From Flavobacterium aquidurense (lineage in GTDB: Bacteria; Bacteroidota; Bacteroidia; Flavobacteriales; Flavobacteriaceae), in contig FNPS01000016.1 in assembly GCA_900107365.1 (NCBI GenBank), positions 1 to 64,000 on the forward strand: a stretch of 64,000 bases of DNA, read 5' to 3'. Of this stretch, positions 1 to 64,000 are shown one piece after another. A program made the position numbers and the translations under genes. The notes under the pieces are model-generated. The model was not told the DNA's origin, made no database searches, and worked only from the letters and a program-made list of their open reading frames with translations. The first letter of the stretch is position 1. The number at the start of each line of letters is the position of its first letter.

Positions 1-29
1 TCCTGAGCCAGGATCAAACTCTTCATCGT
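1..29 (-). rRNA. rrs: 16S rRNA gene, 5' end only
   Basis: The first bases are the reverse complement of the universal 16S 5' region (AGAGTTTGATCCTGGCTCAG). The gene reads left out of the window, so only about 29 nt are present. The 5' end is placed by analogy with the E. coli 16S start and could be off by a few bases. The rest of the rrn operon must lie to the left. Confidence 0.95.
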
Positions 30-217
30 ATATTGTTGATCTGAATTGCTTCGGATCGTATTGTTATTCGAATCAGTCTCTATCGGTTCATTTATTAATC
101 TCTCGATTATCTTACTCTTTATTCTTTTGTTTTGAAATCTCTTTCAAAACGGCTGTCAATTCAATATGTCTACGAACGTGTGTTTCTTTTTGTTTCGCTT
201 GTCTCTCAAAGCGGGTG
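30..217 (-). promoter_or_regulatory. rrn operon leader with hairpin
   Basis: Transcribed leader between the rrn promoter and the 16S 5' end. Positions 129-150 form a perfect 9-bp stem (GTTTTGAAA / TTTCAAAAC) around a 4-nt loop, likely part of the pre-16S processing or antitermination leader. No coding potential was seen. Confidence 0.6.
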
Positions 218-247
218 CAAAAGTACACAGTTAATCAGCATTTACAA
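218..247 (-). promoter_or_regulatory. rrn promoter (Bacteroidota sigma-A type)
   Basis: On the minus strand the -33 element TTG (245-247) is followed by 19 nt and the -7 element TACTTTTG (218-225). This fits the Bacteroidota consensus TTG-N17-20-TAnnTTTG exactly. The predicted start of transcription is near 211, giving a leader of about 180 nt before 16S. Confidence 0.85.
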
Positions 248-944
248 GACTTTCTGCCGATTTTTCACAATCTTTTTCAATACTTTTTCTTAACTTTCTG
301 ATAACAGTAAATTTAGATATTGGAATTTTATAATTATTTGAAAGTATTTTCCTGTATTAATATTTTTTAAACAAAAATACCCTAAAAAAAAGCACTGTAT
401 TTATGAAATATTCACCCAAATCCATATCATTATGTGATTTTTCAAAACACTATATTTTAAAAAAACATACATAATCGAATTGCTCACTAATTTGCTACAA
501 AAAGTTAAGGATGTCAAGCTGGTCTTAACTATTATTAATATTGTTAGTTATTACAGCAAAATCATGGCTGAAAAATCTTTCAAAACTATAAAATCAATAC
601 TGACAAGGGCTTTAAGGTTTAGGCTCGAAACTTTATAACATCCTCGAAACAAAAAAAGACTAATTTCTCATTAGTGTTTTTTAATGTAAACTATCTGCTT
701 AACAGTATTTATAAAACGCCGGAAAGCCACAGAATCTCACCTAATAGAAAAACTACAAAATCGAATACTTTGGGATTTGTAAATTGGGCAGCCACAAAGA
801 ATAATTATCTCCAATATCAAAATACAAAATATACTCTTCAAGAAAATAAAGTTCCATCAATTTAGATCTTCAAATACTGTTCAAACAGAAACTAATTTAC
901 TACATTGGAAGACAGATAGTTAAAACAACAACAAGTATTCAATT
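248..944. other. intergenic region with degenerate repeat unit
   Basis: No credible gene; an open frame at 674-865 has no family resemblance. The stretch carries a decayed copy of the window's scar repeat: a TTTGCTACAAAAAGTTAAGG tail motif at 491-510, a GCAAAATCATGGC motif at about 556-568, and a T-arm-like GGCTCGAAACTT at about 623-634. The same three elements recur near 3.7, 24.2, 32.0 and 57.5 kb. Confidence 0.5.
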
Positions 945-2120
945 ATGACAGAAAAACGCAAAAAATACGATTGCATTTTCAAAATAGATGCCGTAAAGTT
1001 AAGTTTTGAGAGAAGTAGTCTTAAAGAATTTGCAGATGAGCTCGGAATATCGCCTTGCCTTCTAACCAGTTGGCGCAAGACATATCAGAGATTTGGTGCT
1101 GGAAGTTTTCTGGGATCCGGTTACGCAAGAGTCCATCCTGAGGACATATTTACCTATGGGCTTGAAAAAAAAGCCAAAGAATCAGCACTCCGGTATGAGA
1201 TTTTAAAAAATGCATCTCCGCATCTTTGTAGTGGAAAATTAGCGCTTTATCAATTCATTAAAAGTAACGAAAAAAAGTATCCAATAGCCAAAATGTGCAA
1301 AGTGCTTAACGTATGTAATGGAACATATATTACATGGAAATATAAAGGGATTCCAAAAAAACAGCAGCAGATAGCTCTGTTAAAAGAAAATATCGCAGCA
1401 ATATTTTTACATTATAAGAAATATTACGGAAGAGCTAAAATTATAAAGGAACTAAGTGCTCAAGGCTATACAATATCTCCCAGAATGGTCAATACATATA
1501 TGAAACAATTGGGATTGCGTAAGATTGCAAAAAGAAAATTTAAAGTAACAACCGATTCCAAACATACTCATTATATTTCTCCAAATGTTCTAAATAGAGC
1601 CTTTACAGTAAATTCCCCCTCTAAAATCTGGGTATCTGATATTACCTATATTCAAACTAAAAAAGGCTTTTTATACCTTACAATAATTATGGACTTATAT
1701 GACAGGAAAATAATTGGCTGGAGTTTAGGTACCCGCCTCTCCACCTTGAGAACTACTTTAGCTGCCTGGGAGATGGCTATAGTTAACCGTACAGTTTCAA
1801 AAGGATTAATTTTTCACTCCGACAGAGGTGTTCAATATGCCAACAAAGCATTTACGAGTAAACTCAATTCTTACCAGTGCATAAGAAGTATGAGCCGTAA
1901 GGGCAATAGTATAGACAATGCAGTTTGCGAGAGTTTTTTCAATTCATTAAAAAGGGAACTAATCTATCGAAAAAGCGAACTGATTAATCAAAAGCTCATG
2001 AGAGGGGAAATATTTGAATTTATCGAAAATTGGTATAACAAAAACAGAATGCATTCTGCATTAAATTATAAAACAATAGAGCAGTTTAATACAAACAGAG
2101 ATATGAAATCCCCATGGTAA
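945..2120 (+). CDS. IS3-family transposase, OrfA and OrfB in one frame
   Basis: A 391-aa protein with an N-terminal helix-turn-helix (about residues 10-50), a middle HTH_21-type segment (about 145-195) and a C-terminal integrase core. The catalytic triad is D232 (VSDITY), D293 (FHSDRG) and E329 (CESFF), spaced as a classical DD(35)E. IS3 elements normally encode OrfA and OrfB in overlapping frames joined by frameshifting; here both lie in one uninterrupted frame, so no frameshift is needed. I could not find clear terminal inverted repeats or target duplications around it, so it may be a stranded or domesticated copy. The next gene is a paralogue of its N-terminal half. Confidence 0.85.
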   Translation: MTEKRKKYDCIFKIDAVKLSFERSSLKEFADELGISPCLLTSWRKTYQRFGAGSFLGSGYARVHPEDIFTYGLEKKAKESALRYEILKNASPHLCSGKLALYQFIKSNEKKYPIAKMCKVLNVCNGTYITWKYKGIPKKQQQIALLKENIAAIFLHYKKYYGRAKIIKELSAQGYTISPRMVNTYMKQLGLRKIAKRKFKVTTDSKHTHYISPNVLNRAFTVNSPSKIWVSDITYIQTKKGFLYLTIIMDLYDRKIIGWSLGTRLSTLRTTLAAWEMAIVNRTVSKGLIFHSDRGVQYANKAFTSKLNSYQCIRSMSRKGNSIDNAVCESFFNSLKRELIYRKSELINQKLMRGEIFEFIENWYNKNRMHSALNYKTIEQFNTNRDMKSPW

Positions 2121-2193
2121 TTTTTTTAATTAAATGTAAAATTTACTGGCTCTTCAATAATAAAAATGACATAGCTTCTTATAAAATTTAAGT

Positions 2194-2802
2194 ATGATCA
2201 AGAGAAAAACTCCAAAAAAATATGATTTTGCTTTCAAAGAAAAAGCAGTGCTTTTGAGTTATGAGAGACACAGTACAAGTTTAGCAAAACTAGAAAAGGA
2301 ACTGGGCATATATACAGCCGCATTAAGCACTTGGCGTCGGGAATATGCAAAATTCAATACTGGGGATACCTCAGAAAACAACTACGTCAAGGTGAATATT
2401 GAAAAACAAAAAATTCAGGAGTTTGAAAAAAAAACTAAAAAATCAGATCTGAAATTTAAAATTTTAAAAAGTGCCGGAAAATATCTTCATCAAGGGAGAC
2501 ACATGGTTTTTTGTTTCATGGCAAGCAACGAAAAACTATATTCTATTAGATTAATGTGCGAAGTTTTAGATATTCACAGATGTACTTATAGACGATGGAA
2601 GAGCGGATATATTACAGAGAGGCAAAAAAGAAAAAGCCTAATACAGAAAGAAATAACATATATATTCTTTGCTTTTAAAGAGCGTTATGGATGTACAAGA
2701 ATTACAAAAGAACTCCAAAATGCGGGATATAAAATATCATGCAGCACAGTATATGAATATATGAAAGAATTAGGTCTGTCCAGCAAAGTAAAAAAGGAAT
2801 AA
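2194..2802 (+). CDS. DDE-less IS3 transposase paralogue (HTH protein)
   Basis: A 202-aa protein that aligns with the first ~200 residues of the preceding transposase: a start of the pattern KKYDFAFKEKAV, an HTH around residues 15-50, and a second HTH_21-like segment ending in YEYMKELGLSS, which matches YTYMKQLGLRK in the neighbour up to one difference class per residue. It stops where the catalytic domain of the neighbour begins. After the stop at 2802 no DDE motif was seen in the 170 bp before the next gene. It may be a truncated transposase remnant or a retained DNA-binding protein. The sequence differs widely from its neighbour, so this is not a recent tandem duplication. Confidence 0.7.
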   Translation: MIKRKTPKKYDFAFKEKAVLLSYERHSTSLAKLEKELGIYTAALSTWRREYAKFNTGDTSENNYVKVNIEKQKIQEFEKKTKKSDLKFKILKSAGKYLHQGRHMVFCFMASNEKLYSIRLMCEVLDIHRCTYRRWKSGYITERQKRKSLIQKEITYIFFAFKERYGCTRITKELQNAGYKISCSTVYEYMKELGLSSKVKKE

Positions 2803-2898
2803 ATGGCTTTATAAATAATTATTGAATATTAAGGTAAAGAGTAATAAATATAATTTATTAAATTTATTTTGAGTTAGTTAAACAAACAAAACCATAAT

Positions 2899-2932
2899 TA
2901 TACTCTCAAATATTTAATTATATTTGAGTATA
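2899..2932. promoter_or_regulatory. AT-rich dyad upstream of the DMP19-like gene
   Basis: TATACTC at 2899-2905 and GAGTATA at 2926-2932 are the ends of an imperfect inverted repeat whose arms continue inward as (TC)AAATAT and ATATTTG. It ends about 37 bp before the downstream start codon, so it could be an operator. It is AT-rich and chance is possible. Confidence 0.3.
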
Positions 2933-2969
2933 CAAATAAGAATTTTGCTAGGTATTATTAAAATATGTA

Positions 2970-3512
2970 ATGCGAACGATGATGAAACAAGATAAAGACA
3001 CATTTTATATAAACAAAACAGATAAAAAAACATTACCGCACATTAACATTGAAGAATTAATAAATGATGATACATGGGATTTATTCTTTAAGTTAATTTC
3101 TAAATATTATAAACTTTTGGATAACCAAATAGAAGAGCATGATCTTACCGATGCACAGCGTACCTTAATGGCTTTTAATATATTATATGGTGAAATTACA
3201 ACTGGCGGTTTTTTAGAACTAATCAAAAATAGTCACTGCAATTACATTTTTGAATTCAAATTCTCTGAAACATTAAAAAAATGGGGAGCAATAGAATTGG
3301 CAGCAATTATTGATCAGGCCAGAAAAATATACTTTCTAAAGAAAATCGAAATTGAAACAGCAATAACTACTCACGAAATTTTTGAAATATATAATCATTA
3401 TCCCGAGTTTAATATTTTAGATAATGGGTTCTTTAAAATTATGAATGTGGAAGCTGATAAAATTAAACGCTACATTCAGCTTCATATCGATGAATTTGTT
3501 ATTGTTGTTTAA
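2970..3512 (+). CDS. DMP19 / DUF4375 family protein
   Basis: A 180-aa acidic, soluble protein without signal peptide or membrane segment. The central segment (FNILYGEITTGGFLELIKNS, about residues 70-89) matches the conserved core of the DUF4375/DMP19 family, whose usual pattern is YGEVxNGGFxQFxxN. The family is named after Neisseria DMP19, a proposed DNA mimic that binds a repressor; I cannot infer that role here. Alternative starts are at 2979 and 2982 (M-M-K-Q). It follows the two transposase-like genes but is 170 bp downstream with its own upstream dyad, so it is probably transcribed separately. Confidence 0.6.
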   Translation: MRTMMKQDKDTFYINKTDKKTLPHINIEELINDDTWDLFFKLISKYYKLLDNQIEEHDLTDAQRTLMAFNILYGEITTGGFLELIKNSHCNYIFEFKFSETLKKWGAIELAAIIDQARKIYFLKKIEIETAITTHEIFEIYNHYPEFNILDNGFFKIMNVEADKIKRYIQLHIDEFVIVV

Positions 3513-4107
3513 TTTGACACCAGAATTATTTGTCCTTACAAAATGGTTACTGTTTTTAGTCTTTTCTTTTATATGTACTTGCTAATTTCATTTCCAGAAA
3601 TTAGGTTTGTACTATTAGGATAAAATGCTGAAGTACACATAATATACAATATTATATATCATTACTTAAGACAAAAAGCGATACTTTGAGTTTTGTGGCA
3701 GAATCGTGGCAAATGCTATTTTTGGAAACTATAAATTCAGAAAAATCAAGCTCTAACAAGTTTAGGTTCGAAACTTAGAGTCCTTTACTAGCCTATCTTC
3801 GGCAATAAACTACTAAAACTCAATCTCGCAAACATCCGTATAGGCAGTACATTATTTTGATTGTTTAGAAGCCTTTTTTGGTTTCAAAGATTTCCATTTA
3901 TCCCTTGAATAGAAATAACAACAGGTGCTTCAATTACCAGAAGCAATATCGGGGCCTAATGTTAAAAACAATTATATCAAAACGGTTTGCCTTAATAATA
4001 TTTAAATGAACAAACATTCATCCATTTTTTGATTAATAAAACAAGAAGTTATCTAATTAACAAATATGAAGTTAAAAAAATAGTCACCTTTTTAATTTAT
4101 AAAAAGA
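3513..4107. other. intergenic region with scar repeat unit
   Basis: Nearly 600 bp without a convincing gene. It contains GTGGCAGAATCGTGGC at 3695-3710 and, 50 bp on, a T-arm-like TTTAGGTTCGAAACTT at 3761-3776, the same pair seen near 31.95-32.02 kb. A minus-strand frame at about 3850-3915 reads like a gene fragment ending KPKKASKQSK, but it has no start and I do not recognise it. A weak AT-rich hairpin at 4088-4106 follows the end of PUL 1 and may act as its terminator. Confidence 0.5.
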
Positions 4108-5088
4108 TTATTCCAAATTTAAAAATCTGAAACTTTTACTATCAACTTTTATTTTATCGTCAATAAAATCGATAAAAATTATTCCTGTTTTCCTTGGTGA
4201 AACAGTGCTTTCGTTAAAATGTGTATGTAAAACATAATGCATTTTTTTGTTTTTATCCCAAAAAACATCACCATGGCCAATACCATTTTGTTTTACATTT
4301 TTTCTGCTAATAATTGGGCTTTCAACTGCCTTTTCCCAAGGCCCGTACGGACTTTTGCTTGTTGCATAACCAACGGCATAATCAGGATTTCTAAAATCAT
4401 TCGCCGAATAAATTAAATAATACAGACCAACGTGTTTTAGCACCGTTGGCCCTTCTGTAACTGGCCAGGGTACATTTTGTGTGTTTTCCCAAGGTAAAGT
4501 TCCGGAAATACATTCCGTCAAAGTTTCTGGTTTAATACTTTGAAGATCATCGTTTATTTCGGCAACAAAAATTCGATTTCCGTTTGTTAATCGCACATGA
4601 TACAAATATTTTTTTCCATCTTCATCAATAAAAATAAATGGATCAATTTGATTTCCTGTTTCGATAATTGGTTTTTGAGATTCGTTTTTAAATGGCCCTA
4701 ACGGACTATTACTGCTCGCAATGGCAATATTTTCGTTAGCCGTATAAATCATATAAAAAATGTTTTTACACTTTAAAACCTGAGGCGCCCAAAATCCTTT
4801 ATCGCCAAAAGAATCCCCTTTTTTCAAAGCCAGTCCATTTTGAGAACCTGCCGGACCATTCCATTTTTTTAAATCTGTCGAAGTATATACCATAAATCCT
4901 TGCCCGTTTAACGGCGTGTCACCGCCAGTAGTGCCGTATAAATAATAGTTTCCGTTCTCATAAAAGATTGTTGGATCTGCTAAAAGAATATTTTTTAGTT
5001 GCGGTTCTGTTGTCTTTGAAGCATTATTTTCCTGCGAACAACAAACGAAAATACACAGCGAACTAAGCATCGTTAATATTTTTCTCAT
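4108..5088 (-). CDS. GH43 family lipoprotein glycosidase
   Basis: A 326-aa protein with a lipoprotein signal (MRKILTMLSSLCIFVCC; Cys 16 or 17 as lipid site) and a five-bladed GH43 propeller. The three catalytic carboxylates are visible in ADPTIF (base Asp), QIDPFIF (pKa-modulating Asp) and TEGPTV (acid Glu). GH43 enzymes are mostly alpha-L-arabinofuranosidases, arabinanases or beta-xylosidases; the subfamily is not fixed by eye. The start at 5088 is preferred over a longer frame because its ATG overlaps the TGA of the upstream gene (ATGA), and only this start gives a signal peptide. It is the last gene of the PUL 1 operon. Confidence 0.85.
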   Translation of the reverse strand: MRKILTMLSSLCIFVCCSQENNASKTTEPQLKNILLADPTIFYENGNYYLYGTTGGDTPLNGQGFMVYTSTDLKKWNGPAGSQNGLALKKGDSFGDKGFWAPQVLKCKNIFYMIYTANENIAIASSNSPLGPFKNESQKPIIETGNQIDPFIFIDEDGKKYLYHVRLTNGNRIFVAEINDDLQSIKPETLTECISGTLPWENTQNVPWPVTEGPTVLKHVGLYYLIYSANDFRNPDYAVGYATSKSPYGPWEKAVESPIISRKNVKQNGIGHGDVFWDKNKKMHYVLHTHFNESTVSPRKTGIIFIDFIDDKIKVDSKSFRFLNLE

Positions 5089-6113
5089 TTTATTATAGGT
5101 TTTAGCATATTTGTACTTGATGGCGTTCCTGAATTTACAATCGGCCATCCGTTTTTATAGCTTATTTTATCAATCAGAACAATGCGTCCTCCATTTGGAT
5201 TTTTTGAGTCTATCGCATGATAAACCATCCATTCCTGACCTTTTTCATCGGTTACAACTGAATTATGTCCTGGCGCAATCCATTGATCATTCTTGTTTAA
5301 AATTACACTGTTTGAAGTTTTTTCGGCTTCTGCCAAAGTTTCAAAAGGTCCTTCGGCATTTTTAGATCGGGCAACCATAACAGCATAATGGGCTTTTTCG
5401 CCACAGCAATTATCACCTGAATAATACAGATAATAAAATCCGTCATGAAACGTGACCCAGCTTCCTTCAACTAAATTTTGATAATTGGACGGATCATTAT
5501 TGATAATCTGATTAACTAATTTTTTGACGCTGCTTGCTGTTTTAAAACTCAAACGATCTTCTGAAAGTTCCCGTACTTTTAAAGCTTCAAAACCAGAACC
5601 CCAATACAGTAATTTTTTTCCTGTTTTTGGATCATCAAAAGCCATTGGATCAATATTGATGAAACCATTTCCGCAAAGCAAAGGTTCTCCTTTATCGATA
5701 AAAGGTCCACTTGGTAATTTTGAAGTTGCAACGCCTAAACACTTCCCTTCCTTACTATCAGATTCTCCGGAATAATATAAAAAATACGTTTTCAATTTGG
5801 CATCGTACAAAACATGCGGCGCCCAAAAATCTTTGTCTGCCCATTTTGGTTTTGTAGGAAGTGCATCTCCAATAAAAATCCAATCAACCAAGTTTTTAGA
5901 TTTTAGAACCTGAATATGAATATTTTTTCCGTCTAAAACTGTATTGGTTCCATAAGCATAATAATAGCCATCAGCCGCTTTAATCACAGTGGGATCTGCA
6001 AAATCTTTATTATAAACCGGATTTACAAATGTGTTTTGTTGTGCATTCGATTCTAATCCTGTTAAGCTTAAAACTGTAATTAAAAAACAGTAATATTTTT
6101 GAACAACATTCAT
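5085..6113 (-). CDS. GH43 family glycosidase, exported
   Basis: A 342-aa protein with a cleavable signal peptide ending near SNAQQ and a GH43 five-bladed propeller: FADPTVIK (catalytic base), NIDPMAFDD (second Asp) and VEGSWVTF (acid Glu), with the family's APGHNSV segment near the C-terminus. It is likely a periplasmic alpha-L-arabinofuranosidase or arabinanase, though beta-xylosidase activity cannot be excluded. Its stop overlaps the start of the next GH43 gene by the ATGA arrangement, which indicates translational coupling. Confidence 0.85.
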   Translation of the reverse strand: MNVVQKYYCFLITVLSLTGLESNAQQNTFVNPVYNKDFADPTVIKAADGYYYAYGTNTVLDGKNIHIQVLKSKNLVDWIFIGDALPTKPKWADKDFWAPHVLYDAKLKTYFLYYSGESDSKEGKCLGVATSKLPSGPFIDKGEPLLCGNGFINIDPMAFDDPKTGKKLLYWGSGFEALKVRELSEDRLSFKTASSVKKLVNQIINNDPSNYQNLVEGSWVTFHDGFYYLYYSGDNCCGEKAHYAVMVARSKNAEGPFETLAEAEKTSNSVILNKNDQWIAPGHNSVVTDEKGQEWMVYHAIDSKNPNGGRIVLIDKISYKNGWPIVNSGTPSSTNMLKPIIK

Positions 6114-6133
6114 AATCTTAAATTGATAAATGA

Positions 6134-7309
6134 TTATTTAGCCGAAAACTGATAATAAGAAACCGTATGATATTTTTGTCCTGGCTTTAAAACTATCGGT
6201 GCAAATTTTGGCTGATTTGGAGCATCTGGAAAATGTTGTGTTTCTAAAGCAAAAGCAGTTCTGAAATCATCTTTTGCACCCGATTTAAAGGTGTTTTTAG
6301 ATTGCATGAAGTTTCCGCTGTAGAATTGTAATCCAGGTTCTTGTGTATAAATATCCAGCGTAATTCCTGATTTATCTCCCGAAATTGTGGCGGCATGATT
6401 CAGTCCGTTTTTCTTAGATCCGTTTAAAACATAATTATGATCGTAGCCTTTTCCGAATTTTAACTGCTCGTCTTTGGTTTCAATTCGTTCGCCAATGGTG
6501 TGTTTTGAAGTAAAATCAAAAGGTGTATTTTGAACCGGTTTTAATTCGCCTGACGGAATCAAACCTTCATCAACCGGAGTAAATTCATTCGCATAAATCT
6601 GAAGCTCGTGATTTAATATTGAGCCACTTCCTTCTCCATTCAAATTAAAAAAGGCATGATTGGTCAAATTCACTAAAGTGGTCTTATCTGTCGTGGCTTC
6701 ATATTCCATTTTTATGGTTTGATCTGCTTCAAGCGTATAAGTCACTTTAACCGTTAAATTTCCGGGAAAACCTTGTTCTCCATAGGGTGAAACATAACTA
6801 AAAACCAATGTGTTTTCATTCGTTTTACTGACATCCCAAACCACATCCTGAAAACCTTTTATACCGCCATGCAAAGCATTTTTGCCATTATTCAAAGGCA
6901 CCTGATATTTTTTTCCTTCTAAAGTAAACTGACCTTTCGCGATACGATTTCCAACACGTCCGATTGTTGCGCCAAAATAAGGCTCGGTCGAAGTCTTAAA
7001 ACCTTTTGCGCTGTTCATTCCCACTACAACATCCGTTTGTTTTCCGTTTTTATCAGCAACCCAAAGTCCAATTAATCTTCCTCCGTAATTGGTAAAAGCA
7101 GCTTTTATGCCTTTATTTTCTATCCAATACAAATTGACTTTTTTGCCTTCCATTATGGTGTCGAAATTTTTATTTGCTAAAATGGCTTTAACCGAATCTG
7201 TTTTTATTTCTGATGTTGTTTCAGAAGGTTTCACTTCCTTTTTATTGTCTTTACAACTAAATTGAAAAAGCGCCAGCAAAACAACCGCTGCTATTTGAAT
7301 ATTTTTCAT
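6134..7309 (-). CDS. aldose 1-epimerase (galactose mutarotase-like) lipoprotein
   Basis: A 391-aa lipoprotein (MKNIQIAAVVLLALFQFSC; lipobox LFQFSC). The rest is a full mutarotase fold: GGRLIGLWV, FGATIGRVGNRIAKG, an NNGKNALHGG segment with the conserved His, LVNLTNHAFFNL with the catalytic His, and FALETQHFPDAPNQP with the catalytic Glu near the C-terminus. It interconverts alpha and beta anomers of released sugars such as arabinose or galactose in the periplasm. The ORF could be extended upstream to 7498, but that runs into the preceding gene and a palindromic repeat, and only the start at 7309 provides a signal sequence. Confidence 0.88.
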   Translation of the reverse strand: MKNIQIAAVVLLALFQFSCKDNKKEVKPSETTSEIKTDSVKAILANKNFDTIMEGKKVNLYWIENKGIKAAFTNYGGRLIGLWVADKNGKQTDVVVGMNSAKGFKTSTEPYFGATIGRVGNRIAKGQFTLEGKKYQVPLNNGKNALHGGIKGFQDVVWDVSKTNENTLVFSYVSPYGEQGFPGNLTVKVTYTLEADQTIKMEYEATTDKTTLVNLTNHAFFNLNGEGSGSILNHELQIYANEFTPVDEGLIPSGELKPVQNTPFDFTSKHTIGERIETKDEQLKFGKGYDHNYVLNGSKKNGLNHAATISGDKSGITLDIYTQEPGLQFYSGNFMQSKNTFKSGAKDDFRTAFALETQHFPDAPNQPKFAPIVLKPGQKYHTVSYYQFSAK

Positions 7310-7315
7310 TTTTAT

Positions 7316-7360
7316 GTCATTGCGAGGAAGATTTGTTCGCCGGGGCGAAAGCAATCTCAT
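7316..7360. repeat. REP-like palindromic intergenic repeat
   Basis: Begins GTCATTGCGAGGAAG and ends CGAAAGCAATCTCAT, with complementary ATTGC / GCAAT ends. This resembles the widespread intergenic family with consensus near ATTGCGAGGAACGAAGCAAT. It lies in the 74-bp gap between two PUL 1 genes. Confidence 0.65.
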
Positions 7361-7383
7361 CCTCTGGTTCATATTTTTATTTA

Positions 7384-8412
7384 TTATTTTGATGGAATAG
7401 CCAATTTTGTTTCTTCGCTTACAGGTTCTCCCAAAACCGGAAGACCATTTGCATCCCAATTGATTTTTTGCATTCTTGGTGATCTTTGATTTCCGCATCC
7501 CTCACCCGGATTTGAATTGGCGTGATATAAAATCCAGTCTTCTTTTCCGTCTGGAGATTTAAAAAACGAATTATGCCCCGGAGCATAAACTTTATTTTTG
7601 TCCGATTGTTTGAAAATTGGTTCTGCAGCTTTTTCCCAGGCTGAAGCATTCAATAAATCGTTTCCTCCTTTAAAAGTTAATAATCCTAAAGCATAGAAAT
7701 CTGTCCAGCAACCACTGGCCGAAAACACTATAAAAATTTTATCTCCCTTTTGTAAAAATTGCGGACCTTCATTCACATTTACCTGAGGCGGATTAACCGG
7801 ATCATTCAATGCTCCGTGGGTTTCCCATCCGTGTGTTGGTGACGAAATCAAAACACGATCGCCTTCAATTCCAAGTGGATTTTTCATTTTGGCGATGTAA
7901 ATATTCTGCTGCCCATTTGTGTCGCCTGCCCAGCCTGCCCAAATCATGTACAGCTGTTTTTTATATTCAAATACGTTTCCGTCAATCGCCCATTTGTCTG
8001 TTTTTGCAGCAATTTTTCCCTTAAAGTCCCATTTTCCTTTAAACGGATCTGAGGTTTTATTTTCCAAAACATACATTCTGTGTGTATTGTTATCCCCATT
8101 ATCTGCAGCGAAATACGCATACCATTTTCCGTTGATGATATGAAATTCCGGCGCCCAGATTTCTGCCGAATAATCCGTTCCTTTTGGAGCTTCCCAAATC
8201 GTTTTACTTTCAGCATTTTTTAAATCAGATAAGTCTTTTGTTTTCCACAAAACCAATCTGTTCCCTAAAGTATTTGTATAATAATAAAAACCTTTATAAT
8301 ATGTACTGTAAGGGTCTGCACCCGAAAGTAAAATTGGATTTGAGAATGTTTTTTGCTGTGAAAATCCAGCAGAAACAATCATCAGCAAAAAGAGAATTAG
8401 GTACTTTTTCAT
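7384..8412 (-). CDS. GH43 family glycosidase (arabinofuranosidase-like)
   Basis: A 342-aa exported protein (signal MKKYLILFLLMIVSAGFSQQ). The propeller carries LSGADPYSTYY (base Asp), WAIDGNVFEY (second Asp) and NEGPQFL (acid Glu), followed by APGHNSFF and YHANSNPGEGC. The pattern resembles GH43 members labelled alpha-L-arabinofuranosidase, including exo-acting arabinan enzymes, but the subfamily call is inference. The longer frame to 8571 would start inside repeat DNA and give a basic, non-exported N-terminus, so 8412 is chosen. Confidence 0.85.
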   Translation of the reverse strand: MKKYLILFLLMIVSAGFSQQKTFSNPILLSGADPYSTYYKGFYYYTNTLGNRLVLWKTKDLSDLKNAESKTIWEAPKGTDYSAEIWAPEFHIINGKWYAYFAADNGDNNTHRMYVLENKTSDPFKGKWDFKGKIAAKTDKWAIDGNVFEYKKQLYMIWAGWAGDTNGQQNIYIAKMKNPLGIEGDRVLISSPTHGWETHGALNDPVNPPQVNVNEGPQFLQKGDKIFIVFSASGCWTDFYALGLLTFKGGNDLLNASAWEKAAEPIFKQSDKNKVYAPGHNSFFKSPDGKEDWILYHANSNPGEGCGNQRSPRMQKINWDANGLPVLGEPVSEETKLAIPSK

Positions 8413-8439
8413 TTTAATTTTAATTTTTATTTTTTGGCG

Positions 8440-8640
8440 TGTTTTTTTAACACATATAGACATAGTTTTTCTTTGTCTGTAAAGGCGTTTTACTTTTTTG
8501 AAAAAACATAGCTTTACGGTAAGCTTTGTCAAAGTTTTAAACTTTGACAAAGCTACTTCACGTAGAAACACCCTCAGCTATGTGTGGAAACTAGTTTCTT
8601 TTATCTCCTTTTTTCAACACTAAATCCTATGTTTCTATGT
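8440..8640. repeat. cluster of intergenic repeats with a 33-bp palindrome
   Basis: The 237-bp gap between the GH2 and GH43 genes is unusually long for this operon. At 8522-8554 a perfect inverted repeat (AGCTTTGTCAAAGTTT and its complement around one central base) can form a 16-bp stem. Flanking it are copies of a CTATGT/ACATAG word in both orientations (about 8455-8470, 8505-8512, 8577-8583, 8629-8640). This looks like a mobile intergenic repeat or MITE remnant inside the operon. Confidence 0.6.
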
Positions 8641-8649
8641 GTTTAAAAC

Positions 8650-10464
8650 TTATTTATGATTTAAGGCATTAATGACTTCTGTATTAATGTCCTTAACCTT
8701 TTTAAAGTCCATTTTATCCACTTTTCTATCGTAGGTCATAAAGCCGTTTACTTCACCTTCAACATCTGTTGTTTGTGTGTAAACCGCTGCCGAAAATCCT
8801 GATTTTACGTAGTTTTTTAAAATTTGTGCATACTTGATATATTCTGCTGTAACTTCATTTTCATTTTTGAATTTTACGTATCCCCAATTGTCATTGGCAC
8901 GCCATAAGTGTCCTTCAAGAGGCAAACCTATTCCGCCATATTCGCCTAAAACTGTGACTCTTCTTGCATCATATAAATACATTTCCGGTCCCGGATAATT
9001 GTGCAAATCTAAAATATCTCCAGTCTGGAAGTGGTTTCCTCCGCTTGAAGAATTTGTTAAGCGGCTTGGATCATGATTTTTGGTCCATTCTGTAATTTCA
9101 ACTGTTTTAAATTGTCCCCAGGCTTCGTTAAACGGAACCCAAACGACAATACTTGGATACGAATACAAATGATCCATGATTGCTGCCCATTCCTTTTTAT
9201 AAATTTCTTCAGACTTTGCAGTTCTTTTTAATTCGTTTCCTTCAAAATAGGTTTTGTTTTGCCAGGTTGGCTGTTCGTCGCCGCTTGGCATATCTTGCCA
9301 AACCAAAATTCCTAATTCGTCACAATGTGTATACCAGCGCTCCGGCTCTACTTTTACGTGTTTGCGAATCATATTAAAACCTAATTCTTTTGTTTTAATA
9401 ATATCATATTTCAAAGCTTCGTCTGTTGGCGCTGTATATAATCCATCCGGCCACCAACCCTGATCCAATGGGCCGAACTGGAAATAATCTTTGTTGTTCA
9501 ATTGCATTCTGATAATACCAAATTCATCTCGTTTTGATGAAATTTTTCGCATAGCAAAATAGCTTTTTACTTCGTCAATCACTTTATCATTGCTGATTAA
9601 ACTGATTTTTGTCTGATATAAAAACGGACTTTCCGGCGACCATAATTTCAGATTATTTAAAGTAATGTCTAAATTTTCTCCGACGACTGCTTTTTCATTG
9701 GCGATTTCTTTTCCTCCGTCAAAAACAGTAATTTCAATAATATCTCCTTCTTGCGCCCCAACAACATCAGCTTTTATGCTAATAGAATTTTGATCAACAT
9801 TTGGAGTTGTTTTTAAATTGGTAATGCTTTTTTTGTTTACAGGTTCGATCCAAACCGTTTGCCAAATTCCGGTAACGGGCGTGTACCAGATTCCTTCCGG
9901 ATTTTTAACTTGTTTGCCTCTTGGTTGTGGTCCATCGTTTGAAGGATCCCAAACTTTTACCACCAGTTTTTGATTTTTGCCTTTTTTAACAAAAGGAGTA
10001 ATATCAAATGAAAACGGAGTATAACCACCTGTGTGTGAGCCAACTTTTACGTTGTTTATCCAAACTTCCGTTTTCCAGTCAACAGCACCAAAATGCAATA
10101 AAATGTTTTTCTTTTTCCAGCCTGAATCTATGCTGAAAGTGGTGGAATACCAAAGTTCCTTCTCTGCTCCTACTTGTTTCATAACGCCGGATAAGCTTGA
10201 TTCAACCGCAAACGGAACCAGAATTTGCCCATCATATTTTGAAGGTGCCGTTTTTCCTAAATCCTGAATGGCATAATTCCACAAACCATTCAAATTTTTC
10301 CATTGGCGACGCTCCATAATCGGACGGGGATACTCAGGTAAGGTTTTGTTCGGATCAACCTGTGCTGCCCATTTTGTTTTGATTTTATCTCCCTGAGGCT
10401 TCCATTGTGCATTTGTTATATATCCTAAAAACAGGAAAAGAAGCACTATTATTTTGTTTTTCAT
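8650..10464 (-). CDS. GH2 family glycosidase, exported
   Basis: A 604-aa protein with signal peptide (MKNKIIVLLFLFLGYITNAQ), a sugar-binding jelly roll (about 30-210, FGAVDWKTEVWINN), an Ig-like domain and a TIM barrel. The catalytic acid/base is E447 (PFNEAWG) and the nucleophile E508 (LGEYGG). GH2 covers beta-galactosidases, glucuronidases, mannosidases and some arabinosidases; the short form without C-terminal extensions does not settle the substrate. The start at 10464 is preferred because it yields the signal peptide; the frame extends to 10518 but overlaps a hairpin. It sits between the BNR/CBM9 and GH43 genes of PUL 1. Confidence 0.85.
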   Translation of the reverse strand: MKNKIIVLLFLFLGYITNAQWKPQGDKIKTKWAAQVDPNKTLPEYPRPIMERRQWKNLNGLWNYAIQDLGKTAPSKYDGQILVPFAVESSLSGVMKQVGAEKELWYSTTFSIDSGWKKKNILLHFGAVDWKTEVWINNVKVGSHTGGYTPFSFDITPFVKKGKNQKLVVKVWDPSNDGPQPRGKQVKNPEGIWYTPVTGIWQTVWIEPVNKKSITNLKTTPNVDQNSISIKADVVGAQEGDIIEITVFDGGKEIANEKAVVGENLDITLNNLKLWSPESPFLYQTKISLISNDKVIDEVKSYFAMRKISSKRDEFGIIRMQLNNKDYFQFGPLDQGWWPDGLYTAPTDEALKYDIIKTKELGFNMIRKHVKVEPERWYTHCDELGILVWQDMPSGDEQPTWQNKTYFEGNELKRTAKSEEIYKKEWAAIMDHLYSYPSIVVWVPFNEAWGQFKTVEITEWTKNHDPSRLTNSSSGGNHFQTGDILDLHNYPGPEMYLYDARRVTVLGEYGGIGLPLEGHLWRANDNWGYVKFKNENEVTAEYIKYAQILKNYVKSGFSAAVYTQTTDVEGEVNGFMTYDRKVDKMDFKKVKDINTEVINALNHK

Positions 10465-10501
10465 TATAATTTTTTCTGTTTTTAAATTTTTAAATAAATT
10501 A

Positions 10502-10575
10502 CCAGGCCATCTCCACATAGCCTGGCAATTACAAACTAACTTAACTAACCAATCTTTATGTGAACTTTAGTTCAC
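10502..10575 (-). promoter_or_regulatory. two mRNA hairpins in the sialidase-GH2 gap
   Basis: The 125-bp gap holds two stems. GTGAACT-TT-AGTTCAC (10560-10575) is perfect and lies 14 nt after the upstream stop; CCAGGC ... GCCTGG (10502-10507 and 10520-10525) is 37 nt before the GH2 start. Neither has a T-tract on the minus strand, so RNA stabilisation, processing or partial attenuation is more likely than full termination. Confidence 0.4.
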
Positions 10576-10589
10576 GTATATTTTAATGC

Positions 10590-12344
10590 TTATTTCAATT
10601 TGATGCTCGACCACGAATAAGGTTTGTCAGCGACATTGCTCGAAATATTTTCCAAATAACTGCTTGCTCCTTTTGATCTTAATTCTATATTGCAGCCTAT
10701 TCTCGTTTGCTTGGCAGGCATTCCTCCTAATAAATTCCACGGAATTTTAGCTTCAATCTGATAACCATTTGCAGTTTTTATTGTTGTTGAAACAATTTCC
10801 TTCGTTTTATCTGATTTTTTCCATGTACTGTTTTCGCCTTCGGAGATTGAAAATGTGGCTGTCTGTCCAAATTCCAATTTAAAAATTGAATTTCCAGGTG
10901 CTATTAAATTCTGGTTTTTAGGATCTAAATACAGATTAAAACCGTCGCTATCGGCAACATTGCTTACATTAATAATCTCGCTGTCTTTTACTTTTGCAAA
11001 AACATATAAAAATGACGTATCAAAACTAAAATTTGCTTCAAGCTGCGTTGTTCCATTTTGGCCGATGAAAACTGGACTTGCCTTTTTCCATTCGGCTTCG
11101 TTGCTTTGTCCGTCAATTACAGCGGTTGCATTTACTGCATTTATTTCAGGCAAAACATGGCCTTTAATCATCCAGATTTGAGAGGAATTCCCAAACGAGT
11201 TTGTAGTAGTCAGCGCGATAATGGTGTCGTCATCTAATACAGAAATACTATTCCATAAACCCGATTTTCCAGCGCCAATTAAAAACGGAACTGATTTGCG
11301 ATCGAAATTTTTAGCCTGGTTGTTTCCAATAACGACTTTCATTTCAGCATTATTAATGTCGTTTGAAGCTCTGTTTTCCGTTCCCTGATAAGACATTAAA
11401 ACTTCTCCTGTACTTAATTGAGCCAAATAAGGCGCCCCTGCATACACAGCGTTATTTATTTCTTCTGCTAAAGCATAATTTCTGTTATTGCTTACTGCAT
11501 CAACGGTCTGTTTCCAGTTTTCTGAAATTGTATTTCGAATGATATAAGGTTTGAACTGATTGTCGACACCATTATCTTCTATTGAAAAAACAATCTCATT
11601 TTGATTTTTCAACAGAATCGGCGATGGCATTCCGTCTCTTTTTCCAGCTCTAAAACTTACAATTTCAGGTGTTCCTGACCAAGTAGCACCATTATCAGTC
11701 GAACGCAGCAATGAAATATTTTGTTCATTTGAACTTTTATATACATTTTCATTCGAAAAAAACAATTGTACTTCTCCACTCGGAATTTGCAATGCTGAAG
11801 GTTCCCAACAGCCGTTTTCAAATTCGGAAGTCGCTTCATAAATAACTTTATTTTCGATCCAGGTTAATCCTCCGTCAATACTTTTTATGGTGTTTATAGA
11901 AAATTTTGCACCACCTGTATTGCCTGCAATAGGTCTTGGATTATAACAAATCAAAATTGAATTGTCTTTTAATTGCAAAATATCCGGCGTTGTCATATTC
12001 ACAGCAGCCGTTCCTGAAATTACTTTTATGGGCGTACTCCAGGTTGCACCCAAATCATCGCTGATTTTGACTAAAATGGCACCACCAGATTCGTAAGTAC
12101 ACATTAATTTTTTGCTGTCTAATTGAATTAATCTGGCGTAACCATTATATTCAGTACTGTTTTTATCTGAAATTTGAGTCATCGTTGTATAATCCCAAGC
12201 TATCCTGATGCCTTCTGATGCAGGTTTTGATCCAATTGGTGTTACAACAACAGGTTCATCGACAACTGGATCGCTTGAAGAATCACTGCAGGAAAGCAAC
12301 GGAATGAACATTAATCCCAGCAAAAAATTATTTATATTTTTCAT
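10590..12344 (-). CDS. BNR-repeat (sialidase-fold) lipoprotein with CBM9-like domain
   Basis: A 584-aa lipoprotein (lipobox IPLLSC). Residues ~45-375 form a sialidase-type propeller with at least three Asp boxes (SDDLGATWS, SIDGGLTWI, STDNGATWS). Residues ~385-584 resemble a family-9 carbohydrate-binding domain (AVIDGQSNEAEWKKA ... FNLYLDPKNQ ... YQIEAKIPW). True GH33 sialidases have an arginine triad and FRIP motif that I do not see. Given the arabinose-oriented PUL, an exo-arabinanase of the GH93 type (same fold) or another exo-glycosidase is possible; this is inference. Its ATG directly follows the stop of the upstream gene (TAAATG). Confidence 0.7.
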   Translation of the reverse strand: MKNINNFLLGLMFIPLLSCSDSSSDPVVDEPVVVTPIGSKPASEGIRIAWDYTTMTQISDKNSTEYNGYARLIQLDSKKLMCTYESGGAILVKISDDLGATWSTPIKVISGTAAVNMTTPDILQLKDNSILICYNPRPIAGNTGGAKFSINTIKSIDGGLTWIENKVIYEATSEFENGCWEPSALQIPSGEVQLFFSNENVYKSSNEQNISLLRSTDNGATWSGTPEIVSFRAGKRDGMPSPILLKNQNEIVFSIEDNGVDNQFKPYIIRNTISENWKQTVDAVSNNRNYALAEEINNAVYAGAPYLAQLSTGEVLMSYQGTENRASNDINNAEMKVVIGNNQAKNFDRKSVPFLIGAGKSGLWNSISVLDDDTIIALTTTNSFGNSSQIWMIKGHVLPEINAVNATAVIDGQSNEAEWKKASPVFIGQNGTTQLEANFSFDTSFLYVFAKVKDSEIINVSNVADSDGFNLYLDPKNQNLIAPGNSIFKLEFGQTATFSISEGENSTWKKSDKTKEIVSTTIKTANGYQIEAKIPWNLLGGMPAKQTRIGCNIELRSKGASSYLENISSNVADKPYSWSSIKLK

Positions 12345-13388
12345 TTATTTTTTAGATTTTGATTCTGTTTTGGTCAAGCCAAATTTCTTCACCAAACTAT
12401 CATATTCATTTCTCGAAATGGTGACCATGCAGCCGTGGCGTACTTTTTCAGGGAAACTGTATTTGTCCCAATCGGCAAAAAAAGTGTAGCCAGAAGCCTG
12501 AAACCATGGTCCGTTTAAATTATCAGCAATTGATAATCCGTAAGAAACTCCAGGATATTGTTCGTAATACATGTACCAAATTTTATCATCTGGAGAAGGA
12601 ATCAACATTGGCGCTTCCCTAAAATTTGGACTTATAGATTGTTGGGGCAAAGAATACGGTCCTAAAAGCGATTTCGATTTTGCAATTCGGATGGTTTTTC
12701 CGGTTGTCCAATACAAAGTTGGATAGGTTTCATCTTTGATCACGGCGTAGTAGGAATCGCCGATTTTACGGATAAAAACATCAATCGTTCCCATATCCCA
12801 ATCGAATAAACGTTTTGGAGTTCCTTCAAAAGTTTTTAAATCTTTAGATAGAACATACAACGTTCTCTGGCTTGCCCAATAACGTTCCGGATCTTCTTTT
12901 GTTCCGTCCAGATGCGGAGTGTGCCAAGTCATGATGAATTTTTCAGAAGCTGCGTCGTAATATAATTTTGGAGCGCCAATTCGCTGCAAAGCATTCGCAT
13001 AATCTGGCGTGCTTTTTAAATCGGGCGTATAATCTGAATGTTTTTTCCAGGTAATTAAATCGTCTGAAACCCAAATGTTAATGCTTTTTGCGTCATCGCC
13101 TGTGTTTCCGGCAATGTAATATTTACCATCTGGACCTTTGCAGATATCCGGATGTCCTTTATAGTCTTCAAAAACTCGTTTTCCGTTATTTAAATTGTCC
13201 CAATGCAAACCATCCAAACTAACCGAATAATACAATCTGCCGTAATCGTTATGCGTCATGTGCGCAAAAAGATAAGCTTCATTTTTAGGTTTTTCATTTC
13301 CTTTAATTTGTCCCGGCGGATCTGGTTGTTGCGCTTTCGCAGAAAATCCGATAAGAATTGCTACTAAGAAATATAGTCGTTTTATCAT
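12345..13388 (-). CDS. GH43-like five-bladed propeller glycosidase
   Basis: A 347-aa exported protein (MIKRLYFLVAILIGFSAKAQ). Propeller repeats of the form FVSDDLITWKK and SKSLLGPY are typical of clan GH-F. Candidate catalytic residues lie in GHPDICKGPDG (base Asp), GTIDVFI (second Asp) and FREAPML (acid Glu). It is more divergent than the other three GH43 genes here, and the activity cannot be named; arabinofuranosidase or galactanase are both possible. The start at 13388 gives the signal peptide; a start at 13415 only adds nine polar residues. It is 39 bp downstream of the clan GH-A gene and abuts the next gene. Confidence 0.72.
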   Translation of the reverse strand: MIKRLYFLVAILIGFSAKAQQPDPPGQIKGNEKPKNEAYLFAHMTHNDYGRLYYSVSLDGLHWDNLNNGKRVFEDYKGHPDICKGPDGKYYIAGNTGDDAKSINIWVSDDLITWKKHSDYTPDLKSTPDYANALQRIGAPKLYYDAASEKFIMTWHTPHLDGTKEDPERYWASQRTLYVLSKDLKTFEGTPKRLFDWDMGTIDVFIRKIGDSYYAVIKDETYPTLYWTTGKTIRIAKSKSLLGPYSLPQQSISPNFREAPMLIPSPDDKIWYMYYEQYPGVSYGLSIADNLNGPWFQASGYTFFADWDKYSFPEKVRHGCMVTISRNEYDSLVKKFGLTKTESKSKK

Positions 13389-13427
13389 ATTATTGGTTTT
13401 ATTTGAATGTGCCAATTAGATAATTAT

Positions 13428-14555
13428 CTAATTCTTCTTATTAGCCTCAGCTGTCATCTTTTTAATCAAATCCGTTTCAGCTTTAATGTATGGCGTTCCG
13501 TCGGTATGAAACACTTCGTGAAACCAAACTTCCGGATCTGCATCGTATTTTTTAGTCCAGCTGTCCCAGGCAAATTTTGTTTGTGTTTTTCCGTCAACCA
13601 GTCCCCAGTTGATCATACCCACTTTGTATTTTTGGGCGATTGGCAAAAATCCTTCAAACGTACTTCCATTTGGTCTGGCCATGTATTCTGTGCAAATCAG
13701 AGGTTTTCCGTAACGTTTTAATTGTTTAATTACCTTTTCAAAATCCTGTGGCGTGTTGTAATTGTGAAACGAAATAACATCAGACTGCTCGATTTGCAGT
13801 TTATGCATTGGCAGCATTTTCTTTGGATCACTCCAATCTCCAACCCAAACTCCAGAGGTTAAAGGTTGTGAAGGCTTACTTTCTCTTGCCCAAACAAAAA
13901 CTTTCCTTAAAAGCGGTAAAATCAAATCGGCTTTGTTCTTAATTTCGACTTTTTCATAAGAAGGCCCAGTCATATTATCCGGTTCGTTCCAGACATCCCA
14001 ACCTAAAATACGATCGTCTTTTTTGAATTTCGAAATCGTTTCTTTTACATATTTCTCTAAGCGAGGATATTGCAAGGAATCTTTCAGCACTTTTTGCCCC
14101 GGACTTTGTACCCAGCCAGAATTGTGCGTAAAAGGTTTTGGAGCTCTTTGTTTGCCTAAAGCAGGAAACGGATCCCAGCAGGAATCAAACAAAACAAATA
14201 AGATTTTGATATGATGTTTGTCTGCAATTTCAAGGAAAGTGTCCATTCTTTTATAAAGCCCTTCTGCATCTTGTTTGTGCAATAAATCGTGCAGGTAAAC
14301 ACGCATTACATTCATCCCGATACCTTCGGCCCAGCCTAATTCCTGATCAATTCTTTTGGGATCAAAGCTGTCAGCCTGCCACATTTCCAGTTGATTAATG
14401 GCTGTACTCGGAGCATAATTTGCGCCTACCAGCCACGGTTGTTTTCCGTACCATTCATTAGCTTGTTCTTTTGTCCAGATTTCTCTTTTTTTGTCACAGC
14501 TGAACAATACTAGTCCAGCCAACATTAAAGTTAGATACAGTTTTATCTTTCTCAT
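13428..14555 (-). CDS. clan GH-A (GH5-like) glycosidase lipoprotein
   Basis: A 375-aa lipoprotein (lipobox LVLFSC) with a TIM barrel. The acid/base is E191 in GWDVWNEPDN and the nucleophile E290 in LICTEYMA, with NVMRVYLHD and IKILFVLFD as beta-strand landmarks. Proteins of this kind are often labelled 1,4-beta-xylanase or cellulase-family hydrolase; the exact family and substrate are uncertain. Because it is anchored and lies directly behind SusD, it may be the surface endo-enzyme that makes fragments for SusCD. Confidence 0.7.
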   Translation of the reverse strand: MRKIKLYLTLMLAGLVLFSCDKKREIWTKEQANEWYGKQPWLVGANYAPSTAINQLEMWQADSFDPKRIDQELGWAEGIGMNVMRVYLHDLLHKQDAEGLYKRMDTFLEIADKHHIKILFVLFDSCWDPFPALGKQRAPKPFTHNSGWVQSPGQKVLKDSLQYPRLEKYVKETISKFKKDDRILGWDVWNEPDNMTGPSYEKVEIKNKADLILPLLRKVFVWARESKPSQPLTSGVWVGDWSDPKKMLPMHKLQIEQSDVISFHNYNTPQDFEKVIKQLKRYGKPLICTEYMARPNGSTFEGFLPIAQKYKVGMINWGLVDGKTQTKFAWDSWTKKYDADPEVWFHEVFHTDGTPYIKAETDLIKKMTAEANKKN

Positions 14556-14637
14556 TATAAATTTTCTTAAGTATGAACAATCGTTCGTTATGATAAGGGA
14601 ATCTGATTTGAAGATCAGATTCCCTTAAAAAATAGTT

Positions 14638-16164
14638 TTAATATTGTGGGTTTTGGTCTAAGTTTGGATTGTTATCCACATCAACCTGCGGTATTGGCAT
14701 TCTTTGATTTTTACCTACTTTAAAGTTTTTAAAATCAGGATCACGAAGCGAAATTTTGTCAACAGCAGCCTGAGAATCTAAATCTCCCCAACGTTTTAAA
14801 TCTTCCCAACGAACACTTTCGCCAGCCAATTCTAAAACTCTTTCTGTTTTTAATCTTTCTAAAAATTTATCATGATCGTTTCCAATTTCAGGATGAGCAA
14901 CCGCTAAAGTATTCATGTTTACACGTGCTCTCACCTGATCTACATATTGATAAGCTCCGGCAGTATTTCCTGTTTCGTTTAATACTTCTGCATAACGCAA
15001 TAAAATATCAGCATAACGAACCAATCTGTAATTTACCTGGCTGTAATAATCTTCATTATTTCTGTAATAATCACGGCTTCCTTTTCTGAACCAAGCTTCA
15101 TCTGCACCCCATTCCCAATTTTTACCGTACGTTTTATCTCCAAAATCGGCTAATAAATTTGGATAAAATAAAGTCCATCTTAAGCGATCATCAAGATTAC
15201 CAGTCTTATTTTTTTCTTGTTTGAAAGCATTTACTAACCAGAAACGAGCCTGACCGTCAGACCATCCAATTCCTCTTGGTGCAAAAAACTGACTACGGTT
15301 ACTGGAAAGTGCAGCATTTTGATCTTCTCCTGTTCCACCTTTTCTTTGATCTCCAAACTGAATTTCAAAAACAGATTCGGAATTGTTTTCATGTGTATCA
15401 GTAAAATTGTCCCTGTAATTTGTAGCTAAACTGTATTTCGCGCCAGGACCAGAAATTAAATATTCAAGAGCTGTTTTTGCCTCCGGCCATTTGTGTTGCT
15501 GCATGTATGCTTTTGCCAAAAAAGCTTCTGCTGCGCCTTTATCTGGTCTTCCTGTTTGATCTGCAGGCCATGAAGCAGGCAAATCGGCTAAAGCCTCATT
15601 TAAATCTTTTTCAATTTGAGCCCAAACTTCGGTTACATTTTTTTGCTGTGGTAAATCGGCTGGCGTAGATGGTTCTAGAACCAACGGAATATTTTCCCAA
15701 AGAATGGCTGCATAGTAGTAATGCAAAGCTCTGAAGAATTTTGCCTGAGCAAGAATTTTCTTTTTATCATCTTCATTTTGGAATGTGATATTCGGAACAT
15801 TGGCCAATACCTGATTGCATCTAAAAACAGCTTTATAGGTATCTCTCCATGTTACTGCATTTCCTTCCCAAAAATTATAATTGATATAATTGAATCTCGT
15901 CCAGTCTGCTAATTCTGTCCACGGACTATTACTGAATCCTTCGTCAGAAGTTAAATCCAGACGGAAATAAATCCATCTTGCCCATAAACCATCTTTATAA
16001 AACATGGCGTAAATTGAATTCACACCGGCTTGTGCATCACTTTCCGTTTTCCAATATTGATCTACTGTGATATCATTTGGGCTGTTCAGATCTAATTCCT
16101 TTTCACAAGATGATGCAAAAAAGAGACCTAGAAAAACTACGGTTGTTAGTATTATTTTTTTCAT
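14638..16164 (-). CDS. SusD/RagB-family outer-membrane lipoprotein (PUL 1)
   Basis: A 508-aa lipoprotein (MKKIILTTVVFLGLFFASSC) with the SusD helical fold: KELDLNSPNDI after the lipid Cys, the N-terminal SusD-like region with YKAVFRCNQVLANV, TPR-like helices (FFRALHYYYAAILWENIPLV), and the C-terminal RLVRYADILLRYAEVLNE ... VRARVN ... ERVLELAGESVRWEDLKRWG typical of the family. It forms the lid of the SusC transporter and captures glycan at the cell surface. It follows the SusC gene by 16 bp. No separate surface glycan-binding protein gene is evident in this PUL. Confidence 0.95.
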   Translation of the reverse strand: MKKIILTTVVFLGLFFASSCEKELDLNSPNDITVDQYWKTESDAQAGVNSIYAMFYKDGLWARWIYFRLDLTSDEGFSNSPWTELADWTRFNYINYNFWEGNAVTWRDTYKAVFRCNQVLANVPNITFQNEDDKKKILAQAKFFRALHYYYAAILWENIPLVLEPSTPADLPQQKNVTEVWAQIEKDLNEALADLPASWPADQTGRPDKGAAEAFLAKAYMQQHKWPEAKTALEYLISGPGAKYSLATNYRDNFTDTHENNSESVFEIQFGDQRKGGTGEDQNAALSSNRSQFFAPRGIGWSDGQARFWLVNAFKQEKNKTGNLDDRLRWTLFYPNLLADFGDKTYGKNWEWGADEAWFRKGSRDYYRNNEDYYSQVNYRLVRYADILLRYAEVLNETGNTAGAYQYVDQVRARVNMNTLAVAHPEIGNDHDKFLERLKTERVLELAGESVRWEDLKRWGDLDSQAAVDKISLRDPDFKNFKVGKNQRMPIPQVDVDNNPNLDQNPQY

Positions 16165-16180
16165 TATCCTATTTTTTTAA

Positions 16181-19100
16181 TTAAAAGCTAAATTCAACAC
16201 CAAGAGAATATGTTCTAAGATTCGGGAAAGATCCGTTATCAACACCTCTTTCAAAAATTCTATTATCGCCTGTATTACTGAACTCAGGATCTAAGCCTTT
16301 GTATTTTGTAATGGTAATAATATTTTGTGCCGATAAGGTTAATCTTGCTCTTGCTATTCCAGATTTATTCAAAACACTTTCTGGCAAATTATAACCAAAC
16401 CCAATGTATTTAAGTCTGATAAAATCACCACTTTCTAAGAAACGGTCACTATCTCCTCTTGAATTAAGAGTTGAACCTTTTGTAATTCTAGGAAAATCAG
16501 TATTTGGGTTTTCAGGTGTCCAGGGCTGTACGCCCGCTCTGTAATTACTATTGTCGTCAAAACGGTCTACAACACTTCTATATCCGTCGTAAACAGTAGC
16601 GCCGTGAGAAGCAATCCAGTTCATCGAAAAATCAAAACCTTTGTAGTCTGCTCCGGCATTAAGACCCATTTCGAATTCAGGCCATGGACTTCCAACAACA
16701 GCTTTGTCGTCACTGGTAATTTGTCCGTCACCGTTAACATCTTTAAAACGAATATCTCCAGGTACTGCACTTGGCATAATTACTTTTCCATCAGCATTTT
16801 TATAGTTGTTAATTTCATCCTGATTTTGGAATAATCCATCAGTCTGCAGTACATACCACATTCCTACGGGTTGTCCGTCGCGGGTCATTGTGTTTCCAAT
16901 AATGCTTTCATTTTGTCCGTTACCTAAAGAAACCAGCTTGTTGTTTACTTTTGTAAAGTTTACAGAAGCGTTGAAAGAGAAATCGTTGATTTTTTTACTA
17001 TAAGCCAATTCTAATTCAAAACCTTTGTTTTCAACAGTTGCTGCATTTGAAATCGGGTTTCCACCGTCGTTTCCTGTAGTCAATAAAATTGGAAAACCAA
17101 ACAATACATCTTCTGTACGGGCAATAAAATAATCTGCTGTAAGACGTAGATCATTATTTAAAACACCAAGATCTAATCCAATATTGGTTTGTTTTAATTT
17201 TTCCCAACGTAACTGAGAATTGGATAATTTAACTTGGGTTGCAGACGGATATGTACCTTGTCCATTTCCTAAAACAATTTGTCCAAAATTATTGATGAAA
17301 CTTTTAGATTCATACTCTCCAATATTTCCAGAACCTAATTCTCCGTAACTCGCTCTTAATTTTAAATCTTTAATGAAGTCTGATTTAAAAAACGATTCGT
17401 TGCTAATTCTCCATCCTGCAGAAAGTGAAGGGAAATTTCCCCATTTATTACCATCACTGAATCTTGAAGATCCATCACGTCTGATCACGGCATTGAATAG
17501 GTAACGATTATCATAATTGTACTCTAATCTTCCTAAATAAGATGCCAGAGAAGCCTCGTTGATAAAACCACCAACTACCGGTGTATCTCCCTGATTTAAA
17601 ACCTGATAATATTGTCCTGTTCCTGAGTTGATTGGGATATTTCTCTTTTGTCCGTAAATTTGCTCGTATCTGTCTTTTTGAAAAGTTTGACCCACTAAAA
17701 CAGTTACATCATGTTTTCCAAATTGTTTCTTGAAATTCAATGTATTTTCAAATAACATCGTTTCTGATCTTGCTTTATTTTGATCAATGATAGATGGATC
17801 TGCTGGCTGATTTAATGTCCAGTTCCCTACTTTTCTCAAAAATTTATACGAATCAAAACTAGTTTCATATCCAAAATTGAAACGGTACTTTAACCAAGAG
17901 GCTAATTTTAATTCGGACCACACATTTCCTCTGATTCTAAAATTTTCATTTACAGCATTCGCAAAATCAGCAATAGCTAACGGATTTGTACCAAAAGTAT
18001 CTGCAACACCTTGTTTTCCATAACCATAACCTCCTGGATTTGCAGGATCGTAAAGCGGAATCGTAGGAGTCATTCTGTACACATCAATAATTGGATTTCC
18101 AGATATTTCATCTGTTTTTGAATTACTGATGGCCAAATTTTCTCCAATACTGAAAATTCCTTTTGAACCGCTTGAATTTACTCTGAATGAAATTCTGTCA
18201 AAATCAGTTCCAACAACAGTTCCTTCATTTCCAAAATAATTTCCCGACATAAAAAAGGTTGAATTATCGCCACCGCCAGAAGCACTCACATTATAATCCT
18301 GAATCATTCCGGTTTTAAAAACTGCATCCTGCCAGTCTGTATTTACTGCCATATTAAGATTTTGTCTCGGATATCCAGCATTATCATAGGCCTGATTATT
18401 TAATTTTGCAAATTCTTCAGTTCCCATTAAATTATATCTAGGCATAGTTGTAAGACTGGATTTGGCAGAAGCTTCAATCTTAAGCGGTCCTTTTTTACCT
18501 TTTTTGGTTGTAATGATAATTACACCATTTGCCGCTCGGGAACCGTAGATTGCTGCGGCAGATGCATCTTTTAAAACCTGAATACTTTCGATATCGTTCG
18601 GGTTAAAATCTCTGTTTGCAGAAGTAATCAATCCGTCAATTACATATAAGGGATTTGTATTTTGAAGATTTTTAAGACCACGAATTTCAATATTCGCTTC
18701 TTGACCCGGACGTCCGCCGCCACGAACTTTAACACCAGTTACCAAGCCTTGTAATCCGTCAGCAACAGTTGTAACCTGTCTTTTCGAAATTTCGTCTGCT
18801 TTCACCAGAGAAACTGCTCCTGTAAGATCTTTTTTCTGTTGCGAGCCATAACCTACAACTACTATTTCGTCAAGCTTCATGGCATCTTCTGCTAAAGTTG
18901 CATTTACAGTAGTTTGATTGTTAATAGCAATTTCTATGGTTTTATATCCTTGCGAACTAAAAACCAAAGTTTGGTTTGATTTAGCTACAATAGAATATTT
19001 TCCGTCAAAATCGGTAGCAGCACCGTTTGTTGTATTTTTTATTAAAACATTAGCAAAAGGAATTGGATCTCCATTTGCTGAAGTAATTGTTCCTTTAACA

Positions 19101-19198
19101 GTAATTTGCTCTTGGGCATACGTTTGTTGTAATAATAAACTAAAGAAAAACAAGAGGTAATATCTCTGCTTTAAAATTTGAGTGAACTTTGTTTTCAT
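16181..19198 (-). CDS. SusC-type TonB-dependent outer-membrane transporter (PUL 1)
   Basis: A 1005-aa protein: signal peptide to about residue 28 (QQTYAQ), a carboxypeptidase-regulatory-like domain (VKGTITSANGDPIPFANV, ~33-115), the TonB box/plug with DEIVVVGYGSQQKKDLTGAV and IYGSRAANGVIIITTKKG, then a 22-strand barrel ending in LGVEFSF with a C-terminal aromatic. It imports oligosaccharides with SusD. It is the first gene of the leftward PUL 1 operon, divergent from the HTCS gene across a 390-bp control region. Confidence 0.96.
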   Translation of the reverse strand: MKTKFTQILKQRYYLLFFFSLLLQQTYAQEQITVKGTITSANGDPIPFANVLIKNTTNGAATDFDGKYSIVAKSNQTLVFSSQGYKTIEIAINNQTTVNATLAEDAMKLDEIVVVGYGSQQKKDLTGAVSLVKADEISKRQVTTVADGLQGLVTGVKVRGGGRPGQEANIEIRGLKNLQNTNPLYVIDGLITSANRDFNPNDIESIQVLKDASAAAIYGSRAANGVIIITTKKGKKGPLKIEASAKSSLTTMPRYNLMGTEEFAKLNNQAYDNAGYPRQNLNMAVNTDWQDAVFKTGMIQDYNVSASGGGDNSTFFMSGNYFGNEGTVVGTDFDRISFRVNSSGSKGIFSIGENLAISNSKTDEISGNPIIDVYRMTPTIPLYDPANPGGYGYGKQGVADTFGTNPLAIADFANAVNENFRIRGNVWSELKLASWLKYRFNFGYETSFDSYKFLRKVGNWTLNQPADPSIIDQNKARSETMLFENTLNFKKQFGKHDVTVLVGQTFQKDRYEQIYGQKRNIPINSGTGQYYQVLNQGDTPVVGGFINEASLASYLGRLEYNYDNRYLFNAVIRRDGSSRFSDGNKWGNFPSLSAGWRISNESFFKSDFIKDLKLRASYGELGSGNIGEYESKSFINNFGQIVLGNGQGTYPSATQVKLSNSQLRWEKLKQTNIGLDLGVLNNDLRLTADYFIARTEDVLFGFPILLTTGNDGGNPISNAATVENKGFELELAYSKKINDFSFNASVNFTKVNNKLVSLGNGQNESIIGNTMTRDGQPVGMWYVLQTDGLFQNQDEINNYKNADGKVIMPSAVPGDIRFKDVNGDGQITSDDKAVVGSPWPEFEMGLNAGADYKGFDFSMNWIASHGATVYDGYRSVVDRFDDNSNYRAGVQPWTPENPNTDFPRITKGSTLNSRGDSDRFLESGDFIRLKYIGFGYNLPESVLNKSGIARARLTLSAQNIITITKYKGLDPEFSNTGDNRIFERGVDNGSFPNLRTYSLGVEFSF

Positions 19199-19588
19199 TG
19201 ATTTTTCATTTTAGATAGTTTTCATTTTGTGGTTGGTTTTACATTTAAATTTTAAAAATTCTAATCATCTCTGATTCGAGCAAAAAAATAATTAATATTG
19301 CTCATTAGTAATAATGTGTTCATTTAATTTGAAAATTGTGGTTGATGTAATTTTTCAAACCTAATTTTATTGATACTATATTTTTTTTGCCTAAAAATTA
19401 TCAATAATGTTTATTTGAAAATCCAAAGTAGATGATTTTAATTCAAAACAAAATGCTTCATTTGTGTCAATATCTCTCTCAAATGATTCAAATTGTATAA
19501 ATATTTGGAAATTTTCAATCTCTTGCAACATTTTGTGGAAGATTGACACGATTTGAGGAATCCTATTTTTAGTCTAAAAAATATAACA
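19199..19588. promoter_or_regulatory. divergent control region between PUL 1 operon and HTCS gene
   Basis: For the leftward operon a -7 element TAGGTTTG (complement of 19356-19363) gives a start near 19349 and a 150-nt leader; no good -33 element is present, as expected for an activated promoter. Upstream of it, ATTCAAAACAAA at 19441-19452 and GATTCAAATTG at about 19485-19495 share a word with the PUL 2 operator repeats. For HTCS (+), TTG at 19543-19545 and TATTTTTA at 19564-19571, spaced 18, form a near-consensus promoter 18 bp before the ATG. Confidence 0.5.
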
Positions 19589-22500
19589 ATGCGTAAATTC
19601 TTTCTTTTTTTAGTTTTATTCTTTTTTTCGATAAATTTTATCCATTCACAGGAATATTATTTTAAGCATTTCCAGGTAGAAGACGGGCTTTCCAACAACA
19701 CCGTAATTACTTCCATGCAAGATGAAGACGGCTTTATGTGGTTTGGTACTAAAGACGGCTTGAACCGATTTGACGGCTACCGATTTAAAACCTATCGCAG
19801 CCAATCTGATCCTCTTCATAGTTTGGGAAGCAATTATATTCAGTCTCTGCATGAATATAAAGGTGTTATTTGGGTTGGAACAGATAAGGGTTTGTATCAT
19901 TATGATAAAAAAACGGATCGCTTTACCGTACTCAATGAGGCGATAAACGACAGAATAAACGACATCAATCATGATAAAAAGGGGAATATTTGGTTTATCT
20001 CTGGAAACATTCTGTACAAATATTCTACTTCTAAAAAAGAAACCAAAACTTTTAATCCCAATAAATATTTTATTACTACATCGATTACCAGAGATGAAAA
20101 CGGAGAGATTTGGGCTTCTTCAATGAATAAAATCTATCATTATTCTGAAGAAAGTCTTTCGTTTGAAAATATTCCGTTAAGTCCTCCAGCCAATAAAGCC
20201 AGCTTTAGAATTACCGTTATTTATGCTTTAGACAAAAACAATATTTTACTGGGCACTCAGGATCATGGCGTGCTAGTCTATAATAATAAAGACAAAAGCA
20301 CAACATCATTGCCGTTTGCTGATAAAGAACCCGTTTTTGTGCGCCAGTTTAAAAAGAAAGGAAATGAAGAACTCTGGATTGCTTGTGAATCTGGTGTTTA
20401 CGTTTATAATCTTAAAACTAAGAAAAGCGTTAACCTCAAAAAAAACTACAATGATCCATATGCCCTTTCAGACAATGCGGCCTACTCTATTACGATTGAT
20501 AAGGAAAACGGAATATGGATTGGAACTTATTTTGGAGGAATTAATTATCATCAGAAACAGTACACACAATTTAAAAAGTATTTTCCGCAGAAAAATCAGA
20601 ATTCCATCAGCGGAAGCGCAGTCAGAGAAATCCATAAAGATGATTACGGCGATTTTTGGATTGGTACAGAAGATGCCGGTTTAAACCGATTTAATCCAAA
20701 GACACAAAAATTCACCTCTTATTTGCCCAACGGAAGCAAAAATGGCGTTTCCTATTATAATATTCATGCTTTGCTGCCTCGAAAAAACAAAATCTGGGTG
20801 GGAACTTTTGAACATGGTTTAGATGTTTTAGATCAAAAATCTGGTGCTGTAATTAAGCATTACAGCGCAAACGATCCGTCCACAGGATTGCGAAGTAATT
20901 TTATCTTTTCGTTTTCTGAAACAAAAAATAAAGATTTGATTGTCGTAACTACAATGGGATTGTACCGTTACAATGAACAAAATGACAATTTTGATACTTT
21001 AAAAATGTTTCCTGAAACTACGCATTATACCAATTTCAAAGAAGACTTTGATGGAAACTATTGGGCGGGAAGTTATAGAGACGGTTTGTTTTTCTATAAT
21101 CCGAAAACACACAAAAGAGAGGTTTTTATATACGATTATAAAAACAGTAAAGGCATTAGCAATAATTCCATCAATTCAATTTTTGAAGACAGTCACAAAA
21201 ATTTATGGTTTGCAACCGAAAATGGTTTGAATCTTTTTGATAAAAAAACGAGAACATTTACCAAGTTCACTACCAAAAACGGATTTCCGAGCAATGTGAT
21301 TTATTCTATTTTAGAAGATGAAAATAAAAATTTATGGTTGACTACTTCAAAAGGTTTGGTAAAATTTAGTCCCAATCACAAAAACATTAAAATATATACC
21401 ACTGCTAATGGTTTATTGAGCGATCAGTTTAATTATAGTTCGGCTTTTAGAGATACAAGTGGCGATATGTATTTTGGAAATCTAAACGGAATGATCAGTT
21501 TCAATCCGAAGAATTTCACCAAAAACAAGTATACGCCTTCAATGTTCATCACAAATCTTCAAATCAATAATAAAGATATTGACGCCAATGAAAATGATTC
21601 GCCTATAAAACAATCCATTTCGCATCTTGACGAACTCGAACTCAATAACGATCAATCTTCATTTAATCTTGAATTTGCCTCTTTAAATTACACGGCACCG
21701 GAGCTTACAGAATATTGGTATAAGCTTGAAAACGTTAACAATGACTGGGTGTATCTGGAAAGAAACAATAAAGTTTTCTTTACAGAATTGGCTCCTGGAG
21801 ATTATGTATTTAAAGTAAAATCATTGAACAGTTTTGGTGTCTGGAGCAAAGAAGTGAAACTAAAAATCGTAATTCTGCCTCCTTTCTGGGCGAGTTCTTA
21901 TGCTTATTTTTTCTATTTTCTGTTGATTTGTGGTTCGTTTTATTATATCATTCGTTATTCTCAAAATTTGACACAGATTAAAAATAATAGAAAAATAAAG
22001 CATCTGAATGATGAAAAAGAAAAGGAAATCTATCAGGCTAAAATTGACTTTTTTACGAACGTTGCCCACGAAATCAGAACGCCCTTAACGCTTATAAAAG
22101 GGCCTCTGGAGAAACTTTTGGTGATGGAACATCAATCACCTGAAGTGCCTCAGAATCTTTCCATAATGAAGAAAAACACTTCCCGATTATTGAAATTGGT
22201 AAACGAATTATTAGACTTTAGAAAGTCGGAAATTGGCGGATTGAAACTCACTTTCGTGGAAGCCAATATTTCTTCTCAGGTTCGTAATTTACATTTGAGA
22301 TTCAGTCCCTTAATTGAAGAAAAGGGAATTGAATTTGAATTAGAACTGGGTGAAAAAGACATTTTTGCTTTTGTAGACAAGGAAGCTTTCAAAAAAATCC
22401 TGAGCAATTTAATTAGCAACGCCATTAAATATTCTAAAGACAAGGTTTCTATATCTTTATTCAGGGATGACAAAAAACTGACTTTGGTAGTTAAAAACGA

Positions 22501-23539
22501 CGGAAATTTGATTCCGTTTCAACTAAAAGACAAGATTTTCGAACCGTTTTTCAGAGTGGATAATATGGATTCGACTTCCGGAACCGGAATTGGACTTTCG
22601 CTGGCGCATTCGCTAACACAATTGCACAACGGAAATTTACAATTGATTCCGGATTCAGAACTCAATGTTTTTGAACTGATTGTACCATTGCATCAAAAAG
22701 AAGAATTTATGTTGTATACCGATTCTGAAAAAGAAGAAGTTCAGACTAAAATTGAAAAAATTGAAACCGAAAGCAAAAATGAAAAAGCACAAATTTTAGT
22801 GGTGGAAGACAACGAAGATTTATTAAATTTTATTACTTCTGAATTAACTTCAACCTATACGATTTTAAAAGCTGATAACGGAGAAAACGCACTAAAAATT
22901 ATTCATAACGAAAATATTCAGCTTGTTATAAGCGATGTTTCCATGCCGGTTATGGACGGAATTGAAATGTGCAAAGAGATTAAAACGAATCTGGTAACCA
23001 GTCACATTCCGGTAATTTTATTGACGGCTAAAAACTCCCTTAAATCACAAATTGATGGTTTAGAAGTGGGTGCCGATGCCTATATCGCAAAACCATTTTC
23101 AATGGATTATTTAAAAGTTCAGGTCAATAATCTGATTGAAAACAGAAAACAGATCATGAACTATTATGCGAGTTCTCCGCTTTCACATATCAAAAGCATT
23201 GCGCACAATAAAACAGATGAAAAATTTCTAAAAAAACTGGATGATGAGATCCTGCAGAACATTACGGATCCTGATTTAAGCGTAGAATCTTTAGCAGAAA
23301 TCATGAACATGAGCCGTTCAACTTTATACCGAAAAATCAAAGATATCTCGAATTTAAGTCCGAATGAACTGATCAATATTGTACGATTAAAAAGAGCTGC
23401 TGAATTACTTTTAAATGAAAACTACAAAATGTATGAAATCGCCGAAATGGTTGGTTATAAATCACAGACAAGTTTTGGAAGAAATTTTCAAAAGCATTTT
23501 TCAATGTCGCCTTCTGAATACATTGCAAAAAACAGATAA
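19589..23539 (+). CDS. hybrid two-component system regulator (HTCS) of PUL 1
   Basis: A 1316-aa one-protein signalling system. In order: signal peptide (~1-20), two-component regulator propeller repeats (~25-690; FMWFGTKDGLNRFDGY, GIWIGTYFGGI, LWFATENGLNLFDKKT), a Y_Y_Y domain (~690-760), a membrane segment (~768-790), histidine kinase with H-box VAHEIRTPLT (~825) and ATPase GTGIGLSL, a receiver (ILVVEDNED ~1068, phospho-Asp in ISDVSMPVMDG ~1115, AKPF), and an AraC-type DNA-binding domain (~1230-1316; LYRKIKDISNLSPNELI). The periplasmic propeller binds an oligosaccharide from the target glycan and the AraC domain activates the PUL. The start at 19589 gives the signal peptide. Confidence 0.95.
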   Translation: MRKFFLFLVLFFFSINFIHSQEYYFKHFQVEDGLSNNTVITSMQDEDGFMWFGTKDGLNRFDGYRFKTYRSQSDPLHSLGSNYIQSLHEYKGVIWVGTDKGLYHYDKKTDRFTVLNEAINDRINDINHDKKGNIWFISGNILYKYSTSKKETKTFNPNKYFITTSITRDENGEIWASSMNKIYHYSEESLSFENIPLSPPANKASFRITVIYALDKNNILLGTQDHGVLVYNNKDKSTTSLPFADKEPVFVRQFKKKGNEELWIACESGVYVYNLKTKKSVNLKKNYNDPYALSDNAAYSITIDKENGIWIGTYFGGINYHQKQYTQFKKYFPQKNQNSISGSAVREIHKDDYGDFWIGTEDAGLNRFNPKTQKFTSYLPNGSKNGVSYYNIHALLPRKNKIWVGTFEHGLDVLDQKSGAVIKHYSANDPSTGLRSNFIFSFSETKNKDLIVVTTMGLYRYNEQNDNFDTLKMFPETTHYTNFKEDFDGNYWAGSYRDGLFFYNPKTHKREVFIYDYKNSKGISNNSINSIFEDSHKNLWFATENGLNLFDKKTRTFTKFTTKNGFPSNVIYSILEDENKNLWLTTSKGLVKFSPNHKNIKIYTTANGLLSDQFNYSSAFRDTSGDMYFGNLNGMISFNPKNFTKNKYTPSMFITNLQINNKDIDANENDSPIKQSISHLDELELNNDQSSFNLEFASLNYTAPELTEYWYKLENVNNDWVYLERNNKVFFTELAPGDYVFKVKSLNSFGVWSKEVKLKIVILPPFWASSYAYFFYFLLICGSFYYIIRYSQNLTQIKNNRKIKHLNDEKEKEIYQAKIDFFTNVAHEIRTPLTLIKGPLEKLLVMEHQSPEVPQNLSIMKKNTSRLLKLVNELLDFRKSEIGGLKLTFVEANISSQVRNLHLRFSPLIEEKGIEFELELGEKDIFAFVDKEAFKKILSNLISNAIKYSKDKVSISLFRDDKKLTLVVKNDGNLIPFQLKDKIFEPFFRVDNMDSTSGTGIGLSLAHSLTQLHNGNLQLIPDSELNVFELIVPLHQKEEFMLYTDSEKEEVQTKIEKIETESKNEKAQILVVEDNEDLLNFITSELTSTYTILKADNGENALKIIHNENIQLVISDVSMPVMDGIEMCKEIKTNLVTSHIPVILLTAKNSLKSQIDGLEVGADAYIAKPFSMDYLKVQVNNLIENRKQIMNYYASSPLSHIKSIAHNKTDEKFLKKLDDEILQNITDPDLSVESLAEIMNMSRSTLYRKIKDISNLSPNELINIVRLKRAAELLLNENYKMYEIAEMVGYKSQTSFGRNFQKHFSMSPSEYIAKNR

Positions 23540-23542
23540 TCA

Positions 23543-23575
23543 TTTTGTGGAATTGTCTTCAATTTTGCCACAAAA
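23543..23575. terminator. hairpin after the PUL 1 HTCS gene
   Basis: TTTTGTGG and CCACAAAA form an 8-bp stem with a 17-nt loop directly after the stop codon. The T-run does not follow immediately, so it is a weak terminator candidate. The right arm coincides with the TTTGCCACAAAAA tail motif found in the scar repeats. Confidence 0.4.
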
Positions 23576-23651
23576 ACTTAAGACTATCATTTTTAATATG
23601 TAGAAGTAATTTATCTAGAAAAAACTACTTCATCTATAATATTTTTTTCCG

Positions 23652-23804
23652 TTTCAAAATTTTGGTGTAAATTTATTCCCATCTGCTGCCCAGATCAAAA
23701 GAGGCTATCGTTCTTGTGTTTGTGGAGTTGATACTATTTACTATCAAATAAATGGAGATAAACCTGTAGAGATTATTATCATTATTGGAAGGCAAGACTT
23801 TTAA
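23652..23804 (+). pseudogene. C-terminal remnant of a RelE/ParE-type toxin
   Basis: A frame without start codon encodes about 50 residues ending GYRSCVCGVDTIYYQING and then VEIIIIIGRQDF before the stop. This matches the C-terminal half of ParE-family toxins (GYRxxxxGxxxIYYxI ... IIGRQD). Upstream are stop codons, so the N-terminal half and any antitoxin gene are gone. It lies in a gene-poor stretch beside scar repeats, which fits deletion during element turnover. Confidence 0.55.
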
Positions 23805-24175
23805 AACCGTTCAATTTTAGAAGAGGTTTCTTTTTTTTTAACAAAAAGCTAAAGCAGTCTGTCTTAATATTTTTAAACCAAATACAAATCCTTAAGTAAG
23901 TTGAATCACACTATCGGCAAAAAATAGGTACTCATTTTGCTAAATTTTATCATATATTGCCGATAGCGGAACTTTTTAAAACATTAAATATTAGTCACAA
24001 TAATTAAAAATCAGTTCTAAATCATTTCGAGATAGCAAACTAAAACAAGACAAATGAATCAATTTTATAAATAAAACACCTTATATTTACAACAAAAAGA
24101 AGGTTAGCAATCAAAAACAAGTCAACTGACTGAAAATCAAAATATTACACACGTAAAATTAACAGTTTCATTTTC

Positions 24176-24480
24176 GTGGCAAAATCGTGGCAACACATGT
24201 TTAAGAAAAGTAAAAATGCAGTAAATAAGAGGGTTCCGGGCTTAGGGTTCGAATCCTGCTCTCCCCACGGAAAGGCCTAAAAGGAGGAAAACTTAAAGTT
24301 TTCAATCTTTTCAAAAAGCCACAAAAAATGTCTGAAGACCTGCAAATTCAACGATTTGCAGGTTTTTTTTATTTTAGGCCTGTTTTCAATATTTATAAAT
24401 CCTCACAAAATTAAAGGTGCAGAATCGGTGCACTTTCCGGCTGGAGTGAATACCTTTTTTGCCACAAAAAGCTAAGGCGT
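24176..24480 (+). repeat. scar repeat unit: tRNA 3'-end fragment plus terminator
   Basis: One of the best copies of the window's repeat family. It has GTGGCAAAATCGTGGC, about 50 bp spacer, a T-arm with the invariant GGTTCGAATCC and a TCTCCCCA acceptor-like end, a linker rich in AAAAGGAGG/TTTTC words, the CCTGCAAAT...ATTTGCAGG terminator, then a second GTGCAGAATCGGTGCAC motif and tail. No tRNA D-arm or anticodon arm is present. Copies lie at 33.66-33.90 and 57.40-58.00 kb, with partial copies near 0.5, 3.7 and 32.0 kb. Confidence 0.6.
24339..24370 (+). terminator. intrinsic terminator in scar unit
   Basis: CCTGCAAAT and ATTTGCAGG (24339-24362) pair in a 9-bp stem around a 6-nt loop, followed by eight T. 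The same hairpin recurs at 33760 and 57855. Confidence 0.8.
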
Positions 24481-24703
24481 TTTTTTAGAAATATTTCTGC
24501 AAGCTTTCAAAAACAAAATTAGATTTAAAATATTTTGCTAATTACACCTTCAGAAATTAAATTTCCAGCTATGACCAAAGTAAAAGGAATTCGAGATACA
24601 GGTAAGATATATCGTAAAGAAGTACAATGGTAAATCGATTTTGATTTATTTTACTCAAGATTTAATACTTAAAATTTTATAGTAAAGTCCCAATAATTAA
24701 TAA

Positions 24704-24827
24704 GGTTCGAATCCCGTTCCCGCTACTAAGACAAAAAGCTTCAGAGAAATCTGGAGCTTTTTTTTGTTTTAACTATCTTTGGCAAGATTCGTTGCGTTCA
24801 CGAGTGGGACGCTCGCGCCAGCAGGGG
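24704..24827 (+). repeat. left flanking repeat of the SIR2-HerA island
   Basis: GGTTCGAATCCCG followed by TTCCCGCTACT resembles the T-arm and 3' acceptor strand of a tRNA. A terminator follows (24737-24765, AGCTTCAGA/TCTGGAGCT, eight T), then CGTTCACGA and CTCGCG words. A diverged copy with the same order of elements lies at 28421-28548 beyond the island. Confidence 0.6.
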
Positions 24828-24880
24828 AATCCCTAGCCGAAATATTTTCTAGAGAGAATTAAAACTAAACTAACCAAAAA

Positions 24881-26074
24881 ATGATCGCAAACAATATTGA
24901 AAATATCAAATTAAGAATTAAAAAATATCTTGAGCTGGAGAATGTAAGTATTTTATTTGGTGCTGGTTCAAGTTTTCATTTAGGTGCACCAGTTATTAGA
25001 ACTATTCCTCAAGAATTAAAAAGCGCATGTCTAACAGAAATAGCTAATTATTTTGGGGAGGGTGCTGATCCTTCATTTGAAGATTTATTTAATTGTTTAC
25101 AAGCAGATCGCTATTTACATGAAATGAGAGGTCAGGATATTACAGCTATTAACGCATCAATGGTAAAAATGCAAAAATGGTTATTTGAGCAATGTGATAC
25201 CAATAAAACTACCATTAATAGTAATTATAAATCAGACTCTAAATTACTTAATAATAGATATCATTATCACGAAGTTTTAGTTAAAAAGTTATTACAAAGA
25301 CCAGTACATTTAAAAAGAGTCAATCTTTTTACTACTAATTATGATATGGCATTTGATTATGCTTTAGATAATTTAGGGGTGCATTATGTAAATGGCTTTA
25401 TGGGGGTACATAATAGATGCTTTCGTCCAGAAGTATACGATTACGACTTGTACTATCCCGGTCAAAGTGTAATAGGAAAAGTACACAGAGCTGAAAAGGT
25501 TTTACGTTATTATAAAATGCATGGTTCATTATCATGGGTATCTTCTCCTCCATCTATTTCAAATACTTATGGTATTAAAGAAATTCCTTTGAATGGAAAT
25601 TTTACCCCTGATGAAAACAATGAAATAATGATTTATCCATGTGTTAGTAAAAAATCATTTACGTTAGATTTACCTTACTCTGAATTGTTTAGACAGTTTT
25701 CTCATGCAATTAACCAACCACAGTCTGTATTGATTTGTGTTGGTTATTCATTTTATGATGAACATATAAATGATATCATTAAGCAGGCATTGTCAATTCC
25801 ATCATTTACTTTAATCATAGCAAATTTTTCCCCTTCTATAGATCAAGATTCTGAAATTGAAAGATTAAGAGCTTTAGGTGATAAACGAATTATCATTTTA
25901 GATCAAGAAGATCCCAACCAGTCAACTTTTATAAGTTTTGTTGACAAAATAATGCCTGATTTGTACGAAGAAGAAGAACTTTCTTATGTAGCAGAAACAT
26001 TACAAAAACTTTATCCATCAAATAGCGAAGAAGAAGTAAAATTTGATGAAGATAGCGAAACTAAACAAAACTAA
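24881..26074 (+). CDS. SIR2-domain NADase-like defence protein
   Basis: A 397-aa cytosolic protein with a SIR2-type Rossmann fold: nucleotide-binding SILFGAGSSFHLGAP (GAGSS 27-31), FTTNYD (150-155, with the Asn and Asp typical of defence SIR2 domains), the catalytic His in MHGSLSW (H214), and VGYSFYDEHI (288-297). Such domains degrade NAD+ on phage infection. It is encoded 6 bp upstream of a HerA-family ATPase, the arrangement of the described SIR2-HerA anti-phage system, in which the two proteins form one large complex. The pair is bounded by direct repeats. Confidence 0.88.
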   Translation: MIANNIENIKLRIKKYLELENVSILFGAGSSFHLGAPVIRTIPQELKSACLTEIANYFGEGADPSFEDLFNCLQADRYLHEMRGQDITAINASMVKMQKWLFEQCDTNKTTINSNYKSDSKLLNNRYHYHEVLVKKLLQRPVHLKRVNLFTTNYDMAFDYALDNLGVHYVNGFMGVHNRCFRPEVYDYDLYYPGQSVIGKVHRAEKVLRYYKMHGSLSWVSSPPSISNTYGIKEIPLNGNFTPDENNEIMIYPCVSKKSFTLDLPYSELFRQFSHAINQPQSVLICVGYSFYDEHINDIIKQALSIPSFTLIIANFSPSIDQDSEIERLRALGDKRIIILDQEDPNQSTFISFVDKIMPDLYEEEELSYVAETLQKLYPSNSEEEVKFDEDSETKQN

Positions 26075-26080
26075 TTTCTA

Positions 26081-28186
26081 ATGAGTAGCGATAATAGATT
26101 GATTGGAAGGGTTTTATCTGTAGATAATTTTAGGGTTTTTATAAAAATTGAAGATGATTTAAGAGGAACATATAAAAGTGGTGTTTTAGATATATATGAA
26201 GTAGCTAGAATTAATTCTTATCTAATAATTCCTGTGGGAGCAGATCGCGTGGTGGCTTTAATTACAAGGGTAACTATGAAAGAAGAAGTTGAATTCGGAA
26301 AAAATTCTACCTCTATTTCATTACCCACTTCTTCAAGATATATATCAGCTACTATGTTGGGGACTATTGCAAATAATGATAGTAATGAGAAATTTGTCCA
26401 AGGAGTCTATAATTTCCCAACATTAGATAACCCGGTATGGTATGTAACTGAAAAAGATTTGCTTCATATTTTTGATGATAAACTTGATGTAGCTCAAATA
26501 AAATGGGACAAAGATTTTTATTTACCAGTAGGAACCTCACCTGCATTTTCTAATTATAAAGTAAAAATTTCACCAGACCAGTTTTTTGTAAAACATGCAG
26601 CAATTTTAGGAAATACTGGTTCGGGTAAGTCGTGCACATTGACTTCAATTTTGAGGAATTTGTTCAGATACGATTATAAAGGAAGTAATCTTAATAATGC
26701 ACATTTTGTAATTTTCGATACAAATGGTGAATATAAAGATGCATTTTTGCCAGAGCAAGAAGTTTTGACCACTTTAGATGATAAGACCCAAAAGGAATTA
26801 GAGTTAATAAACGCGAATTATTATGGTGGCGAAGATAAAGTTCAAGTTCCCTATTGGCTAATGAATTGGTCTGACTTTAGAGCATTACTAAATCCGAGTG
26901 ATGCCACACAAGCTCCTTTATTAAATAGTGCAATTGGTTTAGCAAAAAATAATGAGGAGAGTTTAAATATTTCAATTTTACCAATTTATTTAAAAGCCGA
27001 TGTGGAAAGCATTTTATCTTGTTCAACTGAAGAACTTAAAAAAAGGACATGGGATGCGGGAGGAAATTGGAGATGGAAAGCTAATAATGAAATTTTGAAT
27101 ATTGCAGAAGCTATACGCCCATTTGATGATGAATTGGCTACTTTGCTTTCTCATTTGGGAGGAGAAGTAAATTTTAATAATGCGGGATTACAGACTCCAA
27201 TTAGAGAATCTATTTATAATCGGTTAAATAAATTACTTACACTAGCAGTCGACATTCAAATTACAAGTTCACATAATATCGATCTACCTATCTATTTTAA
27301 TTACCAACAACTTTGTAATAAATTTTTAGATGCTGCAATTAAAAATGAAGGCTCAGGAAATACAAGATTGAATGAATTTATTTCAACTTTGCGATTAAGG
27401 ATGAATAGCTTTTTAAATGATAAAAGAATGGCTATTCCTTTGATGCTAAAAAATACAGAAGAAATAAATAAAAATGTATTGCCTCAGTTTTTAGCTTTCC
27501 TTTTAGGGGATTATAATAAGGTCTTTTCATCTGAAACTGAAAACCATTTTGTGAAAAAATATAATGATTCGACAGGTTTTTTTGATTTGAAAAGAACACA
27601 TCAAATAAATATCATAGATGTTTCTCAATTGCCTTTTGAAGTTTTAGAAACTATAACAGCACTATTAGGCCGAATTATTCTAGAATTTGTTTCCTATTTT
27701 GTTCCAAGTGATAGGGGTAAATTTCCGATAGTAATCATATTAGAAGAAGCTCAAAACTATATTGCTGAAAACAAATATTCTGTTGCAAAAACAATATTTG
27801 AAAGAATCGCACGTGAAGGTAGAAAGTATGGTATTTCATTAATCGTAAGTAGTCAAAGACCTTCAGAATTATCAAAAACAGTTTTATCACAATGTAATTC
27901 ATTTATCATTCATCGCTTACAAAATCCAGAAGATCAAAAATATATAAGAGGACTCGTTTCTAGTGCTAATGCAGATATTTTAGAACAACTACCCGTTATT
28001 CCACAACAACATGCAATTATCACAGGTGATTGTGTTCGAGCTCCAATTCAAGTTAGAATTGATGATGTTCATCCAACACCCAACAGTCATAATCCAAAAT
28101 ATATTGAAAGTTGGTTGGCTTCGAGTACAATACCATATGAGGCAACAGTTAATAAATGGATAGGAAATTCACAATCAGCGGAATAA
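26081..28186 (+). CDS. herA: HerA-family ATPase of the SIR2-HerA defence pair
   Basis: A 701-aa FtsK/HerA-type motor ATPase. The N-terminal ~120 residues form a HAS-barrel-like domain (LIGRVLSVDNFRVFIKI). The ATPase core has Walker A GNTGSGKS (177-184), FDTNGEYKDAF, Walker B VIILEEAQNY (~550), the sensor SSQRPSELSKTVLSQCN (~590) and an arginine-finger region HRLQNPEDQKY (~611). HerA hexamers normally work with NurA in end resection; no NurA is present and the partner is the SIR2 protein directly upstream. It likely assembles with SIR2 and regulates its NAD-consuming activity or acts on phage DNA. Confidence 0.9.
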   Translation: MSSDNRLIGRVLSVDNFRVFIKIEDDLRGTYKSGVLDIYEVARINSYLIIPVGADRVVALITRVTMKEEVEFGKNSTSISLPTSSRYISATMLGTIANNDSNEKFVQGVYNFPTLDNPVWYVTEKDLLHIFDDKLDVAQIKWDKDFYLPVGTSPAFSNYKVKISPDQFFVKHAAILGNTGSGKSCTLTSILRNLFRYDYKGSNLNNAHFVIFDTNGEYKDAFLPEQEVLTTLDDKTQKELELINANYYGGEDKVQVPYWLMNWSDFRALLNPSDATQAPLLNSAIGLAKNNEESLNISILPIYLKADVESILSCSTEELKKRTWDAGGNWRWKANNEILNIAEAIRPFDDELATLLSHLGGEVNFNNAGLQTPIRESIYNRLNKLLTLAVDIQITSSHNIDLPIYFNYQQLCNKFLDAAIKNEGSGNTRLNEFISTLRLRMNSFLNDKRMAIPLMLKNTEEINKNVLPQFLAFLLGDYNKVFSSETENHFVKKYNDSTGFFDLKRTHQINIIDVSQLPFEVLETITALLGRIILEFVSYFVPSDRGKFPIVIILEEAQNYIAENKYSVAKTIFERIAREGRKYGISLIVSSQRPSELSKTVLSQCNSFIIHRLQNPEDQKYIRGLVSSANADILEQLPVIPQQHAIITGDCVRAPIQVRIDDVHPTPNSHNPKYIESWLASSTIPYEATVNKWIGNSQSAE

Positions 28187-28420
28187 TATTTTTTTTAAAA
28201 TAAAAATAATAAATCTACTTAACAGCGCAGAAATGTATCTGAAATTGAACTGATCTACAAAACAAAAGTAAAAAACTCCGAAAGACTACAAATCTAATCT
28301 TCAAAAAATGCATACAAACTAGCTCTTTCATCTGGGACATTAGAATAGAAATTCTAGGACAGTTTAACCCCCGAATTTAATACGGAATGATATTTATTTT
28401 CTTTAAATCATCCACAAAAT

Positions 28421-28548
28421 GGTTCGGAAATTGTCCCGTTAGGGCTACTAAAACAAAAGCTTCAGAGAAATCTGAAGTTTTTTTGTTTTTTAATTTCATT
28501 GAAAGTCTAATTTGTTACGTTCACGAACTTGATACTCGCGTTAGCGGG
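28421..28548 (+). repeat. right flanking repeat of the SIR2-HerA island
   Basis: The order matches the left copy (24704-24827): a decayed T-arm (GGTTCGG), CTACTAAAACAAAAGCTTCAG with terminator, then GTTACGTTCACGA and ACTCGCG. The T-arm is more degenerate than on the left. Confidence 0.6.
28460..28484 (+). terminator. intrinsic terminator in right island repeat
   Basis: CTTCAGA-GAAA-TCTGAAG (28460-28477) is a perfect 7-bp stem with a GAAA loop, followed by seven T. Confidence 0.8.
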
Positions 28549-28645
28549 AAATTTAGTAAAATGGGGAATTACACATAGACAAAAAATTATTGAATCTCTT
28601 AAATAATAAATTCATAACCTTTCAGGTTTAACCCTATTTAAACAT

Positions 28646-30127
28646 TTAATCCAACTTAAACCATTCATTTACTTCTTCGGCTATAGTTTCTTTAATTTCA
28701 GCATTTTCAAATTCATTTGTTATTGAATTATATTCGTAATCTTTCTGCCATTTTTTATAATGTAAAGACACTTGTTCAATTGCATCGCAAACAAAATTCA
28801 GTTCATTATTAGTCATAATCGGATGCAGTGATAAACGTACCCAGCCCGGTTTATTTATTTGATTTTTCTCTAAAAGTTCGTTTGTAATTATTGCTGATTT
28901 CTTTTCGTTTATATTAAATAAATAATGCGCATAAGTACTTGCACATGACTAGCCGCCGCGAACCTGAATCCCGAAACGGTCATTTAAAAGCCTTACGATT
29001 AAATTATAGTGAATATCTTCAATTACAAAAGAAACACAGCCGATTCTTTCCGTTTTTAAATCTCCTAAAATTGACAAACCTTTTACTTTTTGAAGTCTTG
29101 AAAAACAAAGAGCAAGCAGTTCTTTTTCTCTGTTTTTGATGTTTGAAACTCCCATCTTGTCTTTTAATTCTAAAGCTAAAGCAGCTCTTATTACTTGTAG
29201 AAAGCCTGGTGTTCCGCCATCTTCTCTAACTTCTATGACCTCGCTATAACAATATCTGCCTAACGGATTTGTCCATCTTACATTTCCACCGCCCGGATTA
29301 TCGGGAAAATCTGCTTTGTATAATTTTTCATTAAAAACCAAAACGCCGCAAGTTCCCGGGCCGCCTAAGAATTTGTGAGGAGAAAAGAAAATGGCATCTA
29401 ATTGCTGTTCCGAATCTTTTGGGTGCATATCGATTTTGACATACGGTGCCGAAGCTGCAAAATCAACAAAACAAAGTCCGCCGTTTTGATGCATGATTTT
29501 GGCCAATTCATGATAAGGCGTAATAATTCCTGTAACATTTGAACAAGCTGTAAATGAGCCTATCTTTAAGCTTCTGTCAGCATATTTTTTAATTTCTTCG
29601 GAAAGAATATTGGGATCCACTAAATTATTTTCATCTGGTGGTAAAATCACAACATCAGCATTTGTTTCATACCACGAAACCTGATTGGAATGATGCTCCA
29701 TATGTGTAATAAAAACAACTGGTGTATCGTTTTCATCATCTTTTCGTAAACGCATAATGCGATGTAATTTTGACAAAGCAGCCGTCATTCCGGTTCCGGT
29801 TGTTACTAAAACATCAGAATCATTTGCGTTTACTGACTTTTTAATTATATCTCTCGCATATTGATAAGCATAAGTTGAAGTCTTTCCTGTCTGACTAGAA
29901 AGTGAATGCGTATTGGCAATCATTGGTCCAATTTTATTGAGCATAATATCTTCAATTGGTGCGTATAATCTTCCGCTGGCAACCCAATCTGCATAAAGCA
30001 GGTTTTGCTTTCCATAAACCGATTTAAAGCGGTGATCTACTCCTACTGTATTTTCTCTAAATTTAGAGAAGTAACACTCCAATTCTATTGGTTTTGTTGT
30101 CTCAATAGCATTCATTTCCTTTATCAT
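28646..30127 (-). pseudogene. class V PLP-dependent aminotransferase, split by an in-frame TAG
   Basis: The first 392 codons encode a fold-type I aminotransferase related to cysteine desulfurases: VTTGTGMTAAL, HMEHHSNQVSW, FVDFAASAPY and the PLP lysine K252 in SPHKFLGG. A TAG at 28949-28951 ends the frame just after FGIQVRGG. The same frame continues open for 100 more codons to 28646, encoding SCASTYAHYLFN and KPGWVRLSLHP, which is the expected C-terminal domain. In relatives the motif is RGGCxCAG, so the TAG stands where a conserved Cys would be. It may be a pseudogene, a sequencing error or a readthrough case. It is the last gene of the SAM-riboswitch unit. Confidence 0.75.
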
Positions 30128-30204
30128 TTTAATAACTAAATTTATTGTTGTTTTAATTTTTCGAAGAATTAAAAAGTTTAGAGCAGCTGATTATTCTCAT
30201 ACTA

Positions 30205-31194
30205 TTAATTTGCCTGCCCTAATAGCGATTTAAGTGTAGTTTGCAATTCTTCTCCGTGAAGATTTTTCGCTACGATTATTCCTTTTGAATCGACTAAATA
30301 ATTCCCCGGAATGGCTCTTACTCCATATAATTTGGCAATGGCGCTGTTCCAGAAAAGTAAATCAGAAACATGTAACCAAGTCAAATTATCATCCTGAATT
30401 CCTTTAATCCAATTTTCTTTCTTTTTATCCAAAGAAACGCCTATGATGTTAAAACCTTTGTCGTGATACTCTTTATAAGCCGCAACGATATTTGGATTTT
30501 CTCTTCGGCAAGGTCCGCACCAAGAAGCCCAAAAATCAACTAGAGTATAACCTTTTAAATTTTCAGAAAGACGTACTGGTTTACCCTGCGGATCATTAGC
30601 TGTGAAATCAGGGGCTTTTTTACCAACCGCTAATCCGTCCAAAACAGTAACCAGCTCTTTTAGTTCTTTTACGTAAGTGGTGCTTTGCAGATTTTTATCG
30701 AGCAATGCAATGTTTTGAGTTATTTGTTCCGGCGTTAATCTATACGACCAGTTTCTGTACAATACATAAGCCGAAACTATAGATTTAGGGTTTTCAGTAA
30801 TGAATTTACTGATTTCTACATCTTTTGATTTTTTATAGGCTTCGAATAAATTCTGAGATTCAGAGCCTTCAACTATAGAACTTGTATAATATTTCTTTGG
30901 ACTTAATTTTACTGTAATTGACGTTTTTTCAAGGAAAATATACAATGGAGACTCTTCTGTGTTTACACTTAATCCGTATAATTCGGGTGTTTTAACTTTA
31001 GTTTTAAAACTAAAATTTCCATCTTTTACTTTTACCGAATCGATTGTCGTAAACATTTTATTGTGGAATTTTTGCAAATACACATATTGCGCAACTGTAT
31101 CTGTAACAGTTCCTTTTAACTGTAAATTACTTTCTTGCGCCTGAGTTTGTGAAACTCCAAGAAATAAAGCAAAACCTAATAGTATTTTTTTCAT
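30205..31194 (-). CDS. TlpA/ResA-like thioredoxin-fold protein with DUF4369 domain
   Basis: A 329-aa exported protein (signal MKKILLGFALFLGVSQTQAQ). The N-terminal half (~25-175) resembles DUF4369 (LKGTVTDTVAQYVYLQKF ... SVKVKDGNFSFKTKV). The C-terminal half is an AhpC/TSA-TlpA thioredoxin domain (APDFTANDPQGKPVRLSE) with the redox motif WCGPC (C226, C229) and the cis-Pro segment VRAIPGNYLVD. It probably reduces periplasmic disulfides. It lies between a SAM riboswitch and a cysteine-desulfurase-like aminotransferase, which suggests a link to sulfur metabolism. Confidence 0.88.
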   Translation of the reverse strand: MKKILLGFALFLGVSQTQAQESNLQLKGTVTDTVAQYVYLQKFHNKMFTTIDSVKVKDGNFSFKTKVKTPELYGLSVNTEESPLYIFLEKTSITVKLSPKKYYTSSIVEGSESQNLFEAYKKSKDVEISKFITENPKSIVSAYVLYRNWSYRLTPEQITQNIALLDKNLQSTTYVKELKELVTVLDGLAVGKKAPDFTANDPQGKPVRLSENLKGYTLVDFWASWCGPCRRENPNIVAAYKEYHDKGFNIIGVSLDKKKENWIKGIQDDNLTWLHVSDLLFWNSAIAKLYGVRAIPGNYLVDSKGIIVAKNLHGEELQTTLKSLLGQAN

Positions 31195-31319
31195 TTTATT
31201 TTGATTTTAAGTTGATCATGTGATTTTTTATTTTAGTTTAATATTGGGCAAAAGAATTCCTTTAGGCCATTGAAAAAGGCTTTCGGTAGATGGTATTTAA
31301 AAAGAAATGAGAGAGAGAA

Positions 31320-31418
31320 TTAATGCTTTCGCATTCGGAAACCTGCAAGACTATATTCTTCGAAGATTGAATTCAAAAGTTCGTTACTGTCGTGTAAAAA
31401 ATGCAGTTTGGTTTTCAT
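31320..31418 (-). CDS. putative 32-aa small protein behind the SAM riboswitch
   Basis: An ATG-started frame of 32 codons (MKTKLHFLHDSN ... FRMRKH, stop TAA) between the riboswitch and the TlpA-like gene. It starts 57 nt after the aptamer, preceded by an AT-rich leader typical of flavobacterial starts. No family is recognised. Position and a balanced amino-acid composition make it plausible as a short leader peptide or small protein, but the length alone is weak evidence. Confidence 0.4.
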   Translation of the reverse strand: MKTKLHFLHDSNELLNSIFEEYSLAGFRMRKH

Positions 31419-31475
31419 TTTAAAAAATAAATAATTTCAACAATGATGACCTTATTCAGATTTAAGCAAATCTTT

Positions 31476-31571
31476 CTTATCTGTCCGCTACAGCGGAAGG
31501 ATTTAGCACCTTATTCGGTAACAGGTTGCTAAGACGTCAATGGGCCTACTCCCTCAGTCTTTCTGGATAAG
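31476..31571 (-). ncRNA. SAM-I riboswitch (S box)
   Basis: On the minus strand the aptamer starts CTTATCCAGAAAGACTGAG and ends in GATAAG, closing helix P1. Conserved core segments are GAGGGA followed by GGCCC, then AGCAACC and GGTGCTAAATCC, in the order and spacing of the S box. It binds S-adenosylmethionine and represses downstream genes when SAM is abundant. A short AGATTT-GCTT-AAATCT hairpin follows without a T-run, so control may be translational. The downstream genes are the small ORF, TlpA-like protein and aminotransferase. Confidence 0.88.
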
Positions 31572-31596
31572 TATCATTCAGAATTTTTCTGTGAAA

Positions 31597-31604
31597 CAAA
31601 TATA
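31597..31604 (-). promoter_or_regulatory. -7 element of the SAM-riboswitch transcript
   Basis: TATATTTG on the minus strand matches TAnnTTTG. It predicts a start near 31590, about 19 nt before the riboswitch P1 helix. The -33 region reads TTAG instead of TTG. Confidence 0.55.
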
Positions 31605-31625
31605 TACATAAATTCTATAGAACTA

Positions 31626-32156
31626 ATATAGTTTAAAGTTTTTTTTGGATTTTATATTTCAAAAATTTAAATTAAAAAAACAGGACAGCAGAATTTTTGG
31701 AGTTCATACCTTAAAGTGGACATAGAAAACAAAATCTTTGGCGTTAAAACAAGAAAACGCATAAACAAAAAAAATACTTTAAAATATTTTGCTAATTACA
31801 TTTACAGAAATTAACTGTACAGTATTGAGTAGAATAAAATGTATTTGAGGTACAAGTAAGATACAATTTAAAGAATTACTATTAGAAACATAATCAAAAC
31901 AATTTTATAACACAGGCCTAAAATTTTAGTATTTAAAAGTTTTGTGGCATAATCATGGCGCAATGTAATTTATAAAACTAAAATTCCAGCAAAACAAAGG
32001 TTTGACAAGCTTAGGTTCGAAACTTTTAGAAAAACATTAATTTCTTCATTGGGTTTAAAACATGGGTTCGGAATGATACTGCTCTATAAAAAATTAGTAC
32101 TCTGTTTTTGTGCAAAATTGAGGAATACCGAAAACTATTCCCATTTATAACTAATA
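31626..32156. other. gene-free region with scar repeat
   Basis: No gene. 31775-31870 is similar to 24525-24625 (both contain AAAATATTTTGCTAATTACA and then CAGAAATTAA). GTGGCATAATCATGGC at 31944-31959 and a T-arm-like CTTAGGTTCGAAACTT at about 32010-32025 form a scar unit like that at 3.7 kb. Confidence 0.5.
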
Positions 32157-32945
32157 CTATATATATTGGCTCTTATCCTTAAAAAGGATTCTAACAGCTA
32201 CAATAATTATCAATGGTACAGCAATACCCAATATCAAAAGGCCAAAATACTGATAATAGTCCTTGATGTAGTCATTTTGGTCTGCTAAAAAAATAAATGA
32301 AGTTTTCATTTCATTTTGTGTAATCAAATAGGAATTTGAAAAATTGTTTCCCCAATGCAGGCCTATGGGCAGTAATATGCTTCCAGATCGATTAAGTGCA
32401 TTGGAAAAGATGAGTATTGCAAAAAAATAATTTGATAATTGAAAAGGGAAATTCCACATATTACCCGAGATATCATGCATACTCATGAAAACAATAGATG
32501 TTAATAAGACTGCAAAGATACTCCCGCCAATTTGTTTAGCTTTATAAAACCCGTAACCCATGATGTAAAACTGCTGTACAATCACAGTAGGAAGCACAGT
32601 TACCAATGCAATCGATAAAGCTTTTATATTTGGAGAATAGTGTATTTGAAAGTTTCCACCTTTAATAATAACCTGAATGCAGAGGTTAAAAAAAACAAAA
32701 CAAATTCCTAAAAGAAAACCCATCAGAATTTTATTCACCGGCTTATGGCTTTTATCTATTCCAAGATAATTGAGGGATAAACCTTCCGATTTGAACATCA
32801 TCCAATTTGCAAGAATAACTAATATACATCCTAAAGGTAAAAATGAAAACAATTGGCTGTCTACTAAACCACTTAGAAAAAGTGACAAAGCGATTAAGCA
32901 TGCAAAAATCAGGAGCTGTTTTAGTTTTGGTAATCTTGCTTTCAT
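32157..32945 (-). CDS. CPBP-like (CAAX protease/Abi family) membrane protein, catalytic Glu pair missing
   Basis: A 262-aa protein with about seven to eight hydrophobic helices. The C-terminal part has CPBP landmarks: FxxxH (F153-H157, FMSMH) and a later His (H197, LHWGNN). The EExxxR motif that carries the catalytic glutamates is replaced by Q124-Q125 followed by Met at the Arg position (VQQFYIMGYGFY). It is therefore probably not an active glutamic protease. It is divergent from an XRE-type gene across 62 bp; a -7 box TAGTTTTG (complement of 32965-32972) lies in the gap. Confidence 0.65.
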   Translation of the reverse strand: MKARLPKLKQLLIFACLIALSLFLSGLVDSQLFSFLPLGCILVILANWMMFKSEGLSLNYLGIDKSHKPVNKILMGFLLGICFVFFNLCIQVIIKGGNFQIHYSPNIKALSIALVTVLPTVIVQQFYIMGYGFYKAKQIGGSIFAVLLTSIVFMSMHDISGNMWNFPFQLSNYFFAILIFSNALNRSGSILLPIGLHWGNNFSNSYLITQNEMKTSFIFLADQNDYIKDYYQYFGLLILGIAVPLIIIVAVRILFKDKSQYI

Positions 32946-33007
32946 AATTATAGCTTTTTTTCTTCAAAACTATTAATTTTAACCTCGATTTATCAGTTAC
33001 AATTAAA

Positions 33008-33475
33008 ATGTCATCTCAAATGTCGTCAAATGCCGTTAAAGAATTTATAGATTTTGCAGCTTATAATAAGCAGGATATTGCTGGGATGGTAAAGCGTGAA
33101 AGATTAAAAAGAAAATTGACACAAAAGGAACTCGCTGAACTCTCAGGTATAACTATTCGTGCCGTTCAGCGAATAGAAAACGCAATCGTTATGCCGAGAA
33201 GATATACATTGAATGCTTTATTTGAACATATTGATGTCCCGTTAGAATTTATAAAAAAGAAAGCACTTTCTTCTGACGAAAAAGAAGCAGTTGTAAAACC
33301 TTCAAGAATTTCAAAATTGATCTTAACTTTTGGCATTCCTGTTTTACTTGTAATTGGCTGCTATGCCTATATCCTTCAATCACCTACATTTCCCGAAAAT
33401 GCATTTGAAATGTGCGTATTGATTTTCTGTATGAGTTTTATTTATTTCATACTATTACTAAAAATTTGGAAATAA
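33008..33475 (+). CDS. XRE-family regulator with C-terminal membrane helices
   Basis: A 155-aa protein. Residues ~28-82 are a Cro/CI-type HTH (ERLKRKLTQKELAELSGITI, then RAVQRIENAIVMPRRYTLNAL). Two hydrophobic helices follow (about 102-121 and 132-154), so the DNA-binding domain would be tethered to the inner membrane. ATG codons at 33008 and 33020 are both possible starts. It is divergent from the CPBP-like gene and may regulate it, with the two perhaps meeting in the membrane. Confidence 0.8.
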   Translation: MSSQMSSNAVKEFIDFAAYNKQDIAGMVKRERLKRKLTQKELAELSGITIRAVQRIENAIVMPRRYTLNALFEHIDVPLEFIKKKALSSDEKEAVVKPSRISKLILTFGIPVLLVIGCYAYILQSPTFPENAFEMCVLIFCMSFIYFILLLKIWK

Positions 33476-33891
33476 AAATTCATATGAAATACATTATGCT
33501 ATTGCACCTAAAAAGAACTATAATTGAGGACTGACAGTCTAATATCATTACAATAATATAGAAGTTATTAGTATAATACGTTATCTTTACTAATAATTAA
33601 TTTTTTTAGAGTGACCCTATAGGTGACCTTGTTCTTAAATAGTCTGTGAAAGCCCATCATTATTGGGATTAAAGTAAGGTTTGCGGAGCCTCTTTCTCCG
33701 CTGAAGGCTAAAAAAGAGACTTTTCAAAGTTTTCAAAAAAGGCCAAAAAGAGCGGTAAACCCTGCAAATCAAACGATTTGCAGGGTTTTTTCTTTTATAC
33801 CGCTTTTCAATATTTATAAAATCGAACAAAAACTTTGTGGCGCATTCGTGGCGCATTTTCAAAGTTCAAAGTTGCGCCACAAAATTTCATC
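33476..33891. other. gene-free region with scar unit
   Basis: Contains a decayed T-arm/acceptor-like stretch (33676-33705, GGTTTGCGGAGCC then TCTTTCTCCGC), the AAGGCC/TTTTC linker, a strong terminator (33760-33791) and GTGGCGCATTCGTGGCGC (33837-33854). A frame at 33635-33862 on the minus strand is a shadow of this repeat. Confidence 0.5.
33760..33791 (+). terminator. intrinsic terminator in scar unit
   Basis: CCCTGCAAATC-AAAC-GATTTGCAGGG (33760-33785) is a perfect 11-bp stem with a 4-nt loop followed by six T. Confidence 0.85.
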
Positions 33892-34056
33892 TTAAGTCCC
33901 GATATCAACTAAACCATCACTACTTGAAGTAACCTTTCCTTTAAGTACAGTCTGACAATCTGTGCGGGCTTCTCCAGCAAAAATATTAATACTCAAAAAT
34001 AAAAACAACAATAGCATCTTGCCTTGCATTGTCATAAATATGTTATTAATTCTCAT
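33892..34056 (-). pseudogene. N-terminal remnant of a SusC-type TonB receptor
   Basis: A 54-codon frame: a signal peptide (MLLLFLFLSINIFAGEA) followed by VLKGKVTSSSDGL, the first strand of the carboxypeptidase-regulatory-like domain that opens SusC proteins. It then leaves the family (VDIGT, stop). The break is 38 bp from a scar repeat motif. It probably marks an older PUL whose transporter was deleted. Confidence 0.5.
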
Positions 34057-34500
34057 AAATATAATATTTAATGGTTAAGAAAATCATGTGATAAAACAGC
34101 AGGAAAATATTTAATTTTCTCTTTATTAATTGTTTTTGCGTTTGTCATATTTAAATTGGTTTTTTGGTTACTTAGTTAATTTATTCTGCACAGCATACAA
34201 CAAATAGAAATGGTATATAATGAATAGCCTTTCCAATAATTGATTGTATTGATGAATACAAATGAAGGTTAATTTTTCAGCTCCACTAATAGAATATTTT
34301 ACTATTTAAATGGACTATATTCTTATTTATGATTTAACATCAAAAAATTGTTGCTATTTTTATATATAATAAAAAAATACCCTTAATTATCCTATAAATC
34401 AGAAATTATGTTTTACGAAAGTATTCTGAATTCGGCACCAACATTCTGATAAAAACTGATGCTACCATTTCCAATTCTATAATTAATTTCAATTTTACAA
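34057..34500. other. AT-rich intergenic region
   Basis: No gene or clear repeat. It lies upstream of the SusC remnant and downstream of the PUL 2 terminator and may include the former promoter of that remnant. Confidence 0.4.
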
Positions 34501-34502
34501 AT

Positions 34503-34541
34503 AAAAAAACTGGCTGCAGATTCTAATTTCCACAGCCAGTT
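34503..34541 (-). terminator. intrinsic terminator of PUL 2 operon
   Basis: AACTGGCTG (34508-34516) and CAGCCAGTT (34533-34541) form a perfect 9-bp stem with a 16-nt loop. On the minus strand it is followed by seven T. It lies 112 bp after the SusD stop. Confidence 0.8.
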
Positions 34542-34653
34542 AAAAACTAATTAATAAAACTCAGGTAACATTTTTTTAGTAAGTAAAAGTTTTTATATAA
34601 TCTAATACCTTTTCAAATTCGTGTCATATTAGAAAATAAAAATTATATCAATA

Positions 34654-36747
34654 TTAATAGCCAGGATTCTGCCATTGTGCTTTTTGTGAATCTGACAAAT
34701 TTGAACCATCATCATTTAGCAATCCATCAATAAATGATTGTGGAATTGGACGGAGTTCATGTTTATGCGCTGTTATATTGGTTGCTTCGGCATTGAACGC
34801 TTTTGCACGTTTGATTAATGTTCCAGTACGAGAAAGTGTTTCCCAACGTTGCCATTCACCTAGTAATTCACGTGTATATTCATTAAGAATAAAATTTAAC
34901 GCACGATCATATTCACTTGCTGCTCCAATTTTGCTAAGAATAGCCTCATCTTCACTAGGCAAACTCGCTGGAAAAGATGTTAATCTCAAATCTGATGCTG
35001 CCGTCGTAACAGGCACAGTTGGATTTGACAAATAATATGTGTTCATATCTAAATTTGAAGCCGTATAGTTTGTTGCTGCGGTTCCAGTATTTAATGCATT
35101 ATTTTTAAACGCCTGAGAACCGTCACTGTAAAATGATCTATTTTCTCCGTTTTTCCATTGCGCTCTGGCTCTGACAACATTTATATCTTGCATTGCCAGA
35201 CCGTATTTTTGTAATCGAACATAACATTCTGCTCGTACAAGATAAGTTTCAGCAAGACGTGCTATAATCACATCGCGATGTGCATCCGCTTTTTCAGCGG
35301 TTCTTGAACCATCATCTGTCTTATTAATTCCGGCAAAGAAATTACAAATAGGTTGATTTTTAAATGTTGGAGCAACATAGGTTCCCTTTTGATACAAAAC
35401 TAAAGAATTAGGTACAAATTGCCCTTTGACAGCCGTTAGGGCACCAGCTGTTGCAGTTTGTCTTTTTCCTGTAGTCCATTCCGGTAAACGACCAGCCTGA
35501 TCTTTCCATGTCGGATTTTGAATGGTAGCTCCAAATTTAGCATTATCATAAGTATTGTCATTCTGCGTATTTAGAATCATTACAATTGCAGGGTCTCCAA
35601 TTTTGACACCTGCACTGGCAGTTACCACAGTGTTCGCGCCATAAACCGTTTTAAAAGTCTTCCACATTCTTGCATCATTAATGTGATCATAAACAGCATA
35701 AGAATATTCAGTTGGACGACAACGCTGGAAATCCATACCGCCAATCCATACTCCTCGCTTTACCCAACCTCCAGAAAAACTAGAAAATTGAGGTGTAAAA
35801 TAGTTATATGTACGATTTCCGAAACGACCTACAGTTGTTGGATCACCATTATGTCCTGCTGCCATCAATATTTCATTAAGCTGTTCATTTGGACAGTCAA
35901 TACCGGTCCAGTTTGCATACAGGTCGCTATAATTATTAGTTAATGCCCCGCGAGCTGTAATTGCGTAACTACAGGCATCGATAGCTTCTTGAAGATCTGT
36001 CTCTTTATATTTACTATTCCATGCATCGTTACGCTCTGAAACACGAAACAACAAAGCTTTAGCTAAAAAGTGCGCTGCTGTTGCCTTAGTCCAGGTAATT
36101 CCTTTTCCATAAGTGTATACTTCCCCTTCAAAAAGTTTATATGCGTTACGTAAGTCAGATATACTCTGCTCCCAAGCCTGTTCATCCGTAGCACGTGTAA
36201 AATTACGAACAACGCCAACGGCAGGTTTTGTTTGAAGAGGAACTCCTCCATATTGAGCAGTAAGTTTATAGTAATTAAAACCCCTCAAAAAATAAGCATG
36301 CGCCAAACAACGATTACGAATTTTAAGATCATCTATCTTATCCGCATTTGCTATTATCGTGTTACAAGATGCAATACCATAATACATTTCATCCCACAAA
36401 TCTGATGGTAACGTAGCATTTGCATTAGCCGCTCCAGTTGCTATTGTTGCTCCGGCAGGTCCTAAACGATTATCATACGTATTCCACATTTCATTAGTAA
36501 GATCATTCGCATTGGTGAATTCGTCAGTACCATAAAGTGTAGTTCCATAAGACCACTCTGAACCAAAATGCCATCTAATATTCCCATATAGTGAAACTGT
36601 CAAAGCCTGGAGGCCTTCAGATGTTTCGAAATATTGAGTCGAATATTGAGTGGTCAACTCTTCATCAAGAAAGTCTTTCGAGCAAGACGAAAATGCTAAA
36701 GCCAAAATGGCAAATAGGCCGATTCCGATATTTTTTATTTTATTCAT
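34654..36747 (-). CDS. SusD/RagB-family lipoprotein (PUL 2)
   Basis: A 697-aa lipoprotein (lipobox LAFSSC, then KDFLDEELTTQYS). SusD landmarks include the TPR-like YFLRGFNYYKLTAQYGGVPL, RLAETYLVRAECYVRLQKY and the C-terminal EYTRELLGEWQRWETLSRTG. At ~700 residues it is longer than PUL 1 SusD (508), with inserts in the middle. It acts as the glycan-capturing lid on the adjacent SusC. It is the last gene of the leftward PUL 2 operon, 50 bp after SusC and followed by a strong terminator. Confidence 0.95.
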   Translation of the reverse strand: MNKIKNIGIGLFAILALAFSSCSKDFLDEELTTQYSTQYFETSEGLQALTVSLYGNIRWHFGSEWSYGTTLYGTDEFTNANDLTNEMWNTYDNRLGPAGATIATGAANANATLPSDLWDEMYYGIASCNTIIANADKIDDLKIRNRCLAHAYFLRGFNYYKLTAQYGGVPLQTKPAVGVVRNFTRATDEQAWEQSISDLRNAYKLFEGEVYTYGKGITWTKATAAHFLAKALLFRVSERNDAWNSKYKETDLQEAIDACSYAITARGALTNNYSDLYANWTGIDCPNEQLNEILMAAGHNGDPTTVGRFGNRTYNYFTPQFSSFSGGWVKRGVWIGGMDFQRCRPTEYSYAVYDHINDARMWKTFKTVYGANTVVTASAGVKIGDPAIVMILNTQNDNTYDNAKFGATIQNPTWKDQAGRLPEWTTGKRQTATAGALTAVKGQFVPNSLVLYQKGTYVAPTFKNQPICNFFAGINKTDDGSRTAEKADAHRDVIIARLAETYLVRAECYVRLQKYGLAMQDINVVRARAQWKNGENRSFYSDGSQAFKNNALNTGTAATNYTASNLDMNTYYLSNPTVPVTTAASDLRLTSFPASLPSEDEAILSKIGAASEYDRALNFILNEYTRELLGEWQRWETLSRTGTLIKRAKAFNAEATNITAHKHELRPIPQSFIDGLLNDDGSNLSDSQKAQWQNPGY

Positions 36748-36797
36748 TTTTATATTTTTAAATTTTATTTCATTAATTCGTTTAAGAAAAATAATTA

Positions 36798-39700
36798 CTA
36801 AAATCCAACTTCAACTCCCATAACGAAGCTACGGTTGAAATAGGTTGAATTAGCATCAAAATCATACCAATCTAATGATTGATAGATACTGCCGGGATTT
36901 ACTGCTTGCACATAGAGTTTCATGTTAGCTAACCCTAATTTGTTTGCGTAGTCTTTATCAAAATTATACCCTAACGAAATATTACGAATTTTCACAAATG
37001 ATGCTTTTTGAAAGCCTAGAAGACTTGAGAATTGGTCGGCTGAACCTGAAGTAGCCTGTCCGAGAATTGGTTTTTGGAATTCTGCGTTTGGGTTCTCAGG
37101 AGTCCAGTAATTTACTTCACGTTGATTCGAATGAGCCGTCAAAGCTTCTCCTCCTAATGCAGACATATAGCCCATTCGCCCATACAAATTGAATCCAACT
37201 TCAATACCTTTATAACTGAAGTTGTTATTCCATCCCATCGTCCAATGTGGACTACTATTTCCTAAAACTACACGATCCTTTGCATCCATTTTATAATCTC
37301 CATTTTGATCTTTAGGATGAACATTACCTGGCGTAAATTTGTAACCATTTGCATTCCATTTCGCCATCTCAGCAAGGTCCTCAGGTGTATTTTGCCACAT
37401 TCCCTGATTATCGTAACCGTAACGAACAGTTAATGAATTACCTATAAACCACGCGTTGTCAATCATATCATTTTTACCATAAGCTAACTCATCTATTTGA
37501 TCTTTTTGCCACGCACCATTTAAATTAGATTCCCATGTAAAACCGCCAGCAGTCTCAATTGGTATGAAATTTAGCGTAACTTCTATCCCTTTATTGCTCG
37601 TTTTTCCAATATTTGCGGTCGTAGAAGGAAACCCAGTCAGTGTTGGAATTTTCACTTCCATTAGTAAATCACTTGTAAATGATCTATAAGTATCAATAGA
37701 ACCACTAAACCTGTTTTTAAAGAAACTAAAATCTATTCCAAGGTTATATTGCGTCGTTTTTTCCCATCCAAGTTCAGGATTTGCCATCGTCAGCTGATCT
37801 TTTGTGTAATAAGGTTCATTTGTAGTATATCCGATTTGATTACCCATTCCGTTAAATGGAAGATAAAAAGATGTAATATTTCCTTTCGTTTGATAAGGAT
37901 CAACTGATGAATTACCTGTAGTTCCAAAACCTATACGAAGCTTTAGATTTTCAAGCCAATTAACATCTTTTAAAAACGTTTCATTTTTGATACGCCAAGC
38001 CAATGCTGCTGATGGGAAAAAATCCCATTTGTAACCTTCTGCCAATTGTGATGCTCCATCCCAACGTCCGGAAATTGTCAATAAATAACGATTGTCAAAT
38101 CCATAATTAGCACGAATCATATAAGAACTTAGCTGACGCTCAGTAATAGAAGAGCTCATGGCTGCGCCATTAGCTGCATTTGTAATATCCACACTTCCCA
38201 TTGCATTCCATAATGATGATGGTTTTGGTATGTTGTTTGCACTCATTGCAGACTCTTCAATATTCCATGCTGATGCAGTCTGAAGCAAAGTTAAACCTAC
38301 TTTATGTTTTGCTGCAAATGTTCGGTCATATGTTATTATATTATCTACAGTCCATGAAATATCTCGACGATTTTTAAGACGTGCATAATTTGCTCCTGCA
38401 CTTCCGTCAGAATTGATTTTAATTGATGATGTTCCGTCAATAAATGCCCCTTCTCTCCAATGGCGAAAATCCGGTCCAAAATTAATTTTATAGCTCAGTC
38501 CTTCTGCAGGTTTCCATATTTTACCAAAATCAACAGTAGCAGAAAAATTACCCAAAGCTCGCAGTGTTTGTGTCTGCTGTGTACTTTTTTCCCATTCATT
38601 CATAATAGTATAGATACTGGACTCACCTCCTGGATTAATAACTTCCTTGCCATTTTCATAATAAGGCACTGCAATATTATAAATTGATTTCGCAGCTCCG
38701 TAAATTGCATTAGAACTTCCATTACTACGTCCTCCTAAAGTTGACATTCCATAATCCTGGTCACTCCACGAAACATTTAAAGACGCATTGATCTTGAACC
38801 ATTCCACGGGATTAATATTTGAAGTAATCTTAGCTGTATAACGCTTGTACCATTGTCCTTTTTGAGTTCCTTCATTATCCAAGTATCCTAGTGAACCATA
38901 AGTATTTACTTTCTCCGAACCTCCACTGGCGCTAATAACATGTTCTTTACTGATTCCGGCTTGTGTTACAAAGTCTGTCCAATCAGTATTTGTTACCTTT
39001 GAGGCATCATATGTTCCATTTGCCCATCCTTTCAAAACATTATCTCTTGATGTCTGGCCGTCTAAAGCACTGTCAAAAATCAATTTATCATTTTCATAAG
39101 TTGGCGCATTCGGATTTGCGTAAGTATTAGGATTAAGATTATAAGCAGCAGTACGTCTGAACTTTATAAAATCGGCAGCATTCATTGATGGAGAACGATC
39201 AACAAGCTGAGAAGTAGTCAGTGTTCCCGCATAATTTAAAGTAAACTGACCTGCTTTTCCTTGTTTTGTTGTCACTATAATAACCCCATTTGCTCCTCGA
39301 GAACCATAAATAGCAGTTGCTGAAGCATCTTTAAGAATATCCATACTTTCAATATCACGAGGATTGATTGTTTCAATAGAAGAACCTGACATTAAAGGCA
39401 CACCGTCTACAACATAAAGTGGCGAATTTCCTGCCGATAATGACCTATTACCACGAATACGAACAACTCCAACAGATCCCGGACGCTCACTAATTGTTAT
39501 GTCAACCCCTGCTGCTTTGCCTTGCAATGCTTCCAGCGCATTATTAACTGGTCTGGTCATTAATTGCTCAGCACTTACACTCACGACTGCTCCTGTTACG
39601 TCAGATTTCTTCTGCGTACCATATCCCACAACAACAACTTCATTTAGCTCTGATACATCATCTACAAGAACCACTTTAATAACGGCTGCGCTAGTTATAG

Positions 39701-39953
39701 CGGTCTCAACTGTTTTTGATCCTGTAGAAGAAATTACTAAAATTTGACCAGAAGTGGCACTAATAGAAAAATTGCCGTCAAAATCAGAACTAGTGCCTGT
39801 CTTAGTTCCTTTAATAAGTACGTTTGCTCCTGGAATTGGTAATCCGGACGCATCTGTAATTACTCCTTTAATTGTTTTGTTCTGCGCATAGCCTGTTGCA
39901 TTGAATAATGCAAAAACAGCAATAATGAGCAAAAAAATAAATTTGTTTTTCAT
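36798..39953 (-). CDS. SusC-type TonB-dependent transporter (PUL 2)
   Basis: A 1051-aa protein: signal peptide (to ~23, TGYAQ), carboxypeptidase-regulatory-like domain (IKGVITDASGLPIPGANV), LNEVVVVGYGTQKKSDVTGAV, plug with IYGSRGANGVIIVTTKQG, and barrel ending in MGVEVGF. It imports oligosaccharides with the SusD encoded next. It follows GH2 by 78 bp, so unlike PUL 1 the transporter pair is at the operon's distal end. Confidence 0.95.
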   Translation of the reverse strand: MKNKFIFLLIIAVFALFNATGYAQNKTIKGVITDASGLPIPGANVLIKGTKTGTSSDFDGNFSISATSGQILVISSTGSKTVETAITSAAVIKVVLVDDVSELNEVVVVGYGTQKKSDVTGAVVSVSAEQLMTRPVNNALEALQGKAAGVDITISERPGSVGVVRIRGNRSLSAGNSPLYVVDGVPLMSGSSIETINPRDIESMDILKDASATAIYGSRGANGVIIVTTKQGKAGQFTLNYAGTLTTSQLVDRSPSMNAADFIKFRRTAAYNLNPNTYANPNAPTYENDKLIFDSALDGQTSRDNVLKGWANGTYDASKVTNTDWTDFVTQAGISKEHVISASGGSEKVNTYGSLGYLDNEGTQKGQWYKRYTAKITSNINPVEWFKINASLNVSWSDQDYGMSTLGGRSNGSSNAIYGAAKSIYNIAVPYYENGKEVINPGGESSIYTIMNEWEKSTQQTQTLRALGNFSATVDFGKIWKPAEGLSYKINFGPDFRHWREGAFIDGTSSIKINSDGSAGANYARLKNRRDISWTVDNIITYDRTFAAKHKVGLTLLQTASAWNIEESAMSANNIPKPSSLWNAMGSVDITNAANGAAMSSSITERQLSSYMIRANYGFDNRYLLTISGRWDGASQLAEGYKWDFFPSAALAWRIKNETFLKDVNWLENLKLRIGFGTTGNSSVDPYQTKGNITSFYLPFNGMGNQIGYTTNEPYYTKDQLTMANPELGWEKTTQYNLGIDFSFFKNRFSGSIDTYRSFTSDLLMEVKIPTLTGFPSTTANIGKTSNKGIEVTLNFIPIETAGGFTWESNLNGAWQKDQIDELAYGKNDMIDNAWFIGNSLTVRYGYDNQGMWQNTPEDLAEMAKWNANGYKFTPGNVHPKDQNGDYKMDAKDRVVLGNSSPHWTMGWNNNFSYKGIEVGFNLYGRMGYMSALGGEALTAHSNQREVNYWTPENPNAEFQKPILGQATSGSADQFSSLLGFQKASFVKIRNISLGYNFDKDYANKLGLANMKLYVQAVNPGSIYQSLDWYDFDANSTYFNRSFVMGVEVGF

Positions 39954-40031
39954 AAAGTTAAATTTGGTTAGTTAGTATTGTATTGTAAATCATATTATTA
40001 TTAATTGAGTTGAAATATTATCATCACAATT

Positions 40032-42440
40032 TTACTTTACAGTTAAAGTTTTGTTAGCCTCTTTCAATCCTGTTGCAGTAACTTTCACTTTTACTGTTCC
40101 TGCTTTTTGTTCTGATCTTAAAATGGCCATGGCAAACCCATTATATAGGGCTTTTTTATTACCTGCAAATAAATCATTGCTTAAATGATTGCCGTTATCT
40201 ACCGCAATTATATTTGCCACTCCGTTAATATTGAAAGTTATTTCTCCTTCAGCTGTTGGTACTTTACGACCTTTGCTATCAACAGCATATACTTTCAAAT
40301 ATTGAAGATCCATTCCGTCCCCTTTCCAACTATCGTTTTCTGTTTCTATTTTTAATGCTACAGCTTTTCCAGTTGTTTCTAATTCATGGCGCGCTACTTC
40401 TTTTCCGCCAGTTCTTGCGATAGCCGTTATATTACCTGCACTAAAAGGAATATCCTTCCAGTATATCGTATTGCGCTTTCTAACATCGGTACTGTTTTGT
40501 TGCACACCAAAAGATTTTCCATTTACCAGAAGTTCAACCTCATCAGCATTAGTATACGTATAGAGATTATATTTTTTTCCTGACTGCCTGTTCCAATGTG
40601 CAGAAATTACCTTTTGGCCCACTACCTGATCGTTCCACATCTTTACATCTCCTTCATTATCAACTACACCAATATAAACTAGAGGTTCGTCCTTGAATAT
40701 ACTTTTAGTTAACCAAGCTTGTGGAAAAGGTTCCATGGCATGATTGAAAAAAGAATAATTCCAGCCTTTTCTCGGCCAACCTTGTGATTCTCCCCAATAC
40801 TCGATGGCTCCCCAATAAGCTAGTCCAACCATTTTTTCTCTATCCATTCCAAAAAAAGGTGCAGCAAGCTCATTAGTTACCGCTTCACTTTGATAAACTA
40901 TCATATTGGGAGCATGTTTTAAATATTCTTGGTAATCCTCCCAAGTGTAATTAAAACTCGCGATTTCAGTAACAGTAGCTAATTCTGGAGGAATGATGTT
41001 TTCCTTAATTCGGAAATCAGGGTTTGCTCTAATAATACCACCGGCACGAGCTGGGTACATGGCAACTGTAGTTTTACGGGTAGGATCGTAACGTTTAGCC
41101 ACTACATCCATTAGTCGATAGGTAGTTACACCCCAGTCAGTTGTTGAAAAATTCCAACGCTCTTCCTGGAACTGTAATTCGTTTCCAAAACTCCACATGA
41201 TAACAGAAGGATGATTTCGGTCGCGTTTGATCCATTCTTTTATATTGTCATACCATATATCATTCCATGGGGCACTTCCTGCCCATGCGACTGTACTTCC
41301 CCATTTATCATATAATTCATCTACGATCAAAATACCCTTCTCATCTGCAAGATCAAAAAATGATTCTGAATAGGGATTGTGTGAAGTTCTTATATGGTTA
41401 AAACCAAAAGCTTTCAGTTGATCCATCATTCGTGCAATTGACGTACTATAAGCAGCAACACCAACAGCTCCCAAGTCATCATGGTTAGCTACGCCTTTAA
41501 GGAAGACCTTTTTACCATTTAATTTAAGACCAAAATCTTTCGAGAATTCAATGCTACGGATACCAAACTTTTTGGTAATTTTATCAATGACTTTCCCGTT
41601 TAACATTAATACAACTTCCGCAGAATACAGATTAGGACTTTCGCATGACCATAGTTGTGGATTAGAAACAGTAACCTGTGGCAACTTAACTTCTACTTCA
41701 ACAAGATTTGACTTTTTTGGAGCCATTGTTTTTGTTTCAGCTACTTGTTTTCCTTCAGGCGAGAATATTTTTGTATTTATTTCCAGTTCATATTCTTTAT
41801 TTTTAATTCCTGCCACTTCTACTTGCACATTAACTTCAGCCTGCTGATCGGAAATTTTTGGGGTGGAAATAAAAACACCATGGCGGGCTATAGAAACCAT
41901 ATCTTTTGCGATCAAATGCACATCACGAAACAATCCTCCACCTGTGTACCAACGTGAACCGCCCTCAGTAGTAGCCCGAACAGCAACTACATTGTCGGTA
42001 TCGTATTTTATAACATCTGTTATGTTTGCTTCAAAACCAAGATAGCCATAACTTGTTCCTCCTATTTTCTTTCCGTTAACCCAAACTTCTCCAGAAAGCA
42101 TAATTCCTTCAAAATCAATAATTATTTGCTTCCCGGCCCATTTTGAATCCACTTTAAAAGTTTTACGATACCATCCTACACCCAAAGCTTTAAATCCTCG
42201 CCCCTTATTTGCTGTTTGATCCCAGGGCTGTTCAAATTGAAAATCATGCGGTAAATCCAACTTCCGCCAATCATCATCATTGAAAGTCATATCCTGTGCA
42301 TTTGTGATCTCACCTGCCTTGAATTTCCAGCCAAAATTAAATAATTGGTTTACCCTAACCTGTTCATTACTGCTCTGTGCAAATAGAAATATTGTGCAAA
42401 AAAATGCAATAATAGTGGTCCAAATTCTCCTATTCTTCAT
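40032..42440 (-). CDS. GH2 family beta-glycosidase (beta-galactosidase type), exported
   Basis: An 802-aa protein with signal peptide (FFCTIFLFAQ), jelly-roll domain (~30-200; FNFGWKFKAGE, VWVNGKKIGG), Ig-like domain, TIM barrel and C-terminal beta-domains (DUF4982- and Ig-like; ~600-800). Acid/base E421 is in SFGNELQ and the nucleophile E519 in YQSEAV; RTSHNPYSESF is the usual barrel landmark. In a rhamnogalacturonan PUL it likely removes beta-galactose or a related side-chain sugar; substrate is inference. It is 44 bp downstream of the GH106 gene. Confidence 0.88.
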   Translation of the reverse strand: MKNRRIWTTIIAFFCTIFLFAQSSNEQVRVNQLFNFGWKFKAGEITNAQDMTFNDDDWRKLDLPHDFQFEQPWDQTANKGRGFKALGVGWYRKTFKVDSKWAGKQIIIDFEGIMLSGEVWVNGKKIGGTSYGYLGFEANITDVIKYDTDNVVAVRATTEGGSRWYTGGGLFRDVHLIAKDMVSIARHGVFISTPKISDQQAEVNVQVEVAGIKNKEYELEINTKIFSPEGKQVAETKTMAPKKSNLVEVEVKLPQVTVSNPQLWSCESPNLYSAEVVLMLNGKVIDKITKKFGIRSIEFSKDFGLKLNGKKVFLKGVANHDDLGAVGVAAYSTSIARMMDQLKAFGFNHIRTSHNPYSESFFDLADEKGILIVDELYDKWGSTVAWAGSAPWNDIWYDNIKEWIKRDRNHPSVIMWSFGNELQFQEERWNFSTTDWGVTTYRLMDVVAKRYDPTRKTTVAMYPARAGGIIRANPDFRIKENIIPPELATVTEIASFNYTWEDYQEYLKHAPNMIVYQSEAVTNELAAPFFGMDREKMVGLAYWGAIEYWGESQGWPRKGWNYSFFNHAMEPFPQAWLTKSIFKDEPLVYIGVVDNEGDVKMWNDQVVGQKVISAHWNRQSGKKYNLYTYTNADEVELLVNGKSFGVQQNSTDVRKRNTIYWKDIPFSAGNITAIARTGGKEVARHELETTGKAVALKIETENDSWKGDGMDLQYLKVYAVDSKGRKVPTAEGEITFNINGVANIIAVDNGNHLSNDLFAGNKKALYNGFAMAILRSEQKAGTVKVKVTATGLKEANKTLTVK

Positions 42441-42484
42441 TATATATAATTTGATTTAAATGTTCTATTGAATATTTGTGTTAC

Positions 42485-45400
42485 TTATTTTAATCGCTTT
42501 ACAAGCAAAACTTGGTTAATAATACCAGATGATACTAACGAAGTATTTGGATTTGCTACCTCTGGGAAAGCATATGTAAAACGTTTGGATTGAGGTAATG
42601 ACGAATCCCCTACCATTCGATTGGTCAACGAGTTTACTACCTCGATCTCAAGGGTGTTTTTACCATTCTGGATATAAGAAGTTATATCTGCTTCCCACGG
42701 ACTGCACCAAACAGTAGACACAGTCTTTCCATTAACGATGACACGTGCTATAGCTCCTAATTCAGGAAAACGTAGTAATACCTGTTCACTCGATTCTAGT
42801 TTGTCAAATTGAATATATTTTTTATAAATTGCTGTGCCAGAATAGTATTTAATACGGTCATCTATATTTTTGCTCCAGTCTGTTAGCTCACTAAAAATGA
42901 CTTCACCTGGTCCTCCCTTATTTGGATCAAAAAAAACTTTCCAATCTCCTTCAATCTCCGTTACTTTTTCCTCAACACCATTCCATCTTAGTGGAAGTGC
43001 TGATGAACTACCATCAGTAGTAACAATAAATCCAGATTCATTCGACTGAAGAACAACATCTACCAATAGTCCGTCTTTGCCAGATGCTGCAACAGGAAGA
43101 GAATATTGTTTGCCTGTTGTTGGATCCCAATATTCAGCATTTGAGACATTTGTACGTAAACGAATCGAATCCTTAAAAACATTTTTACTATGATTGTTTA
43201 AAAAATAAATATCAATGCCTTCTCCTAAACTGCGATGTGCAAAGTAGAGTTTATCGGTAACGATATTTCCGCTTTTGAAACCAGCATCCGGTTTAATATT
43301 TTGTTTTGACAATACTTCTGCAAGGGTCATTCCCCAATACACTCTTCCTTTACCGAATATTTTAGTACCTGTTTGTGTTTTATCCCATAATTGACTTACC
43401 AATGTCTGGTATTCGTTTGCAAACACTGCATCGTTTAATGAACCTGAACTAAGCGGACGTGCTCCATAAACTGGAACACCGTCCTTTACCATTTTGGCAA
43501 TTTGACGCAATGCTTCCAGCGAAATATCTCCATTATCAGGAAGTATCAAAATCTGATAATTCACTCCATCGGGAAGAACAATTCGGCCGTCCTTGGCAGA
43601 CATTCTTGTAATTAAGGCATCTTTAGTACAGACATCGAAATCATATCCTTCCGGAATTTGTGGTAAACGGTTAGCTAAAAGTTTTACCGGGGCATTTTCT
43701 CCCAAATAAATACACAAATCAGCCACTGAAATACCATTTCGCATCAATGCAGCACATCTTGCCTGATAATCCCAAAATGGTTTGCTATAATTCCAATATG
43801 TATTATTTCTGTTTAATACGTATTGCCGCCCTCCACCAGTGCTTCCTGGGATTTTGTCTAACCAAGGTTGATATGCTGAGGCACAAACAACAAATTCCTG
43901 AGCACCAAAAGCATAAGCATAATCCGCTACATTCTTTGCATCCGCTAACGATTGACTAAATTTCAAATCGGTAAAGGCCTCTGCCGAGGCAATTGGTTTT
44001 CCGTAAATATGTGCAGCTGAAGAAGTTTCCTTTACGTCATAACTTCCATGGGTCTGATATGCCCAAAACTCGCCCTGCGGTTTCTCTACGCGTCCTTTTG
44101 CTTTAAAATTATCTGCCACCATGGTAAGTCCGTTTCCAACTGCTTGTGCAGTAAAAACTACTCCGGCCTTTCTGCATAAACTATCCAACGTTCCAAAATA
44201 TTCATCAGATACAAGATCTGATAGTGTTAGTCTCATATCATACAGAAATCCGCTAGTTTCCTCTTTCGACCCCACTATATATCCTAGCAATGCAGGCAGG
44301 TATTTGTGAATATCATATCCTCGAAGTTGTTTAAACTTATTTTCAAAACCTTCTGTCCAGTTTTGAGAACCCGCTTCATGGCTATCCATATGCAAACCTG
44401 TTAATGGAATTCCTACTTTTTTTAAGGAATCCTGCATAACTTTAAAATAGCTATTCCATTGAACTGTTGTTGCTTTTGCCGAGAGTTTATCACTCTCCAA
44501 GCCTTTAAAATTGGCCCGTCCATGTTTGGTAGACACTCCAATAGGTACACGAACAAATCGCATAATCACCCATTTTCCAGCTGGTACATTCCACTCCAGT
44601 TGCCCGTCCTTCATTTTAGTTGTCAAATCCACTATTTTTTTTGGATCAATAACTGCTGACTTAGAATACAACGGAGTGTTATTTTTCTCAACGTATTCAG
44701 AATTTAATGCCGCCTTTTCTTCCCATTGGTCAGTTTTCGCCTGTGATGAGATAATTACATTTCCTAACGGCAAATCTTCTCCAACATCTTTAGGATTTGA
44801 CCAATCGTGAAGGTTAAGTCGGAAATATTTTCCTTTTACTGCTGGAAAAGAAATAGTTTTTTGATTCCAAGTTGGCGATTCGTAAATTGGTTTTAAATCG
44901 CAAACCTTCGTATATTTTACACCATCTTCAGAAACTTCCATCTGACCGAAATCCGGTTGTTTTACATAACCATAACCATAAAAATTTTCAGATGTTGGCC
45001 CTGGCATATTCATCGCGCCTGTTCTTGATTTACCTTTTGCGCGAACTCGGTAAGTAATACTTCGTGCCGTAAAAAATTTCTTGAATTCTAAATTAATATA
45101 AACAGAAGACCCGCCCTTTTGTACAGGAATATTAGTTAGTTTATTAGTCGTTGAAAAAACAAGCTCTTTTGTATTCAGTTGTTCAACATTGCTAGATACC
45201 TTTGGTAACTGATTTAAACTTGTTTCCCAATTTCCTTCTGGAACGGGAAAGGCCATAACGGCTACATCACGTACAATTCCTGATTTATTTTTACGCTGTG
45301 GAGCAGGAAGTTTGCCATTAAAAAGCTTTCCTCCATTGACCAATGTATCAGTTGCGTCAAGGCGTTGCATACTTAGGTCCTCTGTTATCCATGGTCCCCC

Positions 45401-45778
45401 TGAAACATAACCATCTGATAGATGAGTTTCAAATGTTAATCCTAAACGTTTTGCTTCGGCAGCTGCAAAACGAAACATCTCCCACCACGCCGGCGAAAAT
45501 GACAATAATGCATTTTTTCCATTTCCATGCACTTGATCATAATATACAACCCCACCAACACCTTCACGCTTAAATGCCTCTAAATCGGCAGTAATTCCTT
45601 CTCGTGTTGTTTCTGTTTCACCATGAAACCACCAAAGTTTTGTACGTGCGATATCAGATGGATTATTAAATTCGTTTCTAATTTGATTAATCGAAGTTTT
45701 TTCAGCTTGAGCCAAAGTAGAAGTACTGTAAAAAGCTATAAAGCTATAAACGACAGTAAATAAAAATTGCTTGTTCAT
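42485..45778 (-). CDS. GH106-type alpha-L-rhamnosidase
   Basis: A 1097-aa exported protein (signal ending STLAQ). The N-terminal part has GH106 landmarks: TKLWWFHGETETTREGI, DLEAFKREGVGGVVYYD, AAAEAKRLGLTFETHL and GGPWITEDLSMQRL. Middle barrel segments include GLHMDSHEAGSQNW, a plausible catalytic region. The C-terminal ~110 residues form a galactose-binding-like domain (VIVNGKTVSTVWCSPWEADI). GH106 enzymes remove L-rhamnose from pectin fragments, which fits the lyase upstream. It is 63 bp after the lyase gene and 44 bp before GH2. Confidence 0.88.
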   Translation of the reverse strand: MNKQFLFTVVYSFIAFYSTSTLAQAEKTSINQIRNEFNNPSDIARTKLWWFHGETETTREGITADLEAFKREGVGGVVYYDQVHGNGKNALLSFSPAWWEMFRFAAAEAKRLGLTFETHLSDGYVSGGPWITEDLSMQRLDATDTLVNGGKLFNGKLPAPQRKNKSGIVRDVAVMAFPVPEGNWETSLNQLPKVSSNVEQLNTKELVFSTTNKLTNIPVQKGGSSVYINLEFKKFFTARSITYRVRAKGKSRTGAMNMPGPTSENFYGYGYVKQPDFGQMEVSEDGVKYTKVCDLKPIYESPTWNQKTISFPAVKGKYFRLNLHDWSNPKDVGEDLPLGNVIISSQAKTDQWEEKAALNSEYVEKNNTPLYSKSAVIDPKKIVDLTTKMKDGQLEWNVPAGKWVIMRFVRVPIGVSTKHGRANFKGLESDKLSAKATTVQWNSYFKVMQDSLKKVGIPLTGLHMDSHEAGSQNWTEGFENKFKQLRGYDIHKYLPALLGYIVGSKEETSGFLYDMRLTLSDLVSDEYFGTLDSLCRKAGVVFTAQAVGNGLTMVADNFKAKGRVEKPQGEFWAYQTHGSYDVKETSSAAHIYGKPIASAEAFTDLKFSQSLADAKNVADYAYAFGAQEFVVCASAYQPWLDKIPGSTGGGRQYVLNRNNTYWNYSKPFWDYQARCAALMRNGISVADLCIYLGENAPVKLLANRLPQIPEGYDFDVCTKDALITRMSAKDGRIVLPDGVNYQILILPDNGDISLEALRQIAKMVKDGVPVYGARPLSSGSLNDAVFANEYQTLVSQLWDKTQTGTKIFGKGRVYWGMTLAEVLSKQNIKPDAGFKSGNIVTDKLYFAHRSLGEGIDIYFLNNHSKNVFKDSIRLRTNVSNAEYWDPTTGKQYSLPVAASGKDGLLVDVVLQSNESGFIVTTDGSSSALPLRWNGVEEKVTEIEGDWKVFFDPNKGGPGEVIFSELTDWSKNIDDRIKYYSGTAIYKKYIQFDKLESSEQVLLRFPELGAIARVIVNGKTVSTVWCSPWEADITSYIQNGKNTLEIEVVNSLTNRMVGDSSLPQSKRFTYAFPEVANPNTSLVSSGIINQVLLVKRLK

Positions 45779-45841
45779 CTATTTTAATTATTGGTATTCC
45801 CTCTAAAACAATATTGCATTAGAGCGTTTTTAATTGATTAA

Positions 45842-48800
45842 TTATATTTTAAGGACTGTTTTAAAATAATTACCTTGTGATGTAACTATTAAAAAATGAT
45901 AACAACCACTATTAAACTTTTCTAGCGAAACAATATTTTTAAATTCTGTAGTTACCAACTGTCCTAAATTATTGTATACTATTATTTTTTCGAGAGTAAT
46001 ATTATCCGGAACAGTAACATTTACAATATTGTTTGTAGGATTTGGAAATACTTTTACTAACTGAGAATTTTTAAAAGATTCAACGGATAAATGTTTTTCC
46101 AAATTTGCTTCTAATCTCACATAGTCAAACATTACATTCCCCAACGTCGCGCTACCTCCCACTCTTATTGTAAAAGTGATTTGATTAGCTCCTTTTTTAA
46201 GAAGTTCAGCCGGAAAATTAAATCGAGTATCGTTAAATGTACCATGAGTTCCTTTTCGAATCATTGCATTAGAATTCTCCGCAAAATATACACCTGTCAA
46301 TGGATTAGTTACATTTGTTCCATTTACATTTAAAATAAGATTTGCCCCTTTCATTTCAGCAAGAGCTACGTATACAGATGCAATCGATCCACTTGTTGGA
46401 TTATTATCTAGATTGAAATTAATATTCCATGCTGGCGATGAAGCCCTTATGGTCTTATCCCAATATTGTACAAAATTCCAATCAGTGGAAATATTGCTTT
46501 CTCCTATTGTAAAATTCACATCATTTGGAAACTCATCCGGATAATTAAGAAAAATACCCCAACGTAAATCAGGACTAGTATTACTCGTCCACCAATCACT
46601 TCCGTGTTTAAATTCTTTTGTATCTCTATCGGGTATACCAAGTTCCCATACCGTTTTAGCGACCCTTGTTGGCTCCCAATTTACGGTACCCAATGTAGTG
46701 TTTTGACCCGCTGTAACTGTGGCATAATTTGGTATTGTAAGTTGTCCTCTGGCTCCAGGGCCATAAGCGAAAAGAGTATACGTACCAGGTATTACATCTG
46801 GAATAGTAAAATTACCATTTGAATCAGTCTTAACCCAAAATTGATAATTTTTACTCCAACGTTGAAATTGAGTATTGTCATTACTCCCGGCAGGAGGTAT
46901 TCCCAGCCCAACCCAAGTATTAGCAGCTGATGCCGAAGGATTTCCAGAATCGTTAATAGTCAGCTTACCAATAACGGTACCGCGTCCATTTTGTTTAATA
47001 TAAGCTGGATTATTATGCCATTCATAAGGCCATGCTGTTTGTTCAATTTTGGCTTGTGTTTTGGCATCTTGCCACAAAACCATCTGTGCATTTGTAGTGC
47101 CAGCAGCTACTTTATTACAATAAAGTAGAAATGGTCCATAATTTTTTTGCCATTCCTCTCCTGCTGCTACTGCGGTTTCCTGACCATAACCAAAATGAGT
47201 TCCTCCCAACATATTTAACATAACAGGATTAGCGTGACACATTAATTCTGTATGTTCCGGTCCGCCTGAATAGTATTCTTTACTTGGTGCAGTTACATAT
47301 AATCCTACATTGTCTACTGTACTACTCCATCCCCAAGTATCTATTTTTCCCAAGTCAGCACTGTAGTCGTATTTACATTCATATTTATCTTTGTAAATTC
47401 CTGTGGTCAAACGTGTAACTTCTGGTGGTGCTCCCGTCACTGCCACAGCATTATCAACATCGAATTTACTTGGCATAATTTTATTTCGTAAGGCATCGAC
47501 ACTTAGCCAATCCAATCTAGGATTTGGATAACTTGCCATTCTCCACTCGCCACCAGCAAGCGCAGGATAAGCAGCAGGATGTGAAAGAACTGCGGCAGCA
47601 TATAATCCTGAAACATTTCGCTGGAGCGAATAATATACATCTACATCCATAGCAGCTGTGGCCGAATTGCCATTCCACGACATGTGCAGTTTAATTTCTG
47701 CAGAATTAAAATTATTAACGCCTGGATCTGTAACGAGAGAATAAGTACAGCCTTCAGGGTTTTGATACGCAGGCATATTCCAGCTCCAATATATTAATCC
47801 TCCCCCATAACCTCCCTGAATCATTTCAAGTCCATTATAAATAAGACTGGTAACAGATCCATTAGTTTTATTGATAGTAGCCTTAACAATTCCGTTGTTC
47901 ATTACAACTGTAGTTCCATTATCGATTATCCTTACGTTAGTAGGATCCGATATAGGAGTACTGAAAGTTTCATTATTTCCATAGCTTACAACATTATTAC
48001 TGTTAATGCTATATGCTCTGACATTGTACCCTGTATCGGATAAAAGTCCACTTATTATGGTCGTAAACGAACCCGGTCCTGTAGATACATCAATAACTTT
48101 ATTAGCAGTAATTGTCGGGTTAGCACCAGTACTGTAAACAATTCCGCGCTCTATAATAGTGGATAATCCATCAGAGGCAACTTCTCCTCCTGTTGTAGCA
48201 GAGGTATAATTAATATTAGTTACTGGTTTGGTTGAAACTAATCGGGAAAAAAATTGTACAATTGGTGTTACTACGCCAGTTGAATTAGTTTTGGTATAAA
48301 TTATATAGGGCTTTGAAGTGTCATTCCCTACAGCAATTGAAAGCGTCGCAATTTTTGTTGTTCTGGCCACAGTAGAATTTTCACCCGTAGCATCAATACC
48401 AACACCAGAAGGTGAGGTTGTTGGTATGTTTTCCAACTCATTAAAAGTACCACTACCATTAGCTTTCTTAAATACTCTGACAGTACTCGATAAACCGTTG
48501 CCAATTAATGCATCCGTAAAAATATTATATAAATTTCCAGCGCTATCATTAATCAAATAAAGATTACTGGCGTCTCGCGTACTTAAAACTGTTGGAGAAT
48601 CCCAAAGTGCTGTCGTTTTATTATAACGAATAGTAGTAGATTTATTACTGTTCGAAGAATTAAAATAGCATACAATTGGATTATTTTCACTATCCATTGT
48701 AATGCTACTGTACCGGGCAGTAAGTGTTGAGGAAGATACTACGGGACTTGGCGGAGTTATACTTTCCCAGTTTGCACTACTGTAACGATAAACTCTTACA

Positions 48801-49516
48801 GGTGAAGGACTCGTAGCGTTATAGACCTGACTTATGTAAACCAAATATGGTACGTTATCGGAATCAAGGCCAACATCAACTGCTGATGCGTAAAGGTCCG
48901 TTTGTTGAACAGCTCCCTGGCCTACTGTTTCCCAAATACCATTAACTAATCTTTTTACCCACGGATAACCAGATGTCGTGCCGACACGCTCAGAATAAGC
49001 AATGTAAGGTATATTATTACTGTCAAAAGAAATATCAAATCGTGTTTCAGACGGACCTGTATAAGCAACAGAATTTGTTGAAACACTTGATCTTATCCAT
49101 TCATCATTGGCTCCTAAAACAGCAACCGATAGTAGACCGCCTGTTTTATCTACTGCGCCAATATAAACTTTACCAGTCTTGTCGTTAAATATTCTAGGGT
49201 AAGTAACTTGAGTTGAGCCAAAGGGATTATTTGTTCCAACTTGTGACCAGGTTCCATCAATATTTCTTTTTTTAACTCTTGATACTCCACCAGTAGCATT
49301 TCCTTCGACATAGGCAATATATGGAACGTCGCCGACCACAGTTATGGATGTATAATATGTAGCTATACTTGATAGATTACCCTCATTGCCAATTATGCTC
49401 CATTGTTGCGCATAGGATGACTGTACACTCAATATCAAAAATAAGTATACGGCATTTCTAACAGGAATCTTTTGGAAAAGAAAGACCCTTATCTTAAAAG
49501 ATAGTTTGTTTTTCAT
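45842..49516 (-). CDS. PL4-type rhamnogalacturonan lyase with N-terminal propeller and T9SS tail
   Basis: A 1224-aa secreted protein. After a signal peptide, residues ~40-420 form a propeller-like repeat domain (VPYIAYVEGN, NIPYIAYSER, NVPYLVYISQ), then a fibronectin-III-like segment (~430-520). From ~525 it matches family 4 lyases: GTTVVMNNGIVKATI, MIQGGYGGGLIYW, GEWRMASY, YYSGGPEHTELMCH, then an FnIII-like GTVIGKLTI (~845) and a CBM-like WELGIPDRDTKEFKHG (~950). The end is a type A T9SS sorting domain (KVFPNPTNNIVNVTV ... NYFKTVLKI). It would cut the rhamnogalacturonan I backbone at the cell surface. It is the first gene of the operon. Confidence 0.9.
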   Translation of the reverse strand: MKNKLSFKIRVFLFQKIPVRNAVYLFLILSVQSSYAQQWSIIGNEGNLSSIATYYTSITVVGDVPYIAYVEGNATGGVSRVKKRNIDGTWSQVGTNNPFGSTQVTYPRIFNDKTGKVYIGAVDKTGGLLSVAVLGANDEWIRSSVSTNSVAYTGPSETRFDISFDSNNIPYIAYSERVGTTSGYPWVKRLVNGIWETVGQGAVQQTDLYASAVDVGLDSDNVPYLVYISQVYNATSPSPVRVYRYSSANWESITPPSPVVSSSTLTARYSSITMDSENNPIVCYFNSSNSNKSTTIRYNKTTALWDSPTVLSTRDASNLYLINDSAGNLYNIFTDALIGNGLSSTVRVFKKANGSGTFNELENIPTTSPSGVGIDATGENSTVARTTKIATLSIAVGNDTSKPYIIYTKTNSTGVVTPIVQFFSRLVSTKPVTNINYTSATTGGEVASDGLSTIIERGIVYSTGANPTITANKVIDVSTGPGSFTTIISGLLSDTGYNVRAYSINSNNVVSYGNNETFSTPISDPTNVRIIDNGTTVVMNNGIVKATINKTNGSVTSLIYNGLEMIQGGYGGGLIYWSWNMPAYQNPEGCTYSLVTDPGVNNFNSAEIKLHMSWNGNSATAAMDVDVYYSLQRNVSGLYAAAVLSHPAAYPALAGGEWRMASYPNPRLDWLSVDALRNKIMPSKFDVDNAVAVTGAPPEVTRLTTGIYKDKYECKYDYSADLGKIDTWGWSSTVDNVGLYVTAPSKEYYSGGPEHTELMCHANPVMLNMLGGTHFGYGQETAVAAGEEWQKNYGPFLLYCNKVAAGTTNAQMVLWQDAKTQAKIEQTAWPYEWHNNPAYIKQNGRGTVIGKLTINDSGNPSASAANTWVGLGIPPAGSNDNTQFQRWSKNYQFWVKTDSNGNFTIPDVIPGTYTLFAYGPGARGQLTIPNYATVTAGQNTTLGTVNWEPTRVAKTVWELGIPDRDTKEFKHGSDWWTSNTSPDLRWGIFLNYPDEFPNDVNFTIGESNISTDWNFVQYWDKTIRASSPAWNINFNLDNNPTSGSIASVYVALAEMKGANLILNVNGTNVTNPLTGVYFAENSNAMIRKGTHGTFNDTRFNFPAELLKKGANQITFTIRVGGSATLGNVMFDYVRLEANLEKHLSVESFKNSQLVKVFPNPTNNIVNVTVPDNITLEKIIVYNNLGQLVTTEFKNIVSLEKFNSGCYHFLIVTSQGNYFKTVLKI

Positions 49517-49610
49517 TGAATGGTTGGTTGGTTAGATAGTTAGCTATACTGGCATTTCTTGTAATTAAGTTAAACCAGCAGTTTGGTCAATTATAAATCA
49601 TTTTTTAATT

Positions 49611-49692
49611 AAAATTAGAGGTCAAAATTATCTTTAAAACCAGTAAATTGACTATTCAAAACAAATCAAAATGATTCAAAACAAATCATTTT
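49611..49692 (-). promoter_or_regulatory. mirror cassette, left arm (drives PL4 operon)
   Basis: Read leftward: two copies of TGATTTGTTTTGAAT (complements of 49674-49688 and 49654-49668) starting 20 bp apart, then a -7 element TAATTTTG (complement of 49623-49630). The lyase ATG is at 49516, giving a leader of about 100 nt. There is no -33 TTG at the right distance, which fits an activator-dependent promoter. It matches the right arm at 77 of 82 positions in inverted orientation. Confidence 0.7.
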
Positions 49693-50229
49693 AACTCTCG
49701 TCTTGTCAATTAATACAAGTATTCACACAATAATCCTATCTAAGAATGGCCCACGTTAAGAGCTATTTTGAATAACATTTATAAAATCGTAAGATTCAGA
49801 ACGAAGACCTAAAAGATTGATTGGAGAAAGAACTCCTGAAAAAGAAGGAATTATTACAAAAAGGCTTTACATAGAAAGGATAATTGCCACTGAACAAATT
49901 ATTTCAATAATCTAACTCAGAGCAGAAATGTTGCTAAGATGAAATAATTTTGAAAATGCAGAAGGACACTTTTATAAATTACTTAGCAAAAAAGCAACTC
50001 CTGACCAGAAAAAACAGCATTTATTACCAAAATCTGCCTTGATAAACAGACAAAAAAATATTTAAAATATACTTCCCTGTTCAAAATGTATATAATTAAC
50101 TTTTATTCATAACTAGTGGTAAACTTCCAATTTCTGTAAACCTCTTTTTTGCATTACTTAGATTAGTGCTCCAGCGGCACGCATTTACAAGCAGTTTCTA
50201 GAAAGTCGTAAAACTCATACTTTAAGATC

Positions 50230-50311
50230 AAAATGATTTGTTTTGAATCATTTTGATTTGTTTTGAATAGCTATTTTACTGGTTTTAAAGATAATTTTGA
50301 TTTCTAATTTT
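50230..50311 (+). promoter_or_regulatory. mirror cassette, right arm (drives GntR gene)
   Basis: The same cassette facing right: TGATTTGTTTTGAAT at 50234-50248 and 50254-50268, and TAATTTTG at 50292-50299. The predicted start is near 50306, about 200 nt before the GntR gene. Confidence 0.7.
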
Positions 50312-50502
50312 TTAGTATTAAGTATAAATTGCTACTTGATATTTTACATTTATCTGCTATAGCTAAAGGCATTAATAACTGTATTACAACTTGTGATTCT
50401 GTTAAAGCAGGAGTAGCATTAATAAACTTTTCTTTTTATTATTAATCAACTACAGATTTCCAATAGCTACGGTCTGTTTTGTACCTAATTCGATTTATTA
50501 TT

Positions 50503-51555
50503 ATGAGTCCACATGTTCCCTTAATGGCCCTTGAAGTTAATAAACGTTCAAGTATACCCAAATACATTCAAATTGCGGAATGCATCAGCAATGATATTGC
50601 TGAAGGTCGAATCAATCTAGGAGATCGCATTCCATCTATAAACGATCTTAGTGAAACAAATAAGGTATCGCGGGATACTATTGAAAAAGCGTATAAAATT
50701 CTTAGAAAGCGTAGCTTGATCTTTTCGGTATTAGGAGTAGGCAATTTTGTTTCTGCGAATTGTACATCAACAGTAAAAGTTCTATTTCTTATCAATAAAC
50801 CAAGCTCCTACAAAATGGAAATTTATAATGCCTTTGCCAATTCAATAGGCACAAGAGCACAGATTAATATGTTTCTTTACAATTGTGATGAACAGCTTTT
50901 TATTGATGTGCTTCAAAAGAATAGTGCTAGCCATAATTTTGTTGTTATAATGCCTCATTTTAAAGGCTTAGGAAACACACATGTAAACTATACACCTGAG
51001 GTCATACGATCAATTGAGAAGATAGATAAGGATAAACTTATTATATTAGATAATTCCCATGTTGAAATTGCAGGAATTCTTTCTGCTGTTTACCAGGATT
51101 ATAAAAAAGACACCTTTAATGCTCTTTTTGACGGACTTGAAAAATTTAAAAAATATAAAAGAATTAATTTTGTATATCCTACAAATTCCGTTTTTCCTTA
51201 CCCTGCAAGAGTCCAGGATGCCTTTATTGAATTTTGCATGTTGAATGGTATTGAATACCAGCTTTTGGAAAAAATTGAAGAAGATCTTGAGTTTGACCAA
51301 AAAGAAGTTTATATAACTATTGAGGACGGGGATCTAGTTCGTTTAATGCAGCAGATCAAGAAAAGGAGTAAACTTTTGGGCAAAGATGTGGGTGTTATAT
51401 CCTATAATGACACTCCGTTAAAAGCACTTTTAGGTATCACAGTAATGAGTACTGATTTTAAAGCCATGGGCGAAATGGCAGCGGAGCTTATACTGACAAA
51501 TAAAAAACGTATTTTAAAGAATCCATTCCGATATATCGAAAGAAATTCTCTTTAA
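50503..51555 (+). CDS. GntR-family regulator with LacI-like sensor domain
   Basis: About 350 aa. The N-terminal ~70 residues are a GntR winged helix (IPKYIQIAECISNDIAEGRI, GDRIPSINDLSETNKVSRDTIEKAYKIL). The rest resembles a periplasmic-binding/LacI sensor (VKVLFLINKPSSYKMEIYNA, FVVIMPHFKG, VGVISYNDTPLKALLGITV and MGEMAAELIL). It probably binds a sugar or catabolite from pectin and controls PUL 2 or rhamnose/galacturonate use. Starts at 50503 and 50524 are both plausible; the second gives the usual short GntR N-terminus. It has its own copy of the mirror promoter. Confidence 0.82.
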   Translation: MSPHVPLMALEVNKRSSIPKYIQIAECISNDIAEGRINLGDRIPSINDLSETNKVSRDTIEKAYKILRKRSLIFSVLGVGNFVSANCTSTVKVLFLINKPSSYKMEIYNAFANSIGTRAQINMFLYNCDEQLFIDVLQKNSASHNFVVIMPHFKGLGNTHVNYTPEVIRSIEKIDKDKLIILDNSHVEIAGILSAVYQDYKKDTFNALFDGLEKFKKYKRINFVYPTNSVFPYPARVQDAFIEFCMLNGIEYQLLEKIEEDLEFDQKEVYITIEDGDLVRLMQQIKKRSKLLGKDVGVISYNDTPLKALLGITVMSTDFKAMGEMAAELILTNKKRILKNPFRYIERNSL

Positions 51556-51955
51556 GAAAGAAATAACAATCAAAAGCGAAGAAGGAATTATTCAATATTC
51601 TTGAAATTTTTTTATTCATTGACACTTATTTAATAAAAAAATAAAGGGGTCTCTGATGTCCCACTTTTATTATACTTGAGTACCAACTTTATTACTGAGA
51701 AAATAAAATTAATATTGATTTGAAATACATTAATGCAAATTCTACATTTAGGCTATTTCAAAATTACCTAGGTTAATACGCAAATCCCCTGACTTTTTAT
51801 TGCTCTGCATTTCAGCGGAAGAAAAGGAGGAAAACTTTTCTGTTTTATTATAAATGAGATTTTACAAACTCGAGAAAATACATAAATATGGTTACAAACA
51901 ATAACGTTCTTTTATTGCTTTTAACAACTTAACTATAAAACAAATAATAACTAAT
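51556..51955. other. intergenic region before the aldo/keto reductase
   Basis: No gene. A near-consensus promoter TTG-N20-TACATTTA lies around 51719-51749. AAAAGGAGGAAAACTT at about 51822-51838 repeats the linker word of the scar units (compare 24280-24295). Confidence 0.4.
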
Positions 51956-52912
51956 ATGAAATACAACAGGTGTGGAATGAGTGGACTATTATTGCCGCAA
52001 ATTTCTTTAGGATTATGGCATAACTTCGGTTCTGTAGATAGTTTTGAAAATGCGGAAAGCATTGCAAAAGAAGCTTTTGACAAAGGAATTACACATTTTG
52101 ATATAGCCAACAACTATGGTCCTATTCCCGGGTCCGCTGAAACTAATTTCGGAGAAATTTTGTCAGATAATTTTAAGGGAAATTTGCGCGACGAAATCAT
52201 TATTTCAACAAAAGCCGGTTATACAATGTGGGATGGGCCTTATGGAGACTGGGGTTCACGCAAATATTTATTATCAAGTTTAGATCAGAGTTTGAAGAGA
52301 TTGAAAGTCGACTATGTCGATATTTTTTATTCACACCGCCCAGATCCTGAAACTCCGATTGAAGAAACCATGATGGCTTTAGATTATGCTGTAAGAAGCG
52401 GAAAAGCATTATATGTTGGGATCAGTAACTATTCGGCTGAACAAACCCGTGTTGCAGTTGATGTTTTGAAACAGTTAGGAACACCTTGTTTAATTCATCA
52501 AGCGAAATATTCGATGTTGGTGCGTTGGGTTGAAGAAAGGTTGTTAGATGTTTTGGAGCAAAAGGGCGTAGGTTGTATTGCTTTTTCACCTTTGGCACAA
52601 GGGCTTTTAACAGATAAATACTTAAACGGGATTCCACAAAATTCAAGGGCTCATAATCCGAACGGTCATTTGAAAGAAAATGAAGTTACTGCAGAGAGAA
52701 TTCAAAAATTGGTTCAACTGAATGAGATAGCTCGAAATAGAAATCAATCTTTGGCACAAATGGCATTAGCATGGTTACAAAAAGACAAACGTGTTACATC
52801 AGTTTTAATTGGTGCAAGTTCTGTAAGACAATTGAATAACAATATAGATACACTGCAAAATCTCGAATTTACGTTGGATGAATTAAACTTAATAGAAACA
52901 ATTTTAAAATAA
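51956..52912 (+). CDS. aldo/keto reductase (L-glyceraldehyde-3-phosphate reductase-like)
   Basis: A 318-aa cytosolic TIM-barrel NADPH oxidoreductase. Catalytic Tyr and Asp lie in HFDIANNYGPIPGSAE, with the active-site Lys in STKAGYTMWDGPYGDWGSRK and His in FYSHRPDPETP. The PGSAE and MWDGPYGDWGSRK patterns place it with E. coli YghZ/Gpr-type enzymes that reduce L-glyceraldehyde 3-phosphate and other aldehydes. Next to a GntR regulator and a rhamnose-releasing PUL it may handle aldehydes from deoxy-sugar catabolism; that link is inference. Confidence 0.85.
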   Translation: MKYNRCGMSGLLLPQISLGLWHNFGSVDSFENAESIAKEAFDKGITHFDIANNYGPIPGSAETNFGEILSDNFKGNLRDEIIISTKAGYTMWDGPYGDWGSRKYLLSSLDQSLKRLKVDYVDIFYSHRPDPETPIEETMMALDYAVRSGKALYVGISNYSAEQTRVAVDVLKQLGTPCLIHQAKYSMLVRWVEERLLDVLEQKGVGCIAFSPLAQGLLTDKYLNGIPQNSRAHNPNGHLKENEVTAERIQKLVQLNEIARNRNQSLAQMALAWLQKDKRVTSVLIGASSVRQLNNNIDTLQNLEFTLDELNLIETILK

Positions 52913-52953
52913 ATATGCTGTTTAATACGGTATCAATAATTAAAATAATCAAT

Positions 52954-53000
52954 AAAAAAGCGAAACAGTATATTATAGTATAAATATGTTTCGCTTTTTT
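52954..53000. terminator. bidirectional intrinsic terminator after aldo/keto reductase
   Basis: AAAAAGCGAAACA and TGTTTCGCTTTTT are complementary, separated by about 19 AT-rich bases, with a T-run on the right and an A-run on the left. Confidence 0.75.
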
Positions 53001-53278
53001 TAGTTAAAGCTATTTTATACTATATCTGCTTACTTCACTATTTCACCCACAAAATTTGAGTTACAAATGAAAAACAGACAATCTGTTAAATTTTAAGTAC
53101 TACATTTGTCAAGTTAAGACCTCAATAAAAGTAATTCTTTACATCATGAAGCATCGTTCAATGAGCAGTACCGTTTTTACTTTATTTTAATGTTAATACA
53201 TTAATTGAGATTTTCATTTTCTTTGTGTTTGGACTGGCTGTAGTTTATAAGTCATCTCCAAACAAAAAACTCTGCTGT

Positions 53279-56200
53279 ATGAATATATTCTTCAAACGTT
53301 TTAATGCATTAACTGCATTCTTATTATTGCTTCAGTTTCCTATAGTGCAGATGGAAGCTCAGGAAAATATTTTAAAATTCAATCATCTGACTGTAAATGA
53401 TGGACTACCTCAAAATTCTATTCATGCGATTGCAAAAGACAAATATGGATTTATGTGGTTTGGAACATGGGGTGGCGTTTGCAGATATGACGGATATACT
53501 TTTAAAGTCTTCAGAGCAAACGAAAATGATCCAACTGCTTTTGCCGATAATATGATTGATGCTATCGTATCCGATTCACAACAGAATATTTGGATAAAAA
53601 CCGGCGAATCTGACTGTTTGTATAAATTCAGCTACGAATATGAAACTTTTCAACGCTTTGCAAAAAAAAATGTAGCAACCTATATCGTTAACCTTACTGA
53701 ACAACAGCCAGTTTCTGAAAATAAAAAATTCAAATTTACTTACGATGAATCTGGTTTAAAACAAACCGATAAAATTTCAGGTAAGCAAACAATATATAAG
53801 CTAAATCCAAACAATCCATTTGCAATTTCCGATGAATCAATTTATACAACTTATCTAGATGATGCTCAAAATCTCTGGATAGGTACAAGAAAAGGCGGGA
53901 TAAATCATGCAAACTTAAACGTTAAACCATTTACTTATTATGCCGGAAATACAACAAAAAAACTCATCAGTAATGAAGTGAGAGCCATCTGCAAGGATAA
54001 GATGGGTAGGCTGTGGATAGGGTCAGAAGATATGGGAGTGACAGTTTTGGATAATAATAAAACCAAAAATCTTTATTTTAATACTAAAACCGACATTAAC
54101 AATAGAAGAATTCGTTCCCTTTATTGTGACAGACTTGGCTATGTATGGATTGGGACAAAGGGCGGACTTCATAGATATGATCCTAAATCCAATTCCATTA
54201 AAAGCTATTTTAAAGATAAAACAAAGGCAGGTCATCTTACCGATCCTAATGTTTTTGATATGCTTGAAGACAGCGAAGGGACTTTGTGGATCGGAACATT
54301 TAGCGGATTAGCCAAATATGACAGGAAAAATGATAGGTTTTTATATGTTCCAAAAAATTTAATTAGTGGTGTACAAATAAGAAGCATAATTGAAGATCAT
54401 CAAAAAAACCTCTGGATAGCAACAGAAGACAGAGGCTTAACCAAACTAACTCAGCGCTCTGATAATAATGATGCAGCTAAATTCAAATCCGTCCGCTATA
54501 TTCACACACAAGGAAATGATAAGATGCTTATTTCAAATCGTTTATATTCCCTTGTAGAAGATGGATCAGGCAAGATATGGATTGCCTCAAATCAAGGATT
54601 AATTCGACTAGATCCCAAAAATAATTCGTTCAAAAATTTCTTTATTAAGGATGGTCTGCCAGATGATATTATTATGGGAGTATTATATGATGGCAAAAAG
54701 TCAATTTGGGTAAGTCACAAAAAAGGTTTGAGTCAAATAAATACAACAACTTTAGAAATCCAGAATTTCAATGTAAATGATGGCTTACAGAGTAATGAAT
54801 TTAATCAAAATGCATGTTTCCGTGATTATAAAACTGGTGAGATGTTTTTTGGAGGCCCCAACGGATTAAATTCATTTTTCCCTGATAAAATACAAATTAA
54901 TAAGTATAAACCAAAAACAGTCCTTTCTCAATTAAGAATAATGAATCAGGTCGTAAAACCTGGATTGAGGATTAACGATCAGATAATTTTAAATAAATCG
55001 TTGTTATGTACGAATGAGATTCTGTTATCGTGGTGGAATAAAAACTTTAGCCTAGATTTTGCTGCGTTACATTATGCAAATCCTCTTGGGAATAAATATA
55101 AATATAAACTTGAAGGTTATGATCATCACTGGATTTTCACTTCAGGCTACATGCATACAGCTTCTTATACAAATCTTCCATCTGGTAATTATACATTTAA
55201 AGTTTACGGTTCCAATAACGATGGAATTTGGAGCGACAAGCCAGCAGTTCTATATATAGAAATACTTCCTCCGTGGTGGCTTTCATGGTGGTCGATAATG
55301 CTTTATCTTATTGTAGCACTTGGAATTATTTTGATTATATATAAATATATTGCCGCGCGCATTGAATTCAACAAAAATGAAGAAATTCAACAGTCAAAAC
55401 TTCATTTTTTTACTGGTATTTCACATGAATTCCGTACACCTCTTACTTTGATAATTGACCCGTTAGAAAAACTTATTTCAGAAAAACTCGATAAAGAAAC
55501 TATAAATCATTACCATGCCCTGATGCATCGCAATGCAAAACAGCTGCTTTTACTCATCAACCAATTGCTTGATTTTCGTAAACTGGAATCAGGACATCTT
55601 ACTTTAAATCTTGAACAGACAGACATTATTGCTTTTGTTAAAACTGTTGTTGCTTCTTTCGAGTCAAGAGCGCAAGACAAAAACATTCAATTTCTTCTTC
55701 AATCAAACATAGAAAGTCAGAAAATACTTTTTGATGCAGCAAAAATGAATATGGTCTTAAATAACCTTTTATCAAATGCATTTAAATTTACACCTCAAGG
55801 TGGTGAAGTAGTCATAGATGTATCTTTTCTGCTTCTTGATAAGCAAATGCTTGTTGTAAAGATTCAAGATACAGGAACGGGAATTGCAGAGCAAGAAATT
55901 GACAAAGTTTTTGATATTTTTTATCAATCACCAGCCTCAACTACTCAACAAGAAGGTTCCGGAGTTGGACTAGCTTTGACGAAAGAACTCATACAACTAC
56001 ACGGCGGCGAAATAACTCTTGAAAGCAGAATTGGCCAAGGTTCAATCTTTTCTGTTTTTCTCCCAGTCTTAGGTATTGAACAACCACAAAAACAGGTACA
56101 TTATCACGAAATTATTCAAAATCATAACGAAAGTGTACCTACAGAAACGTTAAAGCACATTGAGGTAGATACTGAAGCCCCTTTGCTATTAATTGTGGAT

Positions 56201-56935
56201 GACAATATGGATATACGTAATTATATTGCGCTCAATTTTAATACAGAGTACCGAATTATTTTGTCCAATAACGGTACAGAAGGTTTCCTGCAGGCTATAG
56301 AAATGATACCTGATCTTATAATAAGTGATGTTATGATGCCAGAAATGAATGGACTGGAATTATCTAACAAGCTGAAATCTGATGAGCGTACAAGTCATAT
56401 ACCTATAATTCTGCTCACAGCACGTCAATCAGATGAATCAAAAACGGAAGGTTATCAAACCGGCGCCGATGCGTATGTCACAAAACCGTTTAATACCAAT
56501 GTACTGCGAGCTCAAATACAAAATCTACTTAAGCAGAGACAACGGCTCCGCGAGTTATTTTCTCATGGCTCTACAATGGAAATAAATAAAATTGCAATAA
56601 ATGTTACTGATGAAGCTTTTCTTAAGAAAGTAATAGAGCATATACATAAAAATATCGAAAACGAAGAATTTAATATCGATAACCTTGCAGAAATTCTTAA
56701 AATGAGTCGATCGCAATTTTATAGGAAGATAAAAGCACTTACAAATCAGTCATTGCTCGATTTTGTAACGACAATCCGCATGAACAAGGCATTAGAGTTT
56801 TTGTTAAGTGGAAATTACAATATTTCAGAAACAGCTCACAAAGTCGGATACAGTATGTCAAGTAATTTTACCAGAACTTTTACTCGTCATTTTGGAGTAA
56901 GTCCTTCTAAATATATAGAGTCTTTTAGAAAGTAG
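53279..56935 (+). CDS. hybrid two-component system regulator (HTCS) of PUL 2
   Basis: A 1218-aa protein: signal peptide (MNIFFKRFNALTAFLLLLQF), propeller repeats (~25-590; FMWFGTWGGVCRYDGY, LWIGTRKGGI, YVWIGTKGGLHRYDP), Y_Y_Y domain (~590-660), membrane segment (~670-692), kinase with H-box SHEFRTPLTL (~714) and ATPase GSGVGLAL, receiver (LLIVDDNMD ~969; phospho-Asp in ISDVMMPEMNG; TKPF) and AraC-type domain (~1132-1218; FYRKIKALTNQSLLDFV). It should sense a pectin oligosaccharide and activate the leftward operon, possibly at the TGATTTGTTTTGAAT repeats. The start is chosen for the signal peptide. Confidence 0.94.
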   Translation: MNIFFKRFNALTAFLLLLQFPIVQMEAQENILKFNHLTVNDGLPQNSIHAIAKDKYGFMWFGTWGGVCRYDGYTFKVFRANENDPTAFADNMIDAIVSDSQQNIWIKTGESDCLYKFSYEYETFQRFAKKNVATYIVNLTEQQPVSENKKFKFTYDESGLKQTDKISGKQTIYKLNPNNPFAISDESIYTTYLDDAQNLWIGTRKGGINHANLNVKPFTYYAGNTTKKLISNEVRAICKDKMGRLWIGSEDMGVTVLDNNKTKNLYFNTKTDINNRRIRSLYCDRLGYVWIGTKGGLHRYDPKSNSIKSYFKDKTKAGHLTDPNVFDMLEDSEGTLWIGTFSGLAKYDRKNDRFLYVPKNLISGVQIRSIIEDHQKNLWIATEDRGLTKLTQRSDNNDAAKFKSVRYIHTQGNDKMLISNRLYSLVEDGSGKIWIASNQGLIRLDPKNNSFKNFFIKDGLPDDIIMGVLYDGKKSIWVSHKKGLSQINTTTLEIQNFNVNDGLQSNEFNQNACFRDYKTGEMFFGGPNGLNSFFPDKIQINKYKPKTVLSQLRIMNQVVKPGLRINDQIILNKSLLCTNEILLSWWNKNFSLDFAALHYANPLGNKYKYKLEGYDHHWIFTSGYMHTASYTNLPSGNYTFKVYGSNNDGIWSDKPAVLYIEILPPWWLSWWSIMLYLIVALGIILIIYKYIAARIEFNKNEEIQQSKLHFFTGISHEFRTPLTLIIDPLEKLISEKLDKETINHYHALMHRNAKQLLLLINQLLDFRKLESGHLTLNLEQTDIIAFVKTVVASFESRAQDKNIQFLLQSNIESQKILFDAAKMNMVLNNLLSNAFKFTPQGGEVVIDVSFLLLDKQMLVVKIQDTGTGIAEQEIDKVFDIFYQSPASTTQQEGSGVGLALTKELIQLHGGEITLESRIGQGSIFSVFLPVLGIEQPQKQVHYHEIIQNHNESVPTETLKHIEVDTEAPLLLIVDDNMDIRNYIALNFNTEYRIILSNNGTEGFLQAIEMIPDLIISDVMMPEMNGLELSNKLKSDERTSHIPIILLTARQSDESKTEGYQTGADAYVTKPFNTNVLRAQIQNLLKQRQRLRELFSHGSTMEINKIAINVTDEAFLKKVIEHIHKNIENEEFNIDNLAEILKMSRSQFYRKIKALTNQSLLDFVTTIRMNKALEFLLSGNYNISETAHKVGYSMSSNFTRTFTRHFGVSPSKYIESFRK

Positions 56936-57287
56936 AAGATCAAACATTTATAATGTAATGTAGAAGCAATAATACTTAAACCTTTGACTAATATCAAAAT
57001 GAATAGTAATGATTCGATTTGAATAATCGCTCTTTCTCATTTACAGATAATTTTGTATATAATTTTATACGGTCAAATTATTGCCTTAAATAATGTATGA
57101 ACTCAAAAAAGGTAAGATGTATAGATTGAAATTACCTTAGAAAATTGGAGTGGATATCATTTCTGCCATAGAAGTATGGGCGACTTCTGTTTAAAATGAC
57201 AAAAGTGAGAACTTTTTTTCACAAAAGTCATTATACGATATCCTAATTTCTCTGTCAAATCACGTAATGCAGTGAAATTATTTGTCA

Positions 57288-57317
57288 TTGCTTTTCATAA
57301 AAAAAAACTTATTTTTG
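57288..57317 (+). promoter_or_regulatory. consensus promoter without a gene
   Basis: TTG at 57288-57290, 19-nt spacer and TATTTTTG at 57310-57317 match the Bacteroidota consensus exactly. The predicted start is near 57324. The next gene begins 750 bp downstream, past a terminator, so the transcript may be a remnant tRNA operon or an unannotated RNA. Confidence 0.65.
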
Positions 57318-57407
57318 CGTCTGAATCAATTAACGAATTATAACGTTAATTTAAATAGATATAGCAAGCTACTACGTTCAATATTTATAAAAATAACGAA
57401 AATTTCG

Positions 57408-57991
57408 GTGGCAGAATCGTGGCGCAGTACATTTCGAACCCGGTAATAAATATTAAAAATGCAGTATATAAAGGAGGTCTTGAATTTACAGTTCGAATCC
57501 CTCTTTCTCCTCGGTTGATTTAAAAAGGAAACTTTTCAAAGTCTACAAAAAAGTCAAAATTTATGGAAGCCCTGCATTTTAAATATTTATAATTATATTT
57601 GTAAAGCAAAAGAATAATACAACTTCTTGTTAGTTCGTTAGTACTCTAATTTCTGTGCATGATTTAATATTGAAATAGCAAAATTGAATTTGGTGCAGAA
57701 TCGGTGCACAGAGGTTCAAGACATAGATAAAAGTGAGATATACAGCGGTTTCCAAGCTAAAAGTTCGAATCCTGCTCTCCCCACTAAAAGGGTAAAAGAA
57801 GTAAAAAGGTCACTTTTTCAATCTTTTCAAAAACCCGCAAAAAACGTGGTAAAACCTGCAAATCCTAGGATTCGCAGGTTTTTTGCTTTTAAAGCAGTTT
57901 TCAAACTTTATAAAAATGCCCATAATTTCTATGGCAGAATCGTGGCCCAAACTATTTAGAGTGGATAGCTTTTCTTCCACAAAAAGTTAAG
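57408..57991 (+). repeat. two tandem scar units with tRNA 3'-end fragments
   Basis: Two successive units of the same family as 24176-24480. The first has an acceptor-like end CCCTCTTTCTCC, the second CCTGCTCTCCCCAC, so they appear to derive from two different tRNAs. Both have an upstream GTGGCAGAATCGTGGC or GTGCAGAATCGGTGCAC motif. Confidence 0.6.
57855..57884 (+). terminator. intrinsic terminator in scar unit
   Basis: CCTGCAAATCCTAGGATTCGCAGG (by halves: CCTGCAAATCC / GGATTCGCAGG) is a 24-nt near-perfect palindrome with one mismatch, followed by six T. Confidence 0.8.
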
Positions 57992-58069
57992 ATGGTTTTA
58001 TAAGAAAATGAGAAAGAAAAGATTAATAACTTAATTGGAATGCTGAAATTTTATCACTAAATTGGTAAA

Positions 58070-59197
58070 ATGGAAACAAATTCTGATGTCTTGATTATTG
58101 GTGGCGGACTTGCTGGTTTGACAGCGGCTATTCACCTATCACAAAATAATTTGAAAGTAACCCTAATCGAAAAATCTTCTTATCCGCGACATAAAGTTTG
58201 TGGCGAATATATTTCGAATGAGATTTTACCTTATCTTAGATCTCTTGGCATCAATATTTCTGAACTTAATCCCACAAAAATCTCCAAGTTCGAATTTAGC
58301 ACCAATAGTGGAAAAACGGCAAAGGCACAACTTCCGCTAGGCGGATTTGGTATCAGTCGATATGTACTTGATGATTTTTTATATCAAAAAGCTTTATCAA
58401 ACAATTGTACTATAATTAAAGAAAATGTTATTGATGTATCCTTCAGTAATGATTTTTTCAGTGCTACAACTGCAAATCAAATGGTAACGGCAAAAATAGT
58501 ATTAGGTGCATTTGGCAAACGTTCTAATGTCGACCAGCTTTTAGATCGTAATTTCTTCCATAAAAAATCGCCATGGTTAGCAGTAAAAGGGCATTATTCA
58601 GGAAATTTAGATAATGATGTTGTAGCGCTGCACAATTTTAAAGGAGGTTATTGTGGCGTTTCAAAGGTAGAGCATAACATCATTAACATTTGTTATCTTG
58701 CCGATTACGCTACTTTTAAGCAATATAAAAACATTGAGGATTATCAGCAAAATGTGCTTTATAAAAACAAACATCTTAAATCTGTTTTTGAAAACAGCAG
58801 CCTTCTTTTTGATAAACCTTTAACGATAAGTCAGATTTCGTTTGAAAAAAAACAACCTGTAGAAAATCATATCATAATGATTGGCGATACTGCAGGACTT
58901 ATTCACCCGCTTTGTGGTAACGGAATGGCGATGGCTATACATAGCGCAAAAATAGCATCCGAATTAATCCTAGCCTTTTATACAGATAAGATTATTTCCA
59001 GAGATCAATTAGAAAAAAAATACATAAAAGAATGGAATAAACATTTTGGAAAAAGAATATTTATGGGTAGAATTTTGGCTCGAATCTTAACCAACAAAGC
59101 AATAACCAATATGTTCGTTTCATTAGTGGCATCATATCCTAAAATTCTACCTGAGATAATAAAACAAACTCACGGTAAACCTATACCAATTAATTAA
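58070..59197 (+). CDS. FAD-dependent oxidoreductase of the polyketide cluster
   Basis: A 375-aa flavoprotein of the geranylgeranyl-reductase/aromatic-hydroxylase type. FAD-binding motifs are GGGLAGLTAAIHL near the N-terminus, RHKVCGEYIS (~45), and GDTAGLIHPLCGNGM (~280), the second FAD contact. It may hydroxylate or reduce the polyketide lipid, like the flavoprotein SrsC in the Streptomyces srsABC pathway; this is analogy only. It opens a seven-gene operon; the next ATG follows its stop directly. Confidence 0.85.
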   Translation: METNSDVLIIGGGLAGLTAAIHLSQNNLKVTLIEKSSYPRHKVCGEYISNEILPYLRSLGINISELNPTKISKFEFSTNSGKTAKAQLPLGGFGISRYVLDDFLYQKALSNNCTIIKENVIDVSFSNDFFSATTANQMVTAKIVLGAFGKRSNVDQLLDRNFFHKKSPWLAVKGHYSGNLDNDVVALHNFKGGYCGVSKVEHNIINICYLADYATFKQYKNIEDYQQNVLYKNKHLKSVFENSSLLFDKPLTISQISFEKKQPVENHIIMIGDTAGLIHPLCGNGMAMAIHSAKIASELILAFYTDKIISRDQLEKKYIKEWNKHFGKRIFMGRILARILTNKAITNMFVSLVASYPKILPEIIKQTHGKPIPIN

Positions 59198-59911
59198 ATG
59201 GCTCTAGACATCAAATTCAGAACAAAGGAAGCCGAAATAATGGATGATTTTTCTCTCCAGGGAGAAGAACTCCGAGAGGCACTCGACCAAATTGCCCGTA
59301 TTAATCAATTGCTTGGAGGTAACAAAGTTATTCTGCAGGGAATAAAGGAATTATTAAAACAATCCCACAATGCTAAGACTATTTCTATAGCAGATATAGG
59401 CTGTGGTAATGGTGATATGCTCCGTATGCTGGCCAAATTTGGTAAGAAAAACAAACTTACTTTTCAGCTTACCGGTATTGATGCCAATGAGTTTACGATC
59501 AATTATGCCAAAAAATTATCACAAGAATACTCCAATATCGAATACAAATGTTTGGATATTTTTAGCGAAGATTTTAAAACCATAAAGTTTGACATCATTT
59601 TATGCACCCTGACCCTCCACCATTTCACCAACGAACAAATATTAAAAATAATTAGTATCTTTAATAATAATGCTGAAATCGGCATCATTATCAACGATTT
59701 GCATCGAAGTAAAACTGCTTACAGACTTTTTGAACTGATCTGTTTTGTTTTTAATCTGAACAGCATGTCACGTGAAGATGGACTGATTTCTATCCTGAGA
59801 GGATTTAGAAAAAAAGAACTCGTGGAGTTTTCTAAAAAACTAGATTTAAAAAACTATACCATAAACTGGAAATGGGCATTTCGCTACCAGTGGATAATTA
59901 CAAAAAAATGA
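59198..59911 (+). CDS. SAM-dependent methyltransferase of the polyketide cluster
   Basis: A 237-aa class I methyltransferase: motif I IADIGCGNGDML (~68-79), GIDANEFTINYAKK (~100), and LCTLTLHHFTNEQ (~135) as motif IV/post-IV. It probably methylates the polyketide-derived aromatic ring. Its TGA overlaps the ATG of the next gene (ATGA), so the two are translationally coupled. Confidence 0.85.
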   Translation: MALDIKFRTKEAEIMDDFSLQGEELREALDQIARINQLLGGNKVILQGIKELLKQSHNAKTISIADIGCGNGDMLRMLAKFGKKNKLTFQLTGIDANEFTINYAKKLSQEYSNIEYKCLDIFSEDFKTIKFDIILCTLTLHHFTNEQILKIISIFNNNAEIGIIINDLHRSKTAYRLFELICFVFNLNSMSREDGLISILRGFRKKELVEFSKKLDLKNYTINWKWAFRYQWIITKK

Positions 59912-60960
59912 GTGTAAAAATAGTAACGGTTGCCAAGCAACTTCCAAAATATTCGCGTGCAACGGCTGATATACTTCCAATGCTGGATGGCTGGCTGCAT
60001 GAACAAGATGATCGTTTTATAAAAAAAGTCAAAAAGATTTTTGAAGGCGCTGCAGTAGACAAACGTTATTCGATAATGGATCCGGAAGAAGTTTTTACCG
60101 CAACATCATTTGAAGAAAAAAATGACATTTATACGCGTGAAGTCATTATTTTAGGCGAACAAGTGCTGCAACAAGCACTCGAAAAAGCCAATTGGGATCC
60201 GCAAAGTTTAGATTATATTATTACCGTAAGCTGTACCGGAATCATGATTCCATCCTTAGACGCATACCTTATTAATAAAATGAAGCTGAGGCAGGATATT
60301 GTGCGCCTTCCGGTAACAGAAATGGGGTGCGCAGCCGGAATTTCTGGTATTATCTATGCTAAGAATTTTCTAAAAGCAAATCCCGGAAAACGTGCAGCAG
60401 TTATCGCTGTAGAGTCTCCAACGGCGACATTTCAGCTTGATGATTTTTCGATGCCTAATATTGTAAGTGCTGCCATTTTTGGAGATGGAGCTGCCTGTTG
60501 TTTGTTATCTTCCCACACAGACGATCAGGGGCCGAAAATAGTGAGTGAAGAAATGTATCATTTTTATGAAGCAGAACATATGATGGGTTTTAAACTCACC
60601 AATAGCGGACTACAAATGGTATTGGATATAGAAGTTCCGGACACGATCGCTTCTCATTTTAGCGATATTATCCATCCATTTCTGCTAAAGAACAATTTAG
60701 AAATCAAAGACATTGACTACATGATTTTTCATCCTGGCGGAAAAAAAATCATTACAACCGTTGAAGCACTTTTTTCAGGATTAGGAAAAAATATAAATGA
60801 CACCAAAGAAGTGCTGAAAGAATACGGCAATATGTCGAGTGCAACTGTATTGTATGTTTTAGAGCAAATTATGGATAAAAACCCAAAAAAGGGAGAAAAG
60901 GGTTTGATGCTGAGTTTTGGGCCCGGATTTTCGGCACAAAGAATTTTATTACAATGGTAA
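59908..60960 (+). CDS. type III polyketide synthase
   Basis: A 350-aa chalcone-synthase-family enzyme with the full catalytic triad: C141 (TEMGCAAG), H275 (IFHPGG) and N308 (YGNMSS). Type III enzymes extend an acyl starter with malonyl-CoA and cyclise it, giving resorcinols, pyrones or phloroglucinols. A long-chain acyl starter is plausible because the operon carries its own fatty-acid-type genes. The start at 59908 overlaps the stop of the methyltransferase; a longer frame from 59872 lies inside that gene. Confidence 0.92.
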   Translation: MSVKIVTVAKQLPKYSRATADILPMLDGWLHEQDDRFIKKVKKIFEGAAVDKRYSIMDPEEVFTATSFEEKNDIYTREVIILGEQVLQQALEKANWDPQSLDYIITVSCTGIMIPSLDAYLINKMKLRQDIVRLPVTEMGCAAGISGIIYAKNFLKANPGKRAAVIAVESPTATFQLDDFSMPNIVSAAIFGDGAACCLLSSHTDDQGPKIVSEEMYHFYEAEHMMGFKLTNSGLQMVLDIEVPDTIASHFSDIIHPFLLKNNLEIKDIDYMIFHPGGKKIITTVEALFSGLGKNINDTKEVLKEYGNMSSATVLYVLEQIMDKNPKKGEKGLMLSFGPGFSAQRILLQW

Positions 60961-60977
60961 TTATTTAGAAAAAAAAT

Positions 60978-61415
60978 ATGGAACTGACTGATATTTTAGC
61001 AAAACTGCCTTATATCAAACCTTTTTTGTTTGTAGATGAATTACTTCACGTAGATGAAAATAGTATTAGTGGCACCTATACTTATAGCGAAGATCTGGAT
61101 TTTTATAAAGGTCATTTTAAAGATAATCCGGTAACTCCGGGCGTTATCCTTACAGAAACCATGGCTCAGATTGGCCTGGTTTGTCTTGGTATCTATCTTA
61201 TGGGCGATACTTTTACCAAAGATACCGTAATCGCTTTTACCTCTGCCGATATGCAGTTTTTAAAACCCGTTTATCCTAACGAAAAAATAACGGTTACATC
61301 TCAAAAAACATTTTTCAGGTTTGGAAAATTGAAGTGCAATGTAATTATGAAAAACGAAGCTGGACAAGAAGTTTGCAAAGGTTTTTTGGCTGGCATGATA
61401 ACCAATAAATTATGA
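60978..61415 (+). CDS. FabZ-like 3-hydroxyacyl-ACP dehydratase
   Basis: A 145-aa hotdog-fold protein. The FabZ signature is YKGHFKDNPVTPGVILTETM, with H46 and E60 as the likely catalytic pair. It would dehydrate a hydroxyacyl-ACP intermediate. It begins 17 bp after the polyketide synthase and overlaps the ketosynthase start by ATGA. Confidence 0.85.
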   Translation: MELTDILAKLPYIKPFLFVDELLHVDENSISGTYTYSEDLDFYKGHFKDNPVTPGVILTETMAQIGLVCLGIYLMGDTFTKDTVIAFTSADMQFLKPVYPNEKITVTSQKTFFRFGKLKCNVIMKNEAGQEVCKGFLAGMITNKL

Positions 61416-62686
61416 GTAAGCGAGTTGTAATAACAGGATTGGGCGTCGCAGCTCCTAACGGAGTTGGTATCGCAGCCTTTAACCACGCCATAAAAAATGG
61501 TATATCAGGAATTCGACATGATGAACAATTACAGGAATTACAGTTTTCCTGCCAGATAGCGGGTAAACCTCAAATTTCTGAAGAGCTCAAAGCGCAATAT
61601 TTTACAGAACTGGAACTGCGTGGTTTTAACAGCACTGGTATTTTGTATGGCGTTATTGCAGGAATGGAAGCATGGAAAAATGCTGGATTACCAATCGAAA
61701 CAAACGACAAACCAGACTGGGACAGCGGAACTATTTTCGGATCGGGAACATCCGGGATTGATAAATTCCGCGAAAGCATTTATAAAATTGACGAATTGCA
61801 AACTCGTAGATTAGGCAGTACTGTTGTGGCCCAAACCATGAATAGCGGTGTTAGCGCTTATCTGGGTGGCAAATTGGGCCTAGGTAATCAGGTAACTACC
61901 AATTCGTCTGCCTGCACCACAGGAACCGAAGCTATTATGATGGCTTACGACCGCATACAGGCTGGACAGGCAAAGCGAATATTAGCCGGTAGTACTGGTG
62001 ATAGTGGCCCTTATATTTGGGCAGGATTTGATGCGCTTCGTGTCTGCAGTTCAAAATACAACGATAATCCGGAGCTAGGTTCACGACCTATGAGTGCTTC
62101 AGCTGCAGGATTTGTTCCGGGAAGTGGTGCTGGAGCTTTGGTAATAGAAGATTTAAAAAGTGCTTTAGAACGTGGTGCGACGATTTATGCCGAAATTTTA
62201 GGTGGAAATGTTAACTCGGGCGGGCAACGTGGTAATGGCAGTATGACGGCACCAAACAGTACAGCCGTGCAACGCTGTATTACAAACGCAATTTCTAATT
62301 CCGGTATTTCAGCTGATCAAATTGATGCTATAAACGGACATCTAACGGCAACCACAAAAGACAGCCTTGAAATTGAAAACTGGACAAAAGCACTTAATAG
62401 AAGAGGAAATAATTTTCCATATATCAATTCTTTAAAAAACATGACCGGACATTGCTTAAGCGCAGCCGGAAGTATCGAAAGCGTAGCAACCGTTTTGCAG
62501 CTTCATGAAGGTTTTATATTTGGAAATACAAATTGCGAAGATCTTCATCCCGAAATTAGCGCTCTTATAAATCCTTTAAAAGTACCTTTAAAAACAATTG
62601 ATAGTAACCCCATTATTATTGCCAAAGCAAGTTTTGGTTTTGGTGATGTAAATGCCTGCATAATTTTTAAAAAATTTCAAAAATAA
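61412..62686 (+). CDS. beta-ketoacyl-ACP synthase (FabF-like)
   Basis: A 424-aa KAS with thiolase fold: VVITGLGVAAPNGVG at the start, nucleophile C168 (NSSACTTGTEA), first His in NGHLTATTKDSLE and second His in NMTGHCLSAAGS. The Cys-His-His triad is kept, though NGHLTAT departs from the common NAHGTST. It would elongate an acyl chain on the cluster ACP. Confidence 0.9.
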   Translation: MSKRVVITGLGVAAPNGVGIAAFNHAIKNGISGIRHDEQLQELQFSCQIAGKPQISEELKAQYFTELELRGFNSTGILYGVIAGMEAWKNAGLPIETNDKPDWDSGTIFGSGTSGIDKFRESIYKIDELQTRRLGSTVVAQTMNSGVSAYLGGKLGLGNQVTTNSSACTTGTEAIMMAYDRIQAGQAKRILAGSTGDSGPYIWAGFDALRVCSSKYNDNPELGSRPMSASAAGFVPGSGAGALVIEDLKSALERGATIYAEILGGNVNSGGQRGNGSMTAPNSTAVQRCITNAISNSGISADQIDAINGHLTATTKDSLEIENWTKALNRRGNNFPYINSLKNMTGHCLSAAGSIESVATVLQLHEGFIFGNTNCEDLHPEISALINPLKVPLKTIDSNPIIIAKASFGFGDVNACIIFKKFQK

Positions 62687-62690
62687 TAAT

Positions 62691-62945
62691 ATGAACAAGG
62701 AAGAAATTATTGCCAAATTAAAATTGATCATAAAGCCTTACACTACTAATACAGAAGCATATGACAACCTTACCGAGGATACTGATTTTATTAATGATTT
62801 AAGTATTAATTCGGCTAATCTAGTAGACATTATTCTTGATATTGAAGAAGCTTTTGATGTTGTAATTGACAATACTGATATGGAACGCATGCTTGATGTA
62901 AAAACGGCTGTCGAAATTATTGAAACTAAACTAGCCCAAAAATGA
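62691..62945 (+). CDS. acyl carrier protein of the polyketide cluster
   Basis: An 84-aa acidic helical protein. The phosphopantetheine attachment Ser is S41 in LSINSANLVDI, replacing the common DSL by NSA. The downstream helix (DIEEAFDVVID) is typical. Its stop overlaps the start of the phosphopantetheinyl transferase gene, the enzyme that would load it. Confidence 0.88.
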   Translation: MNKEEIIAKLKLIIKPYTTNTEAYDNLTEDTDFINDLSINSANLVDIILDIEEAFDVVIDNTDMERMLDVKTAVEIIETKLAQK

Positions 62946-63460
62946 TTGGCAATGACGTGATTGATATTCTGCAATCCCGCAAAGAAAGCAATTGGCGGCG
63001 TAAGGGGTTTATCGAAAAAATATTCACCCTTGACGAGCAATTGCTTATTGCAGGCGCTGCAGATCCCGAAATCATGGTTTGGATACTTTGGAGCATGAAA
63101 GAAGCTGCCTACAAAGTGTACAATCGCCAGACAAAAATAAGGGAATATATACCCCTAAGGCTGGTTTGCTCTTTAGTATCGCAAAACCACAACAGCATTA
63201 AAGGAAGTGTCATTTGTTCCGGTAAAACCTTCCACACTAGCACTATTTTATCTCAGGATTATATTCATACTATTGCGATTAGTCATTTTGAGGACTTGAA
63301 TAAAATAATAGAAATTGAAAAACAAGTTACCTCAAAAGACAAGAATGGCCTTCCGTATTTATCCAATCCTTTTCTAAATAGTATTCAGTTTGCTTCTATA
63401 AGCAATCATGGCCGGTTTGAAAAAGTGGTGACTATTAGCAGCTCTCGCAACTGCAATTAA
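62942..63460 (+). CDS. 4'-phosphopantetheinyl transferase
   Basis: A 172-aa protein of the AcpS/Sfp superfamily. Metal-binding GNDVIDI (D5, D8) and WSMKEAAYK (E54, K58) are both present. It would convert the cluster ACP to its holo form. Having its own transferase suggests the cluster is self-sufficient. It is the last gene of the operon. Confidence 0.88.
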   Translation: MIGNDVIDILQSRKESNWRRKGFIEKIFTLDEQLLIAGAADPEIMVWILWSMKEAAYKVYNRQTKIREYIPLRLVCSLVSQNHNSIKGSVICSGKTFHTSTILSQDYIHTIAISHFEDLNKIIEIEKQVTSKDKNGLPYLSNPFLNSIQFASISNHGRFEKVVTISSSRNCN

Positions 63461-63595
63461 GAAATTTTCTTTATATTATTAGAGATTTTATTTACCCTGA
63501 ATATTTTCTATGGAGTGATTTAGAGTGGATACCTTTTTTGCCACTAAAAATTAAGACTATCAAAATAGTTATTATCTTGAACCCAACTAAAAAAC

Positions 63596-63623
63596 AAAAA
63601 GCCCTAAATTATTAGGGCTTTTG
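63596..63623. terminator. bidirectional intrinsic terminator
   Basis: AAAAAGCCCTAA and TTAGGGCTTTT pair across a short loop. It separates the polyketide operon from a convergent gene at the right edge. The tail motif TTTGCCACTAAAAATTAAGAC precedes it at 63537-63557. Confidence 0.8.
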
Positions 63624-63708
63624 TTGCTAATTTGGCTTGTCCTTAGATTGCGATGTACAAAAGTATCTCATATAAATCTATCTAATCTTTTATATTCTAT
63701 TTTTTGAA

Positions 63709-64000
63709 TTAATTAAAAATAACCGCATGATTTTTTTCTAATCTTACTTTTGAAGCGGAATTTTTTGCTGTAATTTTTTTGCCTTCTGATCGTTTCACTT
63801 CTCCTTGGTATTGCATCGTAAAATTAACATCGTTCTGGCTTGAAGCTAGTACTCCGTCTTTGTAATAGTCTGCCGTTCCTTTTCCTATAAAACTGACTTT
63901 ATAAATTTCACCGTTTTCAATAACCTTAAAAAATTCCGCTGGAAGGCCTTATACTTACTCCAGTAGTAACCAACATGGCTGCTTTTTCCGCATTAATATT
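63709..64000 (-). pseudogene. unknown small protein gene, cut by the window edge and frameshifted
   Basis: A minus-strand frame ends at 63709. Its last ~80 codons encode GLPAEFFKVIENGEIYKV, GKGTADYYKDGVL, TMQYQGEV and KNHAVIFN. Upstream, the sense frame changes: NINAEKAAMLVTTGVS reads in another phase and meets a stop. The phase change is near 63945-63952, where two bases seem to be missing or one added. I do not recognise the family; it may be an exported protein. It may be a pseudogene or carry a sequence error. Confidence 0.45.

What the first reader, a model, noticed from the sequence alone, without database searches (positions are those of the whole stretch)
24704..28548. SIR2-HerA defence pair bracketed by tRNA-end-like direct repeats, no integrase
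A two-gene SIR2-HerA anti-phage operon sits alone between two direct repeats about 3.7 kb apart. Each repeat has the same order: T-arm-like GGTTCG, CTACTAA, a terminator, and CGTTCACGA/CTCGCG words. This looks like attL and attR of a small cassette inserted at a tRNA 3' end, with only defence genes as cargo and no recombinase, so it would have to move in trans. The system itself is known; the minimal mobile packaging is the point of interest.
Basis: partly seen in the sequence, partly recalled or inferred. Interest (0 to 1): 0.75.

Follow-up and report, generated by a model that had tools for sequence, protein, structure and literature searches.

The report
tRNA-end gene cassette carrying phage defence
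A two-gene anti-phage system in a Flavobacterium-like bacterium looks like one of many small mobile gene units that carry no recombinase, stack up behind a tRNA gene and share their end sequences with larger elements that do carry one.

Summary
SIR2 (24881-26074) and HerA (26081-28186) lie alone between direct repeats 3.7 kb apart (97 of 132 alignment columns identical; local score 120, best of 1000 shuffles 50). The left repeat starts with a 23-base copy of the tRNA-fMet 3' end; the right starts with a different, element-borne 28-base end, "E". Terminators follow both, then an unrelated REP-like repeat.

E and a sister end "M" occur in 56 of 299 genus genomes, bounding units of median 1.9 kb, often stacked behind tRNA-fMet. 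One 758-bp unit, 97% identical, sits at two unrelated loci; another is 99.1% identical where upstream DNA is 91%. Larger elements at these sites carry large serine recombinases: one lineage ends in E (5 of 6 resolved), the other in M (10 of 11, one weakly). The window's genome has both. So the pair is probably an integrase-less cassette, moved at least originally in trans. Closest precedents: Dehalococcoides ssrA islands, SCC. Excision is untested, no empty site was found for this locus, and defence is not the usual cargo.

The parts
24245..24268 (+). Relic of another insertion: copy of a tRNA-Tyr-like 3' end (GGGTTCGAATCCTGCTCTCCCCAC), preceded at 24176-24194 by GTGGCAAAATCGTGGCAAC
   Evidence: 1 mismatch to the 3' end of a tRNA with TGTAAATCTG in the genome's C14:320-322 kb cluster; tRNA-Tyr by my reading of that arm
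24704..24726 (+). Left boundary: copy of the last 23 bases of tRNA-fMet (GGTTCGAATCCCGTTCCCGCTAC), rest of the tRNA absent
   Evidence: 2 differences from the tRNA-fMet end GGTTCGAGTCCTGTTCCCGCTAC; no tRNA called here
24727..24770 (+). Left end of the cassette: type T1 terminator (TAAGACAAAAAGCTTCAGAGAAATCTGGAGC..)
   Evidence: hairpin z -4.5, terminator scan; T1-type start in 46 of 68 cassettes, this one included
24794..24822 (+). REP-like dispersed repeat (GCGTTCACGAGTGGGACGCTCGCGCCAGC), not part of the attachment site
   Evidence: 15 genomic places at up to 3 mismatches; REP-like word in the first 400 bases of 11 of 68 cassettes
24881..26074 (+). SIR2 gene, 397 aa
   Evidence: PADLOC SIR2 E 1.2e-86, Pfam SIR2_2
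26081..28186 (+). HerA gene, 701 aa
   Evidence: PADLOC HerA E 8.3e-170, Pfam DUF87
28421..28448 (+). Right end of the cassette, type E (GGTTCGGAAATTGTCCCGTTAGGGCTAC)
   Evidence: 3 mismatches to the degenerate E/M pattern that hits 56 of 299 genus genomes, reversed control 0 in the rows listed; 2 mismatches to the E consensus
28449..28490 (+). Second T1 terminator, read as the left end of what was the next unit (no genes left in it)
   Evidence: hairpin z -4.8, terminator scan
28517..28545 (+). Second REP-like repeat
28949..30127 (-). Flanking class-V aminotransferase, cut by a TAG stop to 392 aa where two relatives read have 490 and 492 aa

Best explanation
The SIR2-HerA pair is one unit of a genus-wide family of small integrase-less cassettes that insert at the 3' end of the initiator tRNA-Met gene or at copies of that end. 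Each unit begins just after the terminal GCTAC with its own transcription terminator, which would keep the tRNA terminated, carries one to a few accessory genes, and ends with a 28-base right end (E or M) that re-creates the GCTAC. New units probably go in next to the tRNA and push older ones downstream. The enzyme is most likely a large serine recombinase encoded on larger elements that use the same site and the same right ends: lineage LSR1 with E, lineage LSR2 with M. The window cassette has an E end, so an LSR1-type enzyme (a copy lies on contig C15 of the same genome) is the likely helper, acting in trans. Here the unit sits at a stray 23-base copy of the tRNA-fMet end, probably left by another element. 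Its cargo should act as an ordinary SIR2-HerA defence. Shown: ends, stacked boundaries, reuse of whole units, association of recombinase lineage with right end. Inferred: order of insertion, catalysis by the recombinase, trans action, present-day mobility of this copy, defence function.
For: Ends: the window repeats match the tRNA-fMet 3' end plus terminator in the own genome. E/M pattern in 56 of 299 genus genomes, often same-strand clusters 0.6-10 kb apart, reversed control 0 in the rows listed. Of 23 Era loci 22 had a tRNA-Met called (21 in the usual orientation); its 3' end ..TTCCCGCTAC is followed by different terminators. Units: 68 cassettes of 7 kb or less from 34 genomes, median 1,888 bp. 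Mobility: 758-bp unit 97% identical in G482 (behind tRNA-fMet) and G604 (array elsewhere), upstream 500 bp without similarity, downstream only about 40 bp of terminator shared; G485/G624 unit 99.1% identical, upstream 91%, downstream without similarity; a 364-370-bp unit full length in several genomes. Recombinase: large serine recombinase genes at tRNA-fMet in 7 of 23 Era loci (Pfam for one of each lineage). First downstream right end is E for LSR1 in 5 of 6 and M for LSR2 in 10 of 11 resolved elements, Fisher p 0.0054. In G049 an LSR1 element's E end abuts an LSR2 element's left end, and that element ends in M. Own genome: LSR1-like C15:443643-445196 with E at C15:412538; LSR2 (97%) C6:203289-204926 with M at C6:242971.
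Against: No circle, excision or recombination assay; no empty site for this locus. The window copy is not at a tRNA, its E end has 2 mismatches to the consensus, the two repeats are only 97 of 132 columns identical, and the adjacent aminotransferase carries a premature stop: it may be an immobile relic. Left ends of cassettes (T1, T2) differ from those of the LSR elements; serine recombinases normally need both half-sites of attP (recalled), so cassettes may be poor substrates or use another enzyme. Pairing exceptions: G042 (LSR1, M-like end), G595 (LSR2, E-like end 67 kb away); G544 counts as M only weakly, and many LSR copies were unresolved. E/M words were not found in IMG/VR (exact match only), INPHARED or PLSDB, so no transfer vehicle is known.
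Confidence: 0.62

Rival explanations
1. A decayed cis-mobilizable remnant: a larger LSR-bearing island once ended at the E site, lost its recombinase and transfer genes by deletion, and only the SIR2-HerA cargo between attL and attR is left. It was never a cassette in its own right and is now fixed.
For: LSR1 elements do end in E. The window site is surrounded by relics (tRNA-Tyr-like end at 24245-24268), has no tRNA and diverged repeats. Such decay is a described route to CIMEs (PMC5704250, passages read).
Against: The left end is a T1 terminator, the commonest left end of small cassettes (46 of 68), not the left end seen on LSR1 or LSR2 elements. Small units occur as whole units at different places.
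Confidence: 0.23
2. The repeats are just duplicated terminators plus REP elements; SIR2-HerA arrived by other means (for example homologous recombination of a defence locus) and lies between them by accident.
For: The REP-like part is dispersed. The nearest homologue, in Paenimyroides baculatum (HerA 86%), follows a type I restriction-like gene and has no such ends. No empty site was seen.
Against: The right end is the specific 28-base E end seen as a unit boundary in many genomes. DNA similarity to Paenimyroides covers the two genes and little more (window 24832-28164), which fits cargo capture but does not by itself exclude this rival.
Confidence: 0.08
3. A tyrosine-integrase element: the unit belongs to the neighbouring degraded element whose GTGGCA repeats and tRNA-Tyr-like end lie at 24176-24268, and its enzyme was a tyrosine recombinase.
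For: GTGGCAAAATCGTGGCAAC and the tRNA-Tyr-like end are close by and look like another element's end (the link to tyrosine integrases is recalled). A split gene that I read as a tyrosine recombinase lies near the C6 array (L023:8971-10015; named by eye, not tested).
Against: In 7 of 23 Era-tRNA-fMet loci the gene at the tRNA is a large serine recombinase, and the lineage of that recombinase goes with the right-end type. No search for tyrosine recombinases was run.
Confidence: 0.07

Closest known systems
Dehalococcoides ssrA genomic islands (PMC3146451; abstract and passages read)
   Same: Serine-recombinase elements at the 3' end of a small stable RNA gene; tandem islands bounded by short repeats of that RNA end; a conserved motif just upstream of the repeat; 16 of 31 islands with an integration module, 15 without, read there as possible cis-mobilizable elements; diverse cargo including CRISPR.
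   Different: tmRNA gene, not tRNA-fMet; islands with vcrABC about 12 kb; insertion in the T-loop, not at the terminal GCTAC; two right-end types going with two recombinase lineages and a terminator-first left end were not in the passages I read.
SCC and pseudo-SCC composite islands of staphylococci (listing only; otherwise recalled)
   Same: Serine recombinases at the 3' end of a conserved gene, composite tandem arrays, members lacking the recombinase.
   Different: Protein gene rlmH, larger elements, different host phylum, different att sequences.
CIMEs and accretion of ICE/IME (PMC5704250, passages read)
   Same: Integrase-less segment with attL and attR beside related elements at a shared site.
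   Different: CIMEs are defined there as elements that lost integration and transfer genes; these units are mostly about 0.4-4 kb, recur as whole units in different contexts and mostly carry one of a few standard left terminators.
Integron gene cassettes (recalled)
   Same: Small promiscuous gene units stacked in arrays next to an anchor.
   Different: Anchor is a tRNA, candidate enzyme is a serine recombinase, cargo lies in both orientations (57 of 137 ORFs on the strand of the ends, 80 opposite). attC-like structure was not tested.
Tycheposons of Prochlorococcus (listing only; otherwise recalled)
   Same: tRNA-associated cargo elements with partial tRNA at the ends.
   Different: Tyrosine recombinase (recalled), other phylum, other anatomy.
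SIR2-HerA defence (PADLOC models)
   Same: Both genes, adjacent, on one strand.
   Different: Only the packaging is unusual: 38 of 39 homologue loci show no E, M or T1 word within the limits used, and the 39th (L146) only a 4-mismatch E-like word.

Membership tests
SIR2-HerA anti-phage system | adjacent SIR2-like and HerA genes with family-level matches | tested here: met
SIR2-HerA anti-phage system | NAD depletion and phage protection | not testable with these tools
   no assay; activity is recalled knowledge of the family
Integrase-less tRNA-end cassette (the family described here) | right end E or M followed by a terminator | tested here: met
   28421-28448 E, 2 mismatches to consensus; terminator 28455-28482
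Integrase-less tRNA-end cassette (the family described here) | left end directly behind a tRNA 3' end or a boundary ending GCTAC, starting with a terminator | tested here: met
   24704-24726 copy of the tRNA-fMet end, then T1 terminator. The anchor is a tRNA fragment; the script's own boundary test (5 mismatches over 32 bases) did not recognise it, and it was added by hand
Integrase-less tRNA-end cassette (the family described here) | the unit occurs with and without neighbours, or at more than one place | tested here: inconclusive
   shown for other units, not for SIR2-HerA: no empty site, homologues elsewhere lack the ends
CIME (cis-mobilizable element) | attL and attR kept, no integration or transfer genes | tested here: met
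   two boundaries, only SIR2 and HerA of 80 aa or more between them; functionality of the sites not tested
CIME (cis-mobilizable element) | derived by decay of an ICE or IME | not tested
   no intermediate found or sought for this unit
Dehalococcoides-type ssrA island / SCC-like element | homologous serine recombinase (DsiB/Ccr lineage) | not tested
   LSR1 has Pfam Resolvase and Recombinase, LSR2 Recombinase, both a Zn ribbon below its cut-off; no tree with DsiB or Ccr was made
Integron cassette | attC site and IntI integrase | not tested
   no attC or IntI search was run; candidate recombinase at the anchor is a serine recombinase

The most novel reading that the evidence does not exclude
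The genus (inferred Flavobacterium) maintains an integron-like cassette economy built on a tRNA 3' end: minimal units (terminator, one or a few genes, 28-base right end) circulate without any recombinase of their own and are stacked at tRNA-fMet and at stray copies of its end by two lineages of large serine recombinase, each recognising its own right-end type. The SIR2-HerA operon is a defence system packaged in this currency.
Probability: 0.45. Interest if true: 0.8.

Novelty: new variant of a known kind. Interest (0 to 1): 0.62.

Why it matters
It would give a route by which single genes or operons, defence systems included, move between species without an integrase of their own, in a large environmental genus. 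The ends are short and diagnostic (E, M, T1/T2 terminators), so arrays can be mapped in genomes and used to find accessory and possibly new defence genes. The lineage-specific pairing of recombinase and right end is directly testable in a two-plasmid assay.

Tried and rejected
Empty site at this locus: the neighbouring aminotransferase was used as anchor in 61 genus genomes; nine loci with 78-89% identity were fetched and searched (ORFs listed for two). None has a tRNA, the repeats or SIR2-HerA, but gene order on that side differs, so there is no clean empty site. Rejected as evidence either way.

SIR2-HerA in other genomes: 2 of 397 family genomes including the own one; 39 loci in named records. 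None shows E, M or T1 within the limits used except one chance-like 4-mismatch E in L146; 8 of 39 loci have any tRNA. The packaging is not a habit of this defence system.

Vehicle: exact E and M words in IMG/VR, and a 64-base M end against INPHARED and PLSDB, found nothing. The exact scans would miss variants.

tRNA-Glu as a second anchor: first suspected because its gene is followed by the same T1 terminator. Rejected: none of the 68 units starts directly behind tRNA-Glu, and in the arrays that I checked it lies at the far end (for example L203, L222).

CGTTCACGA/CTCGCG as part of the att site: rejected, since it is dispersed and a REP-like word is in only 11 of 68 cassettes. A defence-island device: rejected. 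Of 137 cargo proteins, the 25 of 66 PADLOC families shown are matched by one protein each; besides SIR2, HerA and mad8 (all matched by the window pair) they are NsnB, PDC-M55A and PDC-S09. The other 41 families were not displayed, and ten proteins checked singly gave none.

Other genera: the pattern hit 4 of 336 genomes outside the genus, with 2-3 mismatches, while the reversed control hit 8 genomes; G312 has two on one strand 1.6 kb apart.

Dropped rows and limits: 7 of 75 intervals were over 7 kb and left out. Intervals kept may still contain missed boundaries (for example G629) and host genes (pseudouridine synthase, M13 peptidase), so cargo counts are upper bounds. The output was cut, and so was the listing. 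LSR pairing left out unresolved copies: LSR1 in G595, G578, G581, G052 (two), G508, G057, G460; LSR2 in G573 (second), G578, G673, G618, G643; and more distant relatives of both. For G601 (second), G612 (second), G569, G496, G595 and G000-C6 the stretch between LSR and right end was covered only in part by reading and otherwise by the listing; in G049 6.3 kb of the LSR1 element was not read, but both sites tallied for G049 are accounted for. The Fisher counts were entered by hand.

Papers: no such arrays in this genus in the searches (open-licence library only); one search gave the Dehalococcoides precedent. Searches were listings on SIR2-HerA; no paper on it was opened.
Full report
WHAT IS THERE. 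The window is nearly all of contig C20 (64,768 b) of a 5.44 Mb, 29-contig genome. The family is taken as Flavobacteriaceae: family member G194 contig C2 has the same length as Sediminicola luteus NZ_KZ300476.1 and both hold the HerA match (that species' family is recalled). SIR2 and HerA are full-length-looking neighbours on the + strand. They are bracketed by two direct repeats, 97 of 132 columns identical, far beyond shuffles. No tRNA was called in the window, and there is no other ORF of 80 aa or more between the repeats.

THE REPEAT IS TWO THINGS. A search of the own genome with the left repeat split it in two. Bases 4-73 (end plus terminator) match behind intact tRNA-Met(cat) genes on C24 and C14 and behind tRNA-Glu on C24, and also at places without an intact tRNA on C14, C6, C22 and C24. 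Bases 93-130 match a dispersed REP-like repeat: 15 places with up to 3 mismatches, with both orientations mixed in a cluster on C27. Aligning twelve terminator sites showed a conserved block upstream of most tRNA-less copies: GGTTAGATATTTGAATGCTTCCCGCTAC (M), or a second type, best represented genus-wide by GGTTCGAGAATTGTCCCGTTAGGGCTAC (E). The window's right repeat starts with E. Its left repeat starts with a copy of the tRNA-fMet 3' end.

A GENUS-WIDE FAMILY. One degenerate pattern for E and M hit 56 of 299 genus genomes (55 of the 253 at least 90% complete), reversed control 0 in the rows listed; outside the genus 4 of 336. Sites cluster on one strand, for example seven in 23 kb of G604. 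I annotated 20 array loci and 23 loci anchored on Era, the neighbour of tRNA-fMet in the own genome. A tRNA-Met was called in 22 of the 23 (in G005 on the other strand) and ends ..TTCCCGCTAC. What follows varies: terminator T1 (AAAGCTTCAGAGAAATCTGGAGC), T2 (hairpin, then in most GTGGTTCGAAA), T3 (ACACCACTT..) or the terminators of larger elements. So inserts bring a terminator at the left end and finish with E, M or a tRNA-like end ('t'). Intervals between such boundaries give 68 units of 7 kb or less from 34 genomes (the window unit added by hand), median 1,888 bp, 28 of them directly behind a tRNA-fMet end matched over 38 bases, none behind tRNA-Glu. These loci were chosen for having sites or for kinship, so frequencies are not genus-wide rates. 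T2 goes with E and T1 with M (8:3 against 10:32, Fisher p 0.004).

UNITS MOVE. A 758-bp unit is 97% identical between G482, behind tRNA-fMet, and G604, in an array on another contig than its Era locus. Upstream 500 bp show no similarity; downstream only about 40 bp of terminator is shared. A 1.79-kb unit in G485 and G624 is 99.1% identical, upstream DNA 91%, downstream without similarity. G548 and G629 share their first unit (76%) and then differ. A 364-370-bp unit coding for a GIY-YIG protein recurs full length in G477, G515, G581, G595, G611 and inside a longer interval in G042. Not every pair is clean: G581/G644 align only after the first 300 bases apart from the terminator.

A CANDIDATE ENZYME. 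In 7 of 23 Era loci a large serine recombinase gene lies at tRNA-fMet (in G477 behind a 364-bp unit). In the five of these seven printed that lie directly behind the tRNA, the protein reads into the tRNA and ends GTGLEPVTFGL. Two main lineages: LSR1 (Pfam Resolvase, Recombinase) and LSR2 (Recombinase only), each with a Zn ribbon below its cut-off. The first right end downstream is E for LSR1 in G053, G376, G477, G049 and the own genome (C15), but M-like in G042. It is M for LSR2 in G573, G601 (two), G612 (two), G569, G496, G049 and the own genome (C6), weakly M in G544, and E-like in G595. E therefore follows 5 of 6 LSR1 and 1 of 11 LSR2, p 0.0054; unresolved copies are listed under Tried and rejected. 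In G049 one locus reads tRNA-fMet, LSR1 element, E directly against the left end of an LSR2 element, then M. In the own genome the LSR1-like element lies behind a partial end of another tRNA-Met (elongator by my reading), so E ends are not tied to one tRNA. Elements inserted after tRNA fragments also occur in G612-C13, G052-C95 and own C6. This resembles the window, where only 23 bases of the tRNA remain.

HOW IT MOST LIKELY WORKS. A circular unit whose junction is right end plus left terminator recombines at GCTAC of the tRNA 3' end or a fragment of it. The tRNA keeps its sequence and gains the unit's terminator; older units are pushed downstream. The recombinase comes from an LSR element in the same cell. 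The ends, stacked boundaries and reuse of whole units are shown. Enzyme identity rests on position and on pairing. Order of insertion and trans action are inference. A weak point is that left ends of units and of LSR elements differ. A possible hint: the words GGTTCGA (13 of 14 LSR1-type left ends matched and 3 of 3 of a sister type, LSR1b) and GTTAGAT (13 of 14 LSR2-type) also occur about 100 bases inside those elements, within the recombinase gene. GGTTCGA is also in 9 of 11 T2 left ends, including 8 of 8 that end in E, but in only 1 of 10 T1 units that end in E, and GTTAGAT in none of 32 T1 units that end in M. Since the words lie in coding sequence of related genes this may be coincidence. 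The window cassette (T1 left, E right) lacks it.

THE WINDOW CASSETTE. Its nearest homologue, in Paenimyroides baculatum (HerA 86%), follows a type I restriction-like gene without these ends, and DNA similarity covers the two genes and little more (window 24832-28164). The operon was probably picked up as cargo. The site holds other debris (tRNA-Tyr-like end at 24245-24268), and the downstream aminotransferase has a premature stop. I think this copy is a genuine cassette, perhaps no longer mobile. Other cargo in the family is mostly not defence: the commonest Pfam matches among 137 proteins are the Beta-lactamase (PF00144) family and AraC-type HTH (7 each), GIY-YIG (6), acetyltransferases (4) and SPFH (3).

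NOVELTY. Tandem serine-recombinase islands at a stable RNA 3' end, with members lacking the integrase, are known from Dehalococcoides ssrA (PMC3146451; abstract and passages), and integrase-less att-bounded elements are known as CIMEs (PMC5704250, passages). SCC is a similar case (listing; otherwise recalled). New here, as far as the searches in an open-licence library can tell: the very small units, the terminator-first anatomy, the two right-end types going with two recombinase lineages, and a SIR2-HerA operon as cargo. I file it as a new variant of a known kind.

Noticed in passing
G000:C15:412538-445196 (L285-L287): A 32.7-kb element of the own genome with an LSR1-like recombinase behind a partial tRNA-Met end (elongator type by my reading) and an E right end; the intact tRNA-Met lies 5.4 kb further on.
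   Followed up: partly
L244:1374-1738, L243:1408-2148, L279:9964-10334, L218:9602-9972, L283 about 14967-15704 (minus strand): 364-370-bp mini-units with a GIY-YIG gene and a tRNA-like right end, sometimes in tandem; a nuclease at the tRNA end could itself promote insertion.
   Followed up: partly
left ends of LSR elements, e.g. L254, L229: The recombinase gene carries, about 100 bases inside the element, the same short word (GGTTCGA or GTTAGAT) that starts its partner right end.
   Followed up: partly
window:28949-28951: A TAG stop cuts the class-V aminotransferase to 392 aa; two relatives read have 490 and 492 aa.
   Followed up: partly
G000:C24:12141-13117 and C14:246568-247023: IS200-like (Y1_Tnp) genes near tRNA-end copies (the C14 match is below Pfam's cut-off), the C24 one about 0.35 kb from a REP-like repeat; a possible REP/RAYT pair.
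   Followed up: no
G000:C27:220390-222855 and 243552-245107: Clusters of the REP-like repeat in both orientations.
   Followed up: no
L230 (G638), behind tRNA-Glu: A tail-sheath-like protein and neighbours suggest a phage-tail-like cluster behind tRNA-Glu; named by eye only.
   Followed up: no
L134: In Paenimyroides baculatum the closest SIR2-HerA homologue directly follows a type I restriction-like gene (named by eye).
   Followed up: partly
G000:C6:199000-207000 (L314): A GTGGCA-repeat end like that at window 24176-24194 lies just upstream of the own genome's LSR2 element, as if both stray tRNA-fMet end copies were left by the same kind of older element.
   Followed up: no
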